The notes under the pieces were generated by a model, which made no database searches, was not told the origin of the DNA, and saw nothing but the letters and a program-made list of their open reading frames with translations. From NCBI RefSeq assembly GCF_016919385.1, contig NZ_CP070351.1:744001-808000 (forward strand): DNA of 64,000 nucleotides. The letters run 5' to 3'. A program made the translations under genes and the position numbers. Of this stretch, positions 1 to 64,000 are shown one piece after another. Source of the DNA: Gordonia sp. PDNC005 (GTDB lineage Bacteria > Actinomycetota > Actinomycetes > Mycobacteriales > Mycobacteriaceae). Within the stretch, counting starts at the first letter, position 1; the number at the start of each line of letters is the position of its first letter.

Positions 1-250
1 CCGCCGACGTGCGGTCGACGACCCCACGGTGAGCGGCGGCCGCCACCCGGAGACGACCGATCGAGGTCATGTGATGCTCGGCCGACAAATACACGGATCT
101 CGCGTGTGGAATCCACAGACCTTGCGCGGTCTTGCGGCGGATTTGGTCGTCGGTGAGGCCCAGTTCGCGTGCCTGGTTCAGTGTGATGACCCCGTCGTGG
201 TCGGCGAGGAACTGAGCGGTCCGAACCGCCTCGGACGATTGTGTCCCCAT
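1..250 (-). CDS. AbiEi/DUF559-type HTH protein, N-terminal part only
   Basis: The gene runs off the left edge, so only the first 83 residues are visible. They start at an ATG (MGTQSSEAVRTAQFLADHDG) and read through without a stop. The segment resembles the N-terminal winged-helix domain found in AbiEi-type antitoxins and in actinobacterial DUF559 proteins: a helix-rich stretch (ITLNQARELGLTDDQIRRK), then a GLW-IPHARSVY strand region that usually introduces the wing. A complete DUF559 protein lies at 26585-27445. The C-terminal domain is outside the window, so antitoxin and nuclease-like roles cannot be told apart. Confidence 0.7.
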   Translation of the reverse strand, partial: MGTQSSEAVRTAQFLADHDGVITLNQARELGLTDDQIRRKTAQGLWIPHARSVYLSAEHHMTSIGRLRVAAAAHRGVVDRTSA

Positions 251-295
251 ACTCGGTTAGACGCACAAAACGGGTGAACGGTTCCGTCTGCTCTT

Positions 296-342
296 ACTTC
301 GGCACTCCAACCGGGCGCAGAACCCGGCCTGAGTGCCGAAGT
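296..342. terminator. Strong inverted repeat downstream of the SRPBCC gene
   Basis: Perfect 12-bp arms ACTTCGGCACTC (296-307) and GAGTGCCGAAGT (331-342) flank an inner CCGGG/CCCGG pairing. The structure starts just past the stop codon of the minus-strand SRPBCC gene and ends before the start region of the minus-strand gene at the left edge. It fits a terminator. No clear T-run follows on the minus strand. Confidence 0.6.
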
Positions 343-346
343 CGGG

Positions 347-844
347 TCAGAACGTGGCGAAGTGTTTGATCGTGTCCGTGCGGACCATTCCGAAGGCGCC
401 GTTCGCAATCGGACCTGACAGGAACGGGGGGAGGCCCGCGCCGGCCAGTTCCATCGCGAACTTCCACACCAGGCGAGTGCCGTGCTCGGCGGGGGAGACC
501 TCGGTGTACTCGCCGAACTTCTTCAGGCCTGGAATGTTCGCCTGTACGCCGTGGAAGGCGTGGCGGTAGGTCGACGACGCCCTGTCCTCGTCCCAGATGA
601 AGAACACCTCGTCCATCTTCACAAGCCCGGGCGCCAGCGCGATCGACCGAGTGGTGCCGGCATGATGCGGTTCCGGGGAGGTGTAGGTGACCGACGACAG
701 GGCGCGGCACCAGTCCAGGGTGTTCTGACGTGTGAACTCAGCCCACGCGACCTCCGGCGCGACAGGCAACGTCACGTCGATCGTGTACTTCATGGGGGCG
801 GCGTCGAAGAACGGTTCGTCGAATGAGTCGAGGTCGTAGGCCAT
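347..844 (-). CDS. SRPBCC (START-like) family protein
   Basis: A 165-residue protein with the pattern of polyketide-cyclase/START-like SRPBCC folds. An early strand (KYTIDVTLPVAPEVAWAEFT) is followed by a helix, alternating strands (TTRSIALAPG, KMDEVFFIWDED) and a long C-terminal helix containing MVRTDTIKHF. Members bind hydrophobic ligands in a deep cavity; the ligand cannot be read from sequence. The start MAYDLD was chosen because upstream in-frame sequence runs into the divergent regulator. The promoter region shared with the XRE gene at 985 holds palindromes, so the XRE protein may control this gene. That link is inference. Confidence 0.7.
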   Translation of the reverse strand: MAYDLDSFDEPFFDAAPMKYTIDVTLPVAPEVAWAEFTRQNTLDWCRALSSVTYTSPEPHHAGTTRSIALAPGLVKMDEVFFIWDEDRASSTYRHAFHGVQANIPGLKKFGEYTEVSPAEHGTRLVWKFAMELAGAGLPPFLSGPIANGAFGMVRTDTIKHFATF

Positions 845-907
845 GGGGCGCAGTGTAGGCGATCGGACCGCGACGGCGTTGCGCAGACCGGCACCTGCGT
901 CGACCTC

Positions 908-934
908 GTATTGTGTTGCGCCGCAACACGATAC
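908..934. promoter_or_regulatory. 27-bp near-perfect palindrome between divergent SRPBCC and XRE genes
   Basis: GTATTGTGTTGC (908-919) and GCAACACGATAC (923-934) form 12-bp inverted arms with one mismatch around a 3-bp centre. A second imperfect palindrome (CGCACA/TGTGCG) abuts it at 934-951. Size and symmetry fit an operator for a dimeric HTH protein, most simply the adjacent XRE regulator. Confidence 0.55.
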
Positions 935-984
935 GCACAACATGATGTGCGGACAATGCGTTGTGAGTCGGCCAGCATGAAGGG

Positions 985-1350
985 GTGAGTACACCGCGGT
1001 GGGGATCCCTCGAATGGGACACGTACGCGTACTCGTTCGGCCACCGGCTGCTCGTGGTCCGTAAGGAGTGCGGCTACTCGCAAGAGCAGCTCGCGGAGCG
1101 CAGCGGGATGCACCGCAATCAGATATCCAACCTCGAGCGGGGCACCAGCAACCGGGAACCGTTCGTCTCCGACCCCCAGTTGTCGACGGTCTACCGTCTG
1201 GCGCGGGCCCTGGACGTCCCGCCCGCATATCTGCTTCCCGATCTCGAGCAGCAAGTTCGTCCCCGCTCCACCGAGCAGGCGTCGTCCGACGCGTTGTCCG
1301 TAGTCGAAATGCGTCTCCGCGACGACCTCGAGTTCCTCCGCCGGCCGTAG
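985..1350 (+). CDS. XRE-family transcriptional regulator
   Basis: A 121-residue protein with one Cro/C1-type HTH at about residues 20-75. The recognition region reads YSQEQLAERSGMHRNQISNLERG, shown here only to mark the fold, and is followed by the usual helix RLARALDVPPAYLL. The C-terminal 35 residues are charged with no recognised sensor domain. It starts at GTG behind an AAGGGG-like ribosome site. It is divergent from the SRPBCC gene, with a palindrome in between, so autoregulation and control of that gene are likely but not shown. The gene is convergent with greA and separated from it by a hairpin. Confidence 0.85.
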   Translation: MSTPRWGSLEWDTYAYSFGHRLLVVRKECGYSQEQLAERSGMHRNQISNLERGTSNREPFVSDPQLSTVYRLARALDVPPAYLLPDLEQQVRPRSTEQASSDALSVVEMRLRDDLEFLRRP

Positions 1351-1374
1351 ACACAAGACGCAACGCGGAAACGA

Positions 1375-1413
1375 CTCAGCGGCACCGGACGAGTGATGTC
1401 CGATGCCGCTGAG
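1375..1413. terminator. Hairpin between convergent XRE and greA genes
   Basis: Perfect arms CTCAGCGGCA (1375-1384) and TGCCGCTGAG (1404-1413), with an inner CGGAC/GTCCG pairing, lie in the gap between the two convergent genes. It is well placed to terminate both transcripts. There is no long T-run on either side. Confidence 0.65.
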
Positions 1414-1422
1414 AAGGTCGTG

Positions 1423-1914
1423 TCAGGAGTGGTACGGCTCCGCGCTGACCAGCGTCACGCTGATCTTGGCGCCACTGGGGACCGTGTACTCGCGCGTTTC
1501 GCCGACCTTGGCGTCGATGATCGCGCCGCCGAGCGGTGAGCTCGGCGAGTAGATCTCGAGGTCGCTGGCCGAGCTCTCTTCGCGCGTTGCGATGAGGAAC
1601 GTCTCGGTGTCGGACTTGTCACCGTCGAAGTAGACGGTGACGACCGAACCTGGCAGTGCGACGCCCGACTGGGTGGGCGCCTCGCCGACCTTGGCGTTGT
1701 TGAGCAGGTCCTGCAGCTGGCGGATGCGCGCCTCCTGCTGACCCTGCTCGTCACGGGCCGCGTGATAGCCGCCGTTCTCCTTGAGGTCGCCTTCTTCACG
1801 ACGCTCGTTGATCTCGGCGGCAATGACTGGACGATTCGCGATGAGCGAATCCAGCTCGCCCTTCAAGCGCTCGAACGACTCCGGCGTCAACCATGTAACG
1901 CGGGTATCAGTCAT
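1423..1914 (-). CDS. greA: Transcription elongation factor GreA
   Basis: A 163-residue protein with both GreA domains. The N-terminal coiled coil (about residues 8-75) carries the acidic tip in [20 protein letters not shown]. The C-terminal FKBP-like domain (about 85-160) ends with the typical [14 protein letters not shown] segment. GreA binds in the secondary channel of stalled RNA polymerase and stimulates cleavage of backtracked RNA. The ATG is preceded by a good AGGAG site. The order greA, DUF4307 gene, mca is the one I recall from M. tuberculosis Rv1080c-Rv1082, with a transporter gene inserted here. Confidence 0.95.
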
Positions 1915-2012
1915 TGTGATCTCCTTTTGCTGTCCGCGAATTGGACTGCTCTGAATGCAGCAACACGACCCCTCGCGAGGCCGTGCACGAGTCATCCTAT
2001 CATTCGTGTGTT

Positions 2013-2762
2013 TTATGGCACACGGATGCTCGACTGCTGCTGCGCTTCGAGGGCCTCCCGGTATGACGGCTCCGCCCGCTTGAGGTGACCGACGACGGCG
2101 TACGTCAGGGGCATCACCACGACCTCGACCAGCGTCTTCCACACAAAACCGATGACGACGTAGTTGATGAAGTCCGACCATGTGGCGATACCGATCGCAG
2201 TGGCGGCAATCGAGCAGAACACCAGCGTGTCGAAGAACTCGCCGACCACAGTCGAACCGATGAGGCGCGCCCACAGCCTGCGTTCTCCGGCGCGTTCCTT
2301 CATCTTCACCAGGACGAGCGAGTTCAGCAGCTCGCCGACCACGTATCCCGCCAGGCCTGCGGCGACGATCTGGGGGACCGAGCCGAGCACACCTTCGAAA
2401 CCCGACTGGTTGTCGTAGAAGTCTGCGGCAGGAAGCTTGATCGCGATCCAAAAGCACAGGGACGCGAGGAGGATCACAGCGAAGCCCGCGGCGATTGTGC
2501 GTCGCATCGCGCGGAAGCCGTACACCTCGCTGATCACGTCGCCGATCACGTAGCTCAGCGGGAACAGGAAGAAGGCGCCGTCGGTGACGAGACCGTTCAC
2601 GTGAAGCGGACCGAGGTCGAAATGCAGCCAGTCGCCGAACAGCACGACGGCCTTGGTCGCGGCGATGTTGCTGATCAGCATGACGCCGACGAACAGGGCT
2701 GTCAGGATCGGGAAGTACGGGCTCGAGAGTCGAGCGAAGACCGCCTTGTTGACGGCGCTCAT
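2013..2762 (-). CDS. yhhQ: Queuosine-precursor transporter (YhhQ/VUT family)
   Basis: A 249-residue membrane protein with about six hydrophobic segments and the family hallmarks [15 protein letters not shown] (about residues 68-82) and the late GEFFDTLVF segment. YhhQ proteins import preQ0/preQ1-type bases that are turned into queuosine in tRNA, so the gene points to salvage. The start ATG overlaps the stop of the upstream DUF4307 gene by 4 nt (ATGA), so the two are probably translationally coupled. No queuosine biosynthesis gene is in the window. Confidence 0.85.
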
Positions 2763-3241
2763 GCGGCCGGCTTCAGGTACGGCGGAACGGTCGCGGTGCA
2801 GCCGAACACCTCGCCGATCACCGCGGGCTGCGAGGTCAGGACCTCGGTCTTCGCGCCGACCTGCGTCTCGCTGCCCGCGGGGATGAGGACCTCGCGGCGT
2901 CCGACCTCTGAGCCGTCCTGTGCGCGTGCCCGCACGACGCAGGCGACTGCTTCGTCGGGATTGCTGCGATTCACGGTGTACTGCACGGAGACGGTGTCGG
3001 ACGACAGGATTTCGAAGGCCGTTGCGCTGCCGGAGACTTCCGGGTCGGCGAACTGTGTGTAACCGGCGTACGCCAGTCCGACACCCGCCACGACGACCAA
3101 CGCCGACAGTGCGTAGAACCACCGCTTCTTGCTCGACGACGACTGTTCCACCGGATATGTCGCACGTGGGCCGCTGCGGGGAAACGTGGACTCATCCTCG
3201 GCTGGGCCGGGCTCGACACTGCCCCCGTCTGAACTGCTCAC
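2759..3241 (-). CDS. DUF4307 membrane-anchored protein
   Basis: A 160-residue protein with a polar N-terminus, one transmembrane helix at about residues 41-62 ([20 protein letters not shown]) and an extracytoplasmic domain of about 95 residues. That domain contains two conserved-looking cysteines (ACVVRAR, FGCTATV). It matches the DUF4307 family found next to mca in mycobacteria (Rv1081c-like). The function is unknown. It is divergent from mca across 48 bp and overlaps the downstream transporter gene by 4 nt. Confidence 0.85.
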
Positions 3242-3289
3242 GTGTCAATACCTACCATGAGTAGGAACAGCTAGCGAAGGTGAGGAAGC

Positions 3290-4171
3290 GTGAGCGAACA
3301 CGCGAACGGTCTGCGTCTGATGGCCGTGCACGCACATCCCGATGACGAGGCCAGCAAAGCTGCTGCGACGCTGGCCAAGTACGTGGCCGAGGGTCACGAA
3401 GTGATGGTGGTGACGCTCACCGGCGGTGAGCGCGGCGACGTGCTGAACCCGGCGATGGATCGTCCGGGCGTGCTGGAGAACCTTCCGCAGGTGCGTCGTG
3501 ACGAGATGGCGGCCGCGGCGAAGGTGCTCGGTGTGCAACATCACTGGCTCGGTTACGTCGACTCGGGACTGCCCGAGGGCGATCCGCTGCCACCGTTGCC
3601 CGAGGGCTGCTTCGCTCTCGTCCCGAATGAGGAGTCGACGGGCAAGCTCGTCGAGGTGATCCGCGACTTCCGGCCGCACGTGATCGTCACGTATGACGAG
3701 AACGGCGGCTACCCGCACCCGGACCACATCAAATGTCACGAGATCTCGGTTGCGGCGTTCGACGCGGCGGGCGACCCCGACGCGTACCCGGAGGCGGGGG
3801 AGCCGTGGACCCCGTCGAAGCTGTACTACACCCACGGTTTCATCCGTGCGCGGATCCTGCGGTTCGCCGAGGAGTTCGGAAAGAACGGTCAGGACAATCC
3901 GTTCGAGGAATGGCTCAGCCGCTGGAAGACCGACCAGGGCGACATGATGGCCCGCGTGACCACTCAGGTGACCTGTGGGGAGTACTTCCCGCAGCGTGAC
4001 GACGCCCTGCGTGCGCACGCGACCCAGGTGGACCCGAATGGATTCTTCTTCGCAGTTCCCCTTGAGTGGCAGCAGCGCCTCTGGCCCACGGAGGAGTTCG
4101 AGCTCGCGCAGACCCGCGTGAAGACGGCGATTCCCGAGACCGATCTGTTCTCCGGAATCGAGCAGTCATGA
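3290..4171 (+). CDS. mca: Mycothiol S-conjugate amidase
   Basis: A 293-residue zinc amidase of the PIG-L/MshB fold. Mca cleaves mycothiol S-conjugates, giving a mercapturic acid for export and GlcN-inositol for recycling. The metal motif HAHPDDE is at residues 14-20 and the distal [11 protein letters not shown] near residue 142. [17 protein letters not shown] is typical of the Mca/MshB branch. The length and the GTG start behind AAGGTGAGG fit the family. It overlaps the next small membrane-protein gene by ATGA, the same pair as Rv1082-Rv1083. It implies that the organism makes mycothiol. Confidence 0.93.
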
Positions 4172-4476
4172 GTCTGCACGCGTTGGCCGGTGCGGCCGCT
4201 GTCGTCGCCGCGGACCAGGAACCCCGCGGCCCCGAATTCGGCAAGGCGTCCCCGCTCGGCCTGCTCATCATCGTGCTGCTCCTGGTGGCGACGTTCCTTC
4301 TGATCCGGTCGATGAACCGTCAGCTCCGCAAGCTGCCCGAGAGCTTCGACACCGAACATCCCGAAGCCGACCAGAAGTTCGACGAGGGCACCGACGCAGC
4401 GGCTGCTGACGAAGCCGCTCCGGCCGAAGGCGCTCCGGATCCGTCCGACGCCGGTCCGCCGCCGAAAGACACCTGA
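4168..4476 (+). CDS. Small single-span membrane protein downstream of mca
   Basis: A 102-residue protein with one strong transmembrane helix at about residues 31-47 ([19 protein letters not shown]), followed by a basic stretch and an acidic, Ala/Pro-rich tail. It corresponds by position to Rv1083. The start ATG overlaps the mca stop by 4 nt, so it is probably co-translated. No catalytic motif is visible; a role as a membrane partner of Mca would be only a guess. Confidence 0.8.
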
Positions 4477-4490
4477 CTCCATCCCGTGTG

Positions 4491-4535
4491 AGAATCCCAC
4501 CTGCTTGTTGGTCGAGCCGGTGGGATTCTTTGTTG
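4491..4535 (+). terminator. Rho-independent terminator of the mca operon
   Basis: Perfect 11-bp arms AGAATCCCACC (4491-4501) and GGTGGGATTCT (4519-4529) with a 17-nt loop are followed by TTGTTGTG. It begins 15 nt after the small membrane-protein stop. Confidence 0.85.
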
Positions 4536-4644
4536 TGCAGCGGAATTCCGGAATCGCCTGAACTTGAATCCGACTTCAATTACGTTCGTGTGGTGACCCC
4601 GATCACTCTGTGGGGCGCGTCGAACGAGTGAGAGGCCCGGTTGC

Positions 4645-6159
4645 ATGGTCAATGTGGCGGCGATCGTCTGGGAGAACGCGGCGGCAGATCCGACGCGGGT
4701 TGCGCTCCGGTCGGCACGAGGGGACCTGACCTACGGTGACCTGCGCGATCTGAGTGGTCGCGTCGCCACTGCGGTCCGGGCGGCAGGCCGCCGGCCGCGC
4801 GAACGAGTCGTGTTCATCGCGCCGACGATCATCGAGTTCCCGATCGTCTACTACGGTCTGCACGCGGCAGGCGTCAGCGTGATCACGATGAACACCATGG
4901 CTACGGCGGCGGAGATCGGGTACGTCCTCGACGACTCCGGGGCGTCGCTGGTGATCGCATGGCACGAGTGCGCCGGATCCGCCGAAGCGGCTGCAGCAGA
5001 GCATGGGCTGCCCTTCTGGCTGATCAACGACGGCGCCGTGTTCAACGATCAGCCACTCGCGAAAGCGCACGATCACGAGCCGGACGACACCGCCGTCATC
5101 CTGTACACGTCGGGGACAACCGGACGACCGAAGGGCGTTGAACTGACCGCAGCGAACCTCGTCGACACCACGGCGTCGTTCACACCCGTCCTCGGACTGA
5201 CCTCGGACGACAGGTTCGGCACCGCCCTGCCGCTGTTCCACGTGTACGGGCAGGCCGTCATCATGAATCTCACGTTGGTATTGAACGCGTCGTTGTCCCT
5301 GCTGTCGCCATTCGACCCGACCGCGATGATCGAGCTGGTTCGCAACGACAGGCTGACCGCGCTCGCAGGCGTCCCGACCATGTGGAACGCGATGCTTCAG
5401 GCGTCCGACGGTTATGGTCCCCGCGACTTCGAGCAGCTCCGCCTGGCCACGTCGGGTGGAGCCTCGTTGCCCGTCGAAGTGATGCGCGCGTTCAATGAGC
5501 GGTTCGACTGCGCGATCCTCGAGGGCTACGGCCTCACTGAGTCGACGGGGGCGGCGAGTTTCAACGACATCCACCGCATCCTGAAGCCGGGAACGGTGGG
5601 GCCGGCGCTGCCGGGCACCTCGATCGAGGTCCGGGGCCCGGATGGCGGCATGCTTCCCGCAGGGGAGGTCGGGCACGTCTACCTCAAGGGCCCAACGATC
5701 ATGAAGGGCTACTGGAACCGGCCCCAGACCACCGCAGAGGAACTGCGCGACGGGTGGCTCACCACCGGCGACCTCGGGAAGCTCGACGACGACGGCTACC
5801 TCAGCATCGTCGATCGTGCAAAAGACCTGATCATCCGTGGTGGGTACAACGTGTACCCGCGGGAAGTCGAGGAAGTGCTCTACGAGCATCCCGATATCGT
5901 CGAAGTCGCGGTCGTCGGCGTGCCGGACGATCATTTCGGCGAGGAGGTCGCGGCCGTGATCGCCTTGCGGCCCGGAACGACGGCCACGGTCGACGGCATT
6001 CGGACGTGGGCGAAGACGCAGTTGTCGGCCTACAAGGTGCCGCGACTGATCCAGTTCGTCGACACCCTTCCGAAGGGCGCGACCGGCAAGATCTTGAAAC
6101 GGGAGATCAACAGGGACGCCATCCGGGCGTCGGTCGCCGGGACGAGTGCCGATGGCTGA
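4645..6159 (+). CDS. Acyl-CoA synthetase (AMP-forming, class I adenylate-forming)
   Basis: A 504-residue ANL-superfamily ligase that activates a carboxylic acid through an acyl-adenylate to the CoA thioester. The P-loop motif YTSGTTGRPKG is near residues 153-163, GYGLTE near 294, TGDLG near 374, and the catalytic lysine lies in KGATGKILKR near 477. The length fits medium/long-chain or aryl-acid ligases; the substrate is not readable. It heads an operon with a TetR gene (8-nt overlap) and a phosphotriesterase-like lactonase gene, suggesting that it activates the hydroxy-acid released by lactone opening. That substrate link is inference. Confidence 0.9.
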   Translation: MVNVAAIVWENAAADPTRVALRSARGDLTYGDLRDLSGRVATAVRAAGRRPRERVVFIAPTIIEFPIVYYGLHAAGVSVITMNTMATAAEIGYVLDDSGASLVIAWHECAGSAEAAAAEHGLPFWLINDGAVFNDQPLAKAHDHEPDDTAVILYTSGTTGRPKGVELTAANLVDTTASFTPVLGLTSDDRFGTALPLFHVYGQAVIMNLTLVLNASLSLLSPFDPTAMIELVRNDRLTALAGVPTMWNAMLQASDGYGPRDFEQLRLATSGGASLPVEVMRAFNERFDCAILEGYGLTESTGAASFNDIHRILKPGTVGPALPGTSIEVRGPDGGMLPAGEVGHVYLKGPTIMKGYWNRPQTTAEELRDGWLTTGDLGKLDDDGYLSIVDRAKDLIIRGGYNVYPREVEEVLYEHPDIVEVAVVGVPDDHFGEEVAAVIALRPGTTATVDGIRTWAKTQLSAYKVPRLIQFVDTLPKGATGKILKREINRDAIRASVAGTSADG

Positions 6160-6790
6160 CGGCACGACTGTCAAAGAGCCGCCTGCGACGGCGCGTGGCG
6201 CGCGTACCCGCTCTGCGTTGATCTCTGCGGCACGCATCGTCTTCGAGCGTGACGGGTTCCTCAACTCGCGCCTCACGGACATCACGGCGGAGGCGGCCTG
6301 CTCGACGGGATCGTTCTACACCTACTTCGCCACGAAGGAGGACGTCTTCTTCGCCGTGATGGAGCGGGCGCGCGACGACATGTTGCACCCGGGAGTACAC
6401 CACCAAGCCCCCGACGACGATCCGGTCGCCGTCATCGAGGCGAGCAACCGGGCGTACTTCGAGGCCTACCAGCGCAATGCGCGACTCATGATGCTGCAGG
6501 AGCAGGTGGCGACGATCAACGCCGACTTCCGTGCGTCACGCATCGAACGTGGTGAGGCGTTTGTGGAGCGGAACGCGCGAAGCATCAAGCGGATGCAGGA
6601 CGCCGGTCTCGTCGACGAGACGCTCGAACCGATCATGACTGCTCGAGCGCTGTCGGGCATGGTCGCGCGCCTCGCATATCACCACCTCGCGCTCGGCGTC
6701 GACGGCGACATCAACGACCTCGTTTTCACCAGTACGAAGCTCTGGGCCAACGCGCTCGGGCTGACCCCGAGGATTGACCCCTCCCACTGA
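6152..6790 (+). CDS. TetR-family transcriptional regulator
   Basis: A 212-residue regulator with an N-terminal TetR HTH (about residues 18-65). The tell-tale segment is LTDITAEAACSTGSFYTYFATKED. The ligand-binding C-terminal domain is helical and variable. I chose ATG at 6152 over an in-frame GTG at 6146 because it is the stronger codon with GGGACGAG at usable spacing. It overlaps the ligase gene by 8 nt and sits 14 bp before the lactonase gene, so it probably controls its own operon in response to a pathway acid or acyl-CoA. Confidence 0.88.
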   Translation: MADGTTVKEPPATARGARTRSALISAARIVFERDGFLNSRLTDITAEAACSTGSFYTYFATKEDVFFAVMERARDDMLHPGVHHQAPDDDPVAVIEASNRAYFEAYQRNARLMMLQEQVATINADFRASRIERGEAFVERNARSIKRMQDAGLVDETLEPIMTARALSGMVARLAYHHLALGVDGDINDLVFTSTKLWANALGLTPRIDPSH

Positions 6791-6804
6791 AAGGCACGTC
6801 AAGC

Positions 6805-7764
6805 ATGAGCACCATCCAGACCGTCACCGGGCCGATCGACTCCAGTGAACTCGGACGAACCCTCGTCCACGAGCACGTCTTCATTCTCAACACCGAACAC
6901 AAGGAGAACTACCTCACCGACTGGGACGAAGAACAGCAGATCGCGGACGCGGTCGAAAAGCTCACCGAACTCAAAGCGATCGGCATCGACTCGATCATGG
7001 ATCCGACCGTGCTCGGCCTCGGCCGATACATTCCTCGGATCAAGCGGATCGCCGAGCAGATCGACCTGAACATCGTGGTCGCGACCGGTCTGTACACGTA
7101 CAACGACGTCCCGTTCCAGTTCGAGTACCGCGGTCCCGGGACTCTCGTCGAGATGCCGGAACCGCTCACCGAGATGTTCGTCAAAGACATCACCGAGGGC
7201 ATTGCGAACACGGGTGTGCGCGCCGGGATTCTCAAGTGCGCGATCGAGCATCAGGGTCTGACACCGGGTGTGGAGCGAGTGATGCGCGCCGTCGGTCAGG
7301 CGCACGTGCAGACCGGGGCGCCGATCACCGTGCACACGAACCCGGCGGCCGGCACCGGTCTGATCGCGCAGCAGGTCCTCAAGGAAGAAGGCGTCGATCT
7401 GAGCAAGGTGATCATCGGCCATTGCGGTGACAGCAACGACATCGACTACCTGTGCAAGGTCGCCGACAACGGTTCGATGCTCGGCATGGACCGCTTCGGG
7501 CTCGACGTGTTCAACCCGACCGGCGAGCGCATCACGACGATCATCGAGCTGGTGCGTCGCGGCTACGTCGACAAGATCACCCTCGCCCACGACGCGAACT
7601 GCTTCATCGACTACTTCAGCCCCGAGCACAAGCATGCGATCGCGCCCAACTGGAATTACACCCACATCAGCAAGGACGTCATCCCGGCACTGTTGGACGG
7701 CGGCGTCACCGAGGCGGACATCAACACGATCCTCGTGACCAATCCCCGTCGGCACTTCGAGTGA
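6805..7764 (+). CDS. Phosphotriesterase-like metal hydrolase (probable lactonase)
   Basis: A 319-residue TIM-barrel amidohydrolase of the phosphotriesterase family. The binuclear metal ligands are all visible: HEH at residues 22-24, the bridging lysine in GILKCAIEH (about 144), histidines in ITVHTNP (about 176) and IIGHCGD (about 205), and the aspartate in TLAHDAN (about 262). Family members of this size act as lactonases, with promiscuous phosphotriester activity. Its place behind an acyl-CoA ligase and a TetR gene supports a lactone-degradation unit over organophosphate detoxification. AAAGGCACG precedes the ATG. Confidence 0.87.
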   Translation: MSTIQTVTGPIDSSELGRTLVHEHVFILNTEHKENYLTDWDEEQQIADAVEKLTELKAIGIDSIMDPTVLGLGRYIPRIKRIAEQIDLNIVVATGLYTYNDVPFQFEYRGPGTLVEMPEPLTEMFVKDITEGIANTGVRAGILKCAIEHQGLTPGVERVMRAVGQAHVQTGAPITVHTNPAAGTGLIAQQVLKEEGVDLSKVIIGHCGDSNDIDYLCKVADNGSMLGMDRFGLDVFNPTGERITTIIELVRRGYVDKITLAHDANCFIDYFSPEHKHAIAPNWNYTHISKDVIPALLDGGVTEADINTILVTNPRRHFE

Positions 7765-7788
7765 GCCGGGTGGCCTGGAGCTAGGAGA

Positions 7789-7841
7789 ACCCCGGTTCGG
7801 CGGTCACGGCGAGGAGGCCCACTCGGCCGAACGCCGGGGGT
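7789..7841 (+). terminator. Hairpin terminator after the lactonase operon
   Basis: ACCCCGGTTCGGC (7789-7801) pairs with GCCGAACGCCGGGGGT (7826-7841), with a 2-nt bulge. The right arm is followed by TGCTGTTCTT, a weak T-rich tail. It lies 25 nt after the lactonase stop. Confidence 0.65.
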
Positions 7842-8126
7842 GCTGTTCTTCGCCTGTCGGCCGGAGTGCTCGGCCATCGCGATGCCCAGGCTTCCGAGCG
7901 TGAGCATCTTCGCGGTGGAACCCTTGCTCATGACCCGCACTGCCGCCAGTTGGGGCGTGCCGACAGATTCGACGAATCAGTGGCCATCGCGCGCTTCCTT
8001 CGGGCGATTCGTCAACGGACGTCGGACCACGATAAGCGATGAATGTCGGGTCGCAGGGTGGTTTGCCCGCTCACCGGGACCGGTGGATCGGGGCCGTGTC
8101 GCTCACACTGGGGAATGATGGAGACC
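7842..8126. other. Intergenic region, no confident gene
   Basis: Between the terminator and the DUF255 gene I see no gene that I trust. A minus-strand frame from ATG at 7930 begins MSKGSTAKMLTLGSLGIAMA and reads leftward through the terminator. It lacks a convincing ribosome site and overlaps the hairpin, so it is more likely chance. The last 100 bp should hold the promoter of the DUF255 gene. Confidence 0.4.
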
Positions 8127-10121
<1,995 letters not shown>

Positions 10122-10149
10122 TGGCCTTTCGGCTCGCGCGTCGCCCTCC

Positions 10150-10297
10150 TGCTTCTTGAGCGCGCGCCGTCCTCCTGCTCCTTGAGCGAGCTTGCGAGTC
10201 GAAAGGTGTTCGGGTGCAGGGCCTTTCGACTCGCTCCGCTCGCTCAAGGAGCAGAAGGTCGCGGCTCGCTCAAGACCCGTTTGCGAGTCGAAAAGGT
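10150..10297. repeat. Composite palindromic repeat (GCTCCTTGAGCGAGC family)
   Basis: Two inverted copies of one unit face each other at 10175-10206 and 10222-10254, able to form a long hairpin; both carry the core CTCCTTGAGCGAGC or its complement. A third, degenerate copy follows at 10261-10297 and a fragment precedes at about 10150-10165. The same unit occurs inside tsaB at 60806-60900 and a weaker relative near 35695. It fills most of the 313-bp gap before the FAD dehydrogenase gene and may also act as a terminator for the DUF255 gene. Confidence 0.8.
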
Positions 10298-10434
10298 GCC
10301 AGAGAAGAGCATTCTCAGGCCCGATGTGGATCGATCGATCAGATGTCGGTTATGGTGTCGTCGACATCACACCGCGAACGACCTTTGCGGTAGCTCACCC
10401 TCGACACGCGCGGGGAGCAGGAGGAGTGCGACAC

Positions 10435-12219
10435 ATGGGCTTGGACGACCACACGATCAACCGTCGGAGCGTGCTGGTGGGCGGCTCCGTCGCCGCGGCA
10501 GGACTCGTCGCCTCATCGCTCGCCGGTCAGGCGGGCGCGGCGCCGCGGCAGGACGCCGACGTGATCGTCGTCGGTCACGGACTCGCCGGTCTGGTCGCGG
10601 CCTCCGAACTCGCCGCCGCAGGACGGTCGGTGATCGTCGTCGACCAGGAGTCACGCTCGAATCTCGGTGGTCAGGCGCACTGGTCGCTCGGCGGACTGTT
10701 CTTCGTGAACTCGCCCGAGCAGCGTCAGTGCCAGATCCGGGACTCGATCGAACTCGCGCGTGCCGACTGGTTCGGTTCCGCCGGATTCGACCGCAAGCCG
10801 CACGACCGACTGGGAGAGGACTACTGGGCCCGCCAGTGGGCCGAGTCGTACTTGAACTTCGCCGCGGGGGAGAAGCGCAGCTGGCTCGAACGCAAGGGTG
10901 TTCGCTGGGTTCCGGTGGTCGGATGGGCCGAGCGGGGCGGCACGTCAGCGAGTGGACACGGCAATTCCGTGCCACGTTTCCACATGACACTCGGCACCGG
11001 ACCGGGTGTGGTCGAGCCGTTTCGGAACGCCGTCCTCGACGGTGAACGTCGCCGCCGGATCTCGTTCCGATTCCGCCACCGCGTCGACGAACTGATCACC
11101 GACGGCGGACGTGTCACCGGTGTGCGAGGCAAGAAACTCGCAGCGTCCAACGCCCCGCGCGGCGTCAAGTCGAACCGGACCGTCATCGGCGACTTCGAAC
11201 TCCGCGCACCGATCACCCTCGTCGCGTCCGGCGGCATCGGTGCCAACCACGAGCTGATTCGTCAGAACTGGCCGTCGCGCCTCGGCGCCCCGCCCAAGAC
11301 GATGGTCACCGGCGTCCCCGCCCACGTCGACGGCCGGATGCTCGCCATCACCGAGGCGGCAGGCGGGCGCATCGTCAATCGCGACCGCATGTGGCACTAC
11401 ACCGAGGGCCTCAAGAACCACTCGCCGATCTGGCCCGACCACGGGATCCGGGTGCTCGGCGCACCGTCGTCGATGTGGTTCGACGCCGAAGGCAACCGCT
11501 TCGACAGTCCGGCGATCCCCAGCTACGACACGCTCGAGACGCTCGCCATGATCAAGCGGACGGGCTACGACTACTCCTGGTTCGTCCTCAACAAGAAGAT
11601 CATCAGCAAGGAGTTCATCCTGTCCGGGTCGGAGCAGAACCCGGAACTGACACGCAAGGACCTGGTGGCCTACCTCGCCAGCCGTGCACTCGACGACGTC
11701 CCGAAGTCAGTGCAGAAGTTCGTCGACAAGGGCGTCGACTTCGTGCAGGCCCGGAGCGTGGACGACCTCGTGCGGAAGATGAACCGGCTTGCGGGAAGTG
11801 ATCTCGTCGACGCGGGCAAGCTGCGGGCGCAGATCGTTCAGCGCGACCGGCAGGTGCACAATCCGTTCACCAAGGACCCGGGTGTCATGGGGATTCACAA
11901 TTCGCGGAACTACTTGGGCGACAACATCGTCCGCACTGTCGAGCCGCACCCGATCCTCGACCCGGCGGCCGGCCCGCTGATCGCGATCCGGATGAACATC
12001 CTGACCCGCAAAACACTTGGCGGACTTCAGACGAATCTTTCCGGCCAGGTGATGAACGACGGCGGGACACCCGTGCCCGGCCTCTACGCCGCGGGCGAGG
12101 CGTCCGGTTTCGGCGGCGGCGGTGTGCACGGCTACAACGCGCTCGAGGGTACTTTCCTCGGCGGTTGCCTGTTCTCCGGCCGTGCCGCAGGTCGCGCCGC
12201 GGCACGCGCGACGTCGTAG
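10435..12219 (+). CDS. Tat-exported FAD-binding dehydrogenase (Rv0785-like)
   Basis: A 594-residue flavoprotein of the fumarate reductase/KstD superfamily. The N-terminus (NRRSVLVGGSVAAAGLVASS, then AGAA) looks like a twin-arginine signal peptide. The dinucleotide motif is DVIVVGHGLAGLVAASELAAA at about residues 39-60, and a C-terminal FAD motif GLYAAGEASGFGGGGVHGYN is near residue 545. GGQAHWSLGGLFF is typical of this branch. The substrate is unknown; homologues are annotated only as FAD-binding dehydrogenases. It has a strong AGGAGGAG site before the ATG and stands alone between the repeat and the AIM24 genes. Confidence 0.87.
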   Translation: MGLDDHTINRRSVLVGGSVAAAGLVASSLAGQAGAAPRQDADVIVVGHGLAGLVAASELAAAGRSVIVVDQESRSNLGGQAHWSLGGLFFVNSPEQRQCQIRDSIELARADWFGSAGFDRKPHDRLGEDYWARQWAESYLNFAAGEKRSWLERKGVRWVPVVGWAERGGTSASGHGNSVPRFHMTLGTGPGVVEPFRNAVLDGERRRRISFRFRHRVDELITDGGRVTGVRGKKLAASNAPRGVKSNRTVIGDFELRAPITLVASGGIGANHELIRQNWPSRLGAPPKTMVTGVPAHVDGRMLAITEAAGGRIVNRDRMWHYTEGLKNHSPIWPDHGIRVLGAPSSMWFDAEGNRFDSPAIPSYDTLETLAMIKRTGYDYSWFVLNKKIISKEFILSGSEQNPELTRKDLVAYLASRALDDVPKSVQKFVDKGVDFVQARSVDDLVRKMNRLAGSDLVDAGKLRAQIVQRDRQVHNPFTKDPGVMGIHNSRNYLGDNIVRTVEPHPILDPAAGPLIAIRMNILTRKTLGGLQTNLSGQVMNDGGTPVPGLYAAGEASGFGGGGVHGYNALEGTFLGGCLFSGRAAGRAAARATS

Positions 12220-12308
12220 GCGCTCCGGCCGATCATCCACCCGGCTGACAAGACCGCGCGGAGGCGATACTGTCTTGTCCTCTGGTCGTCGCAGGTAAGG
12301 ACAGGATC

Positions 12309-12929
12309 TTGCAACTCGTCTCGAAGACGAAGCGGGTAGTCGAAGCGCATCTCAACAACAGTTCGATCCGTGCATTGAGCGGGTCGATGGTGGCGTTCGA
12401 AGGGCAGGTGTCCTTCAAGTCCGCTGGTTTCGGGGGCGGCGAAGGACTGGTCGCGGGAATCAAGAAGAAGGCGACCGGTGAAGGACTGTCGCTGATGGAG
12501 GCGTCCGGGACGGGCATCGTGTACCTCGCGCAGGACGCTGCCAACGTGACCGTTCTCGACCTGAACGGCGAAACCCTGCAGGTGGAGGCGTCGCAGCTGC
12601 TCGCGCTGACGCAGAACCTCACCACCAACGTCACCTTCGCCGGTGTGCGGGGCGGTGCTTCGGGGCAGGGTCTGTTCACCACGACGGTCACCGGTCAGGG
12701 GCAGGTGGCGCTGCTGTCGCAGGGCGGCCCACTCATCCACCTGGAAGTGTCGCCGCAGTTCCCGCTCGTCGTCGACCCCGATGCGTTCGTGTGCGCCAAG
12801 GGAGCGCTGTCGCAGTCGTTCGTGACCGACGTGTCGTGGCGGAACGTGGTCGGACAAGGCAACGGGGAAGCCTTCTCCCTCCGCTGGGACGGCACGGGCG
12901 TCGTCTCCATTCAGCCGGCCGAGCGATAG
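12309..12929 (+). CDS. AIM24 family protein, first of three
   Basis: A 206-residue protein of the AIM24 (DUF124) family, a beta-rich fold. Recognisable segments are MVAFEGQVSFKS, GEGLSLMEASGTGIVYLAQ, the late VDPDAFVCAKGALSQS and the ending GTGVVSIQPAE. The start is TTG behind AAGGACAGGA; no in-frame ATG or GTG fits better. It is followed at 9 bp by a second AIM24 gene and then a third. In yeast the name-giving protein affects mitochondrial architecture; the bacterial role is unknown. Confidence 0.85.
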   Translation: MQLVSKTKRVVEAHLNNSSIRALSGSMVAFEGQVSFKSAGFGGGEGLVAGIKKKATGEGLSLMEASGTGIVYLAQDAANVTVLDLNGETLQVEASQLLALTQNLTTNVTFAGVRGGASGQGLFTTTVTGQGQVALLSQGGPLIHLEVSPQFPLVVDPDAFVCAKGALSQSFVTDVSWRNVVGQGNGEAFSLRWDGTGVVSIQPAER

Positions 12930-12938
12930 GAGACGGAC

Positions 12939-13631
12939 ATGTTCACCAAGGTCAACAACAAGGTCGTGTCCGTGAACCTCGCGCAGGCTGGACCGATCGT
13001 GGCCCGCCGCGGGGCGATGCTGTTCTACACCGGCAACGTGCTGTTCCAGCCGCACCAGATCCCCGGATCGGGCGGCATGGGCGCGATGAGCGGCATGGTC
13101 GGGATGGCGGGCCGCATGATGCAGGGCGAGCACGAGACGACGATGATCGCCCAGGGCGACGGCACCGTCCACTACGGTTTTCGAGGTCTTGAAGTCGAGA
13201 TCGTCGACCTGTCCGGTGGCGGAGAACTGCGCGTCGAGGCGTCCAGGCTGCTCGCCCATACCCAGGGTCTGCAGGCGTCTGTGGTGTCGACGTCGGCCCA
13301 GTCCGGCGGAGGCGGTGGCGGACTTCGCGGTGCACTGCGGTCAGCGGCGAGCGGTGTCGCCACCGGCCAGGGGATGTTCACCACGCAACTCATCGGCATG
13401 GGATCGGCCGTGATCCTCGGCCACGGCGGGTTCATCGCGCTGCAGGTGGCGCCGAACCGGCCCATCACCGTCGACCCGCAAGCGTTCGCCGCATCTGTCG
13501 GCCAGATCCAGACCAGCCTCCGCTCGACGGTCAGCTTCCGCAACATGGGACGCACCGGCGGCGAGGGATTCCAACTCGACTGCACCGGACAGGGTGTGGT
13601 CTACGTGCAAGCATCGGAGCAACGGCTGTGA
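12939..13631 (+). CDS. AIM24 family protein, second of three
   Basis: A 230-residue AIM24 protein aligning with its neighbour: MLFYTGNVLFQPHQ, a Gly/Met-rich loop at about residues 45-65 (GSGGMGAMSGMVGMAGRMM), FRGLEVEIVDLSGGGELRVEA, and the ending GQGVVYVQASE. A second glycine-rich loop (SGGGGGGLRGAL, about 126-138) is longer than in the first protein. It has an ATG start behind AGGAGACGG. Its stop overlaps the start of the third gene by 4 nt (GTGA). Confidence 0.85.
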   Translation: MFTKVNNKVVSVNLAQAGPIVARRGAMLFYTGNVLFQPHQIPGSGGMGAMSGMVGMAGRMMQGEHETTMIAQGDGTVHYGFRGLEVEIVDLSGGGELRVEASRLLAHTQGLQASVVSTSAQSGGGGGGLRGALRSAASGVATGQGMFTTQLIGMGSAVILGHGGFIALQVAPNRPITVDPQAFAASVGQIQTSLRSTVSFRNMGRTGGEGFQLDCTGQGVVYVQASEQRL

Positions 13632-14392
13632 CACAGGTGAACACGGTGTGGAATCCGCACACTCTGCCGTCCGACGACAACGTTCCGGACAACAAGTACT
13701 CGTTCTGCATCGACCTCACCACACCGTGGTTCATGTCGAAGGGCGCGATGATCGCCTACTACGGGCAGGTCAACTTCACATCCCTGCAGCGCGGTCTGCA
13801 GGCGGGCCTGCTGCACATGGTGGCGCAGCAGTTCTCCGCGCCGCTCTACTTGAGCGACTACGTCGTGGCCGAAGGCCAGGGCAAGGTGATCATCGGCGAC
13901 CGCGGATACGAGATCAACTCGTACGACCTCGAAGACAACGGCAATCTGACGATTCGAGCGGCGAACCTCCTGGCGTTCGAACCGACACTCGCGCTCAAGC
14001 AGTCCATCGTGCCGGGGTTCCTCACCCTGATCGGAACCGGTCGATTCCTGGCGTCGTCGAACGGCAGCGTCATGTTCGTCGAACCGCCGGTCCGAGTGGA
14101 CCCGGAGGCCCTCGTCGGATGGGCCGACTGCCCGTCGCCCAGCCATCACTACGACCAGGCGTGGGTCACCGACATGCTCGGCGCGGCCGCCTCGCGTATG
14201 GGGGTGCGGTCGGGTGAGGAGCAACAGTTCGATTTCACCGGGGCGGGCACCGTTCTGGTTCAGTCGAGCGAGAAGGTGATCGACGACAGCGCCGTGGTCC
14301 GCAGCATCACCGGTCAGTTGCCCGGCGTGTCCGCGCCGGGTCTCCAGCAGATCAACGCGCACATCCAGGCGCAGATGCAGCAACACCAGTAG
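13628..14392 (+). CDS. AIM24 family protein, third of three
   Basis: A 254-residue AIM24 protein, the longest of the set. It has MIAYYGQVNFTSLQRG, EGQGKVIIGDRGYEINSY, VDPEALVGWADCPSPSHH and the ending GAGTVLVQSSEKV, then a Gln/His-rich tail. The GTG start overlaps the preceding stop, so the three proteins are probably made together and may form a hetero-oligomer (inference). The three are clearly diverged, so they are not a recent triplication. Confidence 0.83.
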   Translation: MTQVNTVWNPHTLPSDDNVPDNKYSFCIDLTTPWFMSKGAMIAYYGQVNFTSLQRGLQAGLLHMVAQQFSAPLYLSDYVVAEGQGKVIIGDRGYEINSYDLEDNGNLTIRAANLLAFEPTLALKQSIVPGFLTLIGTGRFLASSNGSVMFVEPPVRVDPEALVGWADCPSPSHHYDQAWVTDMLGAAASRMGVRSGEEQQFDFTGAGTVLVQSSEKVIDDSAVVRSITGQLPGVSAPGLQQINAHIQAQMQQHQ

Positions 14393-14433
14393 GCGCGCAC
14401 GGTCGTCGGCGCGAATGTGTTACCGTCGGAGCC

Positions 14434-14502
14434 ATGTCGACGACCGCCTATTGGCGCTTTTTTATGCAGGCTCCGGGAGAGCCTGCGATGAAGCGTCGAT
14501 AA
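14434..14502 (+). CDS. Leader peptide with aromatic codon cluster, upstream of DAHP synthase
   Basis: A 22-codon reading frame (ATG to TAA) encodes a peptide with YWRFF at residues 6-10 (TAT TGG CGC TTT TTT), so Tyr, Trp and two Phe codons fall within five positions. The ATG lies 7 nt after a TACCGT -10-like hexamer (14421-14426), which fits a leaderless transcript; GGAG also lies just before it. It ends 141 nt before the DAHP synthase start and overlaps alternative hairpins. All three aromatic end products of the pathway are represented, the mark of an attenuation leader. Confidence 0.78.
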   Translation: MSTTAYWRFFMQAPGEPAMKRR

Positions 14503-14570
14503 CGCACGTCGTACATCCCGGAGCCTGAAGCAGTGACCATCATGGGTCGCTGCTTCTTCTCGTTCCGGGA
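14467..14570 (+). promoter_or_regulatory. Candidate ribosome-mediated attenuator of DAHP synthase
   Basis: Segment 1 (14467-14478, CAGGCTCCGGGA) can pair with segment 2 (14479-14485, GAGCCTG; 7 bp) or with segment 3 (14516-14527, TCCCGGAGCCTG; 12 bp perfect). Segment 3 overlaps a second hairpin: GAAGCAGTGACC (14527-14538) with GGTCGCTGCTTC (14545-14556), one G-U pair, followed by TTCTCGTT, and extended by TCCCGGA with TCCGGGA (14564-14570). These mutually exclusive pairings next to the YWRFF codons suggest that ribosome stalling picks the fold. Whether control acts on transcription or translation is not clear, because the T-run is poor. Confidence 0.72.
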
Positions 14571-14642
14571 TGAGATGCGCGCCGCAGGGTGTTGACCGGG
14601 ACGGCCACCCCTCACCTGCGTCAGCGCCCCGAAAGGCACATC

Positions 14643-15722
14643 GTGACCATCACGTCCGACATCAGCTCGACCACCTCCGACCGTCGGGTCACCGCGTTCT
14701 CGCCGATCCCGTCCCCCGAGACGCTGCGCAGCGAACTGCCGTTGACTTCGCGACGCGCCGAAGCCGTCCAACGCGACCGCGACGAGATCGCCGCGATCCT
14801 CGCAGGCCGTGACGACCGGCTGATCGTCGTCGTCGGCCCCTGCTCCGTTCACGACCCGGTCGCTGCTCTGGACTACGCCCGCCGTCTTGCACCGCTGGCC
14901 GTCGAGTACGCCGACACCCTCAAGATCGTGATGCGCGTGTACTTCGAGAAGCCTCGCACCACCGTCGGGTGGAAGGGCCTCATCAACGACCCCGGGATGG
15001 ACTCCTCCTACGACGTGGAACGCGGTCTGCGCACCGCACGCGCGCTGCTGCTCGACGTCATCGACCTCGGGCTTCCGGTCGGCTGTGAGTTCCTCGAACC
15101 GACGAGCCCCCAGTACATCGCCGACACCGTCGCATGGGGTGCGATCGGAGCGCGCACGACCGAATCGCAGGTCCACCGCCAATTGGCGTCCGGGCTGTCG
15201 ATGCCCATCGGCTTCAAGAACGGCACCGACGGCAACGTCCAGGTCGCGATCGACGGTGTGTCGGCGGCGTCCGCCGAGCACGTGTTCTTCGGAGTCGACG
15301 ACTTCGGTCGTGGAGCCGTCGTCCAGACCGCGGGCAATGAGGACTGCCACATCATCCTGCGTGGTGGCACCCCGGGGCCGAACTACGACGCCGACTCGGT
15401 GAGCTCCGCCGTTGCGGCGCTGACGCAGGCGGGCAAGTCGCCGAAGGTGATGGTCGACTGTTCGCATGCCAACTCGGCCAAGGACCACGAGCGCCAGGCC
15501 GTCGTCGCCGTCGAGGTGGCCGAGGAGTTCGCCGCGCGGCGACGCGCCGGGGAGCCGGTGCAGCTGTCGGGCGTGATGCTCGAGAGCTTCCTCGTCCCCG
15601 GCGCGCAGAGCCTCGGCGGCGACCTCGTCTACGGGCAGTCAGTCACGGACAAGTGCATGGGGTGGGACGCCAGCGTCGACGTGCTCGCCGCCCTCCACAA
15701 CGCTGCTCACGTCGGCCGCTGA
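14643..15722 (+). CDS. aroG: 3-deoxy-7-phosphoheptulonate (DAHP) synthase, AroFGH type I
   Basis: A 359-residue type I DAHP synthase. It condenses phosphoenolpyruvate with erythrose 4-phosphate, the first committed step to Phe, Tyr and Trp. Conserved elements are VVVGPCSVHDP (about residue 63), MRVYFEKPRTTVGWKG, GARTTESQVHR, IGFKNGTDGN, the metal-binding cysteine in GPCS and VDCSHANS. The GTG at 14643 with GAAAGG just upstream fits the family length; an in-frame ATG at 14589 would add 18 unrelated residues. It is preceded by the leader peptide and attenuator. The symbol aroG follows the family; aroF or aroH would be equally fair. Confidence 0.93.
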   Translation: MTITSDISSTTSDRRVTAFSPIPSPETLRSELPLTSRRAEAVQRDRDEIAAILAGRDDRLIVVVGPCSVHDPVAALDYARRLAPLAVEYADTLKIVMRVYFEKPRTTVGWKGLINDPGMDSSYDVERGLRTARALLLDVIDLGLPVGCEFLEPTSPQYIADTVAWGAIGARTTESQVHRQLASGLSMPIGFKNGTDGNVQVAIDGVSAASAEHVFFGVDDFGRGAVVQTAGNEDCHIILRGGTPGPNYDADSVSSAVAALTQAGKSPKVMVDCSHANSAKDHERQAVVAVEVAEEFAARRRAGEPVQLSGVMLESFLVPGAQSLGGDLVYGQSVTDKCMGWDASVDVLAALHNAAHVGR

Positions 15723-17051
15723 CTGGCCGTCGTCTCCCGGACGACGTCGTGACCTGACGAATGTCGACACGACATCAACCACGACGAACACCAGTAACGG
15801 CCATCCGAGGAGCGGGACGAACCAGCCGACGGCGATCGCGATCGCGATCAACCCGACGCTGACCGGCCACGGCGCGGCCCGCAGGCCACCTGCTGCGGGC
15901 GCGCGCCGATTCCGGCGCTGCCACCACGCTCGATAACCGAGCACGATCATCGCCACGAGCGCCGCGGCGAGGAGGAACAGCACGATCTGGTTGGCGACGC
16001 CGAACAGCAGCCCCATGTGGAGTGCGATGGCGAGGTTCGACGCCCGAGCGGCCAGCGGCCAGTCGGCGAATCGGTTCTCACTCACCACGCGGTCGGACGC
16101 CGGATCGACGGCGACCGTGTCGGGAGAGAACTGCCACGGGCGTCGGACTTCGGCGACGGTGTACGCGGTGTCCGCCTCTGCGGGCAGTGTCACCTCGATT
16201 CCCGAGTCGATGCCGACTGATCGTGCAAGGGCGACGGCGGCGTCGACCTGGGCGACGGCGCCCGAGGTATCACCCGAGGCGACGGGGGAGCCGTGCCCTG
16301 CGTGTTCGCCGCCGCTGGGCGCTGACGTGCTGCCGGACAGTGAGGTGTCGGTCGCGGGTGTGGTCCAGCTCAGTGCGGTGCGCAGGTCGGAGACGTTCTG
16401 TCCGGCGTACGTCGACCAGGTGAGGCCGGTCGCCGACAAGAAGACCAGGCCGACGGAGATCCACATACCGATCACTGCGTGCCGATGCACGGTGCGGGTG
16501 CGTCCGGCGCCGACTCGTCGTCTGGCCTTGCGAGTTCGGGCGAACCAGATTCCGAGTCCGGCGAGCACGATCACCCAGAGCCACGACGCGGCGAGTTCGC
16601 TGTAGAGCCGCCCCGGTTCGCCGAGGTGAAGGTCGCGATGCAGCCGGTCGAGCCACTGCCGCATCGGAAGGGCGTTCGAACTGCCGTACACGGGCAGTTC
16701 GCCGCGGGTTTCGAGGGTCACCGGGTCGACGAACACCGCGAGTCGCTCCGAGTCGCCGAGTGTCGGGTCGGCGAACAGTACCTGGGTGGTGTCACCCGAT
16801 TCGGCGGGAGGACGCACTGCGGAGACCTGCAGGTCCGGGCGAGTCTTCTGGGCGGCCCCGATCTGGTCGGCCAAGGACTGCGTCACGCCGACCGAGTCGG
16901 TGTGCAGTTCATGGCGGTAGACGACGTTCTCAACCGACGGTGCGAGCGCGTACAGCGCTCCCGTCACCGCGGCTATCAGCAGGAACGGTGCGACAAGCAC
17001 GCCTGCGTAGAAGTGGATCCGGTGGAGTATCCGGACGAGCGAAGATTTCAT
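15639..17051 (-). CDS. PepSY-associated multi-pass membrane protein
   Basis: A 470-residue protein of the PepSY-TM (PiuB/YerB-like) family. The start MKSSLVRILHRIHFYAGVLV is typical, with the N-terminal helix and conserved H near residue 13; RLHRDLHLGEPGRLYSELAA (about 135-155) is the PepSY_TM hallmark. Four or more transmembrane helices flank two extracytoplasmic PepSY-like regions. A His/Gly segment (GGEHAGHGSP, about 243) may bind metal. The family is linked to iron-siderophore reduction or copper handling. Its 3' end overlaps the 3' end of aroG by 84 bp. It lies 84 bp downstream of a small membrane-protein gene. Confidence 0.82.
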   Translation of the reverse strand: MKSSLVRILHRIHFYAGVLVAPFLLIAAVTGALYALAPSVENVVYRHELHTDSVGVTQSLADQIGAAQKTRPDLQVSAVRPPAESGDTTQVLFADPTLGDSERLAVFVDPVTLETRGELPVYGSSNALPMRQWLDRLHRDLHLGEPGRLYSELAASWLWVIVLAGLGIWFARTRKARRRVGAGRTRTVHRHAVIGMWISVGLVFLSATGLTWSTYAGQNVSDLRTALSWTTPATDTSLSGSTSAPSGGEHAGHGSPVASGDTSGAVAQVDAAVALARSVGIDSGIEVTLPAEADTAYTVAEVRRPWQFSPDTVAVDPASDRVVSENRFADWPLAARASNLAIALHMGLLFGVANQIVLFLLAAALVAMIVLGYRAWWQRRNRRAPAAGGLRAAPWPVSVGLIAIAIAVGWFVPLLGWPLLVFVVVDVVSTFVRSRRRPGDDGQSAADVSSVVEGGEHVDAGVPPHALVRD

Positions 17052-17135
17052 GTCTGCCTCTCGGGCACGAAGGAGTCGTCGTCGTACCGGCGTGCACGAG
17101 AGATGCACGTCGGTACGGCGAGAAGGTGATGAGGA

Positions 17136-17633
17136 CTACTTCAGCGAGAGGGGAGGGCCGCGAAGTCCGACGGACCCGAACAACAGGAGAGCGGCGGGCG
17201 CCTCTGTGCGGCTTCGAGGGGCAGGCGCCACTCGGCGTGACGGGACCGCAACGAACGGCACGGGAGTCGAGACCCGGCGAACTGCACATGCGACGGCGTC
17301 GTACGTCGCGATCAGTGCGAGCGCAACAAGTGTCCCGACGCCGTGGGCCACCGCCATCGACGGGCTCCACAAGTCGTGGTGGTGCCCGGTGAGGACAACC
17401 AAGAGGATGTGGACAACGCCCTGGCCTGCGAGAAGTGCAGGAAGCGTAGGCAGTCGCGGGGCGGCGCCGACGACGGCGCCGATCACCACCGCGGCGGCTG
17501 CGACGATCATCAGCGTGTCCGTCGACGGGAGCATTCCCTGCGCCAGACCGTGCGCGGCGATCGCGGTCAGCGCCGATGCTCCACCCACGACGCCGCCGCG
17601 CATGCGCGAGGGGGCGGCGATTCCGGTGGACAC
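17136..17633 (-). CDS. Four-helix membrane protein upstream of the PepSY gene
   Basis: A 165-residue protein with about four transmembrane helices between residues 15 and 115. HGLAQGM sits near residue 28 and the His cluster VLTGHHHDLWSPSMAVAHG near residues 80-98, followed by a basic, proline-rich tail. I do not recognise the family. Similar small histidine-containing membrane proteins occur beside PepSY/CopC-type genes in related actinobacteria, so a metal-related role together with the downstream gene is plausible but unproven. The ATG at 17633 lacks a strong ribosome site. Confidence 0.65.
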   Translation of the reverse strand: MSTGIAAPSRMRGGVVGGASALTAIAAHGLAQGMLPSTDTLMIVAAAAVVIGAVVGAAPRLPTLPALLAGQGVVHILLVVLTGHHHDLWSPSMAVAHGVGTLVALALIATYDAVACAVRRVSTPVPFVAVPSRRVAPAPRSRTEAPAALLLFGSVGLRGPPLSLK

Positions 17634-17664
17634 AGGCGGTGACTCTACGGCAGGAGGGCCGCGG

Positions 17665-18333
17665 TCAGTTCAGGACTACCAACCAGACCGCGATGTAGTG
17701 CAGAAGCGCCGCGAGAGCTGTGCAGGCGTGGAACACCTCGTGGTGGCCGAACACTCCCGGCCACGGGTCGGGCCAGCGTAGTGCAAAGAGCACCCCACCG
17801 ACGCTGTAGAGGACGCCGCCGACTGCCAGCAACACCAGGACGGCGACGCCCGCGGTGCTGACCAGTGCGGGTGCGACGAAGATGATGACCCATCCGAGCG
17901 CGATGTACAGGATCACTCCCAGCCAGCGAGGCGACGTGGGCCAAAGCATCTTCAGCGTGACGCCTGCGAGGGCTCCCGCCCAGACGCCGCCGAGTATCCA
18001 CCACCGAGTAGGGGCGTCGAGAGCCATCATGCAGAAGGGCGTGTACGTGCCCGCGATGAAGACGAAGATCATCGAGTGGTCGGCACGTTTCATGGCGATC
18101 CGCGCCTGCGGGGTCGTCCAGTGCACGCGGTGGTAGACGGTGCTGACCGTGAACAGTCCGCAGATCGTGACGACGTACACGACCACCGACAGGACGTCAT
18201 TCGCGTCGCGGTGAATGGCGGTTCCGGCGATGAGGATGACTCCGATCGCCGCGGCGACTACGGCGGAGTACGTGTGGATCACGCCGCGCAGGGTCGGTTT
18301 CACGGCCTGCACCTCGGAGGGAGTATCGATCAT
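17665..18333 (-). CDS. Hemolysin III / TrhA family membrane protein
   Basis: A 222-residue, seven-helix member of the PAQR/hemolysin III family. Diagnostic residues are the early E-x-x-H-like region (RGVIHTYSAV), STVYHRVHW with the conserved S-x3-H near residue 64-69, MKRADHSMIFVFIAGTYTP and the C-terminal HEVFHACTALAALLHYIA. Despite the name, these proteins act in membrane energetics or fluidity and need not be toxins. It is like Rv1085c in position and divergent from the Z-isoprenyl synthase gene, with 60 bp between them. Confidence 0.9.
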   Translation of the reverse strand: MIDTPSEVQAVKPTLRGVIHTYSAVVAAAIGVILIAGTAIHRDANDVLSVVVYVVTICGLFTVSTVYHRVHWTTPQARIAMKRADHSMIFVFIAGTYTPFCMMALDAPTRWWILGGVWAGALAGVTLKMLWPTSPRWLGVILYIALGWVIIFVAPALVSTAGVAVLVLLAVGGVLYSVGGVLFALRWPDPWPGVFGHHEVFHACTALAALLHYIAVWLVVLN

Positions 18334-18393
18334 GGAACCTACGCTACCGTAAGTTTCGCGCCGGTAACTTGTTCGCCGAGTAACATCGCGGCT

Positions 18394-19170
18394 GTGAAAC
18401 TCCTCCCCGACGCCCTCCGCGGAGGCATGTACCGCGTCTACGAACGCCGTCTCGTGCAACTCATGGACCCCGACCGGGTTCCGCGGCACGTCGCTATCAT
18501 CTGCGACGGCAATCGGCGGTGGGCGCGAGAGGCTGGATTCGACGATGTCGCGCACGGTCACCGCGTCGGCGCCAAGCGAATCGCGGACATGCTCGGCTGG
18601 TGCCACGAGTTGGGCATCGAGGCCGTCACGATCTACCTCCTGTCGACGGAGAATCTGTCCCGCGCGTCGGACGAGCTGAATGCGCTGATGGAGATCGTGC
18701 CCGACATCGTCGACGAGATCTCGCACGGCGACTGGCGTGTGCGGATCGTCGGAAACCTCGACAACCTGCCCGGACCCGTCGCGAACCGCCTGCGTGAGGC
18801 CTCCGAGCGGACGGCCGGGCTCTCCGGCATGAACGTCAACGTCGCAGTCGGCTACGGTGGCCGCCAAGAGATCGTCGACGCTGTGCAGGCGCTGCTGTCC
18901 GACGCCGCGGATTCCGGCGCGACGCCCGCCGAGATGATCGAGGCCGTCACGGTGGCCGGGATCGACGCGAACCTGTACACCTCGGGCCAACCCGACCCGG
19001 ATCTGGTGATCCGGACGTCCGGCGAACAGCGACTCAGCGGATTCCTGCTGTGGCAGAGCGCGTACTCGGAGATATGGTTCACCGACGCCTACTGGCCCGA
19101 ATTCCGCCGCGTCGACTTCCTCCGGGCGCTCCGCGACTACGCGGCCCGCAGTCGGCGTTTCGGCAAGTAG
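18394..19170 (+). CDS. Z-isoprenyl diphosphate synthase (Rv1086-like, UppS family)
   Basis: A 258-residue cis-prenyltransferase. The catalytic Asp is in VAIICDGNRRWARE (about residues 33-46), with GHRVGAKRI, LSTENLSR and the C-terminal IRTSGEQRLSGFLLWQSAYSE signatures. In mycobacteria the Rv1086 homologue makes the short omega,E,Z-farnesyl diphosphate used for decaprenyl phosphate, while Rv2361c makes the long product. Synteny with TrhA and coaA supports the Rv1086 assignment, but chain length cannot be read directly. The GTG start was chosen from length and the small gap to TrhA. The next gene starts on the last base of the stop codon. Confidence 0.9.
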   Translation: MKLLPDALRGGMYRVYERRLVQLMDPDRVPRHVAIICDGNRRWAREAGFDDVAHGHRVGAKRIADMLGWCHELGIEAVTIYLLSTENLSRASDELNALMEIVPDIVDEISHGDWRVRIVGNLDNLPGPVANRLREASERTAGLSGMNVNVAVGYGGRQEIVDAVQALLSDAADSGATPAEMIEAVTVAGIDANLYTSGQPDPDLVIRTSGEQRLSGFLLWQSAYSEIWFTDAYWPEFRRVDFLRALRDYAARSRRFGK

Positions 19171-19649
19171 TGGCGGCGACACCGGCGATCGCCGCGCTCG
19201 AACAGGCGGGAGTCGCGCACACCGTCCGCAGCTATCACCACGATCGACGCAGCACCGACTACGGCGCCGAGGCCGTCGACGCGATGGCGGAACTGGGCAT
19301 CAGCGCCGAACGGATCTTCAAGACTCTCGTCGTCGACCTCGGCGGCACACTCGCCGTCGCCGTCGTGCCCGTCCCCGAGAAACTGTCGTTGAAGGCCGCG
19401 GCGAAAGCGCTCGGGGCGCCGAAGGCGGCGATGGCCGACGCGTCGAAGGTCACGCGCACGACTGGCTACGTGCTCGGGGGAGTGTCGCCGGTCGGGCAGA
19501 AGACGACGCTGCCGACCGTCGTCGACGAGTCCGCCTTCATGTGGGACACGGTGCTCTGCAGCGCCGGGAAACGCGGCCTCGAGATCGAACTGGCGCCCGA
19601 CGACCTCGTCGCGGCGACCGACGCCGTCGTCGCAGACATTCTTGCGTAG
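19170..19649 (+). CDS. YbaK/EbsC-type aminoacyl-tRNA deacylase
   Basis: A 159-residue protein of the YbaK/ProX superfamily, which hydrolyses mischarged tRNA, typically Cys-tRNA(Pro). The conserved lysine sits in ERIFKTLVVDLGG (about residue 50); GGVSPVGQKTTLPTVVDES (about 106-124) is the YbaK signature. The GTG start shares one base with the upstream stop, so it is translationally coupled to the prenyltransferase gene. It is convergent with coaA across a 37-bp gap. Confidence 0.9.
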   Translation: MAATPAIAALEQAGVAHTVRSYHHDRRSTDYGAEAVDAMAELGISAERIFKTLVVDLGGTLAVAVVPVPEKLSLKAAAKALGAPKAAMADASKVTRTTGYVLGGVSPVGQKTTLPTVVDESAFMWDTVLCSAGKRGLEIELAPDDLVAATDAVVADILA

Positions 19650-19686
19650 TTGGACCGCCGTCCGCTGCTCGTCGAAGCGACCGGAC

Positions 19687-20628
19687 TCAGAGCTTCCGCA
19701 GGCGGACCTTGTTGATCGAGTGATCCCGGTCTTTGCGGAGCACAAGCGTCGCGCGGGGCCGGGTCGGAAGCACGTTCTCGATGAGGTTGGGGCGGTTGAT
19801 CGACGTCCAGATGTCGCGCGCGGCGATCTTCGCCTGCTGGTCGGTCAACGACGCGTAGTGGTGGAAATGCGAGTTCGGATTCTGGAACGCGGTGGTCCGC
19901 ATCTGCAGGAAACGCGAGATATACCAGCGTTCGATGTCGGACGTCTTCGCATCGACGTAAATGGAGAAGTCGAACAGGTCCGAGACGGTCAGGGTCGGGC
20001 CGGTCTGCAGGACGTTCAAGCCCTCGACGATGAGGATGTCGGGCTGTTCCACCTCGATGAACGCATCGGGGACGATGTCGTAGCTGACATGTGAGTACAC
20101 GGGCGCGGTGACGAACGACGCCCCCGACTTCACCTCGGTGACGAACCTCAGCAGACCACGCCGGTCGTACGACTCCGGGAAACCCTTGCGATGCATGATG
20201 CCGCGTCGTTCGAGTTCGGCGGTCGGATAGAGGAACCCGTCCGTGGTGATCAGGTCGACCTTCGGGTGCGTCTCCCACCTCGACAGGAGCTTCGCGAGCA
20301 CACGCGCAGTGGTCGACTTGCCTACGGCCACGCTGCCTGCGATGCCGATGACAAACGGCACCTGCCGGTTGCGTTGGTGCTCGCCGAGGAACGTCGACGT
20401 CGCGGCGAACAACCGGCGTCTGGCCTCGACCTGCATGTGAATCAGACGGGAGATCGGCAGGTAGACCTCGGCGACCTCGGTGAGGTCGATCTGCTCACCC
20501 AGACCGACGAGGTCTTCGAGCTCGGACTCGGTCAGCACCATCGGCATCGACTGCCGCAGTTCACGCCACTGCTTGCGGTCGAGTTCGAGATAGAGGCCGG
20601 GGTCGCGGTCGCTGGAATGGCGCGCCAT
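19687..20628 (-). CDS. coaA: Type I pantothenate kinase
   Basis: A 313-residue CoaA that phosphorylates pantothenate in the first step of CoA synthesis. The P-loop [17 protein letters not shown] is near residues 94-110; [13 protein letters not shown] opens the family domain; TTDGFLYP and the late [11 protein letters not shown] are conserved. The length is within a residue or so of the M. tuberculosis protein. The ATG at 20628 has no strong ribosome site but matches the family N-terminus. It is divergent from the DUF885 gene across 33 bp. Confidence 0.95.
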
Positions 20629-20661
20629 GACCGGTAACGGTACAGGCATAGGCTGGCAGGC

Positions 20662-21888
20662 ATGACCGCAGCGCAGCGCCCGTCCGATGATCCGGTGATC
20701 GAGTACCTCCGCATCGGGCTGCTGTTCGACCGTTTGGAGGAGGGATTCGTCGACGCCTTCACCGGCGACCCGGCGTTGCGGGCCGAGGCACAGAACGCGC
20801 CGCGGCCCGATCCGGCGCAGCTCGGCGCACGTGCTCGCGCGCTCCTCGAACGACTTCCCGACGGACTCCCGGCCGACCGTGCAGAGTTCGTCGCCGCGCA
20901 CCTGCGTGCGCTGGAATGCTCGGCGCGAAAGTTCGCGGGGGAGGACGTCGGGTTCGTGGACGAGGTGCGCGCGTACTTCGACGTCGACATCGCGCCCGCC
21001 GATCCGGCTCGTTACCGGGAGGCGCACGGCGCACTGGCGGAGGCGCTCGGAATCCCGGGCGCGACGGGCGAACGGCTGCGCGACGAGTACCAGCGGTACC
21101 GCCGCGCGGGCGAGATCCCCGCGGACCTCACCGAGCCGCTGATCGCCGCTTTCGCGAGCAGCCTGCGTGACCGGGTGCGTGCGGAGTTCCCACTGCCGCC
21201 GAGTGAGGTGGTGGAGTTCGACGTCGTCTCGGACAAGCCGTGGTCGGGCTTCAACTACTACCTCGGCGACTACCGATCGAAGGTCGCCGTGAACACCGAC
21301 CTCCCGCAGCACCTGTCTGGGCTGCCGGGACTCATCGCTCACGAGGCGTACCCGGGGCATCACACCGAGCACTGCCGGAAGGAGCAGAGGCTTGTCGGGA
21401 CCGGGCAGATCGAGCACACGATCTTCCTGGTCAACACGCCACAGTGCCTGATGGCCGAGGGCCTGGCCGACCATGCGCTTGCCGCCGCGATGGGGCCGGA
21501 ATGGCATGAGTGGGCCGCTGAGATCTACGCCGACTTCGGTCTGCGGTTCGATGCGGAGAGGGCCCGTGCCGTGTCGGCGGCCACCGCCGGCCTGCTCACC
21601 GTCCGGCAGGACGCCGCGCTCATGCTTCACGATCGGCACGACGACGCCGACACCGTCGCGGCGTTCCTTCAACAATGGCTGCTCGTCGATCCGGACCGCT
21701 CGCGGCAGATGCTGAGGTTCCTCACCTCGCCGCTGTGGCGGGCGTACATCTCCACCTACGTCGAGGGCTACCGACTGCTGGGCGATTGGCTCGACGACGC
21801 GCCGTCGGACCAGCGACTCACCCGATTCGGAAGGTTGCTCGACGAACCCCTCACCCCGGCGGTTCTCCGAGCTGAACTATCGAACTAG
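20662..21888 (+). CDS. DUF885 zinc-dependent peptidase-like protein
   Basis: A 408-residue DUF885 protein. The family carries a gluzincin-like HExxH variant, seen here as [11 protein letters not shown] (about residues 230-240), with the distal glutamate probably in [32 protein letters not shown] is another family segment. It is shorter than the usual 550-600-residue DUF885 proteins, so the N-terminal part is reduced. No signal peptide is visible, so it is probably cytoplasmic. The substrate is unknown. It lies 10 bp upstream of glyA on the same strand. Confidence 0.85.
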
Positions 21889-21898
21889 AATGCACGGC

Positions 21899-23194
21899 AT
21901 GAGTCAGTTCACGCAGTCCTTGGCCGAACTCGATCCCGATGTGGCTGCCGCCATGAACGGTGAGCTGTCCCGTCAGCGCGACACCCTCGAGATGATCGCG
22001 TCGGAGAACTTCGTGCCGCGCGCGGTGCTTCAGGCGCAGGGCAGCGTCCTGACCAACAAGTACGCCGAGGGATACCCGGGCCGCCGTTACTACGGAGGCT
22101 GTGAGTACGTCGACGTCGTCGAGGACATCGCCCGCAACCGTGCCAAGGAACTGTTCGGCGCCGAGTTCGCCAACGTGCAGCCGCACGCGGGCGCCCAGGC
22201 GAACGCCGCAGTGCTGCAGGCGCTGATGGAACCCGGCGAGACGCTGCTCGGTCTCGATCTGGCGCACGGCGGCCATCTCACGCACGGCATGCGACTGAAC
22301 TTCTCGGGCAAGCTGTACGAGAACGCCTTCTACGGTGTCAGCAAGGAAGACTTCCGCATCGACATGGACGAGGTGCGCAAGATCGCCCTCGACACCAAGC
22401 CGAAGGTGATCGTCGCGGGCTGGTCCGCCTACCCGCGCACGCTCGACTTCGCGGCGTTCCGGTCGATCGCAGACGAGGTCGGCGCACACCTGTGGGTCGA
22501 CATGGCGCACTTCGCCGGTCTTGTCGCGGCCGGCCTGCATCCGAACCCGGTCGAATATGCCGACGTCGTCTCGACCACCGTCCACAAGACCCTCGGTGGT
22601 CCGCGCTCGGGCATGATCCTGGCGAAGAAAGAGTGGGCCAAGAAGCTCAACTCCGCCGTCTTCCCCGGTCAGCAGGGTGGACCGCTCATGCATGCCGTCG
22701 CCGCCAAGGCGGTCGCACTCAAGGTCGCAGCGAGTGACGAGTTCGCCGAGCGCCAGCGGCGCACGCTGTCCGGTGCGAAGATCCTCGCCGACCGCCTTCT
22801 CGGAGACGATGTCGCCAAGTCCGGAATCACCGTGCTGACCGGCGGCACCGACGTCCACCTCGTGCTCGTCGACCTCCGCGATTCCGACCTCGACGGCCAG
22901 CAGGCCGAAGATCTTCTCCACGAGATCGGCATCACCGTGAACCGCAACGCCGTGCCGTTCGATCCGCGTCCGCCGATGGTCACTTCCGGCCTGCGCATCG
23001 GCACGCCTGCGCTCGCAACTCGCGGTTTCGGCGACACCGAGTTCACCGAGGTCGCAGACATCATCGGCACCGCGCTCGCGGCGGGCAAGAACGCCGACGT
23101 CGCATCGCTGCGCGCCCGTGTCAGCGCTCTCGCGCTCGACTTCCCGCTGTACGAAGGTCTCGAGGACTGGGGCCTGATGAGCGGTGTGAAGTAA
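21899..23194 (+). CDS. glyA: Serine hydroxymethyltransferase
   Basis: A 431-residue PLP enzyme that interconverts serine and glycine with tetrahydrofolate. Visible motifs are [12 protein letters not shown] (about 30), [18 protein letters not shown], the PLP lysine in [16 protein letters not shown] (about 227) and HVLVDLR-type [17 protein letters not shown] at 21899 was chosen; an ATG at 21890 would add three residues. The order coaA, glyA, desA2-like, phoH2 is that of Rv1092c-Rv1095. No glycine riboswitch is evident upstream. Confidence 0.96.
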
Positions 23195-23204
23195 GGTGGC
23201 GCCC

Positions 23205-24074
23205 GTGTCAGTACTGAGCGAAGACGAGTTGATCACCGCGCTGGAGAAGGCTCTCCCCGAGATCGCCGAAGAACACGCGGCCGCCGCGCTCGCGTGGAAC
23301 CCAGGCGACTGGGTGCCGTGGGACAAGGGCCGCAACTTCGCGTTCCTTGGCGGCGAAGACTTCCAGCCCGGCGACGAGACACTGAACGAGACGGCCGCGG
23401 CAGGCCTGCTCGCGCTGCTGCTGATGAAGGACAACCTGCCGTCCTTCCACCGCGTCATCTCGATGTTCTTCCCGCCGTTCTCCGACTGGCGCCAGCTCGT
23501 CGGAACGTGGACCGCGGAGGACAACCGTCACGCGATCGTGCTGCGCGACTACCTCGTCGTGACCCGCGCGACCGACCCGGTCGACGCCGAGAACCGTCGT
23601 CGCATCCACGTCGTCGCGGGCTGGCGTCAGACGCCTGAAGAGGTCGATTCGCTCGGCCCGCTCGACGTCCTCGCGCTGCTCGCAGTGCACGAGAACCAGT
23701 GTGATCACTTCATCGGCAAGCTCCTCGAGCACGCCGACGATTCCGATCTGAAGAACATCCTGGAGAAGATCCGCCACGACGACGCGGCACAGGCCTCATT
23801 CTTCGAGGCGTTCCTGGTCGCGGGAGCCGTCGCGGACCAGGAGGCGACGCTGCTCGCAGTCGACCGCGCACTGGCAGGCATCGAGCACATCGGTGACGAC
23901 GTCGCCGACTTCGACGCTCAGCGCGCGCTCATCAGCGACTTCGAAGACGCCGCATCCGACGCTGCGATCGCCCGCCGGCTGGCCGACGCGCTGAAGATCG
24001 ACAGCCTGCAGAGCCTCTCCGACGATGCGGAAGCAGCCCGCGCGCGCATCCTGGAGCGGGCCGGGAGTCACTGA
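23205..24074 (+). CDS. desA2: DesA2-like acyl-ACP desaturase homologue with altered metal ligands
   Basis: A 289-residue ferritin-like protein of the plant-type acyl-ACP desaturase family, syntenic with desA2 (Rv1094). The fold markers FAFLGGEDF, KDNLPSFHRVI and WTAEDNRHAIVLRDYLVVTR are clear. Several canonical diiron ligands differ: the ExxH of helix 4 reads DNRH, and the DExRH of helix 6 reads DDAAQ, so Glu is replaced by Asp and His by Gln; the first-helix Glu position reads Lys. The helix-5 Glu is kept in HENQ. Catalysis as a normal desaturase is doubtful. GTG at 23196 is an alternative start. Confidence 0.82.
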   Translation: MSVLSEDELITALEKALPEIAEEHAAAALAWNPGDWVPWDKGRNFAFLGGEDFQPGDETLNETAAAGLLALLLMKDNLPSFHRVISMFFPPFSDWRQLVGTWTAEDNRHAIVLRDYLVVTRATDPVDAENRRRIHVVAGWRQTPEEVDSLGPLDVLALLAVHENQCDHFIGKLLEHADDSDLKNILEKIRHDDAAQASFFEAFLVAGAVADQEATLLAVDRALAGIEHIGDDVADFDAQRALISDFEDAASDAAIARRLADALKIDSLQSLSDDAEAARARILERAGSH

Positions 24075-24197
24075 CCGTCGATCGTCACGGCTCACCCGAA
24101 GAAGCCCGCAGTCAGCCATCCTGTGAACACGGGAGTTCTGATCTGCGGGTTTTCTCGTTGCGTCGACGTCAGTGTGTCGGCAACTGATCCGTCGGAG

Positions 24198-24488
24198 TCA
24201 CCCCGCGATAAGACGTTCGAGTGCTCTCTTGTGGGCCTCGAACGCCTTCTTGCCGTCGCCGGTGATCTTGTACGTGGTCGAGCCGCCGCGGCCGCGGGAC
24301 TTGGTCACGCTGACGTATCTGGCGTCGACGAGCGCTGCCATCTGTTTGGACAGGTCGGAGTCGCTGACGGCGAGGTGATCTCGCAGGAACGTGAAGTCGG
24401 TGGTCGTCGCGTTGCGCAGCACGGCGAGCGCCGCGAGGCGTTTCGGCGGAGTCAAGACGGGGTCGAGATCGCCGAGTGGGCTGGTCAC
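24198..24488 (-). CDS. Small winged-helix transcriptional regulator
   Basis: A 96-residue MarR/ArsR-like winged-helix protein (PF13601-type). LAALAVLRNA gives the first helix; FLRDHLAVSDSDLSKQMAAL is the recognition region (about residues 34-53); the wing is VSVTKSRGRGGSTTYKITGDG. No extra sensor domain is visible. The GTG start overlaps the upstream membrane-protein stop (GTGA), so the regulator is the second gene of a two-gene unit. The palindrome at 24943-24957 is a likely operator for it. Confidence 0.85.
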   Translation of the reverse strand: MTSPLGDLDPVLTPPKRLAALAVLRNATTTDFTFLRDHLAVSDSDLSKQMAALVDARYVSVTKSRGRGGSTTYKITGDGKKAFEAHKRALERLIAG

Positions 24489-24949
24489 TCCAGTCGCTCC
24501 CGGACGGCGCGGGCGGCACGCGCATACGCGGCCTCGTAGGCTGCGATTCCGGCGGTGACGAGGACGAATGTCGCGAGCACTCCGGCGAGCGGCTCCCACA
24601 TCCCGAGAGGGATCACGACCGCCGCGATAACCACGACGCCCGCGGCGTAGGCAAGCATCGGGCCTCGAAGCTCGCGCGGCGCGCCGGTCAGGGTGGGCAT
24701 CGTCCCGCGGACTCGTGTGTGCCAGGCGACGAAGGCGCCGACCAGAGCTATCAGGACGATCATCGCCGGGATCGCGAACTTCGTGTCGGGTCGATACCAG
24801 ACGATCGCCGCCAGGCAGGTGAACCAGGCTCCGACGGCGGGTGAGTACCAGGGCGGAGTCGGCGGGTAGTCGACGAACGGTGCGGCGGCGGCGCGCTCGG
24901 CTTCGCGGAGTGCGTCTCGCGCCGCCTGCGGGTCCGGTGTAGTTTCCAT
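24485..24949 (-). CDS. Four-helix membrane protein paired with the wHTH regulator
   Basis: A 154-residue protein with a polar N-terminus (PFVDYPPTPPWYSPAVGAW, about residues 26-44) and about four transmembrane helices between residues 40 and 135, ending in a charged tail. Such proteins commonly precede a small PF13601-type regulator in actinobacteria; the function is unknown. ATG at 24949 was chosen because it sits 7 nt after a perfect -10/-35 pair, giving a leaderless transcript. An in-frame ATG 36 bp upstream at 24985 falls inside the -35 element and is less likely. Confidence 0.75.
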   Translation of the reverse strand: METTPDPQAARDALREAERAAAAPFVDYPPTPPWYSPAVGAWFTCLAAIVWYRPDTKFAIPAMIVLIALVGAFVAWHTRVRGTMPTLTGAPRELRGPMLAYAAGVVVIAAVVIPLGMWEPLAGVLATFVLVTAGIAAYEAAYARAARAVRERLE

Positions 24950-24985
24950 ATTGGAAAATATAGAGAGTGCTTTCTCATCTGGCAA
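24943..24985 (-). promoter_or_regulatory. Leaderless promoter with palindromic operator
   Basis: Reading on the minus strand, TTGCCA (24980-24985), a 17-bp spacer and TATATT (24957-24962) form a near-consensus promoter, placing the transcript start at or next to ATG 24949. A perfect palindrome TTTCCATATTGGAAA (24943-24957) covers the start codon and the edge of the -10. A protein bound there would block initiation, which suits autoregulation by the small wHTH protein. Confidence 0.75.
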
Positions 24986-25040
24986 GTACTGATTCTTCTG
25001 GTTACACGTTGTTCACCGACACGCTGGCCGGCATTCGCCG

Positions 25041-25250
25041 ATGGTCGGTGTGACCCGGCGTACGTTGAGCCTTGACGGGCCGTGGGGAAGCGGTTCGTTC
25101 GGGAGGTTCGATTCGTGGACGATCACGTCACGAGAGGACCGGCCCCGGTCCTCGCCGACGTCGGCTGACACCGACTCAGGCACGAACCGGCCGGCCGGAG
25201 AAAACTCGGACCGCGCGGGAGCCGCGCGGCGCCAAGGAGCCTTGACGTGA
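25041..25250 (+). CDS. Candidate PhoAT antitoxin upstream of phoH2
   Basis: A 69-residue frame ends in TGA that overlaps the phoH2 GTG by 4 nt (GTGA), the arrangement described for the mycobacterial phoAT-phoH2 toxin-antitoxin pair. The peptide is Ser/Arg/Gly-rich with no fold I recognise, and the start could be ATG 25041 or GTG 25050. The DNA also forms strong hairpins (GAGGACCGG/CCGGTCCTC at about 25134-25153, and GCGC-rich arms at about 25213-25231), so part of it could act as a structured leader instead. The call rests on position and overlap, not on sequence similarity that I could test. Confidence 0.42.
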
Positions 25251-26548
25251 CCGCACGCACCTACGTCCTCGACACCTCCGTACTGCTCTCCGACCCGTGG
25301 GCGGTGACTCGGTTCGCCGAGCACAACGTTGTCCTCCCACTCGTGGTGATCAGCGAACTCGAGGGCAAACGGCATCACAGTGAACTCGGCTGGTTCGCCC
25401 GCCAAGCCCTCCGTCTGCTCGACGACATGCGCGTCGAACACGGTCGGCTCGACGAGCCGCTACCGGTCGGTGACCTCGGCGGAACCGTTCAAGTGGAGCT
25501 CAATCACACGGACCCGGCCGTCCTGCCCGCGGGATTCCGCAACGACACCAACGACTCCCGCATCCTCGCGTGCGCTCTCAATCTGCGGGCCGAGGGGCGG
25601 GACGTGACCCTCGTGTCCAAGGACACGCCGTTGCGAGTCAAGGCAGGCGCGGTCGGACTCGCCGCCGACGAGTACCACGCGCAGGACGTGGTCGTATCCG
25701 GTTGGACGGGAATGGACGAGCTCGACGTTCTCGACTCCGACATCGACACGCTCTTCGCTGACGGGGTCGTGGACGTCGACGAAGCCCGCGACCTGCCGTG
25801 CCACACCGGTGTCCGAATGGTCGGAGCGTCCGGGAGTGCGCTTGGCCGAGTCACGGACACCAAACAGGTCCAGTTGGTCCGCGGCGATCGTGAGGTGTTC
25901 GGCCTCCGTGGACGATCGGCCGAGCAGCGGGTTGCGCTCGACCTGCTCCTCGACGAGTCCGTCGGCATCGTCTCGCTCGGCGGCAAGGCCGGCACCGGAA
26001 AATCCGCGCTCGCACTGTGCGCGGGCCTGGAGGCGGTACTCGAGCGCCGGACGCAGCGGAAGGTCGTGGTCTTCCGCCCGCTGTACGCGGTTGGTGGACA
26101 GAATCTCGGTTACCTGCCCGGCAGCGAATCGGACAAGATGGGGCCCTGGGCGCAGGCCGTCTTCGACACCCTTGAGGGCCTGGTGTCCACAGAGGTCATC
26201 GACGAAGTCCTCTCTCGCGGGATGCTCGAGGTGTTGCCGCTGACTCACATTCGAGGCCGCTCCTTGCACGACTCGTTCGTCATCGTCGACGAAGCGCAAT
26301 CGTTGGAGCGAAACGTGCTGCTCACCGTGCTCTCGCGGCTCGGTTCCGGATCTCGTGTGGTCCTGACTCACGATGTCGCTCAGCGCGACAATCTCCGGGT
26401 CGGCCGCCACGACGGAGTCGCCGCCGTCATCGAGAAGCTCAAGGGGCACCCGCTCTTCGCTCACATCACCCTGACGCGCAGCGAGCGCTCTCCGATCGCC
26501 GCTCTTGTCACCGACATGCTTGAGGAGTTCGCGCCTGGCGCACCCTGA
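25247..26548 (+). CDS. phoH2: PhoH2: PIN-domain RNase fused to PhoH-type ATPase
   Basis: A 433-residue protein, as I recall the same length as Rv1095. The N-terminal PIN domain (about 1-140) has the acidic residues in [18 protein letters not shown] and NDSRILACA, the metal site of an RNase. The C-terminal PhoH domain has Walker [15 protein letters not shown] (about 245) and Walker [12 protein letters not shown] (about 344), with the family segment [19 protein letters not shown]. PhoH2 proteins unwind and cleave RNA with ATP. It starts at GTG overlapping the candidate phoAT frame. It is convergent with the DUF559 gene. Confidence 0.93.
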
Positions 26549-26584
26549 TCATTCGCGCGAGTGGTACCTGAGGGGTCGACGGAC

Positions 26585-27445
26585 CTACCATGCGGGTTCG
26601 GTCGTCATCTCCGGTACCACTCCGGCGAGTACCGACCGGCGCATATGCGCGCCGTTCCGAATTGCAGTCATGATCCGCTCGTGGGTCTTGTCCTTGTCGA
26701 GGACCACTTGGTCGTAGCTGAACGGCAGCAAGTGATAGCCGAGGTTCTGCGCATCGGTGATTCGGATGCGGTCGCTCGTGAAATGCGGGCGGTCGCCGTG
26801 GAACTCGAACCCGTCGAGTTCCACGATCAGCCACCGGCCGATCAGGATGTCGACGGTTCCGACGCCTGCGATCTTCACCTGGATGTCGAGCTTCACGTTC
26901 TCGCGGAGCAAGCGAAACCGGATCATCGACTCCTGGCCGGACATGGCACGACCATCGATCTTGTCGAGCAGTCGACGGACGCGCCCGGGGGCGCTGCGGA
27001 ACAGGTGCTCGATCTCGTCGAACGACATCATCCCGAGGTAGACCAGCGAATCGCACACCACGACGATGCCCTCGTCGTCCAGGCAGTGCACGCTGTGGGC
27101 GAGTGCGGTCGCGACGTCATCGATTGCGCCGTACTCCGACTCCGGTCTGCCGAACCGTCGGCAGAAGGGCCCGCGGCGGTTGGACACCGCCCAGCGGTTG
27201 CCTCGAACGTGCACATCGTGATGCTCGGGAACCGACACGCCGTGGTAGTCGAGTGCGGACACGCAGCTGAGCACGCCCCCACGACGGACCGCCTCTACAG
27301 CGGGATCCTGCCGATCTCCGACCTGGATCCATCCGCGTCGAAGGACGCGTGCCTTGCGTTCACGGAGGAGTTTCTCCACACTCGCCCGTCCGAGAGTCTG
27401 ATACAGCCGGCTGGTGGGGTACACCCCGAAGGGGATCTCGTTCAT
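26585..27445 (-). CDS. DUF559 domain protein with N-terminal HTH
   Basis: A 286-residue protein. The N-terminal half resembles the AbiEi-like winged-helix region (LYQTLGRASVEKLLRERKAR, then RRGWIQV). The C-terminal 110 residues match DUF559, a PD-(D/E)XK-like fold: SGQESMIRFRLL, VGTVDILIGRWLIVELDGFEFHG and DRIRITDAQNLGYHLLPFSY. The motif residues E, D and ExD/ELDG are present, so nuclease activity is possible. These genes are abundant and mostly uncharacterised in Mycobacteriales; a toxin role is unproven. It starts at MNEIPFG; the longer upstream frame lacks a better start. Confidence 0.8.
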   Translation of the reverse strand: MNEIPFGVYPTSRLYQTLGRASVEKLLRERKARVLRRGWIQVGDRQDPAVEAVRRGGVLSCVSALDYHGVSVPEHHDVHVRGNRWAVSNRRGPFCRRFGRPESEYGAIDDVATALAHSVHCLDDEGIVVVCDSLVYLGMMSFDEIEHLFRSAPGRVRRLLDKIDGRAMSGQESMIRFRLLRENVKLDIQVKIAGVGTVDILIGRWLIVELDGFEFHGDRPHFTSDRIRITDAQNLGYHLLPFSYDQVVLDKDKTHERIMTAIRNGAHMRRSVLAGVVPEMTTEPAW

Positions 27446-27601
27446 TCCGCGAGCATTATCGGCTGAGCATCCTCTGTCCGGCGGAAATCGTGGAAACCGG
27501 GCTTCTGTGGACAGCGCCGATTCCATCCACAGATCGCGCGGGTGGTACCGCTGGCGCGGTCGAGGGTGCTATGCGGCGGTGGTCGTCGGCAGGCGTACCA
27601 A

Positions 27602-28189
27602 TCAGGCGAGGCGGAGGATCGACACCGCAAAGTCGGCGTCGTCGCGCCAAGGTCTTACGTCCCACGTGGAGAGTCGGAGATCGAGGGTGAGACCTGCGGC
27701 GGCGACGGCGTCGTCGAAGGTGGCGATGCTCAGCTTGTCGGTGTGGAACCCGACCGCGATGAACCCGTCGTCGGTCAAGTGTGCCTTCAGGCGGCTGAGG
27801 ACCAGGGCTTCGGTGTCCGGCGCGACGAATGCGAGAACATTTCCGGCGCAGACGATCGCGTCGAACGCAGTCCCGAGGTCGAGCGTCGACAGGTCCTGGA
27901 CCCGCCAGTCGGGACCCGGATGGTCGGCGATCGCCGCGTCGATCAGGATCGGGTCCACATCCACGCCGACCACCTCATGGCCGACTCCGTGCAGGTAGCC
28001 GCCGACACGGCCGGGTCCGCAGCCCGCGTCGAGAATCCGAGAACCGCGGCCCACCATCGCGTCGATGAGGCGGGCCTCGCCGACGAGGTCCGCGCCGTCG
28101 GCTGCCATTGTGCGGAATCGGTCGACGTACCACTCGCTGTGTCCGGGCTTGGTGTCGGTGATCCAGCGGGGCGGGGGAGGGGTGGTCAT
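27602..28189 (-). CDS. Class I SAM-dependent methyltransferase
   Basis: A 195-residue methyltransferase with motif I ILDAGCGPGRVGGYLHG (about residues 52-68), the acidic end of strand 2 in VVGVDVDPILID, and motif IV-like FDAIVCAGNVLAF (about 108-120). The N-terminal segment ITDTKPGHSEWYVDRFRTMA is typical of a common actinobacterial subfamily. The substrate is unknown. It is divergent from the L,D-transpeptidase gene with 93 bp between them. Confidence 0.88.
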   Translation of the reverse strand: MTTPPPPRWITDTKPGHSEWYVDRFRTMAADGADLVGEARLIDAMVGRGSRILDAGCGPGRVGGYLHGVGHEVVGVDVDPILIDAAIADHPGPDWRVQDLSTLDLGTAFDAIVCAGNVLAFVAPDTEALVLSRLKAHLTDDGFIAVGFHTDKLSIATFDDAVAAAGLTLDLRLSTWDVRPWRDDADFAVSILRLA

Positions 28190-28282
28190 GGCCTCGACGA
28201 TAGCTGCGCCGCTGTCGCATTGCGGAAAGGTGACGATGCTCTCCCGGGGTGGCGTATGCCCGGATGTCGCTGGCACACTGAG

Positions 28283-29179
28283 ATGATGCTGAAGTTACTG
28301 ATGAGGCGTGTGTGGCAATTGGGACTACTGGGGACGGCGGTTGTCGTTGCGCTGGTGGTCGGGACGGGATCGGCGTCCGCCGCGCCGACGGCCCCCGCTC
28401 CCACTCCCGGAACGTCGGACATCACGACGTTGATCGAAACCATTCTGAAGTCGTTGAACGTCCCCGGGCTGCCCGGTGGAACCACTCCGCAGGCCGCTGA
28501 CGCGACCAAGCAGATGGTTGTGGTCACCGCGCCGGTGGCGACGTCGCAGACCGCGACGTTGACCGCATTCGAGAAGGACGACGCGGGCGTCTGGAAGCCG
28601 GTCATCGGCCCGACGAAGGCGTGGCTCGGAGAGAAGGGCATGGGTAAGGCGCAGGACAACGTCTACCGCACACCGCAGGGCACTTTCCCGCTCGACCAGG
28701 CGTTCGGTCGCCAGGAGAACCCGGGCACCAAGATGCCGTACTTCAAGGCGGACACTCAGGACTGGTGGGATTCGGACCCGAAGTCGCCGACCTACAACAC
28801 CCACGTCCGCCAGGCGCAGAGCCCAGGCGGCGACAGCGAGAACCTCTACAACATGGGCCCCGTGTACGACTACGCGGTCAACGTCGCGCACAACCCGAAC
28901 CGCGTGCCGGGCGACGCGTCGGCGATCTTCCTGCACGTGAGCGACAATCAGCCGACGTGGGGCTGCATCGCGATCGAGCGCCAGAAGATGATCGACGTCC
29001 TCAAATGGCTCGACCCGGCGAAGAGCCCGAAGATCACGATCGGCGTGAACATCGACGCACCGAAGGACGCTCCGGCGCCTGAAGCCAGCCCGAACGGCGA
29101 CGTCATCGGCGGAGTCCTCGGCAACCTCGCCGCGCTCATCCCCGACACGTTGAAGGGGTTGATCCCCGCCACGAGTTGA
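28283..29179 (+). CDS. Secreted L,D-transpeptidase (YkuD-fold)
   Basis: A 298-residue exported protein. A signal peptide runs from the basic start MMLKLLMRRVWQLG through a hydrophobic core to about ASAAP (residue 34). The catalytic segment FLHVSDNQPTWGCIAIERQK (about residues 214-233) gives the His and Cys of the YkuD-type site. The family makes 3-3 crosslinks in peptidoglycan or ties proteins to it. The region 60-110 is strand-rich. Two ATG codons in tandem (28283, 28286) can serve as start. A strong hairpin follows. Confidence 0.8.
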   Translation: MMLKLLMRRVWQLGLLGTAVVVALVVGTGSASAAPTAPAPTPGTSDITTLIETILKSLNVPGLPGGTTPQAADATKQMVVVTAPVATSQTATLTAFEKDDAGVWKPVIGPTKAWLGEKGMGKAQDNVYRTPQGTFPLDQAFGRQENPGTKMPYFKADTQDWWDSDPKSPTYNTHVRQAQSPGGDSENLYNMGPVYDYAVNVAHNPNRVPGDASAIFLHVSDNQPTWGCIAIERQKMIDVLKWLDPAKSPKITIGVNIDAPKDAPAPEASPNGDVIGGVLGNLAALIPDTLKGLIPATS

Positions 29180-29224
29180 CGGCGGATTGCCGTCAGCGGA
29201 AACCCACACGAACCTTTCAGCGAG

Positions 29225-29259
29225 CCGAGGCCGTACGCGATACACGCGTGCGGCCTCGG
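29225..29259 (+). terminator. Hairpin after the L,D-transpeptidase gene
   Basis: CCGAGGCCG at 29225-29233 pairs with CGGCCTCGG at 29251-29259, with an inner ACGCG/CGCGT pairing. It lies 45 nt after the stop and just before the VOC gene. It has no long T-run, only ACTTAT. Confidence 0.65.
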
Positions 29260-29274
29260 ACTTATGGTGGGGAA

Positions 29275-29715
29275 ATGATCACAAACGTTTCGCTCACGAG
29301 CATCTGGGTCAAGAACATCGACGAGTCGAAGGCGTTCTACACCGACGTCCTCGGCTTCGACCTCCAAGAGGACATGACGATGGGCGACTTCCGGTGGTGC
29401 ACCGTGTCGCACCCCACGCAGCCGGAGCTGAGCATTCACCTCACCACTCCGAGCGCCCCGTTGCCCGACTACCTGATCTCGGCGATGGTCCGCGCGCAGG
29501 ACGAGGGCGGCCTCCCCGCGTTGGGACTGAACGTCGACGACTGCCGGGCCACCGTCGAAGAACTGAAGGGCAAAGGCGTGGAGTTTCTGCAGGATCCTGA
29601 AGAGCGCCCCTACGGCGTGGAGGCGATCATGCGAGACAACTCCGGAAACTGGCTGGTCCTCGTCGAGCCGCGCGAGTACACAGATGCTGACTTCGAGGGC
29701 GTCGACCTCGGCTAA
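29275..29715 (+). CDS. VOC-family (glyoxalase/bleomycin-resistance fold) protein
   Basis: A 146-residue protein with two beta-alpha-beta-beta-beta repeats: TSIWVKNIDESKAFYTDVLGF and LGLNVDDCRATVEELKGKGV, ending in EAIMRDNSGNWLVLVEP. The VOC fold binds a metal for glyoxalase, dioxygenase or drug-binding roles; a histidine in SIHLT and the glutamate in VLVEP are possible ligands. The substrate is unknown. It has a good TGGGGA site before the ATG. The stop overlaps the stop region of the convergent PIG-L gene by 4 nt. Confidence 0.85.
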   Translation: MITNVSLTSIWVKNIDESKAFYTDVLGFDLQEDMTMGDFRWCTVSHPTQPELSIHLTTPSAPLPDYLISAMVRAQDEGGLPALGLNVDDCRATVEELKGKGVEFLQDPEERPYGVEAIMRDNSGNWLVLVEPREYTDADFEGVDLG

Positions 29716-30377
29716 CGGGCTGCGCGCAGCAGTTCCAATCCTGTCGCGCGGGCTGCCGGGAAGCCGTCGATCGGGCCGGTCGACCGTTCGACCTGGGCCG
29801 CTGCCTGCTCGTCGACGGGCGTCGACGGGTCGAGCACTTCCAGATACACGCGGTGGCATTCGAGGGCGCGAGTCGCTGCGTCGGTGAACCCCTCGACGTC
29901 AACCGCGTGTGTTGCACCCGGGCCGTTGCAATACAGCGGACCCGGGCCGTCGTACGCGTCGACAACGGCCTGTGCGAATTCCATGTGATCACGCTGGTTG
30001 GGGAGGCCAGGACCCCATTCCGGACCGCCGTACAGGCTGATGACAACGTCTGGGTTGATCCGCGCCACGGTTTCGGCGACCTTCGCCCGGAGCTCGGCGG
30101 TGTTGAAGATCTCGCTGTCCGGGAAGCCCCAGAACTCCACCTCGTCGACGCCGACTACGGCCGCTGACGCGATCTGCTCACCTTCTCGGAGCGGGCCCGC
30201 CTCGGCTGGCGCCATCCCTTCGATGCCCTTCTCTCCGCTGGTCGCGAGGGCGTAGACCACCCGCTTGCCCTGCGACGTCCACCGCGCGACGGCGGCGGCA
30301 AGCCCGTACTCCGGATCGTCGGGGTGCGCGACGAGGACGAGGGCCGTGGACCAGTTCTCCGGGACTGTTTCGATCAT
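29712..30377 (-). CDS. PIG-L family deacetylase
   Basis: A 221-residue zinc hydrolase of the LmbE/PIG-L family, distantly related to Mca. The metal motif VAHPDDPEYG is at residues 17-26, and the distal histidine lies in NQRDHMEFAQAV (about residue 130). Compared with mca at 3290 it lacks the mycothiol-specific TGGERG segment, so a mycothiol role is not supported. Family members deacetylate N-acetylglucosaminyl or related substrates. It ends 4 nt inside the convergent VOC gene and lies 20 bp downstream of the response regulator gene on the same strand. Confidence 0.88.
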   Translation of the reverse strand: MIETVPENWSTALVLVAHPDDPEYGLAAAVARWTSQGKRVVYALATSGEKGIEGMAPAEAGPLREGEQIASAAVVGVDEVEFWGFPDSEIFNTAELRAKVAETVARINPDVVISLYGGPEWGPGLPNQRDHMEFAQAVVDAYDGPGPLYCNGPGATHAVDVEGFTDAATRALECHRVYLEVLDPSTPVDEQAAAQVERSTGPIDGFPAARATGLELLRAAR

Positions 30378-30397
30378 GGGCCCACCGTACGCCCGCG

Positions 30398-31027
30398 TCA
30401 GTCGATCAACCCGCGGTCTCGGGCCGCGGCGATCACCTTGGTGCGACTGTTGACGCCGAGCTTGTCGAAGATGTGGACGAGATGCGATTTCACGGTCGCC
30501 TCGGAGATGACCAGCCGACGGGCGATCTCCCGGTTGGTCCCGCCCGAGGCGAGCTGTTCGACGATCTGGAGTTCCCGACCGGTGAGCGCCGAGTCCGGGG
30601 ACGTGACGCGCGACAGCAGGCGGGCCGCGATCGCCGGACCGAGCACTGTTTCGCCTGCAGCGGCGGAGCGGATCGCAGCGGTCAGAACGTCGGGCGCGGC
30701 GTCCTTCAACAGATAGCCGACGGCGCCGGCGTCTACGGCGCGGACGATGTCGACGTCGGACTGATAGGTGGTCAAGATGAGGACGTTGGGCGGGTCGGCG
30801 AGCCCGCGGATCGACGCGGTCGCGTACACGCCGTCGGCCGTGGGGTCAGCGCCGTGCAGCCGAAGGTCCATGAGGACGACGTCGAGGAGGGTTCCGGTCG
30901 CGGTGTCGACAGCGTCGGCCGCAGTGCCGGCTTCGGCGACGACCGTGATGTCGGGGACCGGCCCGAGGACGGCCCGAAGTCCTGCGCGGACCACCGGGTG
31001 ATCGTCGACGATCATCACGCGGATCAT
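30398..31027 (-). CDS. NarL/LuxR-type response regulator
   Basis: A 209-residue regulator. The receiver domain (1-120) has the acidic pair in MIVDDHPVV, the phospho-acceptor aspartate in VVLMDLRLHG (about residue 54), ILTTYQSD and the lysine in YLLKDAAP. The LuxR HTH (about 145-205) reads LTGRELQIVEQLASGGTNRE and continues through the recognition helix SEATVKSHLVHIF. The start overlaps the kinase stop by 4 nt (ATGA). The pair is divergent from an ABC transporter operon, the probable target. Confidence 0.93.
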   Translation of the reverse strand: MIRVMIVDDHPVVRAGLRAVLGPVPDITVVAEAGTAADAVDTATGTLLDVVLMDLRLHGADPTADGVYATASIRGLADPPNVLILTTYQSDVDIVRAVDAGAVGYLLKDAAPDVLTAAIRSAAAGETVLGPAIAARLLSRVTSPDSALTGRELQIVEQLASGGTNREIARRLVISEATVKSHLVHIFDKLGVNSRTKVIAAARDRGLID

Positions 31028-32133
31028 GCGATCGATCCGATCGGAATCCGGGCGTGCACAGTTGTTCCTCCTCCCGGTGTGGCGTCGACGCTCACCTCAC
31101 CGTTGCATCGGGCCACGCGTGAGCGCATGGCCCGAAGCCCAAAACCTGAACCGCCCACACGAGTACCGATCCCGACCCCGTCGTCCACGACATCCACGTG
31201 GACTTCACCGGGCAGCCACGTCAACGTCAGCGCGGCGGACGTCGCTTCGGCGTGACGGCGGACGTTGAGGACAGCCTCCTGGACTGTCCGCAGGAGAGTG
31301 CGTTCGACGTCGTCGGACACCTCGATAGGTGTGCCGTGCTCGGCGAAGACGGCGGGCACACCCGCATCCGTCAGGACTGCGGCCTGTCGTGCCAAGGCTT
31401 CCGACAGCCCGCCTGCGGGTGCAGGACCGTCGATGCCGGAGAGGAATCGACGCGATTCGACCAGCGCGGCCTGCGCGGTGTTGAGCGCGGCGTCGGGCTG
31501 TCCGGCGCGCAGCAACATGATGATGCTCGCGAGATGCTGGCCGACGCCGTCGTGGATCTCGCCGCCGAGACGATCGCGTTCGGCCAGCACGCCTGCTTCT
31601 CGTTGCTGTGCCGCGAGTTCGTCCCGCGTGAGCACCAGCTCGTCGACCAGGCGGTCCCGCTCGGCGACCATGGCGGCGATTCGAGTGAATGCCTCGGTGA
31701 CGGCGACGGCCGTCGCGATGCCGATGGTCGGCCCGATGACGCCGCCGACCGTGAAGCCCTGCGTCACCCAGACACCCGCGACGGACACGATCGCGATCAC
31801 GACGGCCGCGGCGGCCGCGGCCGCGCGAGGAAGGAACCGCCAGCAGAGGATCGCCAGGACGAACGCCAACCACACGAAGTCGTCGGACGCCGCCACCAGG
31901 GCGATCCAGCCGGCAGTCAGCGTCAGCGACCACAGGCCGGCACGCTCGCGGTGACCGCGAGCCGACGCGACCGCACCCACGACGTACCACCCGGCGACCA
32001 GCGCGGCGAGCATCAACGGAACCGCGGGCTGCGGTCCGGTCGACGATTTCGCCACACCCACCGCGAGCAACGTCGTGAACAGGACGTGGCCGCCCCATTC
32101 GGCGTAGCGGTCGGTGGTGCGATCGTCGGTCAC
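31024..32133 (-). CDS. NarL-type sensor histidine kinase
   Basis: A 369-residue kinase. Five or six transmembrane helices fill residues 15-145, with little extracytoplasmic sequence, as in intramembrane-sensing kinases. HisKA_3 follows with the phospho-accepting His in LGGEIHDGVGQHLASI (about residue 192), and then the ATPase domain with N-box TVQEAVLNVRRHA (about 290) and G-box VDDGVGIG and GSGFGLRAM. The signal is unknown; next to an ABC exporter, such kinases often sense antimicrobial peptides or cell-envelope stress. Confidence 0.92.
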   Translation of the reverse strand: MTDDRTTDRYAEWGGHVLFTTLLAVGVAKSSTGPQPAVPLMLAALVAGWYVVGAVASARGHRERAGLWSLTLTAGWIALVAASDDFVWLAFVLAILCWRFLPRAAAAAAAVVIAIVSVAGVWVTQGFTVGGVIGPTIGIATAVAVTEAFTRIAAMVAERDRLVDELVLTRDELAAQQREAGVLAERDRLGGEIHDGVGQHLASIIMLLRAGQPDAALNTAQAALVESRRFLSGIDGPAPAGGLSEALARQAAVLTDAGVPAVFAEHGTPIEVSDDVERTLLRTVQEAVLNVRRHAEATSAALTLTWLPGEVHVDVVDDGVGIGTRVGGSGFGLRAMRSRVARCNGEVSVDATPGGGTTVHARIPIGSIA

Positions 32134-32272
32134 TCACTCAGTATCACCGGCGGACAAGGCCCACTTCGACCAGTGCACCTTTTGATGGATGCGAAGACGA
32201 CCCGTGCGGGCGATGCGCAGTGGCGCCGTTCGACGCGAGGCTGGAGGGACCACTGAACGACAGGAGAGAGAC

Positions 32273-33232
32273 GTGTACATCGGATGGCGCGAGATCCGCG
32301 ACGCCAGAGGACGATTCACACTGATCACGGGTGTGATCGCGGTGTTGACGTTGATGGTGGTGATGCTGTCGTCACTCGCCGCCGGGCTCGACGACGAATC
32401 GACGTCCGCCGTCCGCGCACTGCCAGGCGACGTGCGAACGCAGACCGCAGCCGACGGCGCGGCGTCGTCGCTCACCGACAGTCGAGTCGTCCCGACCGCA
32501 GGTGTCCCGGCACTCGGTGTCGCGACCACGCGCATCACCGCGGGGGAGCGAGCAGCGGCCGTGTCGGCGTTCGGCTTCTCCGACGTCGACACCGTCACCG
32601 TCGACCCGACCACGGCATCAGCGCTCGGTCTCACAACGGGATCGACTGCGACCATCGGAAGCACCCCCGTCCGCATCGACACGATCGCCGTCGTCGGCAA
32701 ATACGCGCACACCCCAGTGCTGAGGATGCCGCTGAGCCTCTGGCAGGAGGCGACCGGACGCGACGCCGCATCGGCCCTGCTCACTGACCGGTACATACCC
32801 GGAACAGTGAGGACTGCGCACCGTGATCTGCCGTCACTCGTCCCCGGCTACAGTTCTGAACACTCGTCGCTGTTGCTGATCCAGGCCCTGCTTGTGGGCG
32901 TCTCGGCGATCGTCGTCGGCGGCTTCTTCGCAGTCTGGACCGGTCAGCGAGTGCGCGCGCTCGCGGTGGTCCGAGCGATGGGTGCGAGTCGTCGCTACCT
33001 GCTGCGGGACGGGCTCGGCCAAGCTGCTGCGGTGCTCGGAGTCGGGCTCGTCGTCGGACTCTCGGTGGGATCGCTCGGCGCATGGATCGCATCGTCGACG
33101 GTTCCGATCGCCGTCGACCTGACGGCCACCGCCGGTCTTGTCGCGGGCATGGCGGTGCTCGGCATGGCTGGCGCGGGACTTGCCCTCAGACCGCTGGTCC
33201 GTGTGGATCCCCTCATCGCACTCAACCGATAG
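32273..33232 (+). CDS. ABC transporter permease (FtsX/MacB-like)
   Basis: A 319-residue permease with one N-terminal transmembrane helix (about 18-38), an extracytoplasmic domain of about 160 residues and three C-terminal helices of FtsX type (about 205-310). The cytoplasmic loop ALAVVRAMGASRRYLLRDGL is the classical FtsX coupling segment. It starts at GTG (MYIGWREI) behind AGGAGAGAG. It is followed at 11 bp by its ATPase gene. It is probably mechanotransmission or peptide export rather than nutrient uptake, as no binding protein is present. Confidence 0.9.
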   Translation: MYIGWREIRDARGRFTLITGVIAVLTLMVVMLSSLAAGLDDESTSAVRALPGDVRTQTAADGAASSLTDSRVVPTAGVPALGVATTRITAGERAAAVSAFGFSDVDTVTVDPTTASALGLTTGSTATIGSTPVRIDTIAVVGKYAHTPVLRMPLSLWQEATGRDAASALLTDRYIPGTVRTAHRDLPSLVPGYSSEHSSLLLIQALLVGVSAIVVGGFFAVWTGQRVRALAVVRAMGASRRYLLRDGLGQAAAVLGVGLVVGLSVGSLGAWIASSTVPIAVDLTATAGLVAGMAVLGMAGAGLALRPLVRVDPLIALNR

Positions 33233-33243
33233 GAGAGAGACGG

Positions 33244-33924
33244 ATGTCCCTCGAAATCACCGATGTCACCCTCACCTACCCGGACGGCGACGGGGCGCGT
33301 CTCACCGCCGTGGACGACGTCTCGCTGACCGTTCCGCGCGGCCGCCTCGTCGGACTCACCGGGCCGTCCGGATGCGGGAAGTCGAGCATTCTCTCGGTCG
33401 CCGGAACCCTCGTCGCGCCCGACCGCGGCCGGGTCGTCGTGGACGGGGTCGACGTGACCGACCTGACCGAAGAACAACGCGCGGAAGTGCGTCGCACCAG
33501 AATCGGCTTCGTCTTCCAGCACGACAACTTGCTGCCCGATCTGACAGCGCTCGAACAGGTACTTCTGCCAGTGCACATCGCGGGCGGTCGGCCCGCGGCC
33601 GCGAAGTCACGTGCTCGTGAACTGCTGGCCGACGTCGGTCTGGCTGACGCGGTGGACCGTCGGCCGCATCAACTGTCGGGCGGCATGAGGCAGCGGGTGA
33701 ACATCGCACGAGCCCTCATCGGCGACCCCGGACTGGTGCTCGCCGACGAGCCGACGTCAGCCCTCGACTCGCACCGGGCGGCGGAGACCATGGCCCTGTT
33801 GACCGGCCTCGTTCGAGAACGAGGCATCGCCGCACTGCTCGTCACCCACGATCACCGCGCACTCGACGACGCCGACGACGTTCTCGTGATGCTCGACGGG
33901 CAATTGGATCCGCTGAAAGTCTGA
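33244..33924 (+). CDS. ABC transporter ATP-binding protein (MacB/LolD-like)
   Basis: A 226-residue ATPase with Walker A GPSGCGKSS (about residues 40-48), the Q-loop in FVFQHDNLLPDLTALEQ, signature LSGGMRQRVNIARAL (about 143-157), Walker B LVLADEPTSALD and the H-loop LLVTHDHRAL. It pairs with the upstream FtsX-like permease. The start ATG has GAGAGACGG before it. A bidirectional terminator follows the stop by 2 nt. Confidence 0.94.
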   Translation: MSLEITDVTLTYPDGDGARLTAVDDVSLTVPRGRLVGLTGPSGCGKSSILSVAGTLVAPDRGRVVVDGVDVTDLTEEQRAEVRRTRIGFVFQHDNLLPDLTALEQVLLPVHIAGGRPAAAKSRARELLADVGLADAVDRRPHQLSGGMRQRVNIARALIGDPGLVLADEPTSALDSHRAAETMALLTGLVRERGIAALLVTHDHRALDDADDVLVMLDGQLDPLKV

Positions 33925-33926
33925 AC

Positions 33927-33963
33927 ACAAGGCAGGCCCCGCCGGTGGCGGGGCCTGCCTTGT
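33927..33963. terminator. Bidirectional terminator between ABC ATPase and glpX
   Basis: A perfect 17-bp stem: ACAAGGCAGGCCCCGCC (33927-33943) and its complement (33947-33963) with a 3-nt loop GGT. It separates two convergent genes and ends in TTGT on the plus strand. Confidence 0.92.
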
Positions 33964-33975
33964 CGTGCTGGAGAA

Positions 33976-34965
33976 CTACAGGTCGATGCGCGCGAACTCG
34001 CGGAGCTTCGACGTCTGGTGGACGGCCTCGACGGTGCGGACCGTGCCAGACTTGCTGCGCATGACGAGCGAGCGGGTGGTCGCGCCGTTCGGGCGGTAGG
34101 TGACGCCGCGGAGCATGTCGCCATTGGTCACGCCGGTGGCGCAGAAGAAGGAGTTCTCGCCGCTGACGAGGATCTCGTTGGTGAGGACTCGATCAAGGTC
34201 GTGACCTGCGTCGATTGCCTTCTGGCGCTCGGCCTCGTCCTTCGGCCACAGCTTGCCCTGGATCTCGCCGCCCATGCACTTCATGGCGACGGCACTGATG
34301 ATGCCTTCGGGAGTGCCGCCGATGCCCATCAGCATGTCGACGGTCGAGTAGTCGCCTGCGGCGGCGATCGCGCCCGCGACGTCACCGTCGGAGATCAGGC
34401 GGATCTTGGCGCCGGCCTCGCGGATCTCGGAGATCAGCTCGGCGTGACGCGGGCGGTCGAGGACGACGACGGTCAGGTCGGCGACATCGATGCCCTTGGC
34501 TGCGGCGACGGAGTTGATGTTCCACTCGACCGACTGGTCGATGTCGATGGCGCCCTTGGCGGCCGGGCCGACGGCGATCTTGTTCATGTAGAACACTGCG
34601 GACGGATCGAACATGGTGCCGCGCTCGGAGACCGCGATCACGGCGATCGAGTTGGGGCGGCCTTCGGCCATGAGAGTGGTGCCGTCGATCGGGTCGACGG
34701 CGACGTCGACCTCGGGGCCTTCGCCGTTGCCGACGACCTCGCCGTTGTACAGCATCGGGGCTTCGTCCTTCTCGCCCTCGCCGATGACGACGGTGCCGCG
34801 CATCGAAACCGTCGAGAGGAGTTCACGCATCGCGTCGACAGCCGCGCCGTCGCCGCTGTTCTTGTCGCCGCGTCCAACCCAGCGGCCTGCAGCGAGTGCT
34901 GCCGCCTCGGTGACTCGAACGAGTTCCATCGCGAGATTACGATCGGGTGCTTCCTTCGACGACAT
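33976..34965 (-). CDS. glpX: Class II fructose-1,6-bisphosphatase
   Basis: A 329-residue GlpX that dephosphorylates fructose 1,6-bisphosphate in gluconeogenesis. The lithium-sensitive phosphatase motif [12 protein letters not shown] (about residues 91-102) is present with [15 protein letters not shown] before it, and GIGGTPEGI later. In M. tuberculosis the homologue (Rv1099c) is essential for growth on gluconeogenic carbon. The start ATG follows AGTGGAGTC. It is divergent from the DUF4245 gene with 109 bp between. Confidence 0.96.
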
Positions 34966-35074
34966 GTGACTCCACTCCTAGGCACCAATGCACAACACAG
35001 ACGCTCCAATTCTTTCATGGCCGCGACGGACCCGGGAAGCGTGGGTGCACGAGAGTCCGTGGATAATGGCTGGC

Positions 35075-35656
35075 ATGGCCGATAAACCCCGAATCCTGCA
35101 GGACGGCAGGGACATGATGTGGTCCCTCATCCCGCTCGCTGTTCTCGTGTTGATCGTCGCGGGTGTCGCGGGCAGCTGCAGCTGGGGATTCGGCAGCGAT
35201 GCCAACGACAAGAAGGTCCCGTACTTCGACGTCTCCGACGGCCTGCTCGCCGACGCGTCGACGATGCACTTCCCGATCCGGGATCCGAAGGTGCCCGCCG
35301 ACTGGCAGCCCAACTCGGGATCAACACAGAACGTCGAGACGACATTGTCGAGCAACGTCGGATGGATCACCGGGGCGGGCGCGTACGTGCAGCTCACCCA
35401 GACCGACGCCACCGAAGAGCCGCTTCTCCGTCAGCTCCTGGGCGACGAGGCGTCCGGCACGGGTACGCGAGAGATCGGCGGCCGCACCTGGGTCACCTAC
35501 GAGAACGCCGACCACAAGAAGGCGTGGATCTCCGACTTCGGCGACGTCCGCATCGCAGTCAAGGGCTCCGGCAAGGACGAGTCGCTGGAAGCGCTCGCCG
35601 TAGGCGTCGCCGCCGCGCAGCCGATCGTCTCCACGCGACCCAAGCCGACGGGATAA
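35075..35656 (+). CDS. DUF4245 membrane-anchored protein
   Basis: A 193-residue protein with one N-terminal transmembrane helix (MMWSLIPLAVLVLIVAGVAG, about residues 14-33) followed by an extracytoplasmic domain of about 155 residues. It matches DUF4245, found beside glpX in mycobacteria (Rv1100c-like). The stretch FDVSDGLLADASTMHFPIRD is typical. The function is unknown. I prefer ATG at 35075 (MADKPRILQDGRDM); an ATG at 35066 adds three residues. Confidence 0.83.
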   Translation: MADKPRILQDGRDMMWSLIPLAVLVLIVAGVAGSCSWGFGSDANDKKVPYFDVSDGLLADASTMHFPIRDPKVPADWQPNSGSTQNVETTLSSNVGWITGAGAYVQLTQTDATEEPLLRQLLGDEASGTGTREIGGRTWVTYENADHKKAWISDFGDVRIAVKGSGKDESLEALAVGVAAAQPIVSTRPKPTG

Positions 35657-35694
35657 CCTGCTCTGCGCCGTGCTCGACCGGACTCCTCCACCGC

Positions 35695-35720
35695 GCGTTG
35701 ATCGCTCCGCTCGCTCAACG
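35695..35720. repeat. Remnant of the GCTCGCTCAA palindromic repeat
   Basis: CGTTGA and TCAACG arms flank CGCTCCGCTCGC, sharing the CGCTCCGCTCGCTCAA core with the repeat copy at 10231-10247. It lies in the 75-bp gap between the convergent DUF4245 and xseB genes and could also act as a weak terminator. Confidence 0.55.
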
Positions 35721-35731
35721 AGCGCGAGGCG

Positions 35732-35950
35732 CTAGTCGTCGTCGCCGGCGTTGAGGGCCTCTTCGATGCGGGCGCGGGCGCCTTCGAGGTGGGCCGTGCA
35801 GCGGGTCGCGAGGGCCTCGCCGCGCTCCCAGAGGGCAAGTGACTCGTCGAGTCCGAGACCGCCGTGTTCCAGGGCGGCGACGACCTGCGACAGTTCGTCG
35901 CGGGCGTCCTCGTAGGAGAGTTCCTCCACCGGGATCGGGGTATCGGTCAT
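35732..35950 (-). CDS. xseB: Exodeoxyribonuclease VII small subunit
   Basis: A 72-residue XseB with the conserved motif [21 protein letters not shown] (about residues 10-29, key residues E, Y, L) and [14 protein letters not shown]. Several copies bind XseA to form a nuclease that trims single-stranded DNA. It overlaps xseA by 4 nt (ATGA). It ends in an acidic GDDD tail. Confidence 0.95.
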
Positions 35951-37164
35951 GAGCGTTCTCCTTCGATGGTCGCGTGGACGGACCCGTCGGCCACCCGGAT
36001 GCGCACCTGCGCGCCGTCGGGCAGGTCGTCGACGGTCGCCACCGCATGCGGTTGAGCGGTGTCGGTGCGCTGGACGACCGCGTAGCCGCGAGCGAGAGTC
36101 TGAGACGGACCGAGGGTGGCGAGACGGGCCGCGAACTGCGCGTGCCGATGCTCTTCGACGGTCACCAGATGCCGGATGCTGCGCCGGATGTCGACGACGG
36201 CCGAATCGACCTTGTCCTGCCTGCCGTCGATCATCGTCAGCGGTCGGGCGAGGACCGGCCTGGCGCGCAGTCCGTCGAGAACACGCTGTTCCCGGTGCAC
36301 CCAGTTGCGGAGCGCGTGGGCGCTGCGTTCACGCAGCACGGCGATCGCCCGGAGTTCGGCAGTCACATCGGGGACCACACGTTTCGCGGCGTCCGTCGGA
36401 GTGGCGGCGCGGACATCGGCGACGAGGTCGAGCAGGGGAGTGTCCGGTTCGTGGCCGATCGCACTGACGACTGGTGTCTGACAGTCGGCGACGGCGCGCA
36501 GCAGCGTCTCGTCGGAGAAGGGGAGCAGGTCTTCGACACTTCCGCCGCCGCGAGCGATGATGATCACCTGGACGCGGGGATCTGCGTCGAGTTCGGCGAG
36601 TTGAGCGATGATCGCGGGGACGGCGGTCGGTCCCTGGACCGGAGTGTCGCGGACGTCGAATCGGACCGACGACCACCGTTCCTCGGAGACGGCGACCACG
36701 TCGCGCTGAGCGGCGCTCGCTCGGCCGCTGATCAAGCCGATCGTGTGCGGCAGGAACGGCAGGGGGCGTTTGCGTCGTGCGTCGAACAGGCCCTCCGCGG
36801 CGAGCAGGGCCTTGATCCGCTCGATGCGGGCGAGCAGTTCACCGATGCCGACCGGGCGGATGTCGGTGATTCGGAGTGACAGGGTGCCGCGTCCGGCGTA
36901 GTAGCTCGGCCGACCGCAGACCACGACGCGAGCCCCGTCCGTCAGTGGGACGGGGCTGCGGCGCAACAGGTTCGGATCACACGTGACTGAGATGGACATG
37001 TCGGCGGCCGGGTCACGGAGCGTCAAGAACGCCGTGCGGGTCCCGGGCCGGGAGTTGATCTGCGTCAACTGCCCCTCTACCCACACCTGGCCGAGCTTGT
37101 GGACCCACTCGCCGATCTTGAAGCTCAGCGTGCGTACCGGCCACGGCTCTTCGGGCGAGGTCAC
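35947..37164 (-). CDS. xseA: Exodeoxyribonuclease VII large subunit
   Basis: A 405-residue XseA. The N-terminal OB fold (about 20-110) contains [20 protein letters not shown]; the catalytic domain has [34 protein letters not shown] (about 203-221) and [21 protein letters not shown]. It degrades single-stranded DNA into oligonucleotides with XseB. It overlaps the upstream lipid-droplet gene and the downstream xseB gene by 4 nt each, so three proteins are made from one coupled message. Confidence 0.95.
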
Positions 37165-37814
37165 TGGCCGGCGTCGGCCTTCTTCTGGTGGCCCGCGATG
37201 CGGTTCTCGATCATCGTCACGAACGGCGTGCGGTTGCGGTTGGCGCGCTCGTACTCGGCCACCACCTGCAGGGTGTCGACGTCGAGGGTGCGGACCTTCG
37301 CGCGCAACTGCGCGAGGGTCAGCGCGTCGTAGTCGAGAGCGGCGACGGCCTCGGGCGTCGGGCCGACGGGCGTGTCCGACTTCGGGGTAGCGGTGGTGGT
37401 CCCGGGCGCGAGATCGGCCGGGACAGAGCTGAACAGCGCGTGGCGTCCGGCGGCGTCGGCCTTCGGCTCGGGAGCGGGCTCGGCGGCCGGAGTCGCCTCA
37501 GCGACGGACGTGGGGGCCGGATCCGCTTCGGGCTCGGGGACAGACTCGACCACCGCGGCGGCGGGCTCGTCGTCATCATCGAAGCGCGCCCATTCCGGCT
37601 GCTCCTCGGCTTTGTCGAAAATGGGCGACAACACTTCGTCACCCTTGATGGCGAGTTCGGCGATGTTCTGCTGCAGACGCATGCCCGCTTGCAGGGCGCT
37701 GCTCACCGCAGACATCGGCAGAGTGATGACCCGAGTCGGCAGTTTCCGGGTCTCCTCAACGGTCGTGACCAGCAGACCTGCCACCACGCGGGCGGGGTAC
37801 GGAGGACGATTCAT
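37161..37814 (-). CDS. Lipid droplet-associated protein (Rv1109c/MLDS-like)
   Basis: A 217-residue protein. The N-terminal 70 residues form an amphipathic, helix-prone region ([19 protein letters not shown], then [19 protein letters not shown]) similar to the apolipoprotein-like lipid-binding part of actinobacterial droplet proteins. A long acidic Ala/Pro/Glu linker (about 72-140) leads to a conserved C-terminal helix pair ([20 protein letters not shown]). By position and composition it matches Rv1109c. It probably coats triacylglycerol or wax-ester inclusions. The start overlaps nothing; its stop overlaps xseA by 4 nt. Confidence 0.8.
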
Positions 37815-37848
37815 GTAAACACCTTCTCACAGCCGTACTCTTGATGTT

Positions 37849-38796
37849 ATGGCTGAATCCAAGCGAGTCCTCCTCGCGTCGCCGCGCGGCTACTGCGCGG
37901 GTGTCGATCGCGCCGTCGAGACTGTCGAACGCGCGCTCGACAAGCACGGCGCTCCCGTCTACGTCCGCAAGGAGATCGTCCACAACCGGCACGTGGTCGA
38001 CACCCTCGTCGAACGCGGTGCGGTGTTCGTCAGCGAGACCGACGAGGTGCCCGAGGGCGCCATCGTCGTGTTCTCCGCGCACGGTGTCTCCCCGGAGGTG
38101 CATCGCACAGCCGCGGAGCGCAGCCTCAAGACGATCGACGCCACATGCCCCCTGGTCACGAAGGTGCACCAGGAGGCGAAGCGCTTCGCACGCGACGACT
38201 ACGACATCGTCCTGATCGGTCACGAGGGCCACGAAGAGGTCGAGGGCACCGCGGGTGAGGCACCCGAGCACATTCAGCTCGTCGACGGCCCCGACGCCGT
38301 CGACCAGGTGCAGGTGCGCGATCCCGAGCGTGTCGTCTGGCTCTCGCAGACCACACTCTCGGTGGACGAGACGATGCAGACCGTCAACCGCCTGCGGGAG
38401 AAGTTTCCCCTGCTCAACGATCCGCCGTCGGACGACATCTGCTACGCCACCCAGAATCGTCAGGTGGCGGTGAAGGCGATGGCGCCCAAATGCGATCTGG
38501 TGATCGTCGTCGGGTCGAAGAACTCGTCGAACTCGGTCCGTCTCGTCGAAGTGGCCCTGCAGAACGGTGCACAGGCGTCGTACCTCGTCGACTACGCGCG
38601 TGAGATCGACCTCGCGTGGCTCGACGGCGTCACCACGGTGGGGCTCACCTCCGGCGCTTCCGTTCCCGAGGTCCTCGTCCGCGGTGTGATCGATCTGCTC
38701 GCCGAGCACGGTTTCAACGATGTCGAGACCGTCACCACGGCGGAGGAGACGCTGACGTTCGCCCTTCCCCGCGAACTGCGGCCCTCTAGGAGCTGA
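37849..38796 (+). CDS. ispH: 4-hydroxy-3-methylbut-2-enyl diphosphate reductase
   Basis: A 315-residue iron-sulfur enzyme, the last step of the MEP pathway to IPP and DMAPP. The three cluster cysteines are visible: RGYCAGV (residue 16), [11 protein letters not shown] (about 100) and [11 protein letters not shown] (about 198). The catalytic Glu region and SSNSVRLVE are conserved. It corresponds to LytB2 (Rv1110). A TACTCT hexamer 7 nt before the ATG hints at leaderless transcription. Its last 11 bp overlap the end of the convergent TetR gene. Confidence 0.95.
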
Positions 38797-39355
38797 CCAC
38801 GATGTCGGTGGCGTCTCTGATGAGGGTCTTGAGCTCTCGAGAGTCGCCGTCGAACCACCGGCGGTACGCGTAGGCGGCCGCCGCGAGGACGGCGTGCACT
38901 CGTACGCCCGCCTCGAGCGAATCCCCGGAGACGCCCATCCGTTCGGCCGCGAGCTGCACCAGCTCGCGGCCGTCGTCGTCTCGGATCAGGGTGACGCGGT
39001 CACGGAGTTCGGGGGCCCCGGCCAATGCGGTCCGCCACAGTTCCAGTTCCTCGTCCGATGACGCCTCGGTGCGCTCGACGATCGCATCGGCGAGCGCACG
39101 GAGCACTCCGACGTCGGTCGGCTGTGCGGCGAACGTGGAGACGATCGCAGCGCTGCTCGCTTCGAGCGGGTAGAGCAGCAGGTCGTCCTTATTGGTCACG
39201 TGCCGGAAATAGGTGCTCTCGGAGACGCCCGCCGCATCGGCGATCTGCTTTGTCGTGACCGACGAGTATCCCGCTTCGCCGAACAGGCGCCACGCGGCCG
39301 ACTGAATGTCTTGTCGGACACGTGTGCGTTGGCGGGTGCGCAGGGGACGGCTCAT
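38786..39355 (-). CDS. TetR-family regulator of the KstD-like gene
   Basis: A 189-residue TetR protein. HTH at about residues 8-55: [20 protein letters not shown], then [19 protein letters not shown]. The C-terminal domain is helical with an Arg/Glu-rich middle. It is divergent from a KstD-like dehydrogenase gene; two tandem 15-bp palindrome-like sites lie between them, so it probably represses that gene and itself. The inducer may be a steroid or related ketone, by association only. It is neither clearly KstR nor KstR2: the sites differ from the motifs known for those. Confidence 0.88.
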
Positions 39356-39373
39356 GGTGTCCACCGTGCACTC

Positions 39374-39426
39374 TTGAACGTCGGCCTGCAAAATGATAGA
39401 AACTGTCACTATGAAAGAAACTGTCA
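39374..39426 (+). promoter_or_regulatory. Promoter and two tandem TetR-type operators of the KstD-like gene
   Basis: TGATAGAAACTGTCA (39394-39408) and TGAAAGAAACTGTCA (39412-39426) are nearly identical 15-bp imperfect palindromes 18 bp apart. TTGAAC (39374-39379) and TAGAAA (39397-39402) are spaced 17 bp, so the first site overlaps the -10 and the second overlaps ATG 39411. The geometry suits repression by the divergent TetR protein and leaderless transcription. Confidence 0.68.
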
Positions 39427-41120
39427 GAACGGTGTCGGTGTCGGGTGCGGCGGGCCTCCCCGCGGAAGTCGACGTTGTCGTCGTCGGATCGGGCGCCGCC
39501 GGGATGTCGGCCGCGATCACCGCGGCCGCGGCTGGGCTCAAAGTGGTGATCGTCGAGAAGTCGCAGCGCTGGGGCGGCACCACGTCGCGCTCCGGCGGCG
39601 GTGTCTGGATTCCCGGGAACGAAGTGCTCGCCGCGAAGGGCCCCGCCGATTCCACGAGCGACGCCCGGACATATCTTCATTCGCTCGTCGGCGACGACGT
39701 CCCGGCCGAATTGATCGATGCGTACCTGGAACACGGGCCTGAGACGATCGCGTTCCTCAACCGGAACAGCGCCCTCGATCTGGAGTGGGTCCGCGGCTAC
39801 AGCGACTACTTCCCGGAGGCTCCGGGAGGCCGCGCGTCGGGGCGCTCGTGTGAGCCGAAACCGTTCGACGTGCGCACGATCGGCGACGACTTCACGACGA
39901 TGGAGCCGTTCTACACGCCGACCCCGCTGAATGTCGTCGTCAAACAGTCGGACTATCGCTGGCTCAGCACCGGGCTGCGGCGGTGGCGGGGCCCGGTCCG
40001 GATGATGGCAGTGGGCGCGCGCACCTTCGCCGCGAAGGCCCGCGGGCGCAGACTCGTCGGACTGGGCAACGCACTGGTCGCCTCACTGATGGTCGGCCTG
40101 CAACGCCATGGCGTGCCGATTCACCTCGGGGTTGCGCTCAGCGGTCTGATCACCGACGCCGAGGGCGCCGTCCTCGGAGCCCGAGTGACTGGCTCCGACG
40201 GTGAACACGAGGTGATCGCGCGACGCGGAGTGATCCTGGCCTGCGGCGGCTTCGATCACGATCCCGCACTGCGGGCACAGCATCACCGCGCGCCCGCCGG
40301 TCCGGACCTCTCGCTCGGTGTGGTCACGAACTCGGGCGACGGGCTCCGTGCTGCCACCGCGGTCGGCGCGGACACCGCCTTGCTCGATGACGCGTGGTGG
40401 GCGCCGTCGATCCCGCTGCCACGCGGGCCGTGGTTCGCGCTGGCCGAGCGCTCGCTGCCGCGGAGCATCATCGTGAACAAGCGGGGCGAGCGGTTCATGA
40501 ACGAGTCGCTCCCGTACGTCGAGGCCACTCACGCGATGTTCGGCGGTGAGCACGGTGTGGGTCCGGGTGCAGCGGAGAACCTGCCCGCGTGGCTCGTCTT
40601 CGATCAGACGTACCGCAACCGCTATCTGTTCGCGGGCAAGCCGGCCCGCAGCCCGTTGCCGAAGAAGTGGTTCGACTCGGGGGCGCTCGTCAAGGCGGAC
40701 ACCGTTGCCGAACTCGCGGAGCGACTCGGGCTGTCCGAGGGCGCGCTGACGGCGACCGTCGACAGGTTCAACGGGTTCGCGCGCGACGGCGTCGACTCCG
40801 ACTTCCACCGAGGGGAGTCGGCGTATGACCACTACTACGGCGACACGTCCAACAAACCCAACCCGAGCCTCGGGGAGATCTCCACTGGCCCCTTTTATGC
40901 TGCGGCGATAGTCCCGGCCGACCTCGGCACCAAGGGCGGCGTCCGGATCGACGTCCGTGCACGTGTGCTGCGCGACGACGACTCGGTGATCGACGGCCTC
41001 TATGCGGCGGGCAACGTCGCCGCGCCGGTCATGGGCCACACCTACGCCGGTCCGGGCGCGACTATCGGTCCCGCGATGGTGTTCGGGCGTGTCGCCGCGC
41101 TGGACGCAGCATCACGCTGA
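39411..41120 (+). CDS. KstD-like FAD-dependent dehydrogenase (3-ketosteroid delta1-dehydrogenase family)
   Basis: A 569-residue flavoprotein. FAD-binding motif VDVVVVGSGAAGMSAAITAAA at about residues 19-39; SRSGGGVWIPGNEVL is the KstD-type segment; the C-terminal LYAAGNVAAPVMGHTYAGPG and ATIGPAMVFG complete the FAD site. GPFYAAAIVPADLGTKGG carries the Tyr and Gly that, in KstD enzymes, polarise the 3-keto group. The enzyme probably inserts a 1,2 double bond in a steroid A ring or a similar cyclic ketone. The 3' end overlaps mycP by 59 bp on the opposite strand. Confidence 0.8.
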   Translation: MKETVRTVSVSGAAGLPAEVDVVVVGSGAAGMSAAITAAAAGLKVVIVEKSQRWGGTTSRSGGGVWIPGNEVLAAKGPADSTSDARTYLHSLVGDDVPAELIDAYLEHGPETIAFLNRNSALDLEWVRGYSDYFPEAPGGRASGRSCEPKPFDVRTIGDDFTTMEPFYTPTPLNVVVKQSDYRWLSTGLRRWRGPVRMMAVGARTFAAKARGRRLVGLGNALVASLMVGLQRHGVPIHLGVALSGLITDAEGAVLGARVTGSDGEHEVIARRGVILACGGFDHDPALRAQHHRAPAGPDLSLGVVTNSGDGLRAATAVGADTALLDDAWWAPSIPLPRGPWFALAERSLPRSIIVNKRGERFMNESLPYVEATHAMFGGEHGVGPGAAENLPAWLVFDQTYRNRYLFAGKPARSPLPKKWFDSGALVKADTVAELAERLGLSEGALTATVDRFNGFARDGVDSDFHRGESAYDHYYGDTSNKPNPSLGEISTGPFYAAAIVPADLGTKGGVRIDVRARVLRDDDSVIDGLYAAGNVAAPVMGHTYAGPGATIGPAMVFGRVAALDAASR

Positions 41121-42333
41121 GGGCCACGGTGGCCGCGGCCAGCCCGGCTGTCAGGGCCACCCGTCTCAGGCCGCTGTCGCCGTCTTCGACCGGGGCGGGC
41201 GCGGCGATCCGGCGGGACGTCGACGACGGTCGAGCAGGGGGCGACTGCGCAGTCAGGGCGGCCACCGGATCGATCACACCGCGTCCGACGGCGGTGTCCG
41301 CACCGCCGCCGTGAGCTGTCGCGACGATCCGGTGGATCACCTCGGCGGCGGTCAGGTCGGGGAACCGAGACCGGATCAGTGCCGCCGTGCCTGAGACGTA
41401 GGGCGCCGCGTAACTGGTGCCTGCCAAGCCGCTCTCCCCAGTCGGCCCGGCGAGAGCGGTGATCGGTCCGGTCGGCGCGAGACCGACCACATCCGCTCCC
41501 GGCGCCGCGACCGACACCCACGGCCCGCGCAGAGTGAACGGTGCGGCCCTCCCGTCGGACGCCTGCGTCGCGCCGACAGTGAGCACCAGGGGCGACAGTC
41601 GCGCCGGCGTGGCGACCGTGACCACCGGAAGGCCTACGACGTCGGGATTCTGCTCGCGGCACTGTGTGCCGTCGGAGAGATTGCCCGCAGCCGCCACCAC
41701 GACGACGTCGCGGACGACGGCGTCACGGAGCGCATCACGGACAGCACCGTCCCCTGCCGCCTGCGCTGCCGGAACGCACGCAGTCTCCGAGATGTTGACG
41801 ACGTCGGCGCCGAGGTCGACCGCGCGTCGGATCGCCGCGGCGAGAGTCTCCAGCGGTCCGTAGCCCGCACCCACGGCCGCAGCGTCCCGGTCGGACGACT
41901 TCGCACGGTACGCGCCGCTCGACTGCCGGATCGAGATGATCGTCGCCTCCGGCGCCACCCCGATGTAGTCGTCGGCGGGTGACGGGCGGGCCGCGATGAT
42001 CCCGGCGACCAGAGTGCCGTGGAGATCGCAGTCGTCGAGGCCGTCGCCAGAACTCACGTAGTCGCCTCCGCCGGTCAGCCCGGGGAGTCGGGGGTGCGGG
42101 GTGACGCCGGTGTCGATCACCGCCACCTTGACACCCGCGCCTCGACTGAACCGGTGGGCGGAAGCCAGATCGAGCAGGGTGTGACCGGGCGGCGTGCCGG
42201 TGAATCGTTCGGCCGTCGGGCGGGCGCACCGCGCGAACTGTTCGGTCGGGCTCGGCGGGGCTCCAATGGCGATCCCCGGCGCAGAGGCGAACGAGATCAG
42301 CAGGAGCGACGCCGTGATCACCGTCGCGCGCAC
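41062..42333 (-). CDS. mycP: Type VII secretion mycosin (subtilisin-like protease, MycP)
   Basis: A 423-residue exported serine protease. A signal peptide covers about residues 1-24; the catalytic triad is Asp in VAVIDTGVTPHPRL (about 74), His in CDLHGTLVAGII (about 105) and Ser in GLAGTSYAAPYVSG (about 310). A C-terminal helix (VALTAGLAAATVALSVML) anchors it to the membrane. Mycosins stabilise ESX machines and process substrates. It is placed 1 bp downstream of eccD on the minus strand. With EccC and EccD it fits an ESX-4 (mycP4) role. Confidence 0.92.
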   Translation of the reverse strand: MRATVITASLLLISFASAPGIAIGAPPSPTEQFARCARPTAERFTGTPPGHTLLDLASAHRFSRGAGVKVAVIDTGVTPHPRLPGLTGGGDYVSSGDGLDDCDLHGTLVAGIIAARPSPADDYIGVAPEATIISIRQSSGAYRAKSSDRDAAAVGAGYGPLETLAAAIRRAVDLGADVVNISETACVPAAQAAGDGAVRDALRDAVVRDVVVVAAAGNLSDGTQCREQNPDVVGLPVVTVATPARLSPLVLTVGATQASDGRAAPFTLRGPWVSVAAPGADVVGLAPTGPITALAGPTGESGLAGTSYAAPYVSGTAALIRSRFPDLTAAEVIHRIVATAHGGGADTAVGRGVIDPVAALTAQSPPARPSSTSRRIAAPAPVEDGDSGLRRVALTAGLAAATVALSVMLRPARRHARTPSRDR

Positions 42334-42334
42334 G

Positions 42335-43789
42335 TCACAGCTCTCGGATCAGGCGATATGCGTCGAGCACCCACAGCAGAATCGGCAGCACCAGCGCTAG
42401 GACCAGGTACTGACCGATCTCTGCGACCCGCACCTGCAGCGGCGTGAACTCGCGGTTCGCCGCCACCGTGCCCGCCACCAGTGCCACGATTCCGACACCG
42501 AGTGCCGCGAGCATCGCGGTGACGGCCGACGCCGCGTCGCCGGTCAGCAGGGTCTGGACCAGCGGGACACCGATCGCACATGCCGCCGCGCCGCCGATCA
42601 GCGTCGCGGATTGAGTGTGGTCGGAGTGCACCCGTCCCCTTGCGGCCAGGACCAGCGTGATGACCGCCCAGAACGCGAACACCGCGCGGCTCGGTTCGGT
42701 TGCCGCGACAAGCGTGCACCCGACCGTGGTGAGCGTCGCCCCCGCGATGATTCCGGTCAGGTACGACGACGCGGCAGCCGCCCTGGCGGCCAATGAGTCG
42801 AGGTCGCCCAGCGCGATGTCGGCGATCGCGCCCAGCGGGTCGGACCGATCGGGGCCCAATGCCTCGACGCCGTCGACAGCGGATCGTTCCTCGGCCGGGT
42901 CGCCGATCGGCGGCGGTGAGGACGGCACCGGTGGAAGCGGGAGGTGCGCGGCCGCGATCGCGATGCGACCCGCGATCATCACGGTGGTGACGCCGAGTGC
43001 CGCGCCGACGGCGGCGATCGACGAAACGGGTGCGGCCCACGCCGCGAACAGTGCTCCGACGGCCGCCGTCGACAGTCCCGCGGTCGCGATCGCGGTGTGC
43101 GCTGCGAGCAGCGAGCCCGTCCCGCGGCAGCCGATCACGGCGACCGTGGCGGCGGCGAGGCCCGCAGCGGCCACTCTGGAGCCTCCGGTGGTTCCGACGG
43201 CGGCACCCGCGCTCGCGGCCAGAAGGCACGCTGCGAGTGAGAACGTCGCAGATGTGCGCGGATCCGTGCCGAGTCGGTCGCCCGTCAACGCCGCGACGAG
43301 CAGGAATGCGGTCGCGACGCTCGCGATCAGCAGGGGAGTGGACGTGTCACCGCGGAGGGCCGCGACCGATCCCGCCGCAGCCGCGCCGCAGGCGGCGATC
43401 ACCGCCACGGCGTATGCCGTCCACCTGGCTGAACCCGCAGTCCACGGGGGCCTTTCGTCGCTGATCAATGCGGCGACGCCCGCCACGACATCGTCGGTCA
43501 CCGGGCGCGCCCCGCCAGGCGGATCGTCGGTCAACATCAGTATCTCGCCGTCGTGGACGCCGCTGTCGCGCAACGACTCCGACGGATTCAACACCGCGCC
43601 GCCGATGCGGGCCAACGTCCAACACGCGGTGCCTGTTCCGGGGGCCTCCGCGGGTGGGTCGTCGACGTGCAGGAGCATGAGGACGTCCGGCATCAACGAT
43701 GCCAACGGCATGCTCGACGGAACCGCGAGGTCCACCTGAGTGCGTCCCCCGACCACTGAAATCCGCACCAGTCCAGTCACAACGGTCAT
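42335..43789 (-). CDS. eccD: ESX type VII secretion integral membrane protein EccD
   Basis: A 484-residue protein with an N-terminal ubiquitin-like cytoplasmic domain (about 1-95; VRISVVGGRTQVDLAVPSS and LLHVDDPP are typical), then about eleven transmembrane helices. EccD lines the membrane pore of the ESX complex. The helices are Ala-rich, as in actinobacterial ESX-4. It is immediately upstream of mycP and divergent from eccC over 112 bp, so both arms share a control region. Confidence 0.9.
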   Translation of the reverse strand: MTVVTGLVRISVVGGRTQVDLAVPSSMPLASLMPDVLMLLHVDDPPAEAPGTGTACWTLARIGGAVLNPSESLRDSGVHDGEILMLTDDPPGGARPVTDDVVAGVAALISDERPPWTAGSARWTAYAVAVIAACGAAAAGSVAALRGDTSTPLLIASVATAFLLVAALTGDRLGTDPRTSATFSLAACLLAASAGAAVGTTGGSRVAAAGLAAATVAVIGCRGTGSLLAAHTAIATAGLSTAAVGALFAAWAAPVSSIAAVGAALGVTTVMIAGRIAIAAAHLPLPPVPSSPPPIGDPAEERSAVDGVEALGPDRSDPLGAIADIALGDLDSLAARAAAASSYLTGIIAGATLTTVGCTLVAATEPSRAVFAFWAVITLVLAARGRVHSDHTQSATLIGGAAACAIGVPLVQTLLTGDAASAVTAMLAALGVGIVALVAGTVAANREFTPLQVRVAEIGQYLVLALVLPILLWVLDAYRLIREL

Positions 43790-43846
43790 TTACCGTAACC
43801 CTCCCCCGAGGTTCTGATACAACCGAGTCCATCGCCGCGAGGTGAG

Positions 43847-43878
43847 GACGATGTCGACATAACCATCCCGACATCGTC
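43847..43878. promoter_or_regulatory. Inverted repeat in the divergent eccD-eccC control region
   Basis: Perfect 10-bp arms GACGATGTCG (43847-43856) and CGACATCGTC (43869-43878) with a 12-bp centre lie 24 bp before the eccC start. A nested palindrome ATGTCGACAT (43851-43860) overlaps the left arm. It may be an operator controlling both arms of the ESX locus, or a hairpin in the eccC leader. Confidence 0.5.
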
Positions 43879-43901
43879 ACGGTGGGGGATTCGGGGGAAT
43901 C

Positions 43902-46900
43902 ATGCCAACTGCGAATATCGACGAGTGGTCGTCGACGATCGGTCATCGTCGTCGCCCGCGGACCGCCCCGCCGACGGTCCCGGCGAGCGACCTACAGATC
44001 GCGTCGCCGCCAGAACTCGCCCGGGCCGTCCCACAGAGCTTGTTCCTGCGCCTTCTACCTGCGGTGATGGTAGTAGCTGTGATCGGCATGATCTCGATGA
44101 TGGCCGTCACCGGCGGACGCACGGCGTTCGCGAACCCCCTGTTCCTGATGTTTCCGCTGATGATGCTGATGTCGATGGTCGGGATGGTCGCGTCGGGCGG
44201 CCGAGGTGGTCCAGCACGGGCGGCCGAGGTGAACGAGGACCGCAAGGACTACCTGCGGCATCTCACGCAGGTACGGGGACGGGCCGACTCGGTGATGCGG
44301 GCGCAGCGGGCCGAAGCGGAGTGGAATCACCCCGACCCGCGGGCCGTCGCGTCGTTGATCGGATCGGACCGGATGTGGGAACGCCGCCCCACCGACTCCG
44401 ACTTCGTCGACGTCCGCGTCGGACTCGGGGTTCACCGGCTCGCAGGTGGACTGCAGCCACCGGAGTCCGCACCCGCCGAGGACGTCGAACCGGTGTCGGC
44501 GGTGGCTCTGCGACGATTCGTCCAGGCTCGGTCGTCAGTACCCGACATGCCGACGGCGATCGCCCTCCGCGGATTCCCCGCGATCAGTCTCAGCGGGCCT
44601 CACGACGAAGTGAATGCGCTGGTCAGATCGATGACCTGTGTCCTCGCCGTCCAGCACGGGCCGGACCATCTCGGCATCGCGATCGTCGTCGACGATCCGG
44701 TCGCGCCGGAGTGGGACTGGTGCAAGTGGCTGCCCCATGTCGGCCACCAGGAGAGGCAGGACGGCCTCGGCGCGACTCGAATGGTCTATCGATCGCTCGC
44801 GGATCTCGAATCGGATCTGGGAGACGTGCTCGCGGCCCGGGTGAGGTTCTCGCGGACCGAGCCGGACACGACGGTCAGGCACCTGGTTGTCGTCCTCGGT
44901 GGCGGGGAGGTCACCGGTGACGAGGAGCTGTCGTCCGGGGCGGGGCTCGACGGGGTGACCGTTGTTGAACTCGGTTCGACGGCCGATTCGATCGCATCGC
45001 GGAGAGGGCTCGTCCTGCAGGTCGACGGGGGCCGACTCAGCGCACGCACGGAGGCGGGATCAGAAGAGTTCGCCGTCGCCGACGCCCGTGACGTGGTCAC
45101 CAGCGAAGCGATCGCGCGTCGCCTCGCCAGATACTGGCCCGCGCAGTTCGGCCCGCTCGCCGATCTGGACCTCACCTCGTCCGCCGTCGACAGGGGGCTG
45201 CCCGACCTGCTCGGTGTTGCAGACGCCGGAGCCTTCGCCCCTGAATCGGAGTGGGTCGGTCGTCGTGGCTCGGCCAGACTTCGTGTGCCGATCGGCCACA
45301 CCGCCACCGGAGAGCCGGTTCACCTCGACCTCAAGGAGAGCGCCCACGGCGGAATGGGGCCGCACGGCCTGTGCGTCGGTGCAACTGGAAGTGGAAAGTC
45401 CGAGCTGCTCAGGACGCTGGTTCTCGGCCTCATCGCAACCCACTCGCCGGACGAACTCAATCTGGTGCTCGTTGATTTCAAGGGCGGCGCGACGTTCCTC
45501 GGCCTCGACTCCCAGCACGTCGCCGCCGTGATCACGAACCTCGAAGCCGAACTCGAACTCGTCGACCGGATGGCCGACGCACTCTCCGGCGAACTGCACC
45601 GCCGACAAGAACTCCTTCGAGCGGCGGGGAACTTCGCCAACGTCACCGAGTACGAGAGGGCACGGCTCGGCGGTGCGGATCTGCCTCCGTTGCCCGCACT
45701 CGTCGTGGTGGTCGACGAGTTCTCCGAGCTCCTCGCACAGAAGCCCGACTTCGCCGAACTGTTCGTCGCGATCGGTCGGCTCGGGCGATCGTTGCACATT
45801 CACCTCCTCCTCGCCTCACAGCGTCTGGAGGAGGGGCGGCTCCGCGGCCTCGACAGCCACCTGTCGTACCGGATAGGGCTGAAGACGTTCTCCGCCAGCG
45901 AATCCCGCACGGTGCTCGGCGTACCCGACGCTTATCACCTGCCAAGCGAGCCGGGGGCGGCCTACCTCAAATGTGATTCGGCGACCCCCATCCGATTCCG
46001 CACGTCGTATGTGTCGGGGGTGTACCGACCGCCCGTGGAGGCGATCGACTCGACGGCCCACTCGGACAACTCGGTGACGGTCTTTCGTGCCGACACCGTC
46101 GTCGCGCTTCCGGAGGTCGACGAGGCGGCCGTCGAGGACGTCGACGGCCCGAGTGTCCTCGAGACGCTGGTCGGTCGGATCGCCGGGCACGGCTCCGATC
46201 CGCATCGAGTGTGGCTCCCGCCGTTGGAGTCCTCAGTGAGCCTCGATGACGTGCCGCCGGTCCCGCACGAGATGCTGACCGCGTCGATCGGCGTCGTCGA
46301 CCGCCCGTACGACCAGCGCCGAGACCCGCTGCGTGTGGACCTCTCACGCGGGGCAGGGCACGTCGCGATCGTCGGCGGACCTCAGTCGGGCAAGTCGACG
46401 GCGCTGCGCACCCTGATCTGCTCCCTCGCTCGTGGGCATTCCCCGAGCCGGACGACGTTCTACTGTCTCGACTTCGGCGGTGGTGGGCTCGCGGCGCTGG
46501 CCGACCTCCCTCATGTCGGCGGCGTGGCGCCGCGCAACCGGCGAGACGCCGTCCGGCGGACGGTCTCCGAAGTGATGGGCGTGCGAACCGAGCGGGAGAT
46601 CACGTTCGCCGACGCCGGAATCGACTCGATGACCGAGTACCGCGAGCGATGCGCGTCGGGAGACCACCCCGATGACCGGTACGGCGACGTGTTCCTGGTC
46701 ATCGACGGGTACGGCGTGCTCCGCAACGAGTTCGACGAGTTGGACGACCAGATAGCCGACCTCGTCGCCCGCGGTCTCTCGTACGGTGTGCACGTTGTTG
46801 TCACGGCCGGACGGTGGGCCGAGATCAGACCCGCGGTGAAAGACCTGATCGGAACCCGCATAGAGCTGAAGCTCGGTGACGCGCTCGACTCTGAGATGGA

Positions 46901-47774
46901 CCGGCGCGCGGCCGCGAGAGTGCCGACCGGCAAACCCGGCCGAGGCGTCACCGCAGACGGCCTCCACATGTTGATCGCGCTCCCCAGCATCGTCGGCGTC
47001 ACCGACGGCGAACCCGCGCCCGCCGTCCGCACCCTCACCGCTCATCTGACGCCAGGTGAGTTCACCGTCCCCGACGGTCTGGTCACAGGCCAAGTCGCGC
47101 TCGGCGTTGGCGAATCGGATCTCCAGCCGTACGTCGTCGACTTCGCCCGCGAACCGCACCTGCTCGTCTTCGGCGACGCCGAATGCGGAAAGACGGCGAC
47201 GCTGCGCGTCCTGATCGACGGCATCGTCGCGGCGGCCAGTCCGGTGCAGGCGAAGGTTGTGCTCGTGGACTTCCGGCGATCGCTGCTCAGCGCCGTCGAC
47301 GACGACCACCTCGGCGGCTACGCCAGCTCCCTGCAGACCGCCGGGCCGATGATGGTCGAACTCGCCGCGCACCTCGCCGGTCGTCTGCCCGGTGACGACG
47401 TCACCGCCGATCAACTCCGGGAGCGGAGCTGGTGGAGCGGACCCGACGTCTACCTGGTGATCGACGACTACGACCTCGTCGCAACGGCATCGGGCAACCC
47501 GCTCGCGCCGCTCGCCGATCTGTTGGGGCACGCCCGCGACATCGGTCTCCGAGTGATCCTGGCCCGTCGGTCCGGCGGTGTCGGGCGGGCGTTGTTCGAC
47601 CCGTTCATCAACCGGATGCGGGACCTGTCGTGCGACGTCTTCATGATGGCGGGAGACCCCGACGAGGGATACATCGTCGGACGTCACCGTATGCAGCGGT
47701 TCGGCGTCGGGCGGGGTGAGTACGTCTCACGGAGCAGACAAGCGGACACGGTGCAGGTGGTGGCGCCGTCGTGA
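43902..47774 (+). CDS. eccC: ESX type VII secretion ATPase EccC (single-chain)
   Basis: A 1290-residue FtsK/SpoIIIE-like motor. Two transmembrane helices (about 50-95) lead to a cytoplasmic part with three ATPase domains. Walker A motifs: GATGSGKSE (about 495), GGPQSGKST (about 825) and GDAECGKTA (about 1091). The first domain also has the Walker B LVVVVDEFSELL (about 605). EccC recruits WXG100 substrates through its C-terminal domain and drives export. The single-chain form (not split into a/b) fits ESX-4. The stop overlaps the next gene by 4 nt. Confidence 0.95.
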   Translation: MPTANIDEWSSTIGHRRRPRTAPPTVPASDLQIASPPELARAVPQSLFLRLLPAVMVVAVIGMISMMAVTGGRTAFANPLFLMFPLMMLMSMVGMVASGGRGGPARAAEVNEDRKDYLRHLTQVRGRADSVMRAQRAEAEWNHPDPRAVASLIGSDRMWERRPTDSDFVDVRVGLGVHRLAGGLQPPESAPAEDVEPVSAVALRRFVQARSSVPDMPTAIALRGFPAISLSGPHDEVNALVRSMTCVLAVQHGPDHLGIAIVVDDPVAPEWDWCKWLPHVGHQERQDGLGATRMVYRSLADLESDLGDVLAARVRFSRTEPDTTVRHLVVVLGGGEVTGDEELSSGAGLDGVTVVELGSTADSIASRRGLVLQVDGGRLSARTEAGSEEFAVADARDVVTSEAIARRLARYWPAQFGPLADLDLTSSAVDRGLPDLLGVADAGAFAPESEWVGRRGSARLRVPIGHTATGEPVHLDLKESAHGGMGPHGLCVGATGSGKSELLRTLVLGLIATHSPDELNLVLVDFKGGATFLGLDSQHVAAVITNLEAELELVDRMADALSGELHRRQELLRAAGNFANVTEYERARLGGADLPPLPALVVVVDEFSELLAQKPDFAELFVAIGRLGRSLHIHLLLASQRLEEGRLRGLDSHLSYRIGLKTFSASESRTVLGVPDAYHLPSEPGAAYLKCDSATPIRFRTSYVSGVYRPPVEAIDSTAHSDNSVTVFRADTVVALPEVDEAAVEDVDGPSVLETLVGRIAGHGSDPHRVWLPPLESSVSLDDVPPVPHEMLTASIGVVDRPYDQRRDPLRVDLSRGAGHVAIVGGPQSGKSTALRTLICSLARGHSPSRTTFYCLDFGGGGLAALADLPHVGGVAPRNRRDAVRRTVSEVMGVRTEREITFADAGIDSMTEYRERCASGDHPDDRYGDVFLVIDGYGVLRNEFDELDDQIADLVARGLSYGVHVVVTAGRWAEIRPAVKDLIGTRIELKLGDALDSEMDRRAAARVPTGKPGRGVTADGLHMLIALPSIVGVTDGEPAPAVRTLTAHLTPGEFTVPDGLVTGQVALGVGESDLQPYVVDFAREPHLLVFGDAECGKTATLRVLIDGIVAAASPVQAKVVLVDFRRSLLSAVDDDHLGGYASSLQTAGPMMVELAAHLAGRLPGDDVTADQLRERSWWSGPDVYLVIDDYDLVATASGNPLAPLADLLGHARDIGLRVILARRSGGVGRALFDPFINRMRDLSCDVFMMAGDPDEGYIVGRHRMQRFGVGRGEYVSRSRQADTVQVVAPS

Positions 47775-48877
47775 GCCGGATCGTCGACCTCGCGTACGGC
47801 GAGGGCGAACCCGCGGTCGCGGAGTTGTTGGAGGGCGTCGACTGCGGTGTGCGGCACGTCGTGTCAGTCGGTGCAGATGTCACCGTGGTTCATCCCACCA
47901 CGTGGGGTCGACGTCGGACTGCCGCGCTCATCCGATCCGTCGGCGCGGCGGACGGAGTTCCGCGGGCAGTGGCCGTCGCGCGGAGTCACGCGGATGCGAC
48001 GGTCACCCGCTGCGCCGTCGTGGAGACGACGCTGCTGCCGGACACCGGCGGCCACTGGTCGGTCCACATGATCCGACGCAGCGCAGGGGAGTGGACGATC
48101 GAGACGGGTCTCGTGGACCTGCCCGCCGGCGTCGGCAAAGCATGGCATGACCTGATCGAGAGTGCGGATATCGTGCTCATCGACGGAGCCGACGAGACGC
48201 AGGTCGATGCGGCTTCACGACTGCTGCCGAGCCCGGCAGGTGGAACCGTCCGTGTCGACCGAGACCTCGTCGTGCAATTCGGCGGCGTGCGCAGGCCTGT
48301 CAGGTCCACGATCGACGCAGCGCTCCGTCCGCCGCCGGAACCTGTGCCGCGCCGCCGTCGACGACTGGCCGTCGTGGTCGCGGCTGCCCTTGTAGCGGTG
48401 GGTTCGGGGTGGGTGGCGACCCGCGGACAGCCCGCGCGGGCCCAAGCCGTGCGTGTTGAACAGGTCGGCGCGGCGACAGTCGACGTACCGGGCGACTGGC
48501 GGCGGACCGGACTGCCCGACGACCGCCCCGTCGACGGAGAGGGAGAGCGAGCCGTGTTCGCCGATTCCGATGACGGCCGTCGGATCATCGTTGTCGTCAC
48601 TCCGCTGCGGGCCGGGTCGACGCGGGCGTCGGTCGCGGTCAGCATGCGGAACCGACTCGCACAGCGTGGTGACGATGTGATCCGCGAGTTCACCGCCGAC
48701 GCGTCATTCGCAGGTAAGCGGGTCATCGCATACCGGGAGACTCCCGCCTCCGGTCCGCCGATCGCCTGGTACGTCCACGTCGACCGGAACACGCAGGTCA
48801 GCATCGGTTGCCAGACCGGGACGGGTGACGATTCGATCGACGATCCCTGCGCGGAGGCGGTCCGCACTCTGCGCTGA
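47771..48877 (+). CDS. Type VII secretion-associated protein (Rv3446c-like)
   Basis: A 368-residue protein. The N-terminal half (about 1-185) has an actin/hexokinase-like or degenerate pattern (DLAYGEGEPAVAELL, VVHPTTWGRRR). One transmembrane helix lies at about 196-212 (LAVVVAAALVAVGSGWVA), then an exported C-terminal domain with two cysteines (GCQTGTGDD, DPCAEAV) that matches the type VII secretion-associated C-terminal family. It starts at GTG overlapping eccC. In mycobacteria the ortholog Rv3446c lies between eccC4 and esxU; here the esx pair is missing. Confidence 0.85.
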   Translation: MSRIVDLAYGEGEPAVAELLEGVDCGVRHVVSVGADVTVVHPTTWGRRRTAALIRSVGAADGVPRAVAVARSHADATVTRCAVVETTLLPDTGGHWSVHMIRRSAGEWTIETGLVDLPAGVGKAWHDLIESADIVLIDGADETQVDAASRLLPSPAGGTVRVDRDLVVQFGGVRRPVRSTIDAALRPPPEPVPRRRRRLAVVVAAALVAVGSGWVATRGQPARAQAVRVEQVGAATVDVPGDWRRTGLPDDRPVDGEGERAVFADSDDGRRIIVVVTPLRAGSTRASVAVSMRNRLAQRGDDVIREFTADASFAGKRVIAYRETPASGPPIAWYVHVDRNTQVSIGCQTGTGDDSIDDPCAEAVRTLR

Positions 48878-48895
48878 GGTCCGTAGGCTGGGCCC

Positions 48896-49426
48896 ATGAG
48901 CACCCTGCACTTCGGCCCAGACAACGGCGACGTGACGCTTCACACCGGAGTGGCGGGCAAAGCCGCCCGCACCGGTCACCGGCTGATCATCGGCTTCACC
49001 GACTGGTCGGCGACCGTCGACGGTGTCGAACCGTCCCACGTGCGGGTTGTGGTGAGGACGCCGTCGCTCGAAGTCCGCTCGGGGGAGGGCGGCCTCACGC
49101 CGATGTCGGCGCCGGAGCGGCTCGTCGCGCGCGCCAACGCGGTGAAGGCGTTGAAGGCCGACAAGCACGATGAGATCGTGTTCGACGCGTCCGACATCGT
49201 CGCCGACGGCGAGGGATACCGCCTCGCCGGAACGCTGACGATTCTCGGCACCTCGAAGCCGCACACCGTCACCGTCGCGCCTACCGGCGAGGGCGCCGAT
49301 CGCCGAGTGACGGGCGAGACCACGGTCCGGCAGACCGACTTCGGCGTGAAGCCGTACTCCGCAATGATGGGTGCACTGAAGGTCGCCGACGACGTGATCA
49401 TCCGCGTCGACCTCGCCTTCCCCTGA
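48896..49426 (+). CDS. YceI-family protein
   Basis: A 176-residue YceI-like protein, a lipocalin-style barrel that binds long-chain or polyprenoid lipids. Family features: DWSATVDGVEPSHVRVVVRTPSL, FDASDIV, YRLAGTLTILGTSKPHTVTV, TVRQTDFGVKPYSAMMGALKVAD. No signal peptide is evident, so it may be cytoplasmic, unlike periplasmic YceI. It occupies the place between the type VII secretion-associated gene and rplM where esxU/esxT stand in mycobacteria. The ATG follows a short gap of 18 bp. Confidence 0.88.
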   Translation: MSTLHFGPDNGDVTLHTGVAGKAARTGHRLIIGFTDWSATVDGVEPSHVRVVVRTPSLEVRSGEGGLTPMSAPERLVARANAVKALKADKHDEIVFDASDIVADGEGYRLAGTLTILGTSKPHTVTVAPTGEGADRRVTGETTVRQTDFGVKPYSAMMGALKVADDVIIRVDLAFP

Positions 49427-49439
49427 CTGCTCGCACGTT

Positions 49440-49469
49440 TTGACCTGCGAAGGTCCGCCCGCGTACCCT
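49440..49469 (+). promoter_or_regulatory. Promoter of the rplM-rpsI-glmM operon
   Basis: TTGACC (49440-49445) and TACCCT (49464-49469) are 18 bp apart, a sigma-A-type promoter. It gives a leader of about 100 nt before rplM. The leader has a GGTGC/GCACC hairpin and ends with GAGG before the GTG start. Confidence 0.65.
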
Positions 49470-49576
49470 GGATCCTCGGTGCCTTGAGCATCGAGCACCC
49501 GGGTCCCCACTGGTCGCCGGGAGTCTGCTCGCAAGGACCGCTGACCAGCAAAGAAGCAACCCGAATGAGGACTACT

Positions 49577-50016
49577 GTGGGTACTTACAGCCCTAAGGCT
49601 GGTGACGTGACACGTACGTGGCACATCATCGACGCCTCCGACGTCGTGCTCGGCCGTCTGGCCGTGCAGACCGCGAATCTGCTCCGCGGCAAGCACAAGC
49701 CGACCTACGCACCGCACGTCGACGGTGGCGACTACGTCGTCATCATCAACGCCGAGAAGGTCGCCGTCAGCGGCAACAAGCTCACCGACAAGCGTCTGTA
49801 CCACCACTCGGGTCACCCCGGTGGTCTGAAGTCGCGCACTGTCGGCGAGGTCCTCGCGACCCGCCCGGACCGTCTCGTGGAGAAGGCCGTCAAGGGCATG
49901 CTCCCCAAGAACAAGCTCGGCGATCAGATCGCCTCGAAGCTGAAGGTCTACGCAGGCCCGAACCACCCGCACACGGCTCAGCAGCCCGTCCCCTTCGAGA
50001 TCAAGCAGGTGTCCCA

Positions 50017-50020
<4 letters not shown>
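49577..50020 (+). CDS. rplM: 50S ribosomal protein L13
   Basis: A 147-residue L13, the same length as I recall for M. tuberculosis. Motifs: [50 protein letters not shown] and the C-terminal [20 protein letters not shown] chose GTG 49577 because GAGG lies 7 nt upstream and the family starts at this point; ATG 49565 would add four residues. The stop overlaps the rpsI start (GTGA). Confidence 0.97.
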
Positions 50021-50535
<515 letters not shown>

Positions 50536-50543
50536 TCGCTTCT

Positions 50544-51896
50544 GTGGCACGCCTTTTCGGCACCGACGGCGTCCGAGGCCGGGCCAACGACCAGCTCACT
50601 CCCGAGCTGGCGTTGCGCCTGGCCTCGGCCGCCGTTTCTGTTCTCGGTGCACATGCGAACTCCCGACGCGACGATGTGGCCCGAGTCCGGCCGCGAGTTG
50701 TGGTCGGTCGAGACCCCCGAGCATCCGGCGAACTGCTGGAGGCCGCACTCTGTGCGGGCCTCGCCGCCGCCGGAGCAGACGCGATCCGAGTCGGCGTGGT
50801 GCCGACCCCTGCGGTCGCGTTCCTGACGGCGGACTACGGCGCCGACTTCGGCGTGATGATCTCCGCGTCGCACAATCCCATGCCCGACAACGGCATCAAG
50901 TTCTTCGGAGCGGGCGGACACAAGCTGGCCGACGATGTCGAAGACGCCATCGAAGCCGCGATGGACGCGCCCGCCGAGCGACCCACCGGCGCCGACGTCG
51001 GACGTCTCCGTGACGCACCCGACGCCGAGGAGCGCTACCTGCGTCATCTCGCGGCGTCCGTGGACGCGCGACTCGACGGCCTGACGATCGTCGTCGACGG
51101 CGCCAACGGTGCCGCATCGACCGTGGGGCCCCACGCCTATGAGGCGGCGGGCGCCACCGTCATCCCGATCCACTCCGATCCCGACGGCCTCAACATCAAC
51201 GACGGCTGCGGATCCACGCATCTGGACGTGCTGCAGGCCGCCGTCCTCGAACACGGAGCCGATCTGGGCCTGGCTCACGACGGAGACGCCGACCGCTGCC
51301 TCGCCGTCGACTCCACCGGCGCCGTCGTCGACGGCGACATGATCATGGCCATCCTCGCGATCGACATGCACGAACGCGGTGAGCTCACCGACAACGTGCT
51401 GGTCGCCACCGTCATGAGCAACCTGGGACTCCACATCGCGATGCGCGAAGCCGGGATCGACGTGAAGGTGACCGGAGTCGGTGACCGCTACGTCCTCGAA
51501 GAGCTTCGCAGCGGCGGTTACGCTCTCGGCGGTGAACAGTCGGGCCACATCGTGATTCCCGCCGCAGGAACCACCGGCGACGGAGTCCTCACCGGACTCA
51601 TGCTCGCCGGACGAGTCGCGTCCACGGGTACCCGCCTCGCGGATCTCGCAGCGGTCGTGACGGTCCTCCCGCAGGAACTCATCAACGTCCCCGTCAGCGA
51701 CAAACATGCCGTCGCCGTCGCCGACACCGTGCAGGACGCAGTCCGCGTCGCCGAAGCCGAACTCGACGGGTCCGGCCGCATCCTGCTGCGGCCCTCCGGA
51801 ACCGAGCAGCTCGTCCGGGTGATGGTCGAAGCGGGCACGGCCGACGACGCCCGCGGCATCGCCGAACGTGTCGCCGCGGTGGTCGCCGCCGTCTGA
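50544..51896 (+). CDS. glmM: Phosphoglucosamine mutase
   Basis: A 450-residue alpha-D-phosphohexomutase. The phosphoserine loop [17 protein letters not shown] (about residues 100-116), metal loop [13 protein letters not shown] (about 243-255) and sugar-binding GEQSGHI are intact. It converts glucosamine 6-phosphate to the 1-phosphate for UDP-GlcNAc, with glmS 2 kb downstream supplying the substrate. GTG start 8 bp after rpsI with no clear ribosome site; translation may depend on the upstream gene. Confidence 0.96.
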
Positions 51897-51912
51897 TCAA
51901 CAACTGACTGAG

Positions 51913-51973
51913 AACGTCCCCCACGCGGGCGTCCGACGGCAAATAGCCCTCGGAGCCGCCTCCGGGGGACGTT
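51913..51973 (+). terminator. Long-range hairpin after glmM
   Basis: AACGTCCCCC (51913-51922) pairs with GGGGGACGTT (51964-51973); the 41-nt interior is G/C-rich and can fold further. It lies 16 nt after the glmM stop and is followed by TTCAGTCG. The rest of the gap up to 52096 shows no gene. Confidence 0.55.
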
Positions 51974-52095
51974 TCAGTCGTGTCGCTCAGCTGCCGGCTG
52001 TAGTGGTGGCGCATTTGGCGGGTCGCCGTCTGAGCTCGGCGGGCAGCCGTCGGCGTGTCGCGGAACTGGGCACAGGTCCCGTGCGTCTAACGAGT

Positions 52096-52401
52096 ATGAA
52101 GGGTAACAATTCGTCAGACGTGCGAGTGGACGTCGACGCACTGCAGTCGCGGGCCTCGAGGCAGGCGGCCGTGGTCGACGCAGCGGCCGACTGCGTCGCC
52201 GAGCTGAAGGCCGGAGGCTTCGGCGAATGGTGGCGGGACGGTCGGGAGAACCCGCTGGCCGGACGGATCGCCGACATCGCCGATCGACTCGACTGCGCGG
52301 CGTCCGATGTCGGCGCGTTCACGGCGGGGCTCCGACGGCAGGTCGTGGAACTGTCGGCCGCCGACGAGATGGCCGCCGAGGCACTGGCCGGTCGACGATG
52401 A
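52096..52401 (+). CDS. Small helical protein, type VII substrate-like (EspC/WXG100 size class)
   Basis: A 101-residue helical protein: VDVDALQSRASRQAAVVDAA, a central GGFGEWWRDGRENPLAGRI with tryptophans in the turn region (about residues 46-48), then a second helix through LDCAASDVGAFTAGLRRQ. That layout, helix, Trp-Gly turn, helix, resembles type VII secretion substrates of about 100 residues. No C-terminal YxxxD/E signal is seen. It sits where Rv3440c stands in M. tuberculosis and overlaps the next gene by 4 nt (ATGA). Confidence 0.7.
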   Translation: MKGNNSSDVRVDVDALQSRASRQAAVVDAAADCVAELKAGGFGEWWRDGRENPLAGRIADIADRLDCAASDVGAFTAGLRRQVVELSAADEMAAEALAGRR

Positions 52402-52946
52402 CGATCGACGACTTCGTCTCCGTCCTCGACGCGGGAAGCAGGCTCGGCGTGATCACCTTCGACGAAGCGACCGTCCGCGCGCCGCACCACGACGTGGTGG
52501 CCTTCGACGCCGCCGCACTCGCGGCAGATGCGGCGCGCCTCCGCGCGGTTGTGACCCGCTTGGGCACCGGAGCGGTCCGATCGGTGGGAGGAACGCTCGG
52601 CGACGACTGGCTGGGGAGCGGGGGCCGCGCGGCGGACGCCGTCGCGCAGACCACGACCGGGCGAGTGGCCGCCGCCGTCGCCGACCTCGGCATGTGCGCG
52701 GACGAGTTGGCGAGCGCAGTCACCACGATCGACGACGTCCTGATCCGCTACCGCCGCGTGATGACGATAGTGTCCGATCCGGCAGTCGTGGTGCCGGGAA
52801 CGGCGTCGTCCGACGACGTCCGCACCGAACTGATCGCGCGAATGGAGTATGCGAACGCGGCCGGACGGGTGGCTTCCGCCGCACTCGTTGATATCGCCGC
52901 ACTCACCGCCTCGTCCGGGGAACTGGTCCTGGCTGGTGACCGATGA
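52398..52946 (+). CDS. WXG100-like helical protein
   Basis: A 182-residue protein. After an N-terminal 40-residue segment comes a helical hairpin with the turn GDDWLGSGGRAADAV (about residues 70-84), where WLG matches the W-x-G motif. Flanking helices are LAADAARLRAVVTRLGTGAV and RVAAAVADLGMCADELASAV. A third helical section follows to the C-terminus. It could pair with the preceding 101-residue protein, as Esx and EspC-like proteins work in pairs. The function is not established. It overlaps both neighbours by 4 nt. Confidence 0.7.
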   Translation: MTIDDFVSVLDAGSRLGVITFDEATVRAPHHDVVAFDAAALAADAARLRAVVTRLGTGAVRSVGGTLGDDWLGSGGRAADAVAQTTTGRVAAAVADLGMCADELASAVTTIDDVLIRYRRVMTIVSDPAVVVPGTASSDDVRTELIARMEYANAAGRVASAALVDIAALTASSGELVLAGDR

Positions 52947-53128
52947 CCACTCCGGACCTCGTCGAGGAGGCCCGCCGAAGAGCCGCCGCTGAGTTCGACG
53001 CCGCAGAACACCAGTACCGGATGCGGAGCCGAACTGCCGCGACACAGAGGTCCGACAGGGCCCGGGCGGCGGATCCCGACGCGCCGCTCCCGAGGCTTCT
53101 CGCGCCCGCTGTTCGCAGGCCTGACTAG
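52943..53128 (+). CDS. Small basic protein, third gene of the WXG-like unit
   Basis: A 61-residue protein: an acidic-to-basic helix (TTPDLVEEARRRAAAEFDAA, then EHQYRMRSR) and an Arg/Pro-rich tail. No family is recognised. Its ATG overlaps the preceding stop (ATGA), and it ends 9 bp before a hydrolase-fold gene; that tight packing is the main reason to accept it. Confidence 0.55.
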   Translation: MTTPDLVEEARRRAAAEFDAAEHQYRMRSRTAATQRSDRARAADPDAPLPRLLAPAVRRPD

Positions 53129-53137
53129 GCTAGGCAC

Positions 53138-54037
53138 GTGGCCGGTAAGAAGAAGGCGGCGCCGCCGCCCGACAAGCTGATGACGGAACTCGCACGACGC
53201 GGACCCCATAAGGTGGACCGTGGCGACCTGGGCATCGTCGGTATGAGTGGGCAGATCTTCGCGCCGCGCACCGGCCGGAAGCTGCCGGCCGTCGCTTTTG
53301 CACACGACTGGCTCGCCGCCAGCAGTCGCTACCGGGACCTCGCGTTCCACCTCGCGTCGTGGGGCATCGTTGTCGCCGCACCCGACAGTGAGACAGGTGT
53401 GTTCGCGTCCGACGTCGAGCTGGCCACTGATCTCCGCGCCGCGGTGACCGTGCTGCAGAGCGTGCAGCTGGGTGACGGCAGCGTGACCGTCGACCCCGAC
53501 CGGGTCGGCGTCGCAGGTCACGGCTTCGGTGCCGCTGCTGCGATTCGTGCGGCATCGGACACCGTGCTCCTCGGACGCCCGCCGATCCGATTGCGCGGCC
53601 TCGCCGCGGTGTTCCCGTCGCCGACCACCTCCGACCTGCTGTCGACTGCTTCGACGGTCACGGCGGCGTCGCTGGTCCTCGCTGCAGGCGGGCAACTCGA
53701 CTCGATGACCAGCAACGCTCTCGCCGTCGCGGACGCACTGGGCGGCGATGTGGTGTTCCGCACGATCCCCGGAGCGGACAATCGGGGCCTTCTCGAACGT
53801 CGCAGCCTCAAGTCGTTCATCGGCGTCAACGGCGCAGACAAAGCCACCCACCGCCCGGTCCGTGCCCAACTCGCCGGATACCTCCTGCATACGCTCACCG
53901 GCGACGACCGCTACGCGGCGTTCTCCGATCCCGAGGCCACCACGGGAGACGCGATCGCGACGCCTGTCGCCGACACCGAACCCGCCGAACTCGACCACCT
54001 CTCACAGCTCCTCGGTGCAAAGCCGCCACGCAAGTAG
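53138..54037 (+). CDS. Alpha/beta-hydrolase-fold protein with a degenerate nucleophile elbow
   Basis: A 299-residue protein related to the dienelactone-hydrolase/chlorophyllase-like group (Rv3438-like by position). FAHDWLAASSRYRDLAFHLASWG (about 53-74) and the elbow strand DRVGVAGHGFGAAAAIRAAS (about 127-145) are clear. In the elbow G-x-S-x-G reads GHGFG: Ser is replaced by Gly, so ordinary hydrolysis is unlikely. The His-bearing loop also lacks an obvious catalytic His. It may be a binding or scaffold protein. GTG start; 18 bp before glmS. Confidence 0.78.
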   Translation: MAGKKKAAPPPDKLMTELARRGPHKVDRGDLGIVGMSGQIFAPRTGRKLPAVAFAHDWLAASSRYRDLAFHLASWGIVVAAPDSETGVFASDVELATDLRAAVTVLQSVQLGDGSVTVDPDRVGVAGHGFGAAAAIRAASDTVLLGRPPIRLRGLAAVFPSPTTSDLLSTASTVTAASLVLAAGGQLDSMTSNALAVADALGGDVVFRTIPGADNRGLLERRSLKSFIGVNGADKATHRPVRAQLAGYLLHTLTGDDRYAAFSDPEATTGDAIATPVADTEPAELDHLSQLLGAKPPRK

Positions 54038-54055
54038 CCGGTAGTCTTAACGACT

Positions 54056-55918
54056 ATGTGCGGAATCGTTGGATACGTGGGCTCGCGTCCCGCGCTGGAC
54101 ATCGTCGTCGACGCCCTGAGGCGCATGGAGTACCGCGGATACGACTCCGCAGGTGTTGCCATCCTCGACGGTGAAGGCGGCCTGACGGTCGAGAAGAAGG
54201 CCGGTCGCCTCGAGAATCTCGACAAGCAGATCGCCGAGGTGGGACCCGACGCGCTCACCGGCACGACCGGCATGGGCCACACCCGGTGGGCCACGCACGG
54301 CCAGCCGACCGACCGCAACGCGCACCCGCACGTGAGCCACGACGGCAAACTCGCCGTCGTCCACAACGGCATCATCGAGAACTACGCGCCGCTGCGCGCC
54401 GAACTCGAAGACTCCGGCATCGAGTTCTCCTCCGACACCGACACCGAGACCGCCGTCCACCTGCTCGAACGCGAGTACAACTCGGGTGAGCACGCAGGCG
54501 ACTTCGTGGCGGCCGCCTACTCGACGCTGCGCCGCCTCGAAGGTGCGTTCACGCTGGTCTTCACCCATTCCGATCACCCGGACACGATCGTCGCCGCACG
54601 CCGATCCACCCCGCTCGTGGTCGGTGTCGGCGACGGCGAGATGTTCCTCGCGTCCGATGTGACCGCATTCATCGAGCACACCCGCGAGGCCGTTGAACTC
54701 GGCCAGGACGAGGTCGTGGTGATCACCGCCGACAGCTATGCCGTCACCGACTTCGACGGAAACGTCACCGGCGGCACCCCGTTCCACATCGACTGGGACC
54801 TCGCCGCCGCCGAGAAGGGCGGCTACGACTACTTCATGCTCAAGGAGATCGCCGAGCAGCCCGCAGCGCTCTCGGACACCCTCCTCGGACACCTGCAGAA
54901 CGGTCGCATCGTGCTCGACGAGCAGCGGCTCTCCGATCAGGACCTCCGCGACGTGGACAAGGTGTTCGTCGTCGCATGCGGCACCGCGTACCACGCGGGC
55001 ATGATCGCGAAGTACGCCATCGAGCACTGGACCCGTCTGCCCGTCGAGGTGGAACTGGCGAGCGAGTTCCGCTACCGCGACCCGGTGCTCGACCGGTCGA
55101 CGCTGGTGGTCGCCATCAGCCAGTCCGGCGAGACCGCCGACACCCTCGAAGCCGTGCGCCACGCCAAGGACCAGAAGGCGCGCGTTCTCGCGATCTGCAA
55201 CACCAACGGTGCACAGATCCCACGTGAGTCCGACGCCGTCCTGTACACCCATGCGGGTCCGGAGATCGGTGTCGCATCGACCAAGTGCTTCCTCGCGCAG
55301 ATCGCCGCCGCCTACATGGTCGGCCTTGCGCTCGCACAGGCTGTCGGCACCAAGTACCAGGACGAAGTGGTTCGCGAATTCGAGGCGCTCGAGCAGATCC
55401 CGGCGGCTGTCGAGAAAGTGCTCGAGCAGATGGAACCGGTGCGTGACCTGGCGCGTTCGTTCGCATCGTCCGACACCGTCCTGTTCCTCGGCCGCCATGT
55501 CGGATACCCGGTGGCCCTCGAGGGTGCGCTCAAGCTCAAGGAACTCGCCTACATCCACGCCGAGGGCTTCGCGGCAGGCGAGCTCAAGCACGGCCCGATC
55601 GCTCTCATCGAGGACGGTCTGCCGGTGATCATCGTGATGCCGTCGCCCACCGGCCGGGCGCTGCTGCATTCGAAGATGGTCAGCAACATCCGGGAGATCC
55701 AGGCGCGCGGTGCGACGACGATCGTCATCGCCGAACCCGACGACACCGCCGCCGCCGCCGTCGCCGATCACCTGATCCCGATCCCGCCGACGCCGACGCT
55801 GCTGCAGCCGCTCGTCTCGACGGTCCCGCTGCAGGTGTTCGCGGCGACTGTCGCGCAGGCGCGCGGGTACGACGTCGACAAGCCGCGTAACCTCGCCAAG
55901 TCGGTCACCGTCGAATAG
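54056..55918 (+). CDS. glmS: Glutamine-fructose-6-phosphate aminotransferase (isomerizing)
   Basis: A 620-residue GlmS. The class II glutaminase domain starts with the nucleophile Cys2 (MCGIVGYVGSRPALD) and has GHTRWATHGQPTDRNAHPH; two SIS domains follow with VVACGTAYHAGMIAKY, ISQSGETADTLEAVRHAK and the C-terminal KSVTVE end. It makes glucosamine 6-phosphate from fructose 6-phosphate and glutamine, feeding glmM. No glmS ribozyme is evident upstream. The next gene begins 12 bp after the stop. Confidence 0.97.
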   Translation: MCGIVGYVGSRPALDIVVDALRRMEYRGYDSAGVAILDGEGGLTVEKKAGRLENLDKQIAEVGPDALTGTTGMGHTRWATHGQPTDRNAHPHVSHDGKLAVVHNGIIENYAPLRAELEDSGIEFSSDTDTETAVHLLEREYNSGEHAGDFVAAAYSTLRRLEGAFTLVFTHSDHPDTIVAARRSTPLVVGVGDGEMFLASDVTAFIEHTREAVELGQDEVVVITADSYAVTDFDGNVTGGTPFHIDWDLAAAEKGGYDYFMLKEIAEQPAALSDTLLGHLQNGRIVLDEQRLSDQDLRDVDKVFVVACGTAYHAGMIAKYAIEHWTRLPVEVELASEFRYRDPVLDRSTLVVAISQSGETADTLEAVRHAKDQKARVLAICNTNGAQIPRESDAVLYTHAGPEIGVASTKCFLAQIAAAYMVGLALAQAVGTKYQDEVVREFEALEQIPAAVEKVLEQMEPVRDLARSFASSDTVLFLGRHVGYPVALEGALKLKELAYIHAEGFAAGELKHGPIALIEDGLPVIIVMPSPTGRALLHSKMVSNIREIQARGATTIVIAEPDDTAAAAVADHLIPIPPTPTLLQPLVSTVPLQVFAATVAQARGYDVDKPRNLAKSVTVE

Positions 55919-55930
55919 GGCGTCTCCGCC

Positions 55931-57403
55931 GTGATCGCCTACTACAGGTCTGACGACATCAGATCAGCCGAGCAGGCCACGGCCGGATGGGCCGACGGCG
56001 CCCTGATGGCGCGGGCTGCTCACGCTGTCGCGTCGACGATCCTCGCCGAGCTCCGGCTGAGGACGGGCGCCGTGTACGGGCGGACCGTGGTCCTGCTCGT
56101 CGGCGCGGGAGACAACGGCGGCGACGCGTTGTACGCCGCGCGTCACCTGCGTGCGCGGGGTGTTCGGGTACTGGCGATTCGCACGTCGAGCCGAGTCCAT
56201 GACGCGGGTCTCGCCGACTTCCTCAGTGTCGGCGGCCGAGTCGTCGAACATCTGCCGGAACAGGTTCATCTCGCAGTCGACGCGGTGGTTGGGCTCGGGG
56301 GCCGCGGTCCGCTGCGTGAACCCGCTGCCGGACTGGTCGCCGACCTGGCGGCGCGTCACATTCCGATCGTCGCGGTCGACCTGCCGTCCGGCATCGACGC
56401 CGACACCGGCGTCGCCGGAGAGCCCTCGGTGAAAGCCGACGTGTCCGTGACGTTCGGCGTGCACCGCATCGCGCATCTCCTCGCCGCACCGAACTGCGGC
56501 CGGATCGTGGTGGCCGACATCAACATCACGCCATCCGGCGGGTGGGACGAGCCTGCGGTGACCAGTCCGAGTGACGCGGAGGTCGCAGATCTGTGGCCGC
56601 TTCCCGGGCCGGACGACGACAAGTACAGCCAGGGCGTAGTCGGAGTGATCGCGGGGTCGGCCAGGTATCCGGGTGCCGCCGTCTTGTGCACCGGCGCTGC
56701 GATCGCGGCGAGTTCGGGGATGACCCGGTACGTCGGGCCCGCAGTGGACGAGGTCTTGGCGCGCACACCGGAAGCGGTCGCGGTGACCGACATCAGCGCC
56801 GCCGGACGTGTCCAGGCATGGGTTGTGGGCCCCGGATACGGCACAGACGCGCACAGCATAGAACTGCTGGAACGTGTTCTCGATCACGACGTGCCGGTGC
56901 TTGTCGACGCCGACGCACTCACGGTCCTGGCTGCGCACGAACACGTTCGGGACGTCGTTCGGGAGCGCACGGCGCCCACGCTTCTCACCCCTCATGCAGG
57001 GGAGTTCGTCCGAATCGCGACCGCCGCCGGTAGTGACGCGGCCGAGCTCATCACCACCGATCGGCTCGCGGCGGTACGTCGTCTCGCCGCCGATCTGGAT
57101 GCGTCTGTGCTGCTCAAGGGGCGGGCGACACTGGTGTCCGATCCAGATGGAACCACTGGAGGCACCGAAGCGGGCTCGTCGTGGGCGGCGACCGCCGGGT
57201 CGGGTGACGTTCTCGCAGGCATCATCGGCGCACTCCTCGCCGCGGGTGTCGATCCGCGGGCCGCGGGTGTCGCCGGAGCACGTGTTCACGCTCGTGCAGC
57301 GGCGCACGCCAGTGGGGGAGCGCCGATCGGTGCGTCGGAGCTGGCCGCGGCGGTCCGTCCGGCTCTGCGTGAACTCATGCGTTTGCGACAATGGACTCGA
57401 TGA
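55931..57403 (+). CDS. nnr: Bifunctional NAD(P)HX epimerase / ADP-dependent dehydratase
   Basis: A 490-residue fusion that repairs hydrated NADH and NADPH. The N-terminal YjeF_N epimerase (about 1-210) has VVLLVGAGDNGGDALYAARH and VDLPSGIDADTG; the C-terminal ribokinase-like dehydratase (about 220-485) has VGVIAGSARYPGAAVL, VVGPGYGTD, LLTPHAGEF and WAATAGSGDVLAGIIGALLA. GTG start; its stop overlaps the alr start by ATGA. The setting between glmS and alr is that of Rv3433c. Confidence 0.93.
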   Translation: MIAYYRSDDIRSAEQATAGWADGALMARAAHAVASTILAELRLRTGAVYGRTVVLLVGAGDNGGDALYAARHLRARGVRVLAIRTSSRVHDAGLADFLSVGGRVVEHLPEQVHLAVDAVVGLGGRGPLREPAAGLVADLAARHIPIVAVDLPSGIDADTGVAGEPSVKADVSVTFGVHRIAHLLAAPNCGRIVVADINITPSGGWDEPAVTSPSDAEVADLWPLPGPDDDKYSQGVVGVIAGSARYPGAAVLCTGAAIAASSGMTRYVGPAVDEVLARTPEAVAVTDISAAGRVQAWVVGPGYGTDAHSIELLERVLDHDVPVLVDADALTVLAAHEHVRDVVRERTAPTLLTPHAGEFVRIATAAGSDAAELITTDRLAAVRRLAADLDASVLLKGRATLVSDPDGTTGGTEAGSSWAATAGSGDVLAGIIGALLAAGVDPRAAGVAGARVHARAAAHASGGAPIGASELAAAVRPALRELMRLRQWTR

Positions 57404-58560
57404 CAACCGCCAATCTGATCGCCACCGTCGACCTCGACGCCATCGCGCACAACGTCGGGGTACTCGGCGAACGCTCGGGCGCCGGGGTGATCGCCGTGGT
57501 CAAGGCCGACGGATACGGTCACGGTGCGGTGCCCGTCGCGAAAGCAGCATTGGCCGCCGGAGCCGCCGCCATCGGAACCGCAAGCATCCGCGAGGCGCGT
57601 GAACTCCGCGCAGGCGGCGTCGACGGTCACGTGATGGCGTGGCTGCATCGGCCCGACTCCGACTTCGCAGGCGCCGTCGCGGACCGGCTCGACATCGGCA
57701 TCAGTTCACCCCGACAACTCGACGCGGTCGTGGCCGCGGCACGTGCTGCCGGCACGACGGCCACAGTCACCGTCAAGGTCGACACCGGTTTGGCGCGCAG
57801 CGGCGTCGCCGCCGAGGAATGGGACGCCGCCGCGTCCGCCGTCGCGGCGGCCGTCGCCGAGGGCGCGGTGGAACTGAGCGGCGTCATGTGCCACCTCGTA
57901 TTCGGCGACGAGCCCGACAACCCGTTCAACGACGCACAGGCCGAGCGGCTCGACGTCGCCGTCGCCGACCTCACCCGCCGAGGAGCCCCACCGAGGATCG
58001 TGCACATGGCGAACTCGCCCGCAGCGCTGGCTCGACCCGATCTGGCTCGTGACCTCGTCCGACCGGGCATCGCGGTCTACGGCTACTCGCCGATCCCGTC
58101 GATGGGCGATTTTGGTCTCGTCCCCGCGATGACCCTCGAAACGCAGGTCTCACTGGTCAAGAAGGCCCAACAGGGCCAGGGTGTGTCGTACAGCCACACC
58201 TGGCATGCGCCGGCCGGCACCGTCCTCGGAGTGATTCCGGCAGGCTACGCCGACGGTGTGCCGCGTTCGCTGTCCGGCCGCCTGCAGGTGCACATCGGGG
58301 ACCGACTGTTCCCGAACGTCGGCCGGATCTGCATGGACCAGTTCGTGGTCGACCTCGGCCCGGACGGCGGAGGCGTCGCCGAAGGCGACCGCGCAGTGCT
58401 CTTCGGTCCGGCGTCTGCGGCACCGGGCGAACGGGTTCCCACCGCTACGGACTGGGCTGACGCCCTCGGCACCATCGACTATGAGATCGTCTCGCGCATC
58501 GGCTCGCGACCGGAACGCCGCTATGTCGGCGGGCCGTTCGGACAACCTCAGGAGGGCTGA
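57400..58560 (+). CDS. alr: Alanine racemase
   Basis: A 386-residue PLP enzyme that makes D-alanine for peptidoglycan. The PLP lysine is in VIAVVKADGYGHGAVPVA (about residue 36); the catalytic Tyr lies in QGVSYSHTW (about 263); VGRICMDQFVVDLG is the second-monomer segment. ATG at 57400 overlaps the upstream stop; ATG at 57391 is an alternative that adds three residues. The hydrolase gene follows after 1 bp. Confidence 0.96.
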   Translation: MTTANLIATVDLDAIAHNVGVLGERSGAGVIAVVKADGYGHGAVPVAKAALAAGAAAIGTASIREARELRAGGVDGHVMAWLHRPDSDFAGAVADRLDIGISSPRQLDAVVAAARAAGTTATVTVKVDTGLARSGVAAEEWDAAASAVAAAVAEGAVELSGVMCHLVFGDEPDNPFNDAQAERLDVAVADLTRRGAPPRIVHMANSPAALARPDLARDLVRPGIAVYGYSPIPSMGDFGLVPAMTLETQVSLVKKAQQGQGVSYSHTWHAPAGTVLGVIPAGYADGVPRSLSGRLQVHIGDRLFPNVGRICMDQFVVDLGPDGGGVAEGDRAVLFGPASAAPGERVPTATDWADALGTIDYEIVSRIGSRPERRYVGGPFGQPQEG

Positions 58561-58561
58561 C

Positions 58562-59755
58562 ATGGCGCAGCGAAAGGTCTTCAAGCGGAAACCCAAGACC
58601 GCCAAGCGGACGCCCGCGTGGCGGTCCGGGCTGACCCAGGTCGGCTCCCTCGGAGCAGAGGCTGCGGGCGGTGTGATGCGGCGACGTCGGACACGGAAAG
58701 TGATCGGCGGCGTCGACCCGAACGAGCACATCGACTTCAAGCAGATCTACCGCGACGAGTCGTCGACCGTCACCGCGGACGACGGAGTGGCCCTTGCTGT
58801 TCGGTCGTTCGTGACCGGCCCGGACACGGACGACGGGCAGCCGTGGGGCCGGACCTCCACACCAGAGCTCACCGTGATCTTCGTCCACGGCTTCACCCTG
58901 CGGATGGCCTCGTGGCACTTCCAGCGGTACGCGCTCGCGCAGCGGTGGTCCGACCGCCGCATCAAGATGGTGTTCTACGACCAGCGCGGGCACGGCGCCA
59001 GCGATCTGTCGGCGGCGGAGACCTCCACGATGGCGCAGCTCGGCGACGATCTCGCAGCCGTCATCCGAACCATGGCGACCACCGGACCGGTTGTTCTCGT
59101 CGGCCATTCGATGGGCGGCATGTCGATCATGTCCCTCGCTCGGCGGCACCCGAGGCTGTTCGGTCACGGCGGACGGATCGCCGGTGTCGGGCTCGTCTCG
59201 ACCGCGGCGCGCGGCATCACCGAGGCCGGCCTCGGTGAAGGGTTGAACAACCCGATCGTCGACGCGCTGGGCCTGTCGGTCCGGTACGTTCCCCGCGCGG
59301 TGCAGGCCGGCCGCGGCATCACCCGCCGGGTGGTGGAGCCGGTGCTGGTGGCGGCGAGCTTCGGGCCGGAATATCACAGTCCAGCCGCAGGTCGCGCCGT
59401 CGAATCGATGATTCAGAACACGCACATCGCGACGATGGTCAACTTTCTCAAGGTCCTCGAGAGTCACGACGAAGTGACGGCGCTGCCGGTGATCGCTCGG
59501 GTCCCGTCTGTTGTCATGTGCGGCGACGCCGATCGCCTCACGCCGCTGGCGAACTCGGTGGCCATGTACTCAGAGCTCGGGCAGGATTCGCGGTTGATCG
59601 TCGCCGAGGGCTGCGGGCACATGCTGCCTATGGAGTACCCGGAGCTTGTCACCGACGGCATCGAGGATCTCGTCAACCGCTCAAGGGTCGCGCTCGGCCG
59701 CCCGGTGATGCCGTGGCGCACGGCACGCCGCGACGAGATCAGGTCGCGGCCGTGA
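58562..59755 (+). CDS. Alpha/beta hydrolase next to alr
   Basis: A 397-residue hydrolase. A basic N-terminus (AQRKVFKRKPKTAKRTPAWR) precedes a canonical domain: oxyanion HGFTLRMASW (about 108), nucleophile VLVGHSMGGMSIMS (about 182), Asp in VVMCGDADRLTPLANS and His in EGCGHMLPMEYP. The fold suits lipase, esterase or haloperoxidase-type chemistry; the substrate is unknown. The insertion of about 80 residues between the nucleophile and the acid forms a helical cap. The stop overlaps the tsaE start by GTGA. Confidence 0.9.
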   Translation: MAQRKVFKRKPKTAKRTPAWRSGLTQVGSLGAEAAGGVMRRRRTRKVIGGVDPNEHIDFKQIYRDESSTVTADDGVALAVRSFVTGPDTDDGQPWGRTSTPELTVIFVHGFTLRMASWHFQRYALAQRWSDRRIKMVFYDQRGHGASDLSAAETSTMAQLGDDLAAVIRTMATTGPVVLVGHSMGGMSIMSLARRHPRLFGHGGRIAGVGLVSTAARGITEAGLGEGLNNPIVDALGLSVRYVPRAVQAGRGITRRVVEPVLVAASFGPEYHSPAAGRAVESMIQNTHIATMVNFLKVLESHDEVTALPVIARVPSVVMCGDADRLTPLANSVAMYSELGQDSRLIVAEGCGHMLPMEYPELVTDGIEDLVNRSRVALGRPVMPWRTARRDEIRSRP

Positions 59756-60243
59756 GCGCGCAGCGCCATGCAGGGGGACATCGGCTCGGGGGACGCCGGG
59801 ACCTGCCCGACACCGCCGACACCGAAGCTCTCGGACGAGAACTGGCCGCCGGCCTCCGCGCGGGCGACCTGGTGATTCTCGACGGACCTCTCGGTGCAGG
59901 CAAGACCGCGCTGACCCGAGGCATCGGCGCCGGACTCGGAGTTGTCGGACGCGTGTCGTCGCCGACGTTCATCATCGCCCGACAGCACGCACCAGGTGCC
60001 ACCGGACAGCCCGGAATGGTGCATGTCGACGCCTATCGGCTGGCCGACGCGAACGGGACGGCGACCCTGGACGACCTCGACGCACTGGATCTCGACACCG
60101 ACCTGACCGACAGCGTGGTCGTCGTCGAATGGGGTGAAGGCGTCGCGGAGCGTCTCGCCGACGAACATCTCCTGGTGCGACTGCGCCGCGACGACGAGAC
60201 CGAGACACGGCACGCCGTGTGGGAGTGGGTGAGCACCACATGA
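59752..60243 (+). CDS. tsaE: tRNA threonylcarbamoyladenosine ATPase TsaE
   Basis: A 163-residue P-loop protein. Walker A LDGPLGAGKTALTRGIG (about 44-60), the switch SSPTFIIARQH, HVDAYRLAD and VVEWGEGVAERL are typical of TsaE/YjeE. It helps TsaB-TsaD turn over in the t6A37 modification of ANN-decoding tRNAs. The N-terminal 20 residues are longer than usual. It overlaps the hydrolase gene and tsaB by 4 nt each. Confidence 0.94.
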   Translation: MSAQRHAGGHRLGGRRDLPDTADTEALGRELAAGLRAGDLVILDGPLGAGKTALTRGIGAGLGVVGRVSSPTFIIARQHAPGATGQPGMVHVDAYRLADANGTATLDDLDALDLDTDLTDSVVVVEWGEGVAERLADEHLLVRLRRDDETETRHAVWEWVSTT

Positions 60244-61001
60244 CGACTGCAGGCGATCCGGTGAGAGTGCTGGCGATCGACACGGCCACCGAAGCGGTGG
60301 TGACCGGTGTCGTCAGCGTCGCGGGCGACACGATCACGACGCTCGCCGAACGCTCGATAACCGAGAACCGGCGGCACGCCGAGATCCTGACCACCCTCAT
60401 CCGTGAGGTGCTCGACGAAGCAGGACTTGCCGGAAGCGACCTCGACGCGGTCGTCGTCGGTGCGGGCCCGGGCCCGTTCACCGGGCTGCGCGTCGGTATG
60501 GCGACTGCGTCGGCGTACGCCGACGCGCTCGGACTTCCCGTACACGGCGTGTGCTCCCTCGACGGGATCGCCGTCGACGCCGCCCTCGACGGCGAGACGC
60601 TCGTCGTCACCGATGCGCGCCGACGCGAAGTGTACTGGGCGCGCTACCGCGGAGCCGAGCGGATCGACGGGCCCGGTGTCCTCGCACCCGCCGCACTCGA
60701 GACCGGCGGCGCCACCATCGTCGGGCCGCAACGTCTCCTCGAGACCATCGATCACACCGACTCTCGCGAGCTCATCGCCCCGACGGCCGCAGGTATCGTG
60801 ACGGCCCTTTCTACTCGCCAGCTCGCTCAAGGAGCAGAAGACGAGTCGAAGAGCGAGGCCGACCAGCTCTGCTCCTTGAGCGAGCTGGCGAGTCGAAAGG
60901 CCACGCACGCCCTCGAACCCCTCTACCTGCGCCGTCCGGACGCGGTGGAACTGAAGGATCAGCGCCGGAAGTCGTTGTTGCCGGTGACCGGCGGTGAGTG
61001 A
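60240..61001 (+). CDS. tsaB: TsaB, with an in-frame palindromic-repeat insertion
   Basis: A 253-residue TsaB, an actin-like ASKHA protein that dimerises with TsaD to form t6A. RVLAIDTATEAVVTGVV (about 9-25), ENRRHAEIL and GAGPGPFTGLRVGMATA are conserved. The usual length is about 210-235. About 30 residues from 191 to 220 (beginning STRQLAQGAE, ending SLSELASRK) are coded by an inverted repeat of the class seen at 10.2 kb. After it the normal end resumes: LEPLYLRRPDAVE. The frame is kept, so the protein is probably made. Confidence 0.92.
   Translation: MTTAGDPVRVLAIDTATEAVVTGVVSVAGDTITTLAERSITENRRHAEILTTLIREVLDEAGLAGSDLDAVVVGAGPGPFTGLRVGMATASAYADALGLPVHGVCSLDGIAVDAALDGETLVVTDARRREVYWARYRGAERIDGPGVLAPAALETGGATIVGPQRLLETIDHTDSRELIAPTAAGIVTALSTRQLAQGAEDESKSEADQLCSLSELASRKATHALEPLYLRRPDAVELKDQRRKSLLPVTGGE
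60806..60900. repeat. Inverted palindromic repeat inside tsaB
   Basis: Arms at about 60806-60838 and 60867-60900 are near-perfect inverted copies with the core CTCGCTCAAGGAGCAG and its complement, joined by 28 bp. The same unit lies at 10175-10254 in a non-coding gap. The 90 bp or so they add are a multiple of three and contain no stop in the tsaB frame. Confidence 0.88.
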
Positions 61002-61491
61002 CCTGCCCGTCATCGACGCCCTGACCGAGGAAGACCTGCCGCGATGTGCGGAGTTGGAGGCCGAGATCTTCGCCGATGAGTCACCGTGGCCGCTGAGCGG
61101 CTTCGTCGCCGAACTGCGCGCGCCGCACAACCGATACTTCGCGGCGCGGACCGCGGCGGGAGAACCGGTCGCCGGATACGCGGGCATCAGTGTGCTCGGT
61201 CCCGCGGACGGCCGGGAATGCGAGATCCACACGATCGCCGTCGATCCGGTCCATCGTGGATCTCGCTACGGCTTGGCGCTGCTGGAGACGATGCTGGCGG
61301 TGGCCGACGCGGAGTCGGCGCCGACCTTCCTCGAGGTCCGCACCGACAACCGGCCCGCCATCGACCTGTACGAACGCAGCGGATTCCGCGTCGTCGGAAC
61401 CCGACGCAACTACTATCAGCCGTCCGGTGCCGACGCCTTCACCATGGTGCGGCCCGCCTGCGGCACATCTGACCAGGAGGAACGCCCGTGA
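60994..61491 (+). CDS. rimI: Ribosomal-protein-S18-type N-acetyltransferase RimI
   Basis: A 165-residue [24 protein letters not shown] carries the acetyl-CoA-binding Q/RxxGxG/A-like motif (about residues 74-93), followed by [19 protein letters not shown], the RimI signature. It probably acetylates N-terminal amines of ribosomal or other proteins. GTG start overlaps the tsaB end by 8 nt; its stop overlaps tsaD by 4 nt. The tsaB-rimI-tsaD order is common in actinobacteria. Confidence 0.92.
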
Positions 61492-62516
61492 TCGTGATGG
61501 GCATCGAGAGTTCGTGCGACGAGACCGGCGTCGGTGTCGTCTCATGGGACGGCGAGACCGCCACTCTCCTCGCCGACGAGGTCGCGTCCAGCGTCGACGA
61601 ACACGCCCGCTACGGCGGAGTGGTGCCGGAGGTCGCGTCGCGCGCTCACCTGCAGGCGATGGTCCCGACGATGACGCGTGCGCGTGAGGCGGCGGAGATC
61701 GACCGTCCGGACGCGATCGCAGTGACGATCGGCCCCGGCCTGGCCGGTGCGCTGCTCGTCGGCGTCGCCGCGGCCAAGGCGTATGCACTCGCCTGGGACG
61801 TGCCGCTCTACGCGGTCAATCATCTCGGTGGACACGTCGCGGTCGACACCCTCGAGCACGGCCCCATGCCGTCGTCGGTGGCGCTGCTCGTCTCTGGTGG
61901 GCACACTCATCTCCTCGGCATAGACAGCCTCGATCAGCCGCTCGTCGAGATGGGCACCACCGTCGACGACGCGGCGGGGGAGGCGTTCGACAAGGTTGCG
62001 CGTCTGCTCGACCTCGGATACCCCGGCGGCCCGGCGCTCGACGAGGCGGCGCGAGAGGGCGACCCGACGGCGATCAAGTTTCCGCGCGGCCTCACCGGTC
62101 CGCGCGACGCGCCGTACGACTTCTCGTTCAGCGGCCTGAAGACTGCGGTCGCCCGGTACGTCGAAGGTGAGGTGCGTTCGGGGCGAACGGTGTCGATTCC
62201 GGATGTCGCCGCGTCGTTCCAGGAAGCGGTCGCCGATGTGCTCACGGCGAAAGCCATCCGCGCATGTCGCGAACGCGACGTCTCGACGCTGGTGCTCGGT
62301 GGCGGTGCGACGGCCAACTCGAGGATCCGCTCGCTGGCCGACGAACGGACCGCCGCCGCGGGGATCGAACTCCGTGTCCCGAAGCCTCGCCTGTGCACCG
62401 ACAACGGCGTCATGGTCGCGACCCTCGGCGCGCACGTCATCGGGGGCGGAGCGCCTGCGTCGCCGTTGACCGTGGCCACCGATCCCGGAATGAGCGTCCA
62501 GATCAGCAAGCTGTGA
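61488..62516 (+). CDS. tsaD: tRNA threonylcarbamoyltransferase TsaD
   Basis: A 342-residue ASKHA enzyme that transfers threonylcarbamoyl to A37 of t[19 protein letters not shown] opens the fold; metal-binding histidines are in [12 protein letters not shown] (about 112-118); [10 protein letters not shown] and the late [16 protein letters not shown] complete the active site. The GTG start overlaps rimI. It closes the tsa operon; groES follows with its own control region. Confidence 0.96.
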
Positions 62517-62543
62517 GCGAAACTCCCGCCCGACCTTGATGGT

Positions 62544-62570
62544 TTAGCACTCCCATGGGTAGAGTGCTAG
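62544..62570. promoter_or_regulatory. CIRCE element (HrcA operator) of groES
   Basis: TTAGCACTC (62544-62552), a 9-bp spacer and GAGTGCTAG (62562-62570) match the CIRCE consensus TTAGCACTC-N9-GAGTGCTAA at all but the last base. It lies 105 bp before the groES GTG. HrcA is expected to repress transcription here and release under heat stress. Confidence 0.95.
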
Positions 62571-62675
62571 ATGGCTCTGGTGCACCGTCCACGGCACCCG
62601 CGACGACGCGGACGTGTGCACCGATACAAAGAGCCGCGAACGTTATTCGGTAACACGAAGAGAAGGAATGACATC

Positions 62676-62972
62676 GTGGCGAGCGTGAACATCAAGCCGC
62701 TAGAGGACAAGATCCTGGTGCAGGCCGTTGAGGCCGAGACGACCACCGCTTCCGGTCTGGTCATCCCGGATTCGGCTAAGGAGAAGCCGTCTGAGGGCAA
62801 GGTCATCGCAGTTGGCCCGGGTCGGGTCACCGAAGCCGGCAACCGCGTCCCCGTCGACGTCGCCGAGGGCGACGTCGTTATCTACAGCAAGTACGGCGGC
62901 ACCGAGGTCAAGTACGCAGGCGAGGAGTACCTCATCCTCTCTGCACGCGACATCCTCGCAGTGGTCGGCTGA
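62676..62972 (+). CDS. groES: Co-chaperonin GroES
   Basis: A 98-residue Gro[22 protein letters not shown], the mobile loop [20 protein letters not shown], then [16 protein letters not shown] and [14 protein letters not shown]. It forms the seven-subunit lid of GroEL. GTG start with AGAAGGAATG upstream. A strong terminator 20 nt after the stop and an opposite-strand whiB gene next to it mean that no groEL follows, unlike the groES-groEL1 operon of mycobacteria. Confidence 0.97.
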
Positions 62973-62992
62973 TACAGCCTTCCCGACGCAGC

Positions 62993-63029
62993 AGAACGCC
63001 CCGACCGGATTCCGGTCGGGGCGTTCTTT
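62993..63029 (+). terminator. Rho-independent terminator after groES
   Basis: A perfect 16-bp stem: AGAACGCCCCGACCGG (62993-63008) and its complement (63012-63027) with a 3-nt loop, followed by TTGT. It makes groES a single-gene unit. It can also serve the convergent whiB gene. Confidence 0.93.
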
Positions 63030-63041
63030 GTCTGTGGCCTG

Positions 63042-63338
63042 CTAGCCGGCGAGGCGGCGGGGCGAGCGGCGGCGGAGAAGGTTGCGCTCAGACTCCGTCA
63101 TGCCGCCCCAGATGCCGTACGGTTCGTCGACGCTGAGGGCGTGTGATCGGCACTGGTTGAGGACGGGGCATGCACCGCAGACCTGCTTGGCCCGGCGTTC
63201 GCGCTGAGTGCGTGCCTGGCCTCGTTCGCCTTCGGGATGGAAGAACACAGAGGAGTCGAGTCCGCGGCAGCTGCCGTTCATCTGCCAATCCCAGAAATCG
63301 GAATTGGGTCCAGGCAGGCGGTCGAGCGTGGTGATCAA
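63042..63338 (-). CDS. whiB3: WhiB-family redox-sensing regulator (WhiB3-like)
   Basis: A 98-residue iron-sulfur regulator. The four cluster cysteines are in NGSCRGLDSS (about residue 21), then CGACPVLNQC (about 52, 55, 61). The turn GIWGGMTESERNLLRRR (about 76-92) and the basic tail bind DNA or sigma factor. The TTG at 63338 was chosen: GGGAGAGAAG lies just before it and the first residues then align with LPGPN at the start of WhiB3. An ATG at 63380 lacks a ribosome site. By position it equals Rv3416. Confidence 0.9.
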   Translation of the reverse strand: MITTLDRLPGPNSDFWDWQMNGSCRGLDSSVFFHPEGERGQARTQRERRAKQVCGACPVLNQCRSHALSVDEPYGIWGGMTESERNLLRRRSPRRLAG

Positions 63339-63777
63339 TCTTCTCTCCCTGACGTGATTCTCGTGCGACGCATTCTGCATCTGCCAGCAACGGTAGGGGG
63401 TTGATGAAAAGTGAGTCAAACCCCGATTCGCAGGCTTTTCGACACGTTCTCGACGTCGTTCGGTGAACAAACGGTGGTTCGCCTGCGATTGTCACGTACC
63501 CATGGAAAATGCAGTCCAGATCACAGCCGATCGGACATATCGTCTCTGCTACCTGGCCTTTTAGGGCTGGTGATGAGGGGCGTGAAGGTGGATCGGTAAC
63601 CTCGACCAAGCGCATGCATCGGTCCATCAGGGTGTGACAAAGTGAATTGCAAACGAATGAACGGTTACCGATGATGGAATCCATCCACCATGTTGTCACT
63701 CGTTGTTACATGAAGTTAATTATCGGATGTCGCGGCATTCCTTCACTGCGCACACAACTCTTCTAGAAGGCGGTTCG
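63339..63777. other. Long, relatively AT-rich divergent control region
   Basis: 440 bp separate the WhiB3-like gene from the partial gene at the right edge. No convincing coding frame is seen. The right half is AT-rich for this genome. TTGTCA (63693-63698) and TAATTA (63717-63722), 18 bp apart, could be a promoter for the rightward gene. Such a long region upstream of a whiB gene suits several regulators and an untranslated leader, but no specific site was recognised. Confidence 0.5.
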
Positions 63778-64000
63778 ATGCGGTTGGATGGTGAGCGGTG
63801 GGCGCGCGAGGCGTTTGGTGTCGACGATCTGGGGGTGGGCGCCCCGGAGGGGGCGGATCAGTGGGCGCGGGCGGTTGCGTTGGGCGCTGGTGGCCGTGCC
63901 GCCAACGCGCGGTCCGTTCTAGCGTCGCTCGATCCGCGGTCGCCGATCCTGCAGAGCCTCGCATCCTCCACGCGCGGATCTCTTGTCAGGCAGTCGGGCC
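63778..64000 (+). CDS. Rv3415c-like hypothetical protein, N-terminal part
   Basis: The first 74 residues of a gene that runs off the right edge: MRLDGERWAREAFGVDDLGV at the start, then a Gly/Ala-rich part and LASLDPRSPILQSLASSTRG. The ATG and absence of stops to the window end support it. Divergent from the WhiB3-like gene, as Rv3415c is from whiB3. The function is unknown; the repetition-like GRAANARSVLASL pattern suggests helices. Confidence 0.65.
   Translation, partial: MRLDGERWAREAFGVDDLGVGAPEGADQWARAVALGAGGRAANARSVLASLDPRSPILQSLASSTRGSLVRQSG

Follow-up and report, generated by a model that had tools for sequence, protein, structure and literature searches.

Upstream of aroG, the DAHP synthase gene of Gordonia sp. 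PDNC005, lies a short leader peptide frame in which Tyr, Trp and Phe codons are clustered, followed by RNA segments that can pair in alternative ways. We interpret this element, with a probability of about 0.78, as a leaderless ribosome-mediated attenuator, the ortholog of aroR of Corynebacterium glutamicum, that matches DAHP synthase expression to the charging of the Tyr, Trp and Phe tRNAs. Attenuation of this type had been proposed in a sequence-only reading of the window (the whole stretch of 64,000 nucleotides that was analysed, to which all coordinates refer), and it is supported by the leader frame, the pairing, the covariation and the layout in common with aroR. In more general terms, it is very probable that aroG is preceded by an aromatic attenuator of a kind that is already known, more widespread and more modular than in the descriptions that we found. 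If true, a single leader would couple the entry step of the shikimate pathway to the tRNA charging of its three products. C. glutamicum is the sole described actinobacterial case that we found in the available text of the open-licence literature.

The leader and its pairing segments

The features of the locus, all on the + strand, are the following.

14418..14426, +, extended -10 element TGT TACCGT, ending 7 nt before the leader ATG; predicted leaderless-mRNA promoter
14434..14502, +, leader peptide ORF of 22 codons, MSTTAYWRFFMQAPGEPAMKRR (ATG at 14434, stop at 14500-14502), from the window sequence and the leaders of relatives
14449..14463, +, sensor codons TAT TGG CGC TTT TTT (Tyr-Trp-Arg-Phe-Phe), with the Y-W-R-F core in 59/59 Gordonia
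14449..14460, +, segment A, pairing with C2 (14490-14501); predicted to be covered when a ribosome stalls at the sensor codons
14467..14478, +, segment B, CAGGCTCCGGGA, partner of C (leader hairpin) or D (antiterminator)
14479..14501, +, segments C (14479-14487) and C2 (14490-14501), the 3' half of the leader hairpin
14516..14527, +, segment D, TCCCGGAGCCTG, perfect 12-bp partner of B; alternatively pairs with E
14527..14556, +, hairpin T, 12 bp with a loop of 6 and the tail TTCTCGTTC; terminator-like
14562..14572, +, segment E, pairing with D (14514-14524) and thereby enclosing T
14631..14636, +, Shine-Dalgarno sequence GAAAGG of aroG, from the window sequence
14643..15722, +, aroG/aroF, type I (AroFGH) DAHP synthase with a GTG start (TIGR00034, 499.6 bits; PF00793, 294.5 bits)

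The 22-codon leader with its run of aromatic codons at 14449-14463, the starting point of the sequence-only reading, is present in the window as claimed, and the stop codon of its upstream neighbour lies at 14390-14392. The sensor codons are unusual for the genome: in a script-selected set of 42 CDS-like ORFs from the window, TAT makes up 12% of the Tyr codons and TTT 4.6% of the Phe codons; by the same count, GCT accounts for 5.8% of the Ala codons. The stretch 14393-14642 was shuffled 2000 times with its dinucleotides preserved; 24 of the shuffled sequences contained a short ORF in which Y, W and F fell within six codons, 2 contained an inverted repeat of at least 12, and none contained both. 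Two further frames are found around the element. A 346-aa ORF runs on the minus strand opposite aroG (14448-15488) and is likely an artefact of high G+C. Three tandem ORFs (12309-14392) lie upstream, which by eye we take to resemble AIM24-family paralogs.

Segment B has the two alternative partners that had been proposed for it: it is the exact reverse complement of D (12 perfect bp between 14467-14478 and 14516-14527), and it can instead pair with 14479-14485, within C. The accompanying claim, that the 12-bp match excludes a hairpin at 14516-14570, stands for one part of that hairpin and falls for the other. The hairpin consists of two nested parts, the inner T (14527-14556) and the outer D:E stem (14514-14524 with 14562-14572). 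B:D shares a single base with T, 14527, and both the window fold and the stalled-state calculations indicate that it is incompatible with D:E and with the leader hairpin while leaving T in place. The region from 14434 to 14642 folds at -111.9 kcal/mol (z -8.1), whereas 200 shuffles of it gave -76.8 +/- 4.3. A terminator-like match occurs once in 14300-14760, at T (1 vs 0.1 expected), and the T-run in its tail is poor, as had been noticed. The D:E match has p 0.015 against shuffles at the window locus, and complementarity between D and E is above shuffles (p<=0.05) in 64/116 loci; in 114/129 loci, the distance between D and T is -2 to +1 nt. No Rfam 15 model, T-box included, matched 14000-15000 at E<=1, and none reached its gathering threshold in 8 other leader loci.

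Leaderless initiation, suggested earlier from the -10-like hexamer close to the ATG, has gained support. TACCGT occupies 14421-14426, with the TG of the extended -10 at 14418-14419. A TANNNT box stands 6-8 nt ahead of an in-frame ATG or GTG in 134/134 leaders and in 37/2680 shuffles, the start codon having been chosen to fit the box and the shuffles having been given nearly equal freedom; the start site itself is a predicted one. Among the 59 Gordonia the spacing is exactly 7 nt in 58, and the TG is likewise found in 58. A consensus scan of 14300-14760 for two hexamers (-35 and -10) gave no promoter. From the sequence, we infer that the transcript probably starts at the leader and that the leader is translated. 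At the other end of the element, the Shine-Dalgarno sequence of aroG reads GAAAGG in 52 Gordonia, GAGAGG in 6 and GAAGGG in 1. The Pfam model of type II DAHP synthases has one match in the genome, away from this locus.

Conservation and predicted switching

Conservation of the frame and of the pairing in relatives was what the sequence-only reading staked itself on. All 59 Gordonia genomes have a type I DAHP synthase, the leader precedes it in each of them, and both the frame and at least 9 of the 11 B:D pairs are kept throughout. The core codons TAT TGG CG. with a final TTT are found in 59/59, and the Y-W-F rule holds in the same 59 as opposed to 16/1770 shuffles and 1/59 on the reverse strand. 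The aromatic codons are conserved further out as well: the Y-W-F frame occurs in 48/53 other Mycobacteriaceae loci, hand-picked from the 323/401 genomes with a match, and in 22/30 named actinobacterial loci, which are all the named ones among the best 80 DAHP synthase matches. In the remaining 5/53 and 8/30 the Y-W-F leader is absent or different; the eight include L041, where WYWRY occurs as a variant. In another 11 loci that were examined, no leader was found in 4 (L242-L245).

The helices show compensatory changes too. In the alignment of the 59 Gordonia (A1), 100% of the cells of T are paired and four of its pairs have changed on both sides, 90.1% of cells are paired in the main helix of the leader hairpin, and 92.3% in B:D, with one pair changed on both sides. 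Five rows of A1 are misregistered at D, hence B:D was recounted free of register, giving 11/11 pairs in 32 loci, 10 in 20 and 9 in 7. Four of the five covariation measures in Gordonia were reached by at most 2/500 shuffles; the number of pair types was not above shuffles (107 and 92 of 500). Across families, 35 leaders were aligned (A2), and the both-sided stem changes anticipated by the sequence-only reading are found in 12/22 pairs of these chosen rows, 3 in B:D and 9 in T. Both-sided changes amount to 67 cells vs 15.1 in shuffles (0/500 as high), and all five measures are unmatched by 500 shuffles, which, here as in Gordonia, ignore the relatedness of the sequences. Pairing reaches 96.8% of cells overall and 98.7% for T, and falls to ~50% or less when the partners are slid by 1-3 columns. 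The rows of A2 were hand-picked from 134 leaders and omit loci in which T was not found adjacent to D (YFWF types, groups g20 and g24, and four of five Corynebacterium); therefore, this covariation holds for the chosen subset with T beside D. In a further alignment (A3), T appears in two registers, and A3 was left out of model building.

The proposed mechanism would run as follows. When Tyr, Trp or Phe is scarce, the ribosome would stall at YWRFF and cover segment A, which would keep the leader hairpin A.B:C.C2 from closing and leave B free. Free B and D would then pair over 12 bp as the nascent RNA emerges, and transcription would read through into aroG. When the three amino acids are plentiful, the ribosome would clear the leader, masking B at first, after which the leader hairpin would trap it. 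D would remain available for the T and D-T-E hairpins, leading to an early stop of transcription.

We modelled the stalled ribosome with ViennaRNA by blocking the leader up to Tyr+15. In RNAs cut after T, the block raised the mean probability of B:D from 0.32 to 0.94 in the 59 Gordonia, from 0.21 to 0.91 in group g29 and from 0.36 to 0.97 in g30. In full RNAs, it lowered the probability that D pairs with downstream bases from 0.53 to 0.12 in Gordonia and from 0.55 to 0.07 in g29. The corresponding B:D values are 0.77 to 0.89 in cut RNAs of the named loci, 0.80 to 0.82 in g4, 0.77 to 0.92 in g20 and 0.88 to 0.91 in g24; the computed switch appears weak in these, and generally outside Gordonia, g29, g18 and g30, because B:D already stands at 0.77-0.88 without a stall. 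For the window itself, the probability of B:D is 0.52 without ribosome, 0.95 with a stall at Tyr and 0.95 at Trp, 0.66 at the first Phe and 0.41 at the second, the Phe stalls covering part of B. The codons for all three products are present, as the sequence-only reading had it; a stall at Tyr or Trp is, however, predicted to give more B:D pairing than a stall at Phe. With the ribosome at the stop codon B:D is still at 0.92, a modelled value that counts against the simple mechanism unless release is fast. Moreover, the full-length window RNA at equilibrium is at D:E >=0.96 even with a stall at the sensor codons, and in it B:D would be favoured by folding order alone. The high B:D at the stop codon and the return of the full-length RNA to D:E weigh against a switch at simple equilibrium, and folding order must matter if the model is right. 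T forms with a probability of at least 0.99 in every computed state of the window RNA.

Proposed output of the switch

Whether the switch controls termination or ribosome access was left open in the sequence-only reading. The output that we favour is premature termination, either at T or at D-T-E as a whole, which B:D would prevent: T is always formed, D lies beside it, the accessibility of the Shine-Dalgarno sequence does not differ between the states, and T is the sole terminator-like site found in 14300-14760. Two points weigh against this output: given the probability of T in every state, B:D would not remove it, and the tail TTCTCGTTC is a poor U-tract. The abutting B:D helix may clash with the RNA exit channel, or D-T-E as a whole may be the terminator. 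Mycobacteria are described in passages of PMC12288462 as having hairpin terminators without a U-tract, NusG at poor U-tracts and mostly Rho-dependent termination, and the titles cited there conflict on the need for a U-tract.

The poor U-tract, which the window shares with many relatives, also suits a different output of the same sensor, in which T and D-T-E are structural only and the leader decides on Rho termination before aroG. Rho termination is predominant in mycobacteria according to the available text of PMC12288462. Nevertheless, such an output is unlikely in our view, considering that compensatory changes preserve T across families and that T is followed by a longer T run both in C. 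glutamicum and at the majority of the chorismate mutase loci introduced below. Alternatively, the sensor could act on translation, with D:E and B:D relaying via an additional segment, F, to hide or free the Shine-Dalgarno sequence of aroG. The modelled accessibility of that sequence argues against this: the Gordonia mean is 0.54 vs 0.53 between states, with a rise of more than 0.1 in 4/59 and a fall in 7/59, the named loci rise in 4/21 and fall in 1/21, and each of the other groups summarised has 0 or 1 rise and 0 or 1 fall. Phe limitation, furthermore, is described as raising transcription of the operon in C. glutamicum (PMC11802643, available passages). We consider translational output decidedly unlikely, even though D:E complementarity exceeds shuffles in more than half of the loci, several relatives have by eye a GGTGCC-type segment that could pair with E or with the flank of the Shine-Dalgarno sequence, and aroR is called a translational regulatory leader peptide controlling aroF in passages of PMC7356990. 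Sequestration of the Shine-Dalgarno sequence was accordingly rejected as a candidate, with no difference between states in the 129/134 leaders modelled, a set that omits five leaders without recognised start and Shine-Dalgarno sequence.

The peptide, instead of its codons, might be what counts, arresting the ribosome or acting in trans; indeed, YWRF and AP are kept over wide distances. Within Gordonia, APGGA and APGEP alternate and the B:C register shifts along with them, which points to selection on the RNA and not on the peptide, and the chorismate mutase leaders retain the RNA layout while their aromatic residues have changed. We therefore regard peptide action as very improbable.

Relation to aroR and distribution

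The sequence-only reading knew of no described case in this group; one exists, the aroR-aroF attenuator of C. glutamicum. It was reportedly described by Neshat et al. in 2014, a work that we know via papers citing it (PMC11802643, PMC7356990 and PMC6892785); PMC4046766 and PMC3890552 are older than that work. A leader with Phe-Tyr-Phe precedes aroF (available passages of PMC11802643 and PMC4046766) and acts by transcription attenuation responsive to Phe but not Tyr (PMC11802643, likewise in passages); the leader peptide at aroF is also named in part of PMC3890552, and attenuation of aro genes in part of PMC6892785. We located the aroR locus by a published primer, which matches 1/242 Corynebacterium genomes. 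The leader is MFAARFYFMSGSGASPRQLAISCAT; segment B is GGCTCCGG and segment D is CCGGAGTC, six T come directly after the T hairpin, and TAAGGT stands 8 nt before the leader ATG.

The window element and aroR-aroF are alike in the short leader with clustered aromatic codons, the type I DAHP synthase downstream, the common pairing segments GGCTCCGG and CCGGAG, the position of D directly before T, and the -10 box near the leader start (8 nt in C. glutamicum, 7 nt in the window). They differ in the codons (Tyr-Trp-Phe in the window, Phe-Tyr-Phe in C. glutamicum), in the tail (TTCTCGTTC in the window, TTTTTT in C. glutamicum) and in the outer D:E stem, which the window has and which is not significant in L142, the sole Corynebacterium locus scored (C. 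glutamicum itself is outside this scoring). We assume a strong U-tract to be a defining trait of the aroR-aroF type. Since position, gene and segments agree, the window element is taken as a putative ortholog of aroR. Three features are new compared with aroR: a broad distribution, a Trp codon among the sensor codons, and the occurrence of the RNA layout in front of chorismate mutase genes and of one tyrS.

In a classical attenuator, the antiterminator overlaps the 5' arm of the terminator hairpin. The window element resembles the classical trp, phe and his attenuators of the Yanofsky type in its sensor codons, its alternative hairpins and a leader hairpin by which the antiterminator strand is either sequestered or released; unlike in them, its B:D helix abuts T, three amino acids would be sensed and the mRNA is predicted to be leaderless. 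Among Actinobacteria, trp attenuators of Corynebacterium and Streptomyces are reported in the available part of a comparative study from 2005 (PMC1262725), which at the phenylalanine and tyrosine genes found no conserved RNA structure. Leader-peptide attenuators with leaderless uORFs are described for S. lividans (PMC8079986, Table 4) and Cys uORFs for mycobacteria (PMC4633059), both in excerpts. These share with the window a short, often leaderless ORF ahead of an amino acid gene and, in several S. lividans cases, the lack of a U-rich stretch, whereas they sense other amino acids, and the accessible text of PMC8079986, which names eight S. lividans leaders, places none of them before a DAHP synthase gene. 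Shewanella aroF is listed with a Tyr-tRNA-sensing attenuator, citing E. coli work (PMC2659441, in part). A description of such a leader in Gordonia or more widely in Actinobacteria was not found in the accessible open-licence literature, and term look-ups in the available text of PMC4833913, PMC13236596, PMC4633059, PMC2965389 and PMC10117765 returned none.

A covariance model of B:D and T (R1) matches 64/394 genomes of the class at E<=0.01. All of the 30 best R1 loci from the genome itself and the class (L195, L197-L225) lie before a type I DAHP synthase. A type I DAHP synthase (E<=1e-60) occurs in 78 genomes of the class sample; in 42 of them an R1 match ends 36-167 nt before the gene on the same strand, and the other 36 lack such a match, the class scan with R1 having used stricter filters. 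The 64 include five genomes whose only matches are weak (E 5e-4 to 3e-3) and the incomplete genome G830, whose match is strong. A second match in the genome of the window (E 5e-4, L196) was rejected, being an ordinary hairpin behind another gene at a locus without DAHP synthase.

R1 also matches in front of other genes. In family f19, 15 genomes have a match (E<=2.8e-7) away from DAHP synthase. At each of the eight f19 loci examined (L226-L229, L231-L234), the gene downstream of the match encodes a chorismate mutase domain. In six loci this gene also carries a weak or partial DAHP synthase domain, one of the six falling below the Pfam cut-off, and in two it is stand-alone. The leaders contain Phe in 8/8, Tyr in 5/8 and Trp in none, and the TANNNT box stands 6-7 nt before the start in 8/8. 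In genome G924 (L230), the R1 layout precedes tyrS (TIGR00234), with a single Tyr codon in the leader (482-545, 0-based start, of the reversed locus) and the box at 7 nt. Sensor codons that differ by target gene would fit sensing by codon content, eight cases and one case being small samples.

Perhaps, then, Actinobacteria share one homologous attenuator family that serves as an exchangeable chassis, with codons swapped by gene and the antiterminator abutting the terminator hairpin; we propose this tentatively and give it slightly less than an even chance. The common parts would be the leaderless promoter spacing and segments B, D and T, and the codons Tyr-Trp-Phe for DAHP synthase, Phe with or without Tyr and no Trp for chorismate mutase, and one Tyr for tyrS. 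Such a codon swap among the copies at DAHP synthase, chorismate mutase and tyrS amounts to a natural experiment on codon-specific sensing, and the abutting B:D and T geometry permits a direct test of antiterminator placement.

Leaders of another type retain the aromatic cluster as YFWF (L093, L107, L235-L239; AYWF in L095), with Nocardia, Antrihabitans and Rhodococcus as the named cases. Judged by eye, the hairpin of these leaders is a different one with a 5' arm similar to D, nearer to the classical overlapping arrangement. R1 does not detect YFWF-type leaders, for which Nocardia, Rhodococcus and Amycolatopsis are named cases: it misses 5/5 class-sample genomes of g22 and g6 that have a DAHP synthase. 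Non-actinobacterial DAHP synthase loci had been meant as a negative control (L052-L110, 400 nt upstream, 46 of 50 loci after four short ones were dropped). As a control they failed: a short ORF with Tyr, Trp and Phe inside six codons is present in 31/46 of them, as opposed to 76/1840 shuffles and 3/46 on the reverse strand. Aromatic leaders before DAHP synthase seem to occur across phyla, with sequences that are unlike one another. Many of these ORFs belong to Betaproteobacteria and Bradyrhizobium and one to a Xanthomonas, with FYFYFWFSVPGG and SYFWYFSYDSS as examples.
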